This document shows, piece after piece, positions 1-33,394 of a stretch of 33,394 nt of DNA (positions within the stretch are counted from its first letter, which is position 1; the number at the start of each line of letters is the position of its first letter). Origin of the DNA: an uncultured Arenicella sp. (lineage in GTDB: Bacteria; Pseudomonadota; Gammaproteobacteria; Arenicellales; Arenicellaceae); contig CALKRK010000009.1 of NCBI GenBank assembly GCA_937989675.1, positions 1 to 33,394 of the forward strand, written 5' to 3'. Below the pieces are notes generated by a model. That model saw only the letters and a list, made by a program, of their open reading frames with translations, made no database searches and had not been told where the DNA came from. The position numbers and the translations under genes were made by a program.

Positions 1-385
1 TAACTGCACAAAACAGTTCGTTTTTAGTAGGGTCGAATACAACACCGCACACAACAATTCCTTTGTGCAGTACCGCGATGGAAACCGCATAATGAGGAAT
101 TTCTCTCAGAAAATTGGTGGTTCCGTCCAATGGATCAATGACCCAACTGTAGTCAGATATCTGTTGGCCTTGCTGGCCAAACTCTTCACCTACAATGCCA
201 TGATCTGGAAAGTGATCTTTAATTGTTTTAACAATTCGCTCTTCAGCGCCGCGATCAACTTGAGACACATAGTCATGTAAGCTTTTTTGTTCTATATCCA
301 GAGAACGAATATCGGAAGAAGCCTCAAGAATAAACTCACCAGCTTTCTGCGCGGCGGAGATGGCAACTTCTTGGATACGCTTCAT
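1..385 (-). CDS. suhB: Inositol monophosphatase family protein (SuhB-like), 5' part only
   Basis: The gene runs off the left edge, so only the first 128 codons are present. The ATG at 385 begins MKRIQEVAISAAQKAGEF, a typical start for the SuhB/IMPase family. Two metal and substrate motifs are visible: the GEE of VGEEFG and the DPLDGTTNF signature. The family hydrolyses inositol 1-phosphate in a Mg-dependent reaction; in E. coli SuhB also joins the rRNA antitermination complex with Nus factors. The reading is continuous with no frameshift. The TetR-family gene lies just upstream on the same strand, with a hairpin between them, so they are probably separate units. A related CysQ-type phosphatase cannot be excluded because the C-terminal half is missing, but the motif spacing fits SuhB better. 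Confidence 0.9.
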   Translation of the reverse strand, partial: MKRIQEVAISAAQKAGEFILEASSDIRSLDIEQKSLHDYVSQVDRGAEERIVKTIKDHFPDHGIVGEEFGQQGQQISDYSWVIDPLDGTTNFLREIPHYAVSIAVLHKGIVVCGVVFDPTKNELFCAV

Positions 386-428
386 GCGCCCATTATCTTG
401 CACAGCAACTTTTCACGCAACTAAATAC

Positions 429-454
429 AAACGGAGTGCCAAAGCACCCCGTTT
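429..454 (-). terminator. Hairpin, probable terminator of the TetR-family gene
   Basis: An 11-bp stem (429-439 with 444-454) and a 4-nt loop lie 24 nt beyond the TetR stop. On the minus-strand RNA the single irregular position is a G-U wobble, whereas on the plus strand it is an A-C mismatch, so it suits minus-strand transcription. The following tract (GTATTTAG) is only moderately U-rich, so efficiency may be partial. Confidence 0.5.
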
Positions 455-477
455 AAAGATTCACGACTATGTTTAGA

Positions 478-1065
478 TTAATACTGTTTCGAGATATACC
501 CATCTAGGCCGTGTGGGACCAACCTTCCTATTTGGCGGGCAACAGATTCAAGGTCTTTCATTGGCGTGTCGTCAAGCAGCCAGCCCTGTACTGTGCCGAT
601 AATACCGCCTGCATAGAAATCAGATATCGTGTCTAACTGGCGAGCATTAAAATTATGATTGAATTGGAAAAGTACGCGATCAGAAATCAACTTAGACACA
701 AGAGACTTTAACAACGACAGACATTGAATACCGGCTTGCCCTGTAAACGCAGCCCGCATCATAATACGTTCTTTATCACACTCTTCAAGTAAGTTGCGGA
801 TGCTTTGTTCAACGAACTCCTCGCGACCGATTTCAGTGCTCTGAATCAAATTTTCGGTTCTGGCCCAACTCTTCTCAAACAAGCTTTCAATTCGCGATAA
901 CAAAATCGACTGCTTGCTATCAAAGTTCGAATAAAAGGTTTGTCGGCTAACGCCAGCCGTTTGTGTTAACTCGCCGATGGTAATTTCATCGATCGTTTTT
1001 GATTGCAGGTGATGCGCCAGTGCTAACTGGAGTTTTTCCTGACTTCTTCTTTTTCTTAGATCCAC
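478..1065 (-). CDS. TetR/AcrR family transcriptional regulator
   Basis: This 195-residue protein has an N-terminal TetR-type DNA-binding domain. Residues about 24-55 carry the helix-turn-helix, including the typical GVSRQTFYSNFDSK recognition-helix segment. The C-terminal ligand and dimer domain is divergent and does not reveal the inducer. The start is a GTG with an AGGGG ribosome-binding site about 9 nt upstream (minus strand). It is divergent from the lipoprotein gene at 1382, separated by a 316-nt region with a perfect 12-bp palindrome, so it may control that gene, itself, or both. The family is certain; the target is inferred. Confidence 0.9.
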   Translation of the reverse strand: MDLRKRRSQEKLQLALAHHLQSKTIDEITIGELTQTAGVSRQTFYSNFDSKQSILLSRIESLFEKSWARTENLIQSTEIGREEFVEQSIRNLLEECDKERIMMRAAFTGQAGIQCLSLLKSLVSKLISDRVLFQFNHNFNARQLDTISDFYAGGIIGTVQGWLLDDTPMKDLESVARQIGRLVPHGLDGYISKQY

Positions 1066-1381
1066 TGGTTTGCCCCTGTAATATATTGCGTGATCAATTA
1101 GAATGTTGTTCTCAGTTTGAAACTATGTTTTTTACCCCTAATTATCGAGACCGACATCGCGTTGTAAAGCTTTCGAGTCACACTGCCAATTTGAGATGAG
1201 CGAATTAGACAATGATCCAGATCAATTTCCAACAATTGTTTCTAGAATGTTACGAAACTTTACAAACTGGATGGTAAGTCACGAGTTCACATAGCGTATA
1301 ACAACAATAATAGCGCAAGTGTCACCTAGTTGACATATGTCACTAAAACAATAAATCAAAGTATTTTTACTCGTTTAACAG
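1066..1381. promoter_or_regulatory. Divergent intergenic region, TetR gene / lipoprotein gene
   Basis: No gene is seen in these 316 nt. A TTGACA hexamer (1330-1335) is a good -35 match for the rightward lipoprotein gene, but the -10 is poor (ATAAAT-like, around 1351). The -35 overlaps a perfect palindrome, TGACATATGTCA (1331-1342). That is a plausible operator for a dimeric regulator such as the neighbouring TetR-family protein. The leftward promoter was not resolved. Confidence 0.45.
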
Positions 1382-1930
1382 ATGTTCTTTAAATTTTTAC
1401 GCCCAATCGGCTTTATCCTCATTTGTCTATTTCTAAATGGATGTACCACGATAGGTGGCTCAACATCATGGCCAGAAAATCTGCCGGCAAGGCAAATATT
1501 TGTAGACGGTTATCTAGCTAAACGTAATGTATCTGCGGTGGACGACAAAGTTATTGAAGCACACCTGTTATGGATTAAACGTTTTTATCAAGGAACCCTT
1601 ATTTACCCAAATGGCTGGAACCGTGCTAGCAAACTGTTCTTGGATTCCATAGAAAGTAAGAAAATTCGAAATAAATTGAAAAACCGCCTCAACAAGCTTG
1701 GTATTGCCATTGCCAACGAATGGGCTCAAGACAACGATATTCGGCTAATCAACAACGTGAATATAGCCACCTGGGGAAGTGCTATGCGTACCGCAGCAGA
1801 ACGAGAAGATCACGAAAGCTTTATTACAAAAGTGGAATCAGACGTAAATGAATTACTTGCTAAAACGTTACAAGCTTCACAAATAAGTTACCAAAGATAC
1901 TATCCTGAAGAGGACTATGATAACTTTTAA
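1382..1930 (+). CDS. Small predicted outer-membrane lipoprotein, unknown function
   Basis: The 182-residue product begins with a hydrophobic signal segment ending in a lipobox, LNGC, with Cys21 as the predicted lipidation site. Thr at +2 argues for sorting to the outer membrane. The mature part (about 160 residues) is rich in charged and aromatic residues with a Lys/Arg-rich middle (about 95-110) and an acidic C-terminus. I recognise no family. The next gene starts 44 nt downstream on the same strand and encodes a predicted envelope protein, so the two probably form one transcription unit working in the outer membrane. A function cannot be assigned. Confidence 0.75.
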   Translation: MFFKFLRPIGFILICLFLNGCTTIGGSTSWPENLPARQIFVDGYLAKRNVSAVDDKVIEAHLLWIKRFYQGTLIYPNGWNRASKLFLDSIESKKIRNKLKNRLNKLGIAIANEWAQDNDIRLINNVNIATWGSAMRTAAEREDHESFITKVESDVNELLAKTLQASQISYQRYYPEEDYDNF

Positions 1931-1974
1931 GTTCGTCGGATAAGGTTTTTAGAAAATTCAACATCTCAATAATA

Positions 1975-3147
1975 ATGCCTGACTTTTTTCGCCCAACTCT
2001 TCGTATGTGCAACACTCATGATTCAATAGCCAGGCTTGTTGCTCTATCACTTGCCTTATCGATAAACACGTCGGCGCTTGCAAACAACGAAGAAGCTGCA
2101 GATTCTCCAAGCTCTGCGCTAAAAAATCTCGACGAGCAGGTAGCACCGGTCAGCGAGCAAACTGGCACAACTGAAGCACAGAAAATACCCCAAACCGAAT
2201 CCACTAAAAAGAAAGAAAACGGTTGCAAAAAAAACGCCACGAGCGACATTTGGGTTGATCGATTACGCGCAGGCACGCATACGCGTTTATGTAATACAGC
2301 AAGCTGGGTCGATGGATTATTCGGCGAGGAACACCAATTCAATGGCGAAGACTTCCGTGGAAAAATTTCAGTGGGCTTTCGAGAGGACGAGGTAGAAGGC
2401 CTAGACCCTCGACTACGGGTGCGCATTCGAACCAAGCTGCCAAATGTAAGCAATCGATTCAATGCGTTTGTAGGCCGGGTAGAGGAAGACTCTTACGTCA
2501 GTAACACTGAGGTAAATGAAGATCGCCTTAATAACGTTGGCTTACGCTCAACTAATGATGATGACAGCGAGTGGCTGGTTGGATTAGGTTACCGCAGCCC
2601 AAGCAAAGATCATAATGGCTGGGATTTTTCAGTTGGCGCGAAGATCAGTAGCGGCTTTAGCCCCTACGCAAAAATGACGCACCGTTATTTGTTTGAAACT
2701 GGCGATGATCGATTTTGGAAAACAAATCAAACAGTATTTTGGCGCGAAAACGAAGGTTACGGCGTTAGTAGCAATGTGGATTACACTCGTCTGCTCTCAG
2801 ACGACGATATTATGGTGTTACATGGTAGCGTAAAATACACGGAGGAAGCCGAGCAATGGGAGTGGTTTACCGACGCGACCTGGCACCACACCTTGACACC
2901 CAAACGCGGTATTTCTAGCAGTGTCTATATGCGTGGCGAAGAAGAGAATGAGGTGTCGGTACCAGAATACGGCGTGACATTTACTTACATACGGCCGATT
3001 CTGCGCGAATGGCTTTTTATGGAAGCTGGGGTAGACCTTCGCTGGGAAAAAGAATTTAAAGAGCGCAGTTACAAAAGCGCTGTACGCTTCGGACTCCAGT
3101 TTGAAATGTTACTTGGCGACTATTACCAGCGGCGTCGCCACAAATAA
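1975..3147 (+). CDS. Exported beta-rich protein, possibly an outer-membrane barrel; unknown function
   Basis: This 390-residue protein has a signal peptide with an extended n-region and a likely cleavage after ALA at residue 36. A second start at 2005 (residue 11) would give a more normal signal peptide; neither has a clear ribosome-binding site. Residues about 37-85 are low-complexity, Glu/Ser/Thr/Lys-rich linker. The rest (about 110-385) alternates polar and aromatic/hydrophobic residues in short strands separated by Asp/Asn/Gly-rich turns, as in outer-membrane barrels or beta-sandwich proteins. The chain ends in a basic tail rather than the terminal Phe of classical porins, which weakens the barrel call. 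It follows the lipoprotein gene by 44 nt. Confidence 0.7.
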   Translation: MPDFFRPTLRMCNTHDSIARLVALSLALSINTSALANNEEAADSPSSALKNLDEQVAPVSEQTGTTEAQKIPQTESTKKKENGCKKNATSDIWVDRLRAGTHTRLCNTASWVDGLFGEEHQFNGEDFRGKISVGFREDEVEGLDPRLRVRIRTKLPNVSNRFNAFVGRVEEDSYVSNTEVNEDRLNNVGLRSTNDDDSEWLVGLGYRSPSKDHNGWDFSVGAKISSGFSPYAKMTHRYLFETGDDRFWKTNQTVFWRENEGYGVSSNVDYTRLLSDDDIMVLHGSVKYTEEAEQWEWFTDATWHHTLTPKRGISSSVYMRGEEENEVSVPEYGVTFTYIRPILREWLFMEAGVDLRWEKEFKERSYKSAVRFGLQFEMLLGDYYQRRRHK

Positions 3148-3250
3148 ACTATTCACAAACCTAATAACGAGAAGTCATCAAGCTCGGTCACTTATTTGCT
3201 TTACTTGGTTATACTCTGACCATCGAACCAAGCTACTTTCTAGATGACAT

Positions 3251-4426
3251 ATGAGCTTTCACCCTCCTAAACGAACACTAATGGGCCCTGGGCCCTCAGA
3301 CGTTGACCCACGAATCTCTTTAGCATTAGCGCGCCCGACTATTGGTCACCTCGACCCGGAATTTATCCGCCTTATGGATGAGATCAAAGAGCTTCTACAA
3401 TTCGCCTTTCAAACGAAAAACGAATTAACTTTGCCGGTTTCAGCTCCAGGCTCAGCTGGGATGGAAGCTTGTTTTGTGAACCTTATCGAGGCCAATGACT
3501 CAGTCATTGTTTGTCAAAACGGCGTGTTCGGAGGCCGCATGAAGGAAAATGTGGAACGGCTAGGTGCGAAAGCCATCATGGTTGAAGATCAATGGGGTAC
3601 GGCAACCGACATCGGAAAAGTAAAATCAGCAATATCGGCAAATCCTGATGCTAAAGCTTTGGCGTTTGTGCATGCTGAAACCTCAACCGGCGTGCGTAGT
3701 GATGCCGCCACCTTGTGCTCACTCGCCGCCGAGAACGACATGCTTAGCATAGTGGATACCGTTACAGGTTTGGGTGGTATAGAGGTAGCGGTAGACGACT
3801 GGACTGCTGATGCTGTATACAGCGGCACGCAAAAATGTTTGTCCTGCGTGCCAGGACTTTCTCCGGTCACCTTTAGCCCTAAAGCACAGAATGTAATCAC
3901 AAACCGTAAAACACCAGTACAAAGCTGGTTTCTCGATATGAATTTAGTGATGGGCTACTGGGGCCAAGGAACTCAAAGATCTTACCACCATACTGCGCCT
4001 GTTAATGCGCTATATGCGCTGCACGAAGCTCTAACAATTCTTAAGAACGAAGGCTTGGAAAACAGTTGGGCTAAACACCAGCGCAATCATCGTGCCTTAA
4101 AAGCTGGCTTAGAAGCTATGGGCCTTGAGCTAATTGTAGCGTCTGAAAATAGATTACCCCAGCTTAACGCCGTGTCGATTCCTGACGGAGTTGATGAAAC
4201 ACTGGTTCGAAGCAAGCTATTAAATGACTATAATTTAGAGATTGGTGCGGGGCTTGGTCAACTGTCGGGTAAAGTCTGGAGAATTGGTTTAATGGGCTAT
4301 GCGTCAAACGCCAGCAATGTTCGACTTTGCCTGCAAGCCTTAGAGGCCGCATTGCTAGATCAGTCGGTACAGATCAGTGCCGGTGCAGCCATTGCGGCGG
4401 CAAATCAAAGTTACTTAAACGCCTAA
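3251..4426 (+). CDS. Class V aminotransferase, alanine/serine-glyoxylate aminotransferase type
   Basis: The 391-residue protein matches the PLP-dependent alanine-glyoxylate / serine-glyoxylate (serine-pyruvate) aminotransferase group. It carries the N-terminal MGPGPSDVDPRI substrate-loop motif, the SAPGSAGMEA cofactor segment, the DTVTGLGG aspartate region and the SGTQKCLSCVPG motif, in which Lys195 is the expected PLP-lysine. Such enzymes transfer an amino group from alanine or serine to glyoxylate in photorespiration-like, glycine or serine-cycle metabolism. Donor and acceptor cannot be told from sequence alone. No other glyoxylate-pathway gene is nearby. The gene stands alone and ends in a strong terminator 25 nt downstream. 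The start at 3251 keeps the usual short leader before GPGPS. Confidence 0.9.
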   Translation: MSFHPPKRTLMGPGPSDVDPRISLALARPTIGHLDPEFIRLMDEIKELLQFAFQTKNELTLPVSAPGSAGMEACFVNLIEANDSVIVCQNGVFGGRMKENVERLGAKAIMVEDQWGTATDIGKVKSAISANPDAKALAFVHAETSTGVRSDAATLCSLAAENDMLSIVDTVTGLGGIEVAVDDWTADAVYSGTQKCLSCVPGLSPVTFSPKAQNVITNRKTPVQSWFLDMNLVMGYWGQGTQRSYHHTAPVNALYALHEALTILKNEGLENSWAKHQRNHRALKAGLEAMGLELIVASENRLPQLNAVSIPDGVDETLVRSKLLNDYNLEIGAGLGQLSGKVWRIGLMGYASNASNVRLCLQALEAALLDQSVQISAGAAIAAANQSYLNA

Positions 4427-4450
4427 ATTGGACCTTAAAACGCAGGCGAA

Positions 4451-4479
4451 AAAAAAGCTCCCTACCCAGGAGCTTTTTT
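4451..4479 (+). terminator. Rho-independent terminator after the aminotransferase gene
   Basis: A GC-rich stem core, GCTCC (4457-4461) with GGAGC (4469-4473), is flanked by six A residues before and six T residues after. It lies 25 nt past the stop codon and is the classic intrinsic terminator form. The A-tract would also let it act on the opposite strand. Confidence 0.9.
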
Positions 4480-4705
4480 CGGATGGTCTCATTTCTGAGA
4501 AGTATAAATCTGCTCTAACAAAGAAGGAATTACCCAACCCCTACCCAAAACTTTAAAGCTTGTCAGAGCCGATCTATACGCCCTACCTAACCATGTAAAA
4601 ACTATAGTTTTTTTTGCCTTCCCTGCCTATCAACAAAGGTAGAGACTTAGATCAGACCAAAGTCTAACCACTGAACCATTTAAAAGACAAACGACAAGAA
4701 AAACC

Positions 4706-5365
4706 TCAAAATGTTGGTTTTCCAGAATTTTTATTCATCTCATACGCCTTAATTGCAGCCTGAACACGATTACTAACATGCAATTTATGCATGATATTGG
4801 TCATATAATGTTTGACGGTTTTCTCGCTTAGATAAATATCATCCGCAATTTCTCTATTACTCATCCCAATTGCTAATTTCTCAAGAATTTGGCGTTCGCG
4901 TTCATTTAAATCAAAATCTTCTGGCGAATCTTTTTTGGTATCTTCAGAACTGCGCATGAGAAGGTTTACAGCAAGATTCGGTGAAATGTAGGAATCACCA
5001 TTATGAATATCACGCAGTATATTAACGAGATCGTCGGAAGCCACCCCTTTTAGAACATATCCTCGAGCTTGCGCCTTAAGCGCGGCTTGTACATCATGTT
5101 CCTGTTCAGAAACGGTCAACATGATGACTTTGACAATCGGTACTCTACCACCAATTTCATTCGCTGTTTCAATACCGCCACCAGGCATGCTGACGTCCAA
5201 CAACACCAAATCAGGCAAATGTTTTTCGACTTTGGCAATGGCCTCGTCCTTGCTACCTGCTTGAGCGACCACATCAAATTGGCCACTCTCAACCAATGTC
5301 GTTACCACTCCTTCTCGGAATAAGGGGTGATCGTCAACGACTATAATCGAAATAAGATCTGACAT
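4706..5365 (-). CDS. NarL/UhpA-family two-component response regulator
   Basis: This 219-residue regulator has an N-terminal receiver domain (about 6-122) and a C-terminal LuxR-type helix-turn-helix (about 152-215). In the receiver, Asp11 and Asp12 form the acidic pair, Asp57 in the VLLDVSMPG strand is the phosphoacceptor, and Lys106 is the conserved lysine. The output domain has the LNERERQILEKLAIGMSNREIA and EKTVKHYMTNIMHKL elements. I chose the ATG at 5365. An upstream in-frame start at 5479 only adds 38 residues with no family similarity, encoded by a hairpin-rich stretch. The partner kinase gene lies immediately upstream on the same strand. Target genes cannot be read from the sequence. 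Confidence 0.93.
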   Translation of the reverse strand: MSDLISIIVVDDHPLFREGVVTTLVESGQFDVVAQAGSKDEAIAKVEKHLPDLVLLDVSMPGGGIETANEIGGRVPIVKVIMLTVSEQEHDVQAALKAQARGYVLKGVASDDLVNILRDIHNGDSYISPNLAVNLLMRSSEDTKKDSPEDFDLNERERQILEKLAIGMSNREIADDIYLSEKTVKHYMTNIMHKLHVSNRVQAAIKAYEMNKNSGKPTF

Positions 5366-5518
5366 AGTTTGTAGTTTCTCTCTTGAACCGCACTCGCGGT
5401 TTGCTACGGTTAATGATGCGTATAGCGATCTAATATAGATCCAATCTATCGCGTAAAGTGGCCTATTCAGGCCCACCAATAACCTACCCTCAGCTTCTAC
5501 ATCGCAGAAGCCCCTATA
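5366..5518 (-). other. Hairpin-rich spacer between kinase and regulator genes
   Basis: This 153-nt spacer holds four short inverted repeats: 5386-5401 (6-bp perfect stem, AACCGC/GCGGTT), 5425-5452 (nested stems ATAGAT/ATCTAT and GCGAT/ATCGC), 5458-5476 (GTGGCCT/AGGCCCAC with a bulge) and 5493-5511 (GCTTCT/AGAAGC). None is followed by a U-run, so they do not look like terminators. They may set the kinase-to-regulator ratio through mRNA processing or stability. That role is inference. Confidence 0.35.
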
Positions 5519-6961
5519 CTAACTATCGTCGACAAGCCCAACTGAAAGCTTCAGTGCGGTGCCTACTCCCAACTCACTATTGATACTGAATTTACCGCCT
5601 AGACTTTCTATTCGGTCCTTCAACCCCATCAATCCCAAGTGGCCGCCTTCGATATTTAATTGTGATTTACGGAAACCCATTCCGTTATCTTTGAGAGATA
5701 AATGTAACACATCCTCCTTAACTTGAGCAGTTAATCGACATTTTTGCGCTTGGCCGTGCCGCTCGGCATTGTTGAGCCCTTCTTGCAAAAAACGATAGGC
5801 ACATATCTTAATTGGCAGGGGGATATCATCAGGTATGTCCTGATAATATTGCGCGACAACCGCGTCAGATTTAGTGCTGTGCAGGGTAATCACCTTCCTC
5901 AAACACTCTTCAAGGCTCAGCTGCTGCAACTCAGGCAATACTAAACCAGATGAAATACCTCGTATTTCCTCCAACGATTCATCCAAGGCTTCTCGCACTG
6001 CGTGGAATTCATGCCCTAGCTGCTTAGCTTCTTCTTGTTTGGAAACCTGATTCAGCCTTAACACCGCAAAACCGATCATCTGCGCTGGCCCATCGTGTAA
6101 ATCAGCGCCAACTCGACGTAAAAATTGCTCGTTAAGTTCAACCGCACGCGCGCTGGCCGTTTTCATGCTCTTCTGCATGCTCTTATTAACGGTAAGCAAG
6201 TTAGACAAACGAGCAATTTGGTGGTTCATTTTTTCTTCCTGTTCATTAATTTTCTTTATTCCTCGGCGAAAATTTGAATATAGAAGCAAAAAGAGCAAGA
6301 GCGTGCTAACTGCAACAACCATCATTAAACGGCTCGCAACTCGACGCGCCGTGACCAATTCTGAGCGGTTGTCGACCAAAAGCTTGGCTACGCCCGAAGA
6401 ACCATCTTGAAAGCGAAAGGCAGTAAGTATTGAGGTATTGGTATAGTCTTTAAAAACGACTCGCCGCCAAGTTTCTAATTCCAATAGATTGTGCCCGAAG
6501 CTTTGATATGGAGGCCCTAGGTTTTGGGCTATTCGTGCAAATGAAGTCCTCTCATCTTCTGACAATTGAATACCCTGGCGAGACCCCCAAACCAATTTTC
6601 TTGAGCTATCGAATATCGCAACTTCTTGCACACTAGTGATGCGCATTACTTTTTTCCCAATCTCCGCTAAAACCCGAGGATTCCATGCGTCGGCAACGAC
6701 ATTTTGAGTCGAGTCTTGGCCAGATAAATTGGTGGACATAACTTGCGCCAAATCAGCTTCAACAGTGAGTACTCGTTGCTGAAACTCTGAGAGCATTCGG
6801 CGCGACATCTCATCCAAAGCATTGGTCTGCAAACGATAATAACCGCCCACGCTCAAGCCCAAGACGATCAAAAATACGCCGATCAAGCCAGAGATAACAA
6901 ACCTTGATGTCAGGTTTTTTTTACTCTCGTCTGCCGTACTATAAAGGGTTAGGTCATTCAT
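5519..6961 (-). CDS. Sensor histidine kinase, NarX/DegS type (HisKA_3)
   Basis: The 480-residue kinase has one transmembrane segment at about 21-41, a periplasmic sensor region at about 42-208, and a second membrane segment at about 210-229. Next come a coiled linker (about 232-280), a HisKA_3 dimer domain and an HATPase domain. The phosphoacceptor is His289 in ADLHDGPAQ, the motif typical of NarL-partner kinases. The ATP-binding domain shows the N-box (LNNAERHG), G1 (DNGMGF) and G2 (GHLGLMGLKDR, then GVGTALKL) boxes. It precedes the response-regulator gene on the same strand and must be its cognate kinase. The sensor part carries no recognisable ligand motif, so the signal is unknown. Confidence 0.93.
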   Translation of the reverse strand: MNDLTLYSTADESKKNLTSRFVISGLIGVFLIVLGLSVGGYYRLQTNALDEMSRRMLSEFQQRVLTVEADLAQVMSTNLSGQDSTQNVVADAWNPRVLAEIGKKVMRITSVQEVAIFDSSRKLVWGSRQGIQLSEDERTSFARIAQNLGPPYQSFGHNLLELETWRRVVFKDYTNTSILTAFRFQDGSSGVAKLLVDNRSELVTARRVASRLMMVVAVSTLLLFLLLYSNFRRGIKKINEQEEKMNHQIARLSNLLTVNKSMQKSMKTASARAVELNEQFLRRVGADLHDGPAQMIGFAVLRLNQVSKQEEAKQLGHEFHAVREALDESLEEIRGISSGLVLPELQQLSLEECLRKVITLHSTKSDAVVAQYYQDIPDDIPLPIKICAYRFLQEGLNNAERHGQAQKCRLTAQVKEDVLHLSLKDNGMGFRKSQLNIEGGHLGLMGLKDRIESLGGKFSINSELGVGTALKLSVGLVDDS

Positions 6962-7049
6962 TTTATCTGGGTAGATTTACAGTATTTGGCTGCAAACCTC
7001 GATTCTAGGCGTTATTCCAAAAAGAATAAAGGCGCAGGCCTCGCTATAA

Positions 7050-7433
7050 CTACGAATAATCGTCGCCGCGGTAACCTAACGCGTCTCGAAAAACCGCTAT
7101 CCACACTACTATCAATACCACGCCACCGACGGGCGTAATGGCGCCAAACACACCAATATTACTAATCGACAAGCTATATAGAGAAATGCTAAATATTAAA
7201 GTGCCTAGCGTTAGCGCGATCACCGCCACATGGCCAACTCTAAATTGCCCCGCACCAAACGCTAATAGCGCAAGCCCTTGATAGAAATGATATCGATTAG
7301 CAATTTCGAAAGTATCTTGCCGCTCATTGATCTCTAACAACGTTGCTAAGGCATGACTCCCGAATGCACCGATAACAACGGCGCTCATACATAATGTGAT
7401 ACCTAATAGAAGGCTCCAACGGTTAGCAGACAT
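7050..7433 (-). CDS. DUF423 family inner-membrane protein (YgdD-like)
   Basis: This 127-residue hydrophobic protein has about four transmembrane helices. It shows the DUF423 hallmarks: an N-terminal GAFGSHAL motif, then ANRYHFYQGLALLAFG, and a GAITPVGG segment before the last helix. The length agrees with the family (about 120-130). The biochemical role of DUF423 proteins is not known to me. The gene begins 36 nt after the msrA stop on the same strand and probably shares its mRNA, which may hint at envelope or redox stress, but that is guilt by association only. Confidence 0.9.
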   Translation of the reverse strand: MSANRWSLLLGITLCMSAVVIGAFGSHALATLLEINERQDTFEIANRYHFYQGLALLAFGAGQFRVGHVAVIALTLGTLIFSISLYSLSISNIGVFGAITPVGGVVLIVVWIAVFRDALGYRGDDYS

Positions 7434-7469
7434 ACTCTTAACCAGATCTTGTGAAAGAAACGCAAAAAT

Positions 7470-8108
7470 TTAAATCGGACAACTGACACCGGTACCACCG
7501 ATACCGCAATAGCCATTCGGATTCTTGGCTAGGTATTGCTGATGATATTGCTCGGCGTAATAGAACGTTGGCGCCATCATAACTTCGGTGGTAATGGCAT
7601 TATGCTCGGCTGCACTTAAGGCAGATTGATAGAGATGTTTTACACGCTCAGCTTCGACCTTTTGAGCATCATTAGTACAGTAAATGCCTGAGCGATACTG
7701 CGTTCCTCGATCATTCCCTTGTCGCATACCTTGCGTTGGGTCATGCGATTCGAAAAATATGCTTAACAGATTGGTGACACTTACCTTTTGTGGATCAAAT
7801 ACAACAAGAACAACCTCGTTATGGCCCGTCAACCCAGTGCATACTTCTTCGTAGGTGGGATTCGGCGTAAGCCCTGCGGCGTACCCGACCGCCGTTGTAT
7901 AAACGCCATCTATTTGCCAGTACTTCCTCTCAGCCCCCCAAAAACAACCCAAACCAAAATAGATAGTTTCCAAAACAGAATCATCAGCCCTAAATGGCGG
8001 TAATATTGGTCGGCCGTTAACAAAATGCACGTTTTCAAGCTGCATAGCCTGATCTCGACCCGGCAACGCACGATCTTGCGATGGAAGTGATAACTTATCT
8101 GATAGCAC
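7470..8108 (-). CDS. msrA: Peptide methionine sulfoxide reductase A, cytoplasmic
   Basis: MsrA reduces the S-epimer of methionine sulfoxide in proteins, using thioredoxin. The [13 protein letters not shown] motif carries the catalytic Cys55, and the C-terminal tail ([14 protein letters not shown]) has two recycling cysteines, Cys201 and Cys210, as in E. coli MsrA. I chose the GTG at 8108 because a GGAG site lies 9 nt upstream and the product is then 212 residues, the same length as the E. coli enzyme, with a similar leader before ALPGR. A TTG at 8123 is an alternative. No signal peptide is present. The gene is divergent from a second msrA-type gene at 8222. Confidence 0.95.
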
Positions 8109-8221
8109 GGTCTTTAACTCCAAGCAGGTAATCTTAGTTGCTTAGAATAGTATCACTAGTCTGATTTTCAAGAACACACATTCATTAAGCTCGAACAAAA
8201 ACACTCGAATAGAACAATCGT

Positions 8222-8857
8222 ATGAAAAAACTCATTTTGATCACCGCACTTATTGGAATTGGCTTTGCGCTAAACAAACATGCCGATGCTGATAATCAAT
8301 CAAGCGAGAAAAGCGTTGAAAAAACACCTAACAAAGTCAAAACAGCGCTATTTGCGGGAGGCTGTTTTTGGTGCATCGAATCTGATTTTGAAAAACTCGA
8401 AGGCGTAATACAAGTTGAATCTGGCTACACCGGAGGAGATGCAAGTACGGCTGACTATAAAACAGTAACCTACTCAGAAACTGGCCATTTTGAAGCCGTT
8501 GAAGTCACCTATGACCCGAGCAAAGTCAGCTATTCTGAGCTACTCGAGTATTTCTGGCGTCACATCGACCCAACCGACGATCGAGGCCAATTCTGCGATA
8601 AAGGCAGTTCCTACAAATCGGCCGTATTCTACGGTAACCAAGAAGAAAAGAACGTGGTTAACAAATCGTTAGCCAATCTAAAGAAAAATAAGCCGTTTGA
8701 TGAAGATATAGTCACCACGATAACCGCCGCAAAGCCATTTTATCGAGCCGAAGAGTATCATCAGGATTACTACAAAAAGAACCCGGTCAAATACAGTTTC
8801 TACCGTCGAGGCTGCGGCCGAGATAAGCGAGTAAAACAACTGTGGGGAGATTTCTAA
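8222..8857 (+). CDS. Second methionine sulfoxide reductase A, exported or membrane-anchored
   Basis: The 211-residue protein starts with a hydrophobic segment (about residues 3-17) and a charged linker, then the MsrA domain from about residue 40. The catalytic motif GGCFWCIESDFE gives Cys48, with an additional Cys51. YSGY-type substrate motifs (ESGYTGG, GHFEAVEVTYDP) and the EEYHQDY region are intact. The C-terminal YSFYRRGCGRDKRVKQLWG segment supplies a likely recycling Cys198. The N-terminus suggests action in the periplasm, either released or tethered. The cleavage site is not clean, so anchoring is possible. It belongs to a different MsrA subgroup from the divergent neighbour, so it is not a recent duplicate. 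Confidence 0.92.
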   Translation: MKKLILITALIGIGFALNKHADADNQSSEKSVEKTPNKVKTALFAGGCFWCIESDFEKLEGVIQVESGYTGGDASTADYKTVTYSETGHFEAVEVTYDPSKVSYSELLEYFWRHIDPTDDRGQFCDKGSSYKSAVFYGNQEEKNVVNKSLANLKKNKPFDEDIVTTITAAKPFYRAEEYHQDYYKKNPVKYSFYRRGCGRDKRVKQLWGDF

Positions 8858-8886
8858 TAGCTTCAGAAAACAGGCGATAGAGTCAT

Positions 8887-9237
8887 TTAACGCCCCAGTT
8901 TAGCGGCACAGTCGATGCAATATAGGGCTGTTGGGTCGACCTCTAGGCGTTTAGGCGCAATGAACTCGTCACATTCGAGACATCGCCCATAGTCTCCCCG
9001 CTCAATTCTCAGAATCGCGACGTCGATCTCTTTGATTAACGCTTGTTGACGCTGTTTATTAGCTTGCGCCATTGCTTGGCTCTGCATAGCATCCATGCGC
9101 GATAAGCGCCCTATTCTATTTTGATCGAGCTCAACCGTTTGTGCCGCAGCATTGGCATGTTCAGCTGTTTCTGCCGTCTCGCTCCTTAATTTCGAGAGGC
9201 GCTCGCTAAAATAATTTAGATCTATGTCACCCGTCAT
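8887..9237 (-). CDS. Small TraR/DksA-type zinc-finger protein
   Basis: The 116-residue protein has an N-terminal coiled-coil with the [15 protein letters not shown] signature, common in short DksA/TraR homologues. A C-terminal four-cysteine zinc finger follows (Cys86, Cys89, Cys107, Cys110; CX2C-17-CX2C). It lacks the DxxDxA tip motif that lets canonical DksA act on RNA polymerase with ppGpp. Its exact activity is therefore unclear, although RNA polymerase secondary-channel binding is a reasonable inference. Its ATG overlaps the ttcA stop by 4 nt (ATGA), so it is probably translated by coupling. The true DksA of this window is at 26787. Confidence 0.88.
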
Positions 9238-10121
9238 TGAGGCTCTGAGAGCAATTGTGACCGCTGAAGCAGTGTTTCCATTGGTGACTCATCAAAGGCA
9301 GTATCAAGCTCGGTCAATGAATCCGCATGCTCGGTAGTCAACGAAGCGAAATCAAACAGATTACGGTCCATTAGGTGCGAGCCTGTTACGCGCGAGAGCG
9401 ATTTAAAAACATTAACTACTCGGCCAGGCTGCTCAGTATCCCAATCAGCTAACATCTGCTTGATTTTCTTACGCTGAAGATTTTCTTGTGAGCCACATAA
9501 ATTGCAAGGAATGATGGGAAAACCACGCAGTTGTGAAAAGCTCTCAAGATCCGTTTCACGGCAATATGCCAATGGCCTTATCACGATATTTTTTTTATCG
9601 TCGCTCACGAGCTTAGGCGGCATACTTTTCAAGCGCGCTCCATGAAACATATTCAAAAACAAAGTTTCAACCATATCGTCCAGATGGTGACCTAAAGCGA
9701 TTTTGCTTGCGCCTAACTCACCCGCTGTACGATACAAAATCCCTCGTCGTAAACGGGAACATAGCGAACATGTTGTTTTTCCTGCAGGAATCTTGTCAGC
9801 AACAATACTGTAAGTATCTTCTTCGACAATACGATAATTGATATCGAGGCTATCTAAATAGTTGGGTAACACATGCTCGGGAAAACCAGGCTGCTTTTGA
9901 TCAAGATTTACCGCGATCAATTCGAAATCGACTGGCGCGCGCTTTTGTAAAGCCTGCAAGATGTCGAGCATTGCATAGCTATCTTTACCGCCAGAAAGAC
10001 ACACCATTATACGGTCACCTTCTTCGATCATATTAAAATCGGCAATCGCCTCGCCAACCTGTCTCTGTAGGCGCTTAACGAGCTTATTTTGGTCGTACTC
10101 TAATTTTCGCTGATCTGCCAT
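9234..10121 (-). CDS. ttcA: tRNA 2-thiocytidine(32) synthetase TtcA
   Basis: TtcA is an ATP- and iron-sulfur-dependent enzyme that thiolates cytidine 32 in some tRNAs. The 295-residue sequence has the PP-loop SGGKDS (residues 43-48) for ATP, the [12 protein letters not shown] motif with Cys118 and Cys121, and a third conserved cysteine region ([10 protein letters not shown]). In E. coli TtcA the matching cysteines hold the [4Fe-4S] cluster. The [20 protein letters not shown] segment is also typical. The gene is the first of a two-gene unit with the small DksA-like gene and is divergent from phoB. Length and motifs are all normal. Confidence 0.97.
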
Positions 10122-10211
10122 GACACTAATGTCTGCTTGCTGTGAGCGCGTATTCTACGCGATTGACGTATTTTTTTTAAGACAGCCTTGTAAATCAGTC
10201 TCTTTTAGCTA

Positions 10212-10264
10212 GTTTCACAACATTGTAATAGTGTCACAACGTTGTAATATACGCATTATGTAAT
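10212..10264 (+). promoter_or_regulatory. phoB promoter with two tandem Pho boxes
   Basis: Two 18-nt boxes of the 7-4-7 form lie side by side: GTTTCAC-AACA-TTGTAAT (10212-10229) and GTGTCAC-AACG-TTGTAAT (10231-10248). The second is followed by exactly 10 nt and a TGTAAT hexamer (10259-10264), one mismatch from the -10 consensus. This matches the known layout of PhoB-activated promoters, in which the Pho box replaces the -35. It indicates autoregulation of phoBR by phosphate starvation. Confidence 0.8.
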
Positions 10265-10302
10265 GTGACAGCCTTAAATCTAACCTTCAAAGTGAAACTG
10301 CA

Positions 10303-10995
10303 GTGAGTGCACACATTCTAATCGTTGATGACGAAGCGGCAATCCGCGACATGGTTCGCATGGCTCTTGAACTCGAAGACTTTCAAGTGTCCGATGCCAG
10401 CAATGCGCATCAAGCGGCGAAAATTCTAGAACAGGAGGATATCGATTTGATCCTTCTGGATTGGATGATGCCTGGCATATCCGGGATTGATTTCGCCTCA
10501 CGCATTCGTCGCGAGGGTAATAATCATATTGGTATTATTATGTTAACGGCCAAGGATGACGAAGGCGATCTGATTCGTGGTTTGGACGTTGGTGCCGATG
10601 ATTACGTTAAAAAACCTTTTTCCACTAAGGAGTTAGTATCCAGAATCAATGCCGTACTAAGGCGCTTATCGGACACCCGATCTTCCGCTGATGTTGTTTC
10701 TGCAGGAAAAATAACCATAGACTCCGAGCAACATCGCGTATTGATTGACGGAGAAAACGTTGATTTCAGTCCAACAGAATTTCGTTTATTGCACTTTCTG
10801 CTCACTCACCCTGATCGAGTCTTTGCGAGGGATCAATTGCTAGACAATGTATGGGGTGATCAAGTCTATGTTGAAGATCGCACGGTTGACGTACACATTC
10901 GGCGCTTGAGAAAAGTTCTAGAGCCACATCAATGCGACACGTATATTAATACTGTACGCGGGGTTGGTTATCGCTTTTCTCTTCCCAGCGATTAG
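10303..10995 (+). CDS. phoB: Phosphate regulon response regulator PhoB
   Basis: The 230-residue OmpR-family regulator has a receiver domain (about 3-118) with Asp9/Asp10, phosphoacceptor Asp53 in LILLDWMMPG and the KKPF lysine motif. A winged-helix DNA-binding domain follows (about 132-228), including FSPTEFRLLHFLLTHPDRVF and the VDVHIRRLRKVLEP recognition helix. The LLDWMMPGISG motif and the phoR gene 35 nt downstream identify it as PhoB rather than another OmpR-type regulator. Translation starts at a GTG at 10303. Phosphorylated PhoB binds Pho boxes; such boxes are visible before phoB itself, pstS and pstC in this window. Confidence 0.95.
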   Translation: MSAHILIVDDEAAIRDMVRMALELEDFQVSDASNAHQAAKILEQEDIDLILLDWMMPGISGIDFASRIRREGNNHIGIIMLTAKDDEGDLIRGLDVGADDYVKKPFSTKELVSRINAVLRRLSDTRSSADVVSAGKITIDSEQHRVLIDGENVDFSPTEFRLLHFLLTHPDRVFARDQLLDNVWGDQVYVEDRTVDVHIRRLRKVLEPHQCDTYINTVRGVGYRFSLPSD

Positions 10996-11030
10996 CTCCA
11001 CATCAAACTAACTCACGCCAATTCCAGCGC

Positions 11031-12341
11031 ATGCAACAAGACATTTGGAAGTTCACAGGCTTAATTCTTACGGCAGCGATCGTCGGCTACTCGATCGGGT
11101 TTATCTTACCCACTATCTTGTTGATGACCCTTGGCATTCTTGGATGGCAGATTTATCGTCTCCACTTATTGTATAAATGGGTGATCAATCCGCGTAAAGA
11201 TCCAATGCCCGAGATGAGCGGTCAGTTCTACCTACTGCATCGTGAACTATCTCGCAAGAACGCGCAAAACCAGAAACGTAAACGCCAACTCAGTACTTTC
11301 CTTACACAGTTTCGGCGCGCAATAGGTGCACTGCCTGACGCTATTGTGTTAATCAGCAATACAGGGAAGATCGAGTGGGCAAACCCGAACGCCAAAGAGG
11401 TTCTTGGTATTCGCTGGCCTGAAGACTCGCAGGTGCGCTTTAGTGATCTCATTCGTTACCCCGAAGTCGAAGCTATTCTGAACAACGTCGAACCGCCTGA
11501 GTTGGGTGTGGTGGTTCGATCTTTGTCGAACAAAGATCAGACTATCAATTTCAAATGTGTGCGTTATACCAAAGACCAACGCATGGTAATCGCGCGTGAT
11601 GTCAGTCGTTTGATAAAAGTTAACCAAATTCACACCGACTTTGTAGCCAATGTTTCTCATGAGCTTAAAACCCCACTTACAGTACTACGAGGGTATGTAG
11701 AAATATTGCAAGACGCTAAGAACTTGCCGGATAAGTTCGTTAAACCTCTTGCGCAAATGAACATTCAAAGCGTCAGAATGCAACTGATCGTGAGCGACCT
11801 ACTCTACCTAGCAAAATTGGAAGACTCGAGCACTGAGAAAGACTTACAACCGGTGGACATTACCAGTGTTGTCAATACCATCTTAGAAGCCGTTCAACCA
11901 TTGATAGAGGAAAAACGGCACAAGCTTGAGCTCGATGTTGACTACTCTCTCAAAATGCTAGGAGCACCGACTGAACTGCATAGCGCATTTTCAAATCTGA
12001 TTACCAACGCCATTCATTACACGCCTGAGAATGGTCTAATCAAGTTACGCTGGAGAATGTCCGGCCAGCAAGCTGTTTTCTCAGTGAAAGACAACGGGCC
12101 CGGCATACCGGCCCAGCACCTAGACAGATTAACCCAGCGCTTCTACAGGGTAGACCCCGATCGATCCCGAGAAAGTGGTGGAACCGGCTTAGGCTTGGCA
12201 ATAGTTAAACACGTATTACAACGCCACAAAGCGGAACTTGAAATAGACAGCACGGAGGGCGTGGGCAGCGAGTTTAAATGTGTGTTTCCGCGAGACAAAC
12301 TGCTAAACAAATTACCAGAACATCTCAAGAGCTCAATTTAA
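11031..12341 (+). CDS. phoR: Phosphate regulon sensor histidine kinase PhoR
   Basis: The 436-residue kinase has two closely spaced N-terminal membrane helices (about 8-44) with almost no periplasmic loop. A basic linker, a PAS domain (about 95-195), HisKA and HATPase domains follow. The phosphoacceptor is His210 in VANVSHELKTPLTVL. The ATP-binding domain has the N-box (NLITNAIHYTP), G1 (DNGPGIP) and G2 (GTGLGLAIV) motifs. The lack of a periplasmic sensor domain fits PhoR, which senses phosphate status through PhoU and the Pst transporter, both encoded about 6 kb away. It is co-transcribed with phoB. I see no obvious terminator just after the gene. Confidence 0.95.
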   Translation: MQQDIWKFTGLILTAAIVGYSIGFILPTILLMTLGILGWQIYRLHLLYKWVINPRKDPMPEMSGQFYLLHRELSRKNAQNQKRKRQLSTFLTQFRRAIGALPDAIVLISNTGKIEWANPNAKEVLGIRWPEDSQVRFSDLIRYPEVEAILNNVEPPELGVVVRSLSNKDQTINFKCVRYTKDQRMVIARDVSRLIKVNQIHTDFVANVSHELKTPLTVLRGYVEILQDAKNLPDKFVKPLAQMNIQSVRMQLIVSDLLYLAKLEDSSTEKDLQPVDITSVVNTILEAVQPLIEEKRHKLELDVDYSLKMLGAPTELHSAFSNLITNAIHYTPENGLIKLRWRMSGQQAVFSVKDNGPGIPAQHLDRLTQRFYRVDPDRSRESGGTGLGLAIVKHVLQRHKAELEIDSTEGVGSEFKCVFPRDKLLNKLPEHLKSSI

Positions 12342-12561
12342 GCTTAAAAACTCAAACCCAATCTAGCTGGCGCTAAAACAAACCAAGTACGATAAAATCT
12401 AGTGGCCGTTTGCGCACATCCCAGTGCTTAGCATTACTTTTATATAAGGCAGAATTCCACTTACATAGGATTTTCAAAACTCAACACCTAATTTGTTTGT
12501 GAATTTTTGCGTACTTAGCACTAACTAAGCCGTAGCGATCTCTCCAAGCAATTGATCGTCA

Positions 12562-12756
12562 CTACAATGCGATTTCACCTAAGCGTGCGATTTGCACGCG
12601 GTAGCTCCCGACACTTCCATCACTGCTGGATACCTCGATAAAGCGATCACTGGAAACTGCGCTAGTAAACGTAGTGAATGCGTCGCGCCCAAACGTATCG
12701 TCGTTTTCAGCCAAGCCTCCATCAGCATTGTCTACAACGCTAAAGTTGCCTCCTGA
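12562..12756 (-). pseudogene. In-frame 3' remainder of the propeller protein gene, beyond a premature TAA
   Basis: Reading on in the same frame past the stop at 12757-12759 gives 64 more sense codons before a TAG at 12562. The translation looks like a real protein: SGGNFSVVDNADGGLAENDD, then FIEVSSSDGSVGSYRVQIAR. That pattern is typical of the second half of PPC-like (bacterial prepeptidase C-terminal) beta-sandwich domains, whose first half ends the upstream reading frame. The two pieces join without a shift. The simplest reading is one gene of 12562-14436 broken by a single nonsense codon, or a base-call error. Confidence 0.75.
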
Positions 12757-14436
12757 TTACATTAGCACCCTAACTTGAGGGTTAGTAAGTGTACCGGCAC
12801 CACTATCCACGCCAGTTACAGCAACTTCGAGCGACTCGGCTGAATCAGTTCCCTTAATTCGATAGATATCCACATCGCTTGCAGAATCGATAACACCCCT
12901 TATGCTTTGAAAATGTTCGACTTCAATTGTACCCACATCTAACCGATTAGCCGCACGCTCAGCGACGCCACTAGAGATCGTGTCGCTGACGTTTCCTGAC
13001 ACAACGGGCACCTGCTCTCGGTAGTAAAACGTATTTTTAGCAAGAGCCACATGCGAGATCAAACTTTTCTCTTGACCTACCGCCGAAAGAGCATCCGGCT
13101 GGAAAATCGCCCCGGTTGATAACTCCACAATGTACGATTGCTCAAGGCGTGATAGATAGTCTAGTCTGTAAGGAGCAAGGTCTTTAGCTTGACTGACAAA
13201 CGCCACTCGAGTGCCGTCGGGACTAATTGACGGTGCATAACTATCGCCACCAATAACCTCAAACCCACCTTCGGCTTGGTTGACTCTTTGTCGAGACGAA
13301 ACCGCGAAACCGTTCAGGTTGATATTCGCAACGTAGATATCCTCCATATTATTGCTATCATTCGGGTCAATACTCTCGAGCGTCGAAAATGCAATACGAG
13401 AACCACTTGACGACATATCAAACGCACCTGTCAGACCAGAAACTGGGCTGGAAACAAGCAACACGTTACCAGTGTTCGTATCCATCAAGTAAATGTCTGG
13501 GGAATCACTCGGATTAGAAATTGATAGTTCTCCTGCGGTGAAATCAACGGTGCTTGAAAAAGCAACATAGCGGCCATTGTTAGATAGCCTTACCGTAGTC
13601 CCCACAGAACCACCAGCTGACCCGTTTAATAAACTTACCAAGCTTGTTGTTTTGGTACGTAGATCACGAACGTATACGTCATTTGAAGCATTTGTATCAT
13701 TGACTGCCAGAGGTTCATTTGTGATAAACGCGACTTTATCTCCATTGCCGGAAATATCGATCACTTGCAAACTTTCGTTCGCTCGCGACCCAGGTGAACC
13801 GCCACGAGTTTCATTGCTCAACGGAATACCTGCGCCGGTGTTAGCCCCATTAACGGCGATATTTACTCTAGTAGGAGCGCTCGTCGGCCGCCCCATATCA
13901 CGCACATATACATCACCATAGGTAAGTGTATTAGATTCACTTGCGGTTGATGGGCGCTCTTGAACATAAGCCACAAACCGGCCATCGTCGGAGATTGCCG
14001 GGCTAGCGGCTTCGACGTTGCTATTGGATTCAAGGTTAGCGGACTTTGGATCAGTCACTCGCGTGAGACTGCCTGTAAGCGTATTTAGAAAGAAGATATC
14101 GCGAGTAGCAAAATTATCTTTATTCTGAGCGCTGGGATCTGGGGTGAAATCAGTATCGCTATTATCCAAATTTTGTTGATCGACCCACACCACACATGTA
14201 CCGCCCTCGCTTGACTTCGGGTCAGCGGATGTAAGGCTAGCATTGGAAAATCGATAAGGCGCCGGCACGAAAGTAAGATTGCCTGCTGGTGCACGCCCTG
14301 AACAAGGCAAGTCATCCTCGAGCAATACCATTAATACTCCGCCCAAGCTACCAGCCGTTCGCTCGCTTAACGCTTGCCCTTTCACAAGAGCTGGAAACGA
14401 CACAACAATGCTGAGAAAAAACGCGAATACTCGCAT
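12757..14436 (-). CDS. Secreted PD40/TolB-like beta-propeller protein, C-terminal domain cut by a stop
   Basis: The product is 559 residues to the first stop. A signal peptide (about 1-20, cleavage near VKG-QA) is followed by repeated propeller blades. Each has an aspartate-rich strand such as SPAISDDGRFVAYVQ, DISGNGDKVAFIT, LSNNGRYVAFSS, MSSSGSRIAFST or SISPDGTRVAFVS, closed by a DVYVRDL/DIYVANI-type strand. These are WD40-like/PD40 repeats as in TolB and many secreted proteins. From about residue 500 a PPC-like domain begins (DVDIYRIKGTDSAESLEVAVTG), but a TAA interrupts it. Function is unknown; extracellular binding is plausible. A 12-nt motif 48 nt upstream of the start also occurs upstream of the lipoprotein gene at 16739. 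Confidence 0.8.
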   Translation of the reverse strand: MRVFAFFLSIVVSFPALVKGQALSERTAGSLGGVLMVLLEDDLPCSGRAPAGNLTFVPAPYRFSNASLTSADPKSSEGGTCVVWVDQQNLDNSDTDFTPDPSAQNKDNFATRDIFFLNTLTGSLTRVTDPKSANLESNSNVEAASPAISDDGRFVAYVQERPSTASESNTLTYGDVYVRDMGRPTSAPTRVNIAVNGANTGAGIPLSNETRGGSPGSRANESLQVIDISGNGDKVAFITNEPLAVNDTNASNDVYVRDLRTKTTSLVSLLNGSAGGSVGTTVRLSNNGRYVAFSSTVDFTAGELSISNPSDSPDIYLMDTNTGNVLLVSSPVSGLTGAFDMSSSGSRIAFSTLESIDPNDSNNMEDIYVANINLNGFAVSSRQRVNQAEGGFEVIGGDSYAPSISPDGTRVAFVSQAKDLAPYRLDYLSRLEQSYIVELSTGAIFQPDALSAVGQEKSLISHVALAKNTFYYREQVPVVSGNVSDTISSGVAERAANRLDVGTIEVEHFQSIRGVIDSASDVDIYRIKGTDSAESLEVAVTGVDSGAGTLTNPQVRVLM

Positions 14437-14745
14437 AAGCCTACCCTACCCCTGTCTACTTTGTTGAAGACTGTCGGTCATTAAAGAAGGTTATCGCACG
14501 TCTGTGTGATGTTGTCCCCGGCAGCAACTCAAAACACCGCAAGCTTCTTATCCAAAATTGGCTTGCGATCATATCAACCCGGTTTTTTACAGAAGACGTA
14601 TCTAAAATACTAGCCTAAAAGCAGAATCCAGAAAAGAAAGTAACTAGCGAAACCGAAAGCAGTTAAGCTACTAGGTTAAAGCGTTCTTCTATCTATCATT
14701 TCAATATTCGCCCGGCGTCAAGTTAGACATCGAGAAAATTCCAAC
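14437..14745. other. Intergenic region upstream of the propeller gene
   Basis: No gene is seen in these 309 nt. It holds the propeller gene's promoter region, including GATAACCTTCTT (minus strand, 14484-14495). It also holds an inverted repeat with 7-bp arms and a 16-nt loop (CGCAAGC at 14538-14544, GCTTGCG at 14561-14567), which has no U-tract and may be an operator or a weak hairpin. No convincing terminator follows the TPR-TonB gene. Confidence 0.4.
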
Positions 14746-15924
14746 TTAATCAGCCATTTGAAAACTCACTCGAATTTCAACTCCTTCCGTTAATACCGGT
14801 TCACCATTCTCAAACGCAGGCGCATATCGATACCCTTCTGCCGCTCTCAACGCCGCTTTCTTGAACCCACTATAGCCTTGACTAGATACAACTTTAGGGT
14901 TTCTAACGAACCCAGCTTCATCAACATCAAACACCAGATCAACCCAACCTTCTGAACCATTTTCCGCAGCGGTCCTTGGATAACTGGGCGTCGCTCTATA
15001 GATAGGTAGAAAATCTTGTTTACTCCTCTGCGGTGTCATCTTCCCTATCGCCAAACAATGCTGGGTCGCTGAATCTGTCTCGCCCAAATTTTCATAAGCG
15101 TCTATTAGAAAGGCATGAGCACTTAACTCTAACTGACCTGTCGGGCCTCCATTGGCTTTAAACGCTCGAATAGCGCTCAAAAACAAACTTACTGCCTGCT
15201 TATAATCACGGGTCACCAGTTCATATTTAGCTTTAGCAAACGCAGCCTTTCCATAAACTTCCGACTCCAGACCGGCTACACTCTCCAATACCTTTACACC
15301 TCGATTTAGATATTTCTCCCCCCCATACGTCATTGATTTTTGAGTGATCAAATTTCCAATCGTCGAATTTAATGATCCATATTCTACGGAATCTTCGCCG
15401 TATGTAGACCTAGCTATTTTTAACGCTCGCTTGAAATACCGCATTTCGGAGCCGCGCTTATAGGGCCGAATATTTACAACACCAACTTCCAGCAAAATAT
15501 CTATTAACTCGGGAGACTTCTTTCCATAGATATTTTCGGCAATATTTAACGCCTCAGAAAGAAATTTTTTCGCCTCTTCAATTTTATATCGACGTGAATA
15601 CAACAACCCCAAGTCTCTAGCCAGAACAACACGACTCGCATCATTCTCGTCAAAGATATCAACACCAAGTTGATAGCTTCGCAAAGCAAGAGGTAAAGCT
15701 CCAGACCAATCTTCGGCTGCCACCTGCTCCTTATACTGCTTATATATCTCATTAAAGGACATTTTCGCCGACGGTTCATCATCAGCGAAAACCTCGAAAC
15801 AAGAACACAGATAAAAGGCAGTTAAAAACGCTAACCGTCTAACCATCCCCCTCACTCGCGATACAAAGCAGGACTTAATCATGCTTCTACTTCTATGGAA
15901 ATCAATACGATTGATCATAAGCAC
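14746..15924 (-). CDS. Periplasmic TPR protein with C-terminal TonB-like domain
   Basis: Up to 392 residues. After an export segment (hydrophobic stretch about 28-46, FLTAFYLCSCFEVFA) come tetratricopeptide-type helical repeats (about 60-290; for example SRRYKIEEAKKFLSEALNIAE and RYFKRALKIARSTYGEDS). A TonB C-terminal domain follows (about 305-390), with PIYRATPSYPRTAAENGSEG, FDVDEAGFVRNPKVVSS and YAPAFENGEPV. The family is associated with energy transduction to the outer membrane, but the Pro-rich spanning arm of true TonB is absent, so a scaffold role is as likely. The GTG at 15924 overlaps the upstream stop (TAGTG), suggesting coupled translation; ATGs at 15918, 15882 and 15846 are alternatives, and the later ones give a more normal signal peptide. 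Confidence 0.8.
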   Translation of the reverse strand: MLMINRIDFHRSRSMIKSCFVSRVRGMVRRLAFLTAFYLCSCFEVFADDEPSAKMSFNEIYKQYKEQVAAEDWSGALPLALRSYQLGVDIFDENDASRVVLARDLGLLYSRRYKIEEAKKFLSEALNIAENIYGKKSPELIDILLEVGVVNIRPYKRGSEMRYFKRALKIARSTYGEDSVEYGSLNSTIGNLITQKSMTYGGEKYLNRGVKVLESVAGLESEVYGKAAFAKAKYELVTRDYKQAVSLFLSAIRAFKANGGPTGQLELSAHAFLIDAYENLGETDSATQHCLAIGKMTPQRSKQDFLPIYRATPSYPRTAAENGSEGWVDLVFDVDEAGFVRNPKVVSSQGYSGFKKAALRAAEGYRYAPAFENGEPVLTEGVEIRVSFQMAD

Positions 15925-16739
15925 TAATTTACACTCCGAATAAACCCGCCTTGCCCATCTGCACCTGCTTTTAACGCCTTAACATTATTGGCGATCACGT
16001 TGGTGATTAACTCCTTGAGTTTAGCCTCCACGGCGGACCACTCTTTATCCGTCATGGACTTGAATTTTTCTGGCTTGAAGCCTTTCATAATTAATAGCTG
16101 CGGATTCAATTTACCATATGGCCCTATAAATTTGTGGATAGGCTTGTAAGGATCAACTAGATAAGCGCTGTTAATCGATGGCAGAACGGCATGTAAAAAA
16201 GGTGGAAGCAAAACCAAGCCTCGAGAGTAAAACCCTGGATACTTGGCCCTAAACTCAGTGCAACCATAACTCCCGCATTCCATCGCCACCACATTCTCAT
16301 GAGAAGTTAATGTGATCATAGCATCAACGTTGTAGTCGGCTTTAAGCTTCTCTAATTTCGCATTCTCAAGACTCCTAATTTTGTCAATATCAGATTCGCT
16401 CAGTGATCGCCCCTCAGACTTTTCGACAATATTACGAGCTTCATCAGAATCAGCTTGATTGACCTCAACCGCTATAAAACCATGTTCTTCTATAAGCCGC
16501 TTAGCTTCGGTTTTTGCATAAAGATTTAGTGCCCAATTCTGAGTCTCGTTCACTTTACTTATGTTGTTGAAAACGGTTGTACCATAGTGCGTATGACCAA
16601 TTTGCTCGGAAAGCTCGATTTCGTAACCAATTTTTGCGCCTGTTGGTAAATCAAACGCTTCGGTATTTGGGTAACTAACACATGCTGATAGTGTTACGAG
16701 TAACCACAGGGAAAAACTAAATTGAATAACTGATTTCAT
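15924..16739 (-). CDS. Predicted lipoprotein of unknown function
   Basis: The 271-residue product has a clear lipoprotein signal with lipobox LSAC (Cys20). Val at +2 suggests outer-membrane sorting. The mature part has an alpha/beta pattern: a region at about 65-130 with Glu/Lys/Ala-rich helices, then a strand motif (DAMITLTSHENVVAMECGSY) with a Cys pair (MECGSYGC) that could form a disulfide. A Pro/aromatic-rich segment follows (YPGFYSRGLVLLPPFLHAV). I do not recognise the family. It is translationally linked to the TPR-TonB gene by a 1-nt overlap, so the two products probably act together at the envelope. Confidence 0.75.
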   Translation of the reverse strand: MKSVIQFSFSLWLLVTLSACVSYPNTEAFDLPTGAKIGYEIELSEQIGHTHYGTTVFNNISKVNETQNWALNLYAKTEAKRLIEEHGFIAVEVNQADSDEARNIVEKSEGRSLSESDIDKIRSLENAKLEKLKADYNVDAMITLTSHENVVAMECGSYGCTEFRAKYPGFYSRGLVLLPPFLHAVLPSINSAYLVDPYKPIHKFIGPYGKLNPQLLIMKGFKPEKFKSMTDKEWSAVEAKLKELITNVIANNVKALKAGADGQGGFIRSVN

Positions 16740-16767
16740 TTACACACTCTTATTACATTTATTGGTT

Positions 16768-16804
16768 AACCTTCTAATTACTCGCATTGGTGAAGAAGGT
16801 TATC
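16768..16804 (-). promoter_or_regulatory. Putative operator/promoter element upstream of the lipoprotein gene
   Basis: An 8-bp inverted repeat (AACCTTCT at 16768-16775, AGAAGGTT at 16794-16801) lies 29-62 nt upstream of the start codon. The distal arm is part of GATAACCTTCTT (16793-16804, minus strand). That 12-mer also occurs 48 nt upstream of the propeller-protein gene (14484-14495). The position and repetition suggest a shared regulatory site; the binding protein is unknown. Confidence 0.35.
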
Positions 16805-16909
16805 AGTGACTCTCACTCTCTATTACACCAACTAACAGGAACTAAAGATACGCCATTTGTTAACTAAACGACAGCGGTGATCAGTCCATTCCCCCACTAT
16901 ACGTGGCAA

Positions 16910-18577
16910 CTATAGCCGTAACTTAGCAATCACATAAGCGTGATCACTTGGCTTATCGCTATCCTCGCCGGGCACAACGCCAATCAACTCGTTTCCATGA
17001 ATAATCTCATACGACGCTCGGCCGGATTCATGCATCTGCTTCGACACAATACCGTGCATCAACACTTGTAGCTTGCCACGGTGGTTATAGTCGTAGCGCT
17101 CTACCGGAGGTAGGTCGAGCACTAGATTCGCTTTATCAGAACCAACCAACTCTCGCAAGGTACGGCTGTGCTCAGTGTCATTGAAATCACCGGTTATGTA
17201 ATACGAAATACCTTTGTTGAATAAGCTTTCAGCTTCCTCGGCAACTACCAAAGCCTGTTCGATTCTAATCGCCTCCTTCGCATCAAAGCCTGGGTTCTCT
17301 GGTGCAAAAACGCTTTCCTGATGTCGCTTAGAAGCTAGGTGTACATTGATAATACCTAAACGGCCGCCAGATGCCTTTTCAATAAACTCACACACTAACG
17401 GCTTACGCGAGTCTTCAAAGCACGCGTCTTCTCTCCCGAGCACACGCACTAAATCGGTGTCTAAGGTTACGCGCGCAGGGTTATATAGATATCCGTTGCG
17501 GATATTACCGCCCGGCTGACCGCCATCGGCACCGAGCTCAGGCGGCACATCAACCCAGCGATAACGAATACCACTTAACTCTTCAATTGTTTCGATCAAC
17601 AAGGAGTAAGTGACGCTGGCATCAACTACCTGGGTAAGCTCCGCGCCATCGTTGTCCTGTATTTCTTGAAGAGCGACAATGTCGGGTGAATTAGCTTGCA
17701 AAACCACCGCTTGCGCCAAAGTATGAAAACGCCCTTCCCCCCAATCGTCGTCAATATCCTGCCTCGGGTTGGTCACCAATGCTTCCGATTCGATGTGTGG
17801 GTCTAGATTAAAACAATTCAGCGTCATTATCGTAAGTGCCCCCTCTTCTGGCGTTAATGACGACTTGCTTAGGCTTATAAAATTTTCATCCAATTGAAAG
17901 GGGTCGCTAACCGACACTTGATACGAATCAACTCGATAATTCAGTGGGCCTGTGATAGCGCTTTTTAACTTTGAACCTAGGTTGAGTCTTGGCGCATGAT
18001 TATAATTCGTAACCCGAAACCCAGGAAACCAACGGTGAGAATTTGCTAACTCTACAATGGCACCGCCTTGCTCGGTACGCAGTGCCGACTCATCAACGGA
18101 TTCAGCGTCCAGCGCCAATACGTAATCTCCATAGCGGTTGCTTGGCGCTATAAACGTCTGACCTTGGTCGATTCTTACCAACATCCCTTCCAAGCTATTC
18201 AATAGCATAGCGAGTTCGTTATTATCTGCTGGCAGAAAGGCTTGAGTAAGCTCTATGGGCTTTATTTTAGGCCCCTCGGTCGACTTAACATGAACCTGGT
18301 CTAAATGAATCTGAGTTACAGGCTTTGCAGTGTCGTGCTTAATAAAATCCACAACTTCGCCGGTAACCTCTATTTCCGCCCCGCGTACAGGTGTCCAATC
18401 GGTGCTGTAAACAAACAACGCGTCGGAGCCCTTATGGTCCCACTCTTTGTCGGGAGTTTGTAAAAAAAAACCCTTTCTCAAGACTCCAGTAACTACACCA
18501 GTAGTGCTTACCTGTTGTCTAGAGTACGGCGAGATGAAGCCCTCTCCTTGAAGGGCTCGGATAGAAATAGTGGACAC
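16910..18577 (-). CDS. Endonuclease/exonuclease/phosphatase family nuclease, ExeM/NucH-like
   Basis: The 555-residue protein has an N-terminal OB-like domain (about 1-105) opening with the ALQGEGFISPYSRQQVSTTGVVTGV segment typical of large bacterial extracellular DNases. An EEP nuclease domain follows (about 245-555). EEP catalytic motifs are present: TLNCFNLD, DIVALQEIQDNDGAE (catalytic Glu), NVHLASKRH, YITGDFNDTEHSR and the final SDHAYV. Relatives degrade extracellular DNA, giving phosphate in starved cells. Unlike most relatives, no signal peptide precedes the OB domain. The GTG start at 18577 has no clear ribosome-binding site, and no upstream in-frame start supplies a leader. I see no Pho box before it. 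It lies just past the phoU terminator, so it must have its own promoter. Confidence 0.85.
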   Translation of the reverse strand: MSTISIRALQGEGFISPYSRQQVSTTGVVTGVLRKGFFLQTPDKEWDHKGSDALFVYSTDWTPVRGAEIEVTGEVVDFIKHDTAKPVTQIHLDQVHVKSTEGPKIKPIELTQAFLPADNNELAMLLNSLEGMLVRIDQGQTFIAPSNRYGDYVLALDAESVDESALRTEQGGAIVELANSHRWFPGFRVTNYNHAPRLNLGSKLKSAITGPLNYRVDSYQVSVSDPFQLDENFISLSKSSLTPEEGALTIMTLNCFNLDPHIESEALVTNPRQDIDDDWGEGRFHTLAQAVVLQANSPDIVALQEIQDNDGAELTQVVDASVTYSLLIETIEELSGIRYRWVDVPPELGADGGQPGGNIRNGYLYNPARVTLDTDLVRVLGREDACFEDSRKPLVCEFIEKASGGRLGIINVHLASKRHQESVFAPENPGFDAKEAIRIEQALVVAEEAESLFNKGISYYITGDFNDTEHSRTLRELVGSDKANLVLDLPPVERYDYNHRGKLQVLMHGIVSKQMHESGRASYEIIHGNELIGVVPGEDSDKPSDHAYVIAKLRL

Positions 18578-18621
18578 AATAAAACGTTTTCGGATTAGTT
18601 TATTATCTTCTAAGTATAACC

Positions 18622-18655
18622 AAAAATGGCCAATCGACGTTCGTCAATTGGCCAT
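18622..18655 (-). terminator. Rho-independent terminator of the pstCAB-phoU unit
   Basis: A 13-bp stem with a 4-nt loop (18626-18655) begins 25 nt past the phoU stop on the minus strand; its only irregular pair is a U-G wobble. A run of T residues follows (18622-18626). It separates phoU from the nuclease gene. Confidence 0.88.
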
Positions 18656-18679
18656 CTGGCTCACAGAGCAATTCTCTAA

Positions 18680-19393
18680 TTACGATAATGTTTCTTTGAT
18701 TTGATCAATCTCGATATGCCGCACATCTTGACCTTCGACCAAGTAGATAACATTTTCACAAATATTAATACAGTGATCGCCGATTCGCTCAAGCGAGCGC
18801 GCAGCCCACATAACGTCTAGAGAATCCGAAATATTATCGGAATCTTTCTTCATGCGGTTAACCAAACGCACAACAACTTTTGAGTATTCGTTATCTATTG
18901 CCTGATCGAGCCGCATATTCTTTACTGCAGACCGAGAGTCCATACGCGCATATGTGTTCAACGTCGAATGCAGTAACTCTTTAACATGTTCACCCAATGA
19001 CAACAAACCCTTGAAAGATTTTGCAGAGGCATCGTTATCAAAAGCATGCCCAACCATATTAGCAACGCGTTCAGCTTCATCACCAATTCGTTCTAAATCT
19101 CTCACAGACTTTGAAGTTGCAATGATCAAACGAAGGTCGCCTGCTGCTGGTTGCCGCTTTGCCAAAATTTGCGTGCACTCTTCATCGATCTCCATTTCGA
19201 GCTTATTTACTTTGTCATCCAGTTTCTCAACATCAACAATTTGCTCACTACTACCTTCACGTAAAGCTTCTAACGTTTTATCGAGCTGAGCTTCAACTAA
19301 ACCACCCATTTTAAGTACACGAGAGCGTATTTCATCTAGCTCTTCGTCGAACTGGCGAGAAATATGCCCGCCAACCATCATCTCTTCGTTCAT
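18680..19393 (-). CDS. phoU: Phosphate signalling protein PhoU
   Basis: The 237-residue protein is made of two PhoU helical repeats. Each carries the acidic metal-binding helix motif: RDLERIGDEAERVANM in the first half and RSLERIGDHCINICENV in the second. PhoU links the Pst transporter to PhoR and restrains the Pho response when phosphate is ample. I chose the ATG at 19393 because AAGGAA lies about 6 nt upstream; a start at 19414 would add seven residues with no good site. It is the last gene of pstC-pstA-pstB-phoU, 27 nt after pstB, and a terminator follows. Confidence 0.96.
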   Translation of the reverse strand: MNEEMMVGGHISRQFDEELDEIRSRVLKMGGLVEAQLDKTLEALREGSSEQIVDVEKLDDKVNKLEMEIDEECTQILAKRQPAAGDLRLIIATSKSVRDLERIGDEAERVANMVGHAFDNDASAKSFKGLLSLGEHVKELLHSTLNTYARMDSRSAVKNMRLDQAIDNEYSKVVVRLVNRMKKDSDNISDSLDVMWAARSLERIGDHCINICENVIYLVEGQDVRHIEIDQIKETLS

Positions 19394-19420
19394 AGTATTT
19401 CCTTTGCTAGCCATTAAGGC

Positions 19421-20251
19421 CTAGCCAATTCGCCCTGTAATATATTCTTCGGTAAGTTGATGTTCTGGGTTGGTAAACACCTGAGAGGTATCGTTAACCT
19501 CAATCAACTTGCCAAGGTGAAAATACGCCGTGCGCTGTGAAACGCGTGCGGCTTGCTGCATTGAGTGAGTAACAATACAAATCGTAAAGTTCTCGCTCAG
19601 TTCGTGAATTAGTTCCTCAACGGTCGCCGTGGCAATTGGGTCGAGCGCCGAACAAGGCTCATCCATCAAAATAACTTCAGGGTTCACTGCAATCGCACGC
19701 GCGATACATAGGCGCTGTTGCTGACCACCAGACAAGCCAGTTGCTGGCTCGTCTAAACGGTCACTCACTTCTTTCCAGAGGCCGCAGCGAATCAAGCTTT
19801 TCTCGACCAACTCATCGAGTTCAACTTTATTATCCGTTAAGCCGTGGATTCTTGCGCCATAAGCCACATTCTCATAAATTGATTTAGGAAATGGATTGGG
19901 TTTCTGAAAAACCATCCCAACACGCGCGCGAAGTTCGACTACATCAACACTTCGATCATAGATATTGTCATTCTCTAAGAGTAATTCACCCTCAATTCGA
20001 CAAATATCAATGGTGTCATTCATCCGGTTTAAGCATCGCAAAAATGTCGATTTACCGCATCCGGATGGACCAATCATTGAGATAACTTGATTCTTGCCAA
20101 TGTCTAAATTGACGTCGAAAATAGCTTGTTTATTTCCATAAAAGACATTGACGTCGCGGACACGCATTTTCGGGTCATCAAGCAAGGGTTGCCCGGTTGT
20201 TTCGTATGTTTCTTTCACTATTTCGGCCACTGAATGTTGTGCTGTGTTCAT
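19421..20251 (-). CDS. pstB: Phosphate ABC transporter ATP-binding protein PstB
   Basis: This 276-residue ATPase energises high-affinity phosphate import. It has Walker [10 protein letters not shown] (61-69), the Q-loop in VFQKPNPFP, the ABC signature LSGGQQQR (173-180), Walker B VILMDEP with Asp197/Glu198 and the switch His in IVTHSMQQA. The NRMND sequence after Walker A is characteristic of PstB. The N-terminus has an extra segment of about 25 residues before the usual start of homology, as is common in PstB. It lies 56 nt downstream of pstA. Confidence 0.97.
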
Positions 20252-20307
20252 TTTATATACTACCCGTTTTCGTTAACTACGATGGTTAATAGCGCCTTAG
20301 ACGGCCG

Positions 20308-21624
20308 TTACCACCGACGCTCTAGCCGCTTTCGCAGCCAAACCGCCAAACTGTTCATGCAAATAAGAAAAGTTAGTAGCACCATGATCGCCGCGGATGT
20401 TTTCTCAACAAACGCACGCTCTGGGCTATCCGACCACAAAAATATTTGCACAGGCAATACAGTAGCAGGGTCGGTGATTCCTGTTGGCGTGTCAACAATG
20501 AATGCCACCATCCCTATCATCAATAAGGGCGCGGTCTCTCCAAGCGCCTGAGCCATGCCAATAATAGTGCCTGTTAACATGCCAGGCATCGCCAATGGAA
20601 GCACATGATGTATTACCGTTTGCACTTTAGAAGCCCCCATACCGTATGCGGCCTCGCGAATTGAAGGAGGCACCGCCTTAATCGCAGCGCGGCTTGAGAT
20701 AATAATAGTGGGCAAGGTCATAAGAGTTAGGACAAAGCCACCGACTAGCGGAACTGAACGCGGCATACCAAAGAAATTGATAAATACGGCCAAACCTAAT
20801 AATCCAAAAATAACCGACGGTACCGCCGCCAGATTGTTTATGTTGACTTCGATAAAGTCGGTAATCTTATTCTTCGGAGCAAACTCTTCGAGGTAGATCG
20901 CCGTTGCCACAGCAATCGGAAATGACAACACTAAGGTGACTAACAAGGTCAGTATAGACCCCACCACAGCTCCTCTAATGCCCGCTAATTCTGGTTCCCT
21001 AGAGTCGGAATTGGAAAACAGGATAGAGTTAAATTTGCGTTCAACAGCGCCGGACTCCACTAAGTCATCAACTATTCCTTCTTGGAACTCGTTCAATCGG
21101 CTAACTTTGTCTTCGGCGCTGAGATTTTTACCATAGCTGTGCTTGTAGTAAGTATCAAAGTCGTCGTCTGCGATCATTGAAACGGTCGTGGTCTGCCCTA
21201 TCAGTGATGGATCAGCGATCACCATATCGCGCAATATCAATGGCATATCGCTGGTGAACAGCGCATATAGCTGACGCTTCTGCCTACGATCACTTGCCTC
21301 AGGGTATTTAGCTCTTAATGATTTTTTAAAAAACGAACCAAAACTCGCTGCGCGAATCTCTTCTTCAGTACTCTGCGGGCTCAATCCAAGCGTATCAGCG
21401 TCGAAAGTGATCTCAACGTCCACATAGGTTTGAGTAAATGCGCTAGCCCCTTTACTGACAATATCGGTAAACAGGAATAATACGCAAGCGATACCAAAGC
21501 CGATTGAAATACGGCCGAACCATTGAAAGCGTTTTTCCGCCGCTTTGCGTTTCTTTAGCGTAGCCGCGCGACGCTCAGCCGCAACAACTCTAGCGTCAGA
21601 CTCGGCAATAATTTGATCAGTCAT
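20308..21624 (-). CDS. pstA: Phosphate ABC transporter permease PstA, long form
   Basis: The 438-residue protein is much longer than the E. coli permease (about 300). The additional part is an N-terminal cytoplasmic segment, one membrane helix (about 35-55) and a periplasmic region of about 150 residues. These correspond to the DUF3333 type of N-terminal domain found in many proteobacterial PstA proteins. The permease core follows, with a conserved coupling loop (AAYGMGASKVQTVIHHVLPLA) and GTIIGMAQALGETAPLL. I chose the ATG at 21624, which overlaps the pstC stop by 8 nt and has a GAGAA site; a start at 21666 would lie deep inside pstC. Confidence 0.95.
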   Translation of the reverse strand: MTDQIIAESDARVVAAERRAATLKKRKAAEKRFQWFGRISIGFGIACVLFLFTDIVSKGASAFTQTYVDVEITFDADTLGLSPQSTEEEIRAASFGSFFKKSLRAKYPEASDRRQKRQLYALFTSDMPLILRDMVIADPSLIGQTTTVSMIADDDFDTYYKHSYGKNLSAEDKVSRLNEFQEGIVDDLVESGAVERKFNSILFSNSDSREPELAGIRGAVVGSILTLLVTLVLSFPIAVATAIYLEEFAPKNKITDFIEVNINNLAAVPSVIFGLLGLAVFINFFGMPRSVPLVGGFVLTLMTLPTIIISSRAAIKAVPPSIREAAYGMGASKVQTVIHHVLPLAMPGMLTGTIIGMAQALGETAPLLMIGMVAFIVDTPTGITDPATVLPVQIFLWSDSPERAFVEKTSAAIMVLLTFLICMNSLAVWLRKRLERRW

Positions 21625-23044
21625 ATTGTTCTCTATATTTTTTAACAACCCGTAAAGCAATGACATTCAAAGCCAATGTAATAACAAAAAGAAAGAGGCC
21701 AAGCGCAAAAGCCGCAAGTGTTTTGGCAGAGTCAAATTCCTGATCACCAACCAGTAGGGTTACAATTTGAACGGTTACAGTAGTAACGGCTTCAAGTGGA
21801 TTCACCGTCAAATTAGCAGCCAAACCGGCAGCCATAACCACAATCATAGTTTCGCCGATAGCACGTGAAGCGGCCAACAATACACCACCAACAATACCTG
21901 GTAATGCAGCTGGAAAAATTACTCTCTTGATCGTTTCTGATTGCGTAGCTCCGAGCCCGTATGAGCCATCACGCAAACTCTGAGGCACGGCATTAATTAC
22001 ATCATCGGATATAGATGAGACGAACGGAATAATCATAACACCCATGACAATTCCTGCTGCGAGCGCGCTTTCGGAAGACACCGCCAGATTGGCTAACCAG
22101 GCTATTTCGTTCTCAGCCCCCCAATCGCGAAGTGCATCACCGTATTGCCTAATCGCAGGCGCCACGGTCAAAGCCGCAAAAAAACCATACACAACAGTTG
22201 GAACCCCAGCCAAAATCTCCAACGCTGGCTTAACAAAGCCGCGAATACGCGCACTGGCATACTCCGACAAATAAATGGCTGACATTAAGCCAACTGGCAC
22301 CGCAATCAACAACGCAATAAAAGATATCAGCAAGGTGCCCACGATTAGAGGGATAACGCCAAACGACCCAGAGGCACCAGTTTGATCTGCTCTTATGGCA
22401 ATCTGAGGGCTCCAATGCGTGCCGAGCAAGAAATCAAAGAACGGTACCTTTTGGAAGAAACTAATCGACTCAAACAAAACTGAGAGGACAATGCCGAATG
22501 TCGAAAAAATAGCGATACTTGAACACACAAAAAGCGTTACATTAAACACTTTTTCCACAGAATAACGTGCATTATTCTGTGGCCGAACCGCGCGATATCC
22601 TAGTAGCCCGCCGATCAATAACACAAAGATCGCCAATACCGGCATAACTTTAGCACTGATCGTGTTTAAGCTTATTAAGCGCTGCACAGCGGGCACATAC
22701 TCTTGACCCAGCGCATCAACCGAACCAATACCTGAAGCTACGTTTTTAACCTGACTCATCACTAAGCCTAGGCTTTCCTCGCTGAGCTGCTTGACCTCAT
22801 CAGGAAGCGAACTCTTTACCAAAGAAGAGATAACCGCCCCATCCAATACTGACCATAAAACAACCAACACCATCGCTGGTACAAACGCCCAAATACCAAC
22901 CATACTGGCGTAGTAATTCGGTAATGTCGCTAAATTACGCACACCGCCTAGCGGCTTAGCGATTTGCTGAGACCTTGTGTAGCCTAGAAAATAGGCACAA
23001 GCTGACCCAGCAACAATAATTATTAAAAGAGTAGAAAGGTTCAT
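21617..23044 (-). CDS. pstC: Phosphate ABC transporter permease PstC, long form
   Basis: The 475-residue permease is longer than E. coli PstC (about 320). The extension contains membrane helices at about 4-22 and 50-72 and a periplasmic stretch (about 73-135) before the usual core. Core features are present: a permease loop (YGLGATQSETIKRVIFPAALPGI) and the following GGVLLAASRAIGETMIVVMAAG. With PstA it forms the membrane channel for phosphate delivered by PstS. The gene has its own Pho-box promoter and lies beyond a strong terminator after pstS. Confidence 0.95.
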   Translation of the reverse strand: MNLSTLLIIIVAGSACAYFLGYTRSQQIAKPLGGVRNLATLPNYYASMVGIWAFVPAMVLVVLWSVLDGAVISSLVKSSLPDEVKQLSEESLGLVMSQVKNVASGIGSVDALGQEYVPAVQRLISLNTISAKVMPVLAIFVLLIGGLLGYRAVRPQNNARYSVEKVFNVTLFVCSSIAIFSTFGIVLSVLFESISFFQKVPFFDFLLGTHWSPQIAIRADQTGASGSFGVIPLIVGTLLISFIALLIAVPVGLMSAIYLSEYASARIRGFVKPALEILAGVPTVVYGFFAALTVAPAIRQYGDALRDWGAENEIAWLANLAVSSESALAAGIVMGVMIIPFVSSISDDVINAVPQSLRDGSYGLGATQSETIKRVIFPAALPGIVGGVLLAASRAIGETMIVVMAAGLAANLTVNPLEAVTTVTVQIVTLLVGDQEFDSAKTLAAFALGLFLFVITLALNVIALRVVKKYREQYD

Positions 23045-23096
23045 GTTAATAATATTTACCCAACAATTGATAGTAACCCGATAATCAGTTCAACAA

Positions 23097-23130
23097 ATTG
23101 TATAAAAGCCACTTTACAGATTCGTGTCAG
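23097..23130 (-). promoter_or_regulatory. pstC promoter with Pho box
   Basis: On the minus strand CTGACAC-GAAT-CTGTAAA (23113-23130) fits the 7-4-7 Pho box. It is followed by exactly 10 nt and TACAAT (23097-23102), one mismatch from the -10 consensus. This is the same geometry as at phoB and pstS. It gives pstCAB-phoU an independent phosphate-starvation promoter about 50 nt upstream of the pstC start. Confidence 0.7.
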
Positions 23131-23183
23131 CGGCAAAAAACTAAGCCTGCAATAATACCTGAAACTAACACAAGAATTTGCTG

Positions 23184-23218
23184 AAAAAATGGCGGGTGAG
23201 TTATACAACTCACCCGCC
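23184..23218 (-). terminator. Strong rho-independent terminator after pstS
   Basis: A perfect 12-bp GC-rich stem (GGCGGGTGAGTT / AACTCACCCGCC) has a 4-nt loop and is followed on the minus strand by ATTTTTTC. It lies about 90 nt past the pstS stop and upstream of the pstC Pho box. It should end most pstS transcripts. Confidence 0.93.
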
Positions 23219-23307
23219 ACAGAGAATATCGTTTGCTAGCCGAATCTTATCGGCGGCTAACAGCGCCTATTCAAGAGAAGGATTTATATCTCACAAACTA
23301 GCCAAAC

Positions 23308-24438
23308 TTACAGCGCTAGATTGTTAAGTGCTTTTGCACCAGAAGACATCTCTTCGTACTGCTCGTCGCCTAGCGGAATCAAACCCTTATCGATAAGGTA
23401 GCCATCTGGGCCGATTGTGTCTTCTGAAACAAACATGTTCAGATATTCTTCAATACCAGGAACAGTGCCAATGTGTGCTTTCTTAACATAAAAATACAGT
23501 GGTCGGCTCACCTTATATTCACCAGTGGAGATCGCTTCGAAAGTAGGCGCGTTGCCATCAATGACAGAACCTTGAACTTTATCTGAGTTCTGATCCAGGA
23601 AACTGAAACCGAAAATACCCAAGGCGTTTGGATTAGCAACCAATTTATTAACAATCAGATTGTCGTTCTCACCCGCTTCAATGTAAGCGCCATCTTCACG
23701 AACTGAGCGGCCGATGATTTTAACAACATCTTTGCCCTTGGCTTTTTCGCCTTTCTTTTTGACCGCGGCGGTCCAAGCAGCTTCAACACCTAGCTTTGCA
23801 ACCATGGCTTCGATCTCGCCTTTTTGATCAGCTTTCATTTTGCGGAGCTTGGCGATGTCTTCTACCTGTCTAGCACCACCCTCAAGAGCCAACTCAGCAA
23901 ACGCGTCACGCGTGCCCGATGTTGGTGGAGGGCCTAACACTTCAATTTTGGTCGCTGGCAAGGCAGCGTTAACGTCTTTCCAAGTTTTGTTAGGATTCTC
24001 GATCAATTTGCCATCTGGGCCTGGTACTAATTTAGCCAAAGCCATGTAAATGTCTTTGCGCGTTAGCTCCATTGGCGCAGCACCTTTCGCGTTTGCCAAA
24101 ACGATGCCGTCATAACCAATCAAGACTTCAACGATTTCCTTCACACCATTTTTCTGGCATTGTTCGAACTCGCTCGATTTAATACGGCGCGAAGCATTAG
24201 TAACGTCAGGAGTCGCAACACCAACGCCTTTACAAAACAACTTTAACCCGCCGCCGGAACCGGTTGATTCCACTTTCGGTGAGTTGAATTTTGTTGATTT
24301 ACCAAAACGCTCGGCTACAACCGTCGCAAATGGATATACAGTTGATGAGCCAACGACACTGATCGAATCACGCGCCGCCGCTGTTGAAATATTAAAAGTC
24401 GCCGCAGCCGCAATAAGACCAAGAGCTAGATTTTTCAC
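23308..24438 (-). CDS. pstS: Phosphate-binding periplasmic protein PstS
   Basis: The 376-residue protein has a signal peptide with predicted cleavage after TAAA (residue 22). The phosphate-binding fold follows, beginning ISVVGSSTVYPFATVVAERFG, with the ligand-loop motifs ESTGSGGGLKLFCKG and GPPPTSGTRDAFAELAL. It delivers phosphate to PstCAB. Translation starts at a GTG (24436-24438) with a GGAG site 9 nt upstream. The gene is monocistronic in layout: Pho-box promoter before, strong terminator after. The mature protein is rich in lysine around residues 205-240. No anomaly is seen. Confidence 0.95.
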   Translation of the reverse strand: MKNLALGLIAAAATFNISTAAARDSISVVGSSTVYPFATVVAERFGKSTKFNSPKVESTGSGGGLKLFCKGVGVATPDVTNASRRIKSSEFEQCQKNGVKEIVEVLIGYDGIVLANAKGAAPMELTRKDIYMALAKLVPGPDGKLIENPNKTWKDVNAALPATKIEVLGPPPTSGTRDAFAELALEGGARQVEDIAKLRKMKADQKGEIEAMVAKLGVEAAWTAAVKKKGEKAKGKDVVKIIGRSVREDGAYIEAGENDNLIVNKLVANPNALGIFGFSFLDQNSDKVQGSVIDGNAPTFEAISTGEYKVSRPLYFYVKKAHIGTVPGIEEYLNMFVSEDTIGPDGYLIDKGLIPLGDEQYEEMSSGAKALNNLAL

Positions 24439-24488
24439 AGTTCTTCTCCTTTCCAGAAGGTTTGGGGGTTTATCTAAAAACTGTGGCC

Positions 24489-24522
24489 ATCCTAATGATT
24501 CCTTGTGACAGTATTATTACAG
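24489..24522 (-). promoter_or_regulatory. pstS promoter with Pho box
   Basis: CTGTAAT-AATA-CTGTCAC (24505-24522, minus strand) is close to the known Pho box (CTGTCAT, 4 A/T-rich bases, CTGTCAT). Exactly 10 nt downstream is TAGGAT (24489-24494), a weak -10. It is the best Pho box of the three in this window and lies just past the nfsA stop codon. Confidence 0.85.
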
Positions 24523-24547
24523 TGTTACGGTGAGACGTAGCAGCTTC

Positions 24548-25291
24548 CTACTTAATCATAAATCCTTGTTTTTTAAGGTAACTTTCCATAAATGGACGTT
24601 TTTGATTCTGCACCTGCTTTGCCATTTGTTCACTCCACGTGAAACTTAGTTTCCCCTTTGTGCGCTTAATGTAATATTCCTTAACATTTGTATCGTATTG
24701 ATCCAATAATTCCTTGTGAACTTGAGGGCTTAAGTAGCGGTCTTGATGCAAGACAGATGCGACAGGCAGTCTTGGTTTCGTATCCGGGTTTTGATCTGGA
24801 TACCCTAAACAAAGGCCAAACACTGGATACACCAGTTCAGGTAACTCTAATAGCTCAGTGACTCGATCTGGGGCGTTACGAATACCACCAATATAACAAC
24901 AACCTAGGCCCAACGACTCCGCCGCAATAACAACGTTTTGAGCAAACAATGCGACATCAACAGTTGCAGCAGTGAATTGCTCTACCCATGAGTAATCCGC
25001 ATGATTATCAGAAGCTGCCTCCACCCGGTTACGATTACGATGGAGGTCGGCGCAAAAAACTAAGAATTCGGCGGCAGTTTCAATATAAGGCTGGCCACCA
25101 GCAAGTTCAGCGAACGCGCTTCTTTGCTTAGCTTGGCGTACTCGCACAACCGACACGGCTTGGATGTAAGACGATGTTGAAGCAGCTTGCCCAGCTTCCA
25201 CAATACTCTGAAGCATCGCGTCGCCAATAGGCTCGGTGGTGAATTTTCTTATCGATCGATGATTTCTAAGAAGTTGCAATACGTCTGTCAT
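24548..25291 (-). CDS. nfsA: NfsA-type oxygen-insensitive NADPH nitroreductase / FMN reductase
   Basis: The 247-residue flavoprotein starts LLRNHRSIRKFTTEPI, the FMN-binding N-terminus of the NfsA group. It continues with QAASTSSYIQAVSVVRV, the ESLGLGCCYIGGIRN segment and the GLCLGYPDQNP(D)TKPRLP motif that are diagnostic of NfsA/FRP enzymes. These reduce nitroaromatics, quinones or free FMN with NAD(P)H. It probably shares an mRNA with the DUF2288 gene 35 nt upstream. No terminator is seen before the pstS promoter, so some read-through into pstS is possible. Confidence 0.9.
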   Translation of the reverse strand: MTDVLQLLRNHRSIRKFTTEPIGDAMLQSIVEAGQAASTSSYIQAVSVVRVRQAKQRSAFAELAGGQPYIETAAEFLVFCADLHRNRNRVEAASDNHADYSWVEQFTAATVDVALFAQNVVIAAESLGLGCCYIGGIRNAPDRVTELLELPELVYPVFGLCLGYPDQNPDTKPRLPVASVLHQDRYLSPQVHKELLDQYDTNVKEYYIKRTKGKLSFTWSEQMAKQVQNQKRPFMESYLKKQGFMIK

Positions 25292-25326
25292 TGGACTATC
25301 TAATATTTCTGAAAATTAAAAACGGG

Positions 25327-25650
25327 TTATGAAGACTTTTCTTCGTCAACTTTTGATTCTTGCACCAAAACGAAAGGCGCAACGACCACACTCCATAATT
25401 CAGCGCTCGTAGCAAACCAAGCTCTCGCCTTATCATTGGATGGCGGAGCAATGCTTCCAGAGGTAATGTAAGGCTCAAGCTTATTCGAATCATCTTCAGC
25501 AAACCAAACAGCAACTTGAACCAAATCTAAGTCTTCATCAATTTGTAATACCGAACCCTGCGCGAAAAACCGTTGCAACTCCGACCACGCTATTTTAGCA
25601 GTCTCGCTATGCAGCTTAGCTTTTAACTCTGTGTCGATTTCCTGCTCCAT
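25327..25650 (-). CDS. DUF2288 family protein
   Basis: This 107-residue soluble protein matches DUF2288 throughout: the N-terminal ELKAKLHSETAKIAWSELQRFFAQG, a middle DLDLVQVAVWFAEDDS, PPSNDKARAWF and a final LWSVVVAPFVLVQE. The function of the family is not known to me. I chose the ATG at 25650, where homology begins, with an AGAAAG site upstream. A GTG at 25695 would add 15 residues without family support. It is followed by nfsA on the same strand. Confidence 0.88.
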   Translation of the reverse strand: MEQEIDTELKAKLHSETAKIAWSELQRFFAQGSVLQIDEDLDLVQVAVWFAEDDSNKLEPYITSGSIAPPSNDKARAWFATSAELWSVVVAPFVLVQESKVDEEKSS

Positions 25651-25713
25651 TAACTTTCTACCTTCGCTAGCCGCACTCGTAAAATTAAAATTCACTTGAT
25701 AGTACTAAATACA

Positions 25714-25748
25714 ATAAAATAAAGCCCCACCGATTACTCGATGGAGCT
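25714..25748 (-). terminator. Rho-independent terminator of the acidic lipoprotein gene
   Basis: An 11-bp stem with a 4-nt loop (25723-25748), containing two U-G wobbles on the minus-strand RNA, is followed by the U-rich tract TTATTTTA. It lies 25 nt after the stop of the Ala-rich lipoprotein and separates it from the DUF2288-nfsA unit. Confidence 0.82.
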
Positions 25749-25773
25749 CTATTCATAAAACTATGCAGCCGAT

Positions 25774-26373
25774 TTATTCGTTAGCTGCTTTCTCAGCTTC
25801 CTCGACAACTTCTTCTGCGCTTTCAGCGGCACTGTCGACAGCACCTTCAACCGCATCAGCCGCGTCACTAGCCATTTCAGCCGCGCCATCTACCGCGTCG
25901 CTTGCCATTTCAGAAGCACCGTCAGCAACATCGCTCGCAGCATCCGAGATCGCTTCACCAGCATCGCTCGCCATTTCAGCCGCACCATCTACCGCATCGC
26001 TTGCCATTTCAGAAGCGCCATCAGCAACATCACTCGCTGTCTCTGAGATCGCTTCACCTGCATCACTGGCCATTTCAGCTGCGCCATCTACCGCGTCACC
26101 TGCGGCATCAACAACGGCATCACCAGCATCCTTAGCCATATCGCCCGCTGCGTCTACCGCGTCACCAGCGGCATCCATTGCTGAGTCAGCGCCATCAGCA
26201 ACCGCATCAGTCGCAGAATCAACGGCGTTGGCTGTCGCATCAACTGCATCAGACGCCGCTTCTTTAGTAGCATCAATAGCATTACTAATAGCTGAATCCT
26301 CTTTTTGGTTATCACAAGCAGCTACGCTTAAAGCAATTGCTATAGCAATCGCGGATTTGTTCAGTAGTTTCAT
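25774..26373 (-). CDS. Acidic Ala-rich lipoprotein made of 11-residue repeats
   Basis: The 199-residue product has a signal segment and lipobox VAAC (Cys20; Asp at +2 may favour the inner membrane). Residues 34-198 form 15 consecutive 11-residue units with no insertion or deletion. The rough pattern is [DE]xAx[DE]Ax[DE]xAx. Position 1 is acidic in 14 of 15 units, position 5 in 13 and position 8 in 13. On an 11/3 helix these positions fall within about 33 degrees of each other, giving one acidic stripe and an opposite Ala/Val/Ile/Met face. Such hendecads occur in LEA group 3, synuclein and apolipoprotein-like helices. A strong AGGAGA site precedes the ATG. The function is unknown; a long helical envelope spacer or coiled-coil is an inference. 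Confidence 0.85.
   Translation of the reverse strand: MKLLNKSAIAIAIALSVAACDNQKEDSAISNAIDATKEAASDAVDATANAVDSATDAVADGADSAMDAAGDAVDAAGDMAKDAGDAVVDAAGDAVDGAAEMASDAGEAISETASDVADGASEMASDAVDGAAEMASDAGEAISDAASDVADGASEMASDAVDGAAEMASDAADAVEGAVDSAAESAEEVVEEAEKAANE
25871..26110 (-). repeat. 99-nt in-frame tandem repeat, about 2.4 copies
   Basis: Near-identical units start at 25871, 25970 and 26069 (each with GCCATTTCAG on the plus strand), a period of exactly 99 nt, or three 11-residue units. Copies differ mainly at third codon positions. The third copy is partial. It looks like recent internal duplication within the acidic lipoprotein gene and may vary in copy number. Confidence 0.85.
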
Positions 26374-26786
26374 GGTGTCTCCTGACCTGTATTAAGGGTT
26401 TATCAGATATTATTGTTAGTCATGGCAACCAATTTCTGGGCCAATTATTTTGTCTAGTTTGTATTCTGGAAGAAATCAAAATTAAGCCAGAATAGCAATA
26501 ATGCCACAATCGGCACCGACGACATTATACCTCAGCGCAACATCTATACCAGACTCTTTGGTTTAGAGTTCATTTTGTCCAAAATCACGCATTATTTATT
26601 TATGGCCATCTTATTGATTAACAGTCGACTTTGTAGTAAAAATGCGTGCTGAAAAAATTTTGCACACTCTAGAATTAACCGCCTTCCATGACAAGACATT
26701 TTTAACAGGGCAAAAGCTGAGAAGTAATATCCACACTTCAATGCTTACTCAAGGCCCACCATGTCACTTAACCGAGACAATGAACC
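26374..26786. other. Divergent intergenic region, acidic lipoprotein / dksA
   Basis: No convincing gene is seen in these 413 nt. It must hold the promoters of both neighbours. The lipoprotein's ribosome-binding site (AGGAGA) is at its left end. An inverted repeat with 8-bp arms (TATTCTGG at 26462-26469, CCAGAATA at 26487-26494; 17-nt gap) could be an operator. A 55-codon reading frame from 26642 overlaps the dksA start and has no family features. Confidence 0.4.
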
Positions 26787-27410
26787 ATGGCCACAAAGAA
26801 AAAAATCACTAAAAAGACAACAAAAACAGCGGCTAAGAAGACTAGCGATGCTGCTAAAGTGGTCAAGGCCAAGACGAAAGTCACCAAGAAGTCGGCGAAG
26901 AAAACAACCTCTGCAAGTAAACCTAGTAAGAAGAAATCAAGTAGTAAAAAAGTGACTATAAAGAATAACAAAGCCGCCTCAGCGGCACATGATAACGACA
27001 ATTTGATTCACGGTATCGAGCCCTACAAAGAGAAAGCCCGTGAAAAATATATGAACCCAAAGCAGGTTGAGCATTTTCGTAATATTCTTCTGGCATGGAA
27101 AACTAACCTTCTTGATGAGGTTTCTCGCACCATCAATTTAATGCAGGATGAAAATATCAATCACCCGGATCCAAATGACCGGGCTAGCCAAGAAACCGAT
27201 ATGTCTTTGGAATTGCGCAATCGAGATCGAGAACGTAAGTTACTTAAGAAAATTGATCAAACAATTTTACGAGTTGACAACCAGGATTACGGCTGGTGTG
27301 ACCGCTGCGGTATTGAGATTGGTATTCGACGGCTCGAGGCCCGCCCTACAGCGGAGCTGTGTGTGGATTGCAAAACACTTAGTGAAATCAAAGAACGACA
27401 AATGATCTAA
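26787..27410 (+). CDS. dksA: RNA polymerase-binding transcription factor DksA with Lys-rich N-terminal tail
   Basis: The 207-residue protein is a full DksA from about residue 75: helical N-terminus, coiled-coil and a C4 zinc finger (Cys171, Cys174, Cys192, Cys195). The coiled-coil tip carries the DxxDxA motif (DPNDRA, 128-133) needed to act with ppGpp on RNA polymerase. E. coli DksA is 151 residues. Here an additional tail of about 65 residues holds about 24 lysines and a single acidic residue in the first 62, with KK(T/S)-type repeats like histone H1 or AlgP tails. The tail could bind DNA or RNA, which is inference. A solid bidirectional terminator follows, shared with the convergent surA. 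Confidence 0.93.
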   Translation: MATKKKITKKTTKTAAKKTSDAAKVVKAKTKVTKKSAKKTTSASKPSKKKSSSKKVTIKNNKAASAAHDNDNLIHGIEPYKEKAREKYMNPKQVEHFRNILLAWKTNLLDEVSRTINLMQDENINHPDPNDRASQETDMSLELRNRDRERKLLKKIDQTILRVDNQDYGWCDRCGIEIGIRRLEARPTAELCVDCKTLSEIKERQMI

Positions 27411-27434
27411 GATATCATGCATCTAATGACAAAT

Positions 27435-27463
27435 AAAAAGCCCGCAAAAACTGCGGGCTTTTT
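27435..27463. terminator. Bidirectional terminator between dksA and surA
   Basis: A GCCCGCA/TGCGGGC stem with a 5-nt loop is flanked by five A and five T residues, extended by ATTTTTC on the right. The symmetric A/T flanks let it end both the rightward dksA and the leftward surA transcripts, 25 nt beyond each stop. Confidence 0.93.
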
Positions 27464-27489
27464 ATTTTTCCAACGTTATCTCGTTTTAA

Positions 27490-28776
27490 CTAACTGGTCA
27501 ATGACGCGCCAGGCGCAGGCGCAACTGGCTCTGCAATATGCTCAACATATGCGCCTTCCAGCAACTCCCTTACCCATTGTTGAAATTCTCGTTCAGCGCG
27601 TTGACGACGCAGTATATTTTCCGCTCTAGCTCGAATCAACTGATCCGTAATGTTCTTCTTACGTCGGTCTTCGACGACTAATATGTGAACACCGAACTGA
27701 GTTTCAACCGGTTGACTCACTTCCCCTAATGGCAACTTTTCGAACGCTTGTTCAAACTGTGGCACCATGTCACCAGGCGACACCCAATCTAAACTTCCGC
27801 CGTTTGCAGCTGATACCGAGTCATCGGAATAGATACGTGCAATGCTTTCGAAATCTTCACCATCAAGGATTCGCTGACGCAATTTAAATAATTTCTTCAC
27901 TGCCTGAGAACGAGCAACCCTTGATTCAGCACTGATTAAAATATGTCGAACGTTACTTTGAATAATCTCTGTTCTGTCTCCTTTCAAGTCCAACAGTTTC
28001 AAAATATGCAAACCGTTTGGGCTCTTCAAAACTGGCGTCACATCACCGACCTGCAGTTGTTTCACCGCCTCACGATAGACGTCAGGTAGTTGCGCCGCGC
28101 GCCGCCAACCGATCACACCACCTTCCTGCGCATCTGTCGCCTCAGAATACGTTAAAACCGCCTGCTGAAAACTCATGCCTTCCTCAATTTCATTACGTAC
28201 ACGCTGCGCAAGGGCCTCATTTAAATCTGGGTCCTTAATTAGAACATGAGCAATTTGATATTCGGATGTGTCTTCATCCAGATTGTTGGCTTCGATAAAA
28301 CCATCTATCTCATAATCAGGAACGACTACGCGGGTACGCGCATAGTAATCAGTAAATCGCGATATCGTCATCGAATCTCGAATTGATTCCCTAAATAATC
28401 TAAACGGTTGTCCCGACTCCTCAAGCTGAGCCTTTAACTGCTCCAAATTAGCATTCTGCTGACTCGCAAAGCGCTCCATCGTGCCATCTACTTCTTGGTC
28501 ACTTATTGTAATTCCACGTCGGTTAGCTTCCTGAACCTGCATGCGATCCCTAACCATACTCTCAAGCAATTGCTTATTCAGGTCGTCTGGCAAGGCGCGA
28601 TCCCCAGACTTAAACTCTTCCATAACCGTAGCTAAGCGGTAATCAAATTCTGATTGAGTAATAACGTCTTCATTGACAATCACCAATACTCTATCGACTA
28701 CCGCCATGGCTGTATTGACTGCCAGCATAAAGGCAAGTAGAGCGCTTATTGCTATTTTATTACTAATACTGTTCAC
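27490..28776 (-). CDS. surA: Periplasmic chaperone and peptidyl-prolyl isomerase SurA
   Basis: The 428-residue protein has a signal peptide with cleavage after AMA (residue 25). The SurA N-terminal domain opens VVDRVLVIVNEDVITQSEFDYRL. Two parvulin domains follow, at about 170-270 (EYQIAHVLIKD ... PNGLHILKL) and about 280-380 (NVRHILISAES ... GGSLDWVSPGDMVPQFEQAF ... FGVHILVVEDRR), then a C-terminal helix. SurA carries unfolded outer-membrane proteins, including LptD, to the Bam complex. The start is GTG with AGGA upstream. It lies 40 nt after lptD in one unit. The pdxA-rsmA genes that follow surA in E. coli are absent; dksA converges instead. Confidence 0.96.
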   Translation of the reverse strand: MNSISNKIAISALLAFMLAVNTAMAVVDRVLVIVNEDVITQSEFDYRLATVMEEFKSGDRALPDDLNKQLLESMVRDRMQVQEANRRGITISDQEVDGTMERFASQQNANLEQLKAQLEESGQPFRLFRESIRDSMTISRFTDYYARTRVVVPDYEIDGFIEANNLDEDTSEYQIAHVLIKDPDLNEALAQRVRNEIEEGMSFQQAVLTYSEATDAQEGGVIGWRRAAQLPDVYREAVKQLQVGDVTPVLKSPNGLHILKLLDLKGDRTEIIQSNVRHILISAESRVARSQAVKKLFKLRQRILDGEDFESIARIYSDDSVSAANGGSLDWVSPGDMVPQFEQAFEKLPLGEVSQPVETQFGVHILVVEDRRKKNITDQLIRARAENILRRQRAEREFQQWVRELLEGAYVEHIAEPVAPAPGASLTS

Positions 28777-28816
28777 TGATTATTCCTGACACACAGTCAT
28801 TATTTAAGTGAGCGGA

Positions 28817-31192
28817 CTAAAGCCCAGTCCTAACCCGACCAAGTGAGGTCAATTCAAGTTCGATAAAATACGCGGTTCTCTTATCTTCGATATCGCGATT
28901 ATTAATTCGATTGCTACCAATAAACCGAAGCTTCCAGCAGCAGGCGTTGTACTCCAAACCTAGCGTTGTGCTTAGGCTTTCAGAGTCTTCCAAAGAATAT
29001 CTTTCTGAGCCAAAAAACTGCCAGCGATCAGAGATTGGCCAGTTGGCCGACACAGTGAGCTGATCAACTGACCGAGTACTCCCCTTAGACAAGTAGTAAC
29101 CAACCTGAACATTTTTACGAGAGTCATCCTTAGGCTGATACCCAACTGAAAAGCGCGCGCTTCTGATCTCACTTTCGTCGTGATCATATTGCAGGAAGCT
29201 GTAGGTAGTCCAAGGCCCTTTCGATTCGGTGCGCATCTCAGCCAACAAGTCACCTAAACCACTTTCTATAACTGGAGAGTTAGGCCGTAGACCTTGCTCT
29301 AAATCATCCAAAAGCACCAATTGGCCGATACTGGCTTTTAAGCGCTGGTCACCAGTTTCATTATCGATAATACGCGACGTTACGCCAATCGTAACTTGAT
29401 TGGTGTCTCCTATTCGGTCTCCACCGTAAAACCGGTTAGGTCTAAAAATACTACTGAAATTATTGAGCGAAACTTGGCTCGTATCAAAGACCGGCACATC
29501 ATCCTGATCTTCCTCAGGAACATAGACATAGTAAGCACGCGGCTCCAACGTTTGCAGCGCTGCATCACCAAACCAACTTGTGTTTTTCTCAAAAACCACA
29601 CCACTGTCAACACTGAAAATCGGCACCGTAAATGACGGGTTCTCTTCGTCTCCTTCAGCTACATTATTCAAACTATAACTGCGCGAATGCAGCGATACTT
29701 TCGGTGTTACATAACCCCATAAATTTTCAAAAGGCAACTCAACATAGGGGTCTAACGCCGTTCGAGTACCTTCAACTCGAGTGCTCGAGTTAAAATTCGT
29801 ATAGCTGGCGTTAAGGCCATAACGCAGGCCATATGGACCATCAGGCAGATTCGTACCGAAGGTCAATGAAGGCAGGCGCTCGTAAGGCTGGCTAGCAGCA
29901 CTAATAGCATCATCAATGATCTGGTATTCATTCGCTCGAGCATTGATACGAAAATAATCGTGTGAATAATTTAGCTGAACATCGCGAGGTACGTAGGTCG
30001 CTGAGAAATACCGAACTTCGTTGCGAAGGTCGTCAAAATAGTCGATATCGGATACGTCATTGTAGTTAATACTACCTGACAAGTTATCGGTAAACTGTTG
30101 AAAATGCTGAATAGTCAACAAATTTCGATCATCGTCGATTGGGGCATCTGGCGTTCCGGCCAGTATATTGTCATTGAGCTGCTCTTCACGATAAAGATCA
30201 TCACCAAACAACTGTTCGCCATAAATATAAGTCGACGAATTTTGAGTTCTTAAGCGATACTCAGCTCCCAACTGAAAACCACGATCAGTATAGTAGCGAG
30301 GTGTAAAAGTGGCATCTTGATTTTTTGCGATATTCCAATACCAAGGGAACTCAAAGATATTGCCGGAATCTTCATCCGAACCAAAGCCCGGCGTTAAAAA
30401 GCCCGTTTTACGTTCATCGTTAAGTGGAAACGATAAATAAGGTGCGTAAAAAATCGGAACTCCTTTAAAACGTATAGTCGCGCCACGCGCCTTTCCCACA
30501 CCGCCAGTTCGATCTAACTCTAGCCCCCGAGCACTAATCATGACGCTGTCATCGCCCTCGGTGCACGTAGTGTACTTAGCGTTTTCCAAACGCAATAAAC
30601 CTTCGCCTTCCAAATTAACTCGGTCGGCCGACCCGCGCGACTCGATAAATGCCGTATCGACATTGCCTTCGGTTTCAAGGCCGCTAGAAAGCTTGAACTG
30701 AGTATTCGTTAAAGCCCCGATTTGAGTGGGGACATGCACATCAATCGAATCACTCGAGAGGTAATCCCCTTTCTCGGAGATCATTTCGACACTGCCTTCA
30801 GCAACTACTCGCTCCGATTCACGGTAATATTTCAACGTATCCGCTACGATCGTTTGGCGCCCCTGCCTTACCTCAGCATCGCCCGTAAGGGTAACGAGAT
30901 CTTCGCCTTGTGCTTCAACATCATCGGCCTCTAACGAAATGGGGTATTTACCCTCAGCGTTTTTCGCTAATGTTGGCGTTTGATATTTCAGCTCAAAAGG
31001 CTTACAGACACAGTCGACACCTTTACAAGCAGCCGATGCTGTATTGGTCATCGAAACCGAGGCCAACGCTCCAATCACTATGGCTTTGGGTAAGGTTAGT
31101 AACCTACGCGAGATTGGCGCAACCGGTTCTAATGCATTGATCTTGCTTACTTTCTGCATGTTCGAGCTGTTTACATCGAGCCGATGAGTCAT
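28817..31192 (-). CDS. lptD: LPS-assembly outer-membrane protein LptD
   Basis: The 791-residue protein inserts lipopolysaccharide into the outer leaflet with LptE. After an export segment (cleavage near ASA-AC, about residue 55) comes an OstA/LptA-like jellyroll (about 85-215; ADDVEAQGEDLVTLTGDAEVRQG). A large barrel follows, with GVPIFYAPYLSFPLNDERKTGFLTPGFG at its start. The cysteine pattern for the maturation disulfides is present: Cys56/61/63 near the N-terminus, Cys210, and the adjacent pair Cys751-Cys752 in NACCWKLRF. One more N-terminal Cys than in E. coli is seen. The start at 31192 has AGGA about 9 nt upstream; Met12 lacks one. It is the first gene of lptD-surA. Confidence 0.96.
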   Translation of the reverse strand: MTHRLDVNSSNMQKVSKINALEPVAPISRRLLTLPKAIVIGALASVSMTNTASAACKGVDCVCKPFELKYQTPTLAKNAEGKYPISLEADDVEAQGEDLVTLTGDAEVRQGRQTIVADTLKYYRESERVVAEGSVEMISEKGDYLSSDSIDVHVPTQIGALTNTQFKLSSGLETEGNVDTAFIESRGSADRVNLEGEGLLRLENAKYTTCTEGDDSVMISARGLELDRTGGVGKARGATIRFKGVPIFYAPYLSFPLNDERKTGFLTPGFGSDEDSGNIFEFPWYWNIAKNQDATFTPRYYTDRGFQLGAEYRLRTQNSSTYIYGEQLFGDDLYREEQLNDNILAGTPDAPIDDDRNLLTIQHFQQFTDNLSGSINYNDVSDIDYFDDLRNEVRYFSATYVPRDVQLNYSHDYFRINARANEYQIIDDAISAASQPYERLPSLTFGTNLPDGPYGLRYGLNASYTNFNSSTRVEGTRTALDPYVELPFENLWGYVTPKVSLHSRSYSLNNVAEGDEENPSFTVPIFSVDSGVVFEKNTSWFGDAALQTLEPRAYYVYVPEEDQDDVPVFDTSQVSLNNFSSIFRPNRFYGGDRIGDTNQVTIGVTSRIIDNETGDQRLKASIGQLVLLDDLEQGLRPNSPVIESGLGDLLAEMRTESKGPWTTYSFLQYDHDESEIRSARFSVGYQPKDDSRKNVQVGYYLSKGSTRSVDQLTVSANWPISDRWQFFGSERYSLEDSESLSTTLGLEYNACCWKLRFIGSNRINNRDIEDKRTAYFIELELTSLGRVRTGL

Positions 31193-31478
31193 AAAGGCAA
31201 TCCTACTTTGGTTAAGTTGCAGCGTAATAAAATCTGCAACGCTTTGAATTCGTTATTGTTATACCAACCCAGAATGCCAACGAGAAGCTTATCGTTATAA
31301 ACGCAGACTCGCTCACTTCAGATTGACGTTTTCTGTATACTTGCAGGCTCGTATTATAGAGCAATAAGCAGCTTACTGCTAAGCTACGATTAAGACCTTT
31401 TAATCTATTCTCTATTTTGACTAATCACCAGTAGCATCAGCTCAACTAAAATCAGCATCACAGCCTGAAATACTCATT
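31193..31478. promoter_or_regulatory. Divergent promoter region, lptD / amgK
   Basis: No gene is seen in these 286 nt. They must carry the leftward lptD-surA promoter and the rightward amgK-murU promoter. Several AT-rich -10-like hexamers occur (for example TATACT and TATTAT between about 31335 and 31360), but none has a well-spaced -35. No clear envelope-stress (sigma-E) motif was found upstream of lptD. Confidence 0.35.
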
Positions 31479-32465
31479 TTGGACACGCGATTATCACAAA
31501 TTCGAGCTTGGCTAGAATCCGATTTAGGGCTAGAGCTCAGCGACTTACAACCCGCATCGGAAGACGCAAGTTTCAGGCGCTACTTTCGAGCCACCACGCC
31601 GACGCAATCATACATTGTTATGGACGCGCCTCCAGAACGTGAAAACACAGAGCCATTTATCGCAGGTGCCAAAGCTCTGGCTGAGCAGCAGGTCCACGCG
31701 CCAGTTATTTATCATCAGCAAATAGAACATGGCTTCCTATTGTTGGAAGACCTAGGCAGCCGTGTATACCTAGCCGAGCTCGCCCAAGCATCAGAGCATT
31801 TGTATACTCAAGCAATAGGCGCACTGATTAAGATACAAAAAGGCACTCATGAACAAGCAGGTTTAGAGCTGCCAAGGTACTCGGAGTCATTACTAAACGA
31901 TGAAATGGAGTTGTTTGCTAGCTATTTTCTTAGCAAACACTTATGCGTGCAACCTGCCGGGAATGCGCAAAAAATTTGGAACGAAACTAAGCAGTTTCTA
32001 TGTCACGCTAGTTTGTCTCAACCGCAGGTATGGGTGCACAGAGATTATCATTCGCGAAATCTTATGATTACCGAACAAAACTCTCCTGGGGTCATTGATT
32101 TTCAAGATATGGTAATCGGCCCGATTGCTTATGACCTCGCTTCACTATTCAAAGATTGCTATATCGAATGGCCGCGCAGTCAACAACACGTTTGGTTAAG
32201 AGAGTATTACGAATCATTAGATACAGATCTCACCAGCAACACGTTTTCTCTGCAAGATTTAATTCGTTGGGTAGACCTTACCGGCTTGCAGCGGCACCTA
32301 AAAGTATTAGGTATATTTTGCCGCTTGAATTACAGGGATGGTAAAGACCAATATATGAACGATCTGCCGCTGGTCGCAAAATACGTGTTAGAAGTATTAC
32401 CTCTCTACTCTGAACTGCGCTCGTTTGAAGAACAGTTCGCGCCCCACATTCGCAAAATACGATGA
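31479..32465 (+). CDS. amgK: Anomeric N-acetylmuramate/N-acetylglucosamine kinase AmgK
   Basis: The 328-residue APH-fold kinase phosphorylates MurNAc (and GlcNAc) at the anomeric carbon in peptidoglycan recycling. Visible motifs are the N-terminal SFRRYFR and FLLLEDLGSRVY segments, the catalytic loop VWVHRDYHSRNLMI and the metal-binding VIDFQDMVIGPIAYDLASL. The start is a TTG at 31479, with no strong alternative nearby. murU overlaps its end by 4 nt (ATGA). The amgK-murU pair next to lptD is the arrangement known in Pseudomonas, where this pathway bypasses de novo UDP-MurNAc synthesis and lowers fosfomycin sensitivity. Confidence 0.92.
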   Translation: MDTRLSQIRAWLESDLGLELSDLQPASEDASFRRYFRATTPTQSYIVMDAPPERENTEPFIAGAKALAEQQVHAPVIYHQQIEHGFLLLEDLGSRVYLAELAQASEHLYTQAIGALIKIQKGTHEQAGLELPRYSESLLNDEMELFASYFLSKHLCVQPAGNAQKIWNETKQFLCHASLSQPQVWVHRDYHSRNLMITEQNSPGVIDFQDMVIGPIAYDLASLFKDCYIEWPRSQQHVWLREYYESLDTDLTSNTFSLQDLIRWVDLTGLQRHLKVLGIFCRLNYRDGKDQYMNDLPLVAKYVLEVLPLYSELRSFEEQFAPHIRKIR

Positions 32466-33175
32466 CGCCCGCACAAACCACCGCTGTTTTGCTTGCCGCC
32501 GGGCACGGCAAGCGCATGCTGCCACTAACAAAACACACACCCAAACCTTTGTTAAAAGTTGGAGAGCATGCGCTAATCGAACACCACCTCATTCGATTAG
32601 CGGACCAAGGGTTTCAAAAAGTTGTGATAAATGTCGCTCATTTGAGTAAACAAATCACCCAAACTTTAGGGTCCGGCGAACGTTTTGGCTTGGACATTGC
32701 ATACTCAGATGAATCGAATTCTGGCGCGCTGGAAACCGCCGGTGGCTTGAAACAAGCTCTGCCGCTGATCCACAGCGACCCATTTCTAGCCATCAACGCG
32801 GATATTTGGACTGATTTCAATTTTCGTTCGTTATTAAGACCTTTGAGCGGCCAAGGCCGTTTGGTCATGGTAGAAAACCCGGCACATAACGCAGAGGGAG
32901 ACTTTCACATTGAAGAAAATGGCTGCCTTATCGGTAAGTCGAGTCCAGAACTCGCTAGCTCAACCGAACCAAGCCGAACCTTTAGCGGCATCGCTTTGTA
33001 CCGAAAAGAAATGTTCGATGCGCTCGCACCTGGTGTTCAGGCTCTCGCTCCACTCTTTCGCGCCTTAATCAAACATCGCCAATTGGAAGGAATAGCCTAC
33101 GATGGCGAGTGGACTGATGTTGGTACGCCTGAGCGGCTAAAAGATTTAAATAAGCGCTACAAAGTTGGTGAGTAA
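32462..33175 (+). CDS. murU: N-acetylmuramate alpha-1-phosphate uridylyltransferase MurU
   Basis: The 237-residue nucleotidyltransferase has the signature [13 protein letters not shown] with the PKPLLKVG lysine loop, the [10 protein letters not shown] base-binding segment, metal-binding Asp in [10 protein letters not shown], and the closing [14 protein letters not shown]. It converts the AmgK product MurNAc-1-phosphate and UTP into UDP-MurNAc, completing the recycling route. Its overlap with amgK and length (about 225-240 in the family) favour MurU over a general glucose-1-phosphate-type transferase. Its 3' end overlaps the convergent lipB 3' end by 30 nt. Confidence 0.92.
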
Positions 33176-33394
33176 CCGTTCACGTACATCATCGATTTGA
33201 ACACTGGCTTTGTGGTGCTCCACTAACTGGGTCACTTTCAAGCCCTGATAACCACACGGGTCAATATTATCAAATGGCTGCAAATTCATATCAATATTGA
33301 AACTCAAGCCGTGGTAACTCGTGCCTCGACGAATACGCAACCCTAGCGCAGCTATTTTTGCCCCTCCTACGTATACACCCGGCGCGTCAGCACG
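33146..33394 (-). CDS. lipB: Octanoyltransferase LipB, C-terminal part
   Basis: The gene continues beyond the right edge; the last 82 codons and stop are present. They hold the two catalytic elements of LipB: the lysine in [15 protein letters not shown] and the cysteine in NIDPCGYQG, plus [13 protein letters not shown] and KVTQL. LipB moves octanoyl from acyl carrier protein to the lipoyl domains of E2 and GcvH proteins, the first step of lipoate assembly. The C-terminal tail after KVTQL is short, as usual. It converges with and overlaps murU by 30 nt. Confidence 0.94.

Follow-up and report, generated by a model that had tools for sequence, protein, structure and literature searches.

What might a lipoprotein do when it consists largely of one short, acidic, alanine-rich unit repeated again and again? 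The question is raised by a gene in a 33,394-nucleotide stretch of an uncultured Arenicella sp. (contig CALKRK010000009.1), the whole of which we refer to as the window. The source genome is a draft of 3.58 Mb that is 80% complete. The encoded protein has no recognised domain and no terminal domain, and its N-terminus is hydrophobic and carries LSVAAC at residues 15-20, in agreement with the bacterial lipoprotein pattern ([LVI][ASTVI][GAS]C). The coordinates of the gene and of the features around it are given in Table 1. The gene is real: most differences between its internal 33-mers are synonymous, and among 100 relatives searched, orthologs turned up in 16 of the 17 other genomes of the genus. 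A plus-strand ORF (25763-26395) was rejected as a gene. Synonymous shuffles yield antisense frames that are equally long, so a frame of this length is an expected by-product of the codon make-up.

Table 1. Features at the lipoprotein locus (window coordinates).
Feature	Position	Strand	Basis
Lipoprotein gene, 199 aa	25774..26373	-	ATG start and TAA stop; orthologs with conserved neighbours
Signal peptide and lipobox LSVAAC, ending at Cys20; Asp at +2	26314..26373	-	Sequence
Membrane-proximal segment, residues 26-55 (DSAISNAIDATKEAASDAVDATANAVDSAT), conserved	26209..26298	-	Ortholog alignment
Fifteen 11-residue units, residues 34-198; acidic at positions 1, 5 and 8	25780..26274	-	Column counts and shuffles
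99-bp (3 x 33-bp) tandem DNA repeat in the tract, 2.4 copies, 87% identity	25865..26097	-	DNA repeat detection
Probable ribosome-binding site AGGAGA	26378..26383	-	Read from sequence
Terminator-like hairpin 3′ of the lipoprotein gene	25717..25754	-	Consensus match only
DUF2288 protein (PF10052), conserved downstream neighbour	25327..25695	-	Profile match and ortholog loci
dksA, conserved divergent neighbour	26787..27410	+	Profile match and ortholog loci

The original prediction described an unbroken run of fifteen 11-mers with three acidic positions, and both points are borne out in the minus-strand protein, where the three positions are acidic in 14, 13 and 13 of the 15 units. These columns, the best three, hold 40 of the 46 acidic residues (mean of 18.5 and maximum of 26 in 100,000 composition shuffles), and the acidic spectrum peaks at 3.66 residues with a power of 8.0 (shuffle maximum of 2.1). 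Units 14-15 (residues 177-198) fit imperfectly and have G, S and K at key positions. A narrow acidic face had been predicted to run over 165 residues. Such a stripe runs straight only if the helix has about 3.667 residues per turn; at 3.6 the drift would reach about 300 degrees over the same length. The apolar side (positions 2, 3, 6, 7 and 10), predicted to be an Ala/Val/Ile face opposite the acid, is mostly Ala with Val and Ile, and includes Met as well. Like-charge acidic pairs number 29 at i,i+4 (12.5 expected) and 16 at i,i+3, so the stripe should weaken an isolated helix, which may need salt, cations or a partner. The tandem repeat in the DNA, at its level of identity, indicates that part of the regularity is recent duplication. 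Its copies diverge mainly at synonymous sites (dS 0.78-1.08, dN 0.04-0.09), and dN is also lower than dS in the proximal region of orthologs (by a small gap in the comparison with L006), all of these figures coming from short stretches of biased composition.

Every same-genus locus that was recovered adjoins dksA and/or the DUF2288 gene, as far as the contigs extend. The sole genome of the genus with no match (G017) has no DUF2288 match either, which fits an assembly gap. The orthologs span 118 to 257 aa. Residues 26-55 are near-identical among them (A32, A35, T36, K37, A39 and A40 are invariant in full-length orthologs); the segment SAISNAIDATKEAASDAVDAT is nearly invariant, and the remainder is variable. 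So highly conserved a membrane-proximal segment suggests a specific contact, which a pure spacer would not need. Of 16 orthologs compared, 14 retain the lipobox Cys (the exceptions are L021 and L018). Residue +2 is Asp in this protein and Gly or Ser in most orthologs, and the hints that it gives for sorting to the inner or outer membrane conflict. The anchor is replaceable, being a lipid in most orthologs and, in L021/L047, a transmembrane segment that takes the place of the lipobox. In L018/L042 the N-terminal part comes from an unrelated frame and has no lipobox, which may reflect a frameshift in an assembly of low coverage. The near-lack of basic residues first noted for this protein is not a family feature, as the tract contains 1 to 17 K/R across orthologs and 11-17 in several. 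Another genus of the family encodes a shorter relative of 60 residues that adjoins dksA (L023). One further lipoprotein (L025, in G018) has the conserved AIESTKEA motif and then, where the repeats would be, a stretch rich in Pro and Ser. A match in the same genome (C196) was rejected as a paralogue: it falls in a 165-aa phasin-like protein that by reading has no signal peptide and is not a lipoprotein.

Upstream alignments gave no convincing common promoter as a shared regulatory motif. The neighbouring DksA (207 aa) has an N-terminal tail of about 70 residues that is rich in Lys and resembles histone H1; the DksA in L043 (208 aa) has a similar tail, and that in L023 (142 aa) has none. The window also encodes minus-strand phosphate transport genes at 20308-24438 (PstS-like, PstC and PstA).

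The 11-residue phase, taken literally, is broken in homologues. Identical 5-mers recur within the orthologs at spacings of 18, 29, 40 and 51 beside 11, 22 and 33, with multiples of 11 making up 30%; the orthologs mix 7- and 11-residue steps and do not form a strict hendecad-repeat family. Of 115 ortholog/spacing combinations (each counted once), 83% fall within 45 degrees of phase for a helix of 3.64 residues per turn, compared with 6% after a one-residue shift, a contrast whose size is somewhat flattered because the period was picked after the data had been seen. The in-phase share is 77% at a period of 3.667, 52% at 3.6 and 13% at 3.5; repeats inherited within a lineage are not independent, and neither this nor the choice of period affects the direction of the result. 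In each of the 16 sequences both the hydrophobic and the acidic peak fall at 3.62-3.67. Because the steps stay in register with a helix of about 3.64 residues per turn, the helical stripe remains continuous despite the mixed spacings. From the original prediction of an amphipathic 11-mer helix on a lipoprotein, the helix is well supported and the fixed 11-residue phase in homologues is lost. Conservation of helical phase under changing length is the stronger claim, and we put it in place of the strict hendecad.

Structure prediction agrees on helix. AlphaFold2 with a 13-sequence ortholog alignment gave an all-helical model of low confidence (pLDDT 56, pTM 0.32), and from the single sequence it gave helices at 25-105 and 107-198 with pLDDT of about 70-81 outside the N-terminal 30 residues; both models are silent on oligomers. 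Foldseek gave nothing better than E 1.6 for the alignment-based model, which was set aside on this account and for its low confidence, and the single match in a PDB sequence search (E 0.54) was ignored. A HeliQuest-type discriminant has a mean of -1.2 and a maximum of -0.6 for this protein, and the mean is negative in 15 of 15 orthologs scored. Such a score is calibrated for anionic membranes and leaves room for other surfaces. The score is an indirect gauge of an apolipoprotein- or synuclein-like membrane binder; simple membrane-surface binding, as had been suggested, is disfavoured by charge given so strongly negative a value.

Searches of Pfam and NCBIfam returned only matches below the curated cut-offs, and no curated family covers the lipoprotein (Phasin_2, for example, reaches 20.3 bits against a cut-off of 24.9). 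The likeness to LEA3 proteins and apolipoproteins that had been proposed is not recovered at the level of families: LEA_4 (PF02987) has no match to this protein at E<=1, and Apolipoprotein (PF01442) scores 22 bits against a cut-off of 90. LEA group 3 (LEA_4) proteins share the 11-residue amphipathic repeats; they have a Lys/Glu balance, whereas the Arenicella protein is lipid-anchored, exported and acidic. The Apolipoprotein A1/A4/E domain is likewise a set of amphipathic helices built on 11-mers, and the Arenicella protein differs from it in its strongly negative net charge and Ala-dominated apolar face.

The nearest known proteins are the Ag473-like lipoproteins. This protein falls outside the Ag473 family (NF047840; 24.3 bits against a cut-off of 100), which weakly matches 11 of 13 Arenicella orthologs (best E 1.2e-9). 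Ag473 (Neisseria meningitidis NMB1468) is also a small, lipidated, alanine-rich, tandem-repeat protein without aromatics. It is described as having 7-residue tandem repeats and a mass of about 10 kDa (PMC3402496), whereas the Arenicella tract is longer and built on a unit of 11 residues (orthologs mix 7 and 11). Rv1893 matches 6 of 13 orthologs, with a best E of about 1e-9. Matches to tape-measure proteins in PHROGs were judged to be compositional, as the surrounding genes are ordinary chromosomal ones (dksA, surA, lptD and pst). Our literature search found no paper on lipoproteins of this kind.

Outside the genus, an alignment that includes the signal region matched 23 of 274 genomes of the class, and a signal-free alignment matched 34 of 397 genomes of the phylum. 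Most of the 27 usable signal-free matches follow an export signal: they include 11 lipoproteins, 7 proteins with N-terminal transmembrane anchors, 4 with other signal peptides and 5 that are apparently cytosolic, classes that were counted by hand from open frames read by eye, with no matched background. Besides these, L124 and L127 resemble GC-rich or out-of-frame reads. In a period test, each of fifteen chosen tracts has its peak at 3.63-3.69, in 14 of them a higher one than in any shuffle; matches with biased composition are no proof of common descent. Among the class matches the tract joins a lipid anchor to cytochrome c (L066 and L071) or to a BON domain (L069). These fusions point to a spacer by similarity of kind, with homology unproven. 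In one same-genus pair, L066 (G301) and L130 (G174), the cytochrome aligns closely and the tract has one gap of 11 residues and one of 22, the look that would be expected of an arm that changes length by whole helical units. Outside the class of the window, six proteins (L099, L102, L103, L108, L114 and L120) are anchored by an N-terminal transmembrane segment and contain an Ala/Asp/Glu helical tract of great length, to which L120 adds a short C-terminal domain.

Several explanations could account for such a protein. Braun's lipoprotein Lpp (PF04728) is a lipoprotein made of a single long helix with small apolar core residues, and similar mechanics may be imagined here: alanine-rich chains would pack via the Ala strip into a coiled coil or bundle that makes the envelope stiffer or ties the outer membrane to peptidoglycan. 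The apolar positions are compatible with a hendecad core (they fit the a/d/e/h positions of a right-handed coiled coil), and no PF04728 match was found in the 80%-complete genome, a search that was positive in only 1 of 14 control genomes. We nevertheless regard this structural role as unlikely. The Arenicella protein is hendecad and far longer than the heptad Lpp, and a ruler would not differ in length by more than twofold inside one genus, as this protein does. The C-terminal Lys used for peptidoglycan linkage is present in 0 of 16 orthologs compared, and the mean period of 3.64 is closer to a straight than to a supercoiled helix. Rather improbable, too, is a protectant of the LEA3/apolipoprotein type, acting at membrane surfaces or under stress, that would be disordered while in solution and fold into an 11/3 helix on membranes or on drying. 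Acidic repulsion is consistent with disorder until screened, the periodicity is of the right kind, similarity to Apolipoprotein and Phasin_2 is weakly present, and one gammaproteobacterial lipoprotein among the relatives (L054) shows a likeness to LEA_4 that stays below the cut-off (E 8e-10). Against it stand the family scores for this protein, its negative HeliQuest-type score and a hydrophobic face that is mostly Ala.

The excess of i,i+4 acidic pairs, the strong net negative charge and the marine-type genus may instead suggest a periplasmic polyacidic buffer in which Asp/Glu pairs bind seawater Ca2+/Mg2+ and the chain is helical only when bound. Any acidic stripe gives such pairing, a known metal motif is absent, and the many Lys in the tract of several orthologs dilute the polyanion; we hold this idea to be improbable. 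The tandem duplication and the widely varying length would also be expected of a neutral low-complexity expansion that is merely tolerated, for which we see very little likelihood, given that dN falls far short of dS when repeats, and most orthologs, are compared, that helical phase is maintained through the length changes and that the gene neighbourhood is conserved.

The best-supported mechanism, to which we give slightly less than an even chance, is a membrane-anchored, periplasm-facing helical stalk of tolerated length. The lipoprotein would be exported, lipidated at Cys20 and anchored in a membrane. Residues 25-198 would make up an alpha-helix with hardly a break, which if straight would measure up to about 25 nm, its acidic stripe facing one way and an Ala/Val/Met/Ile strip the other. 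It would act mechanically, as a length-tolerant spacer or brush that separates surfaces or partners, or one that holds a partner, and it would probably self-associate through the small-residue strip. The features that lead to this stalk, all shown by sequence, are the lipobox, helical periodicity, purifying selection, conserved position, phase-keeping length variation and the far-end domains on related tracts. From them we infer a helix in vivo, its self-association, its periplasmic side and the spacer or brush role of the domain-free version. That the lengths of relatives change only in steps that realign the faces suggests a rod-like envelope spacer, not an enzyme. Among the three functions first offered, it is the periplasmic spacer that fares best, with helical phase kept in homologues where the 11-residue phase is not.

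More tentatively, Proteobacteria may commonly use a module that no curated family describes: an acidic helix, anchored in the envelope, that grows or shrinks in evolution by phase-preserving units of 7 and 11 residues and occurs free or as an adjustable arm for domains such as cytochrome c or BON; the selected property would then be a helical phase of about 3.64 residues per turn and not the sequence or length of the repeat. If this is right, envelope helices of this class are widespread and go without a name in annotation pipelines. The orthologs of differing length at one locus, together with cytochrome arms that differ by whole 11-residue units, would also provide a natural length series for testing directly how the length of a tether or brush matters in the periplasm.
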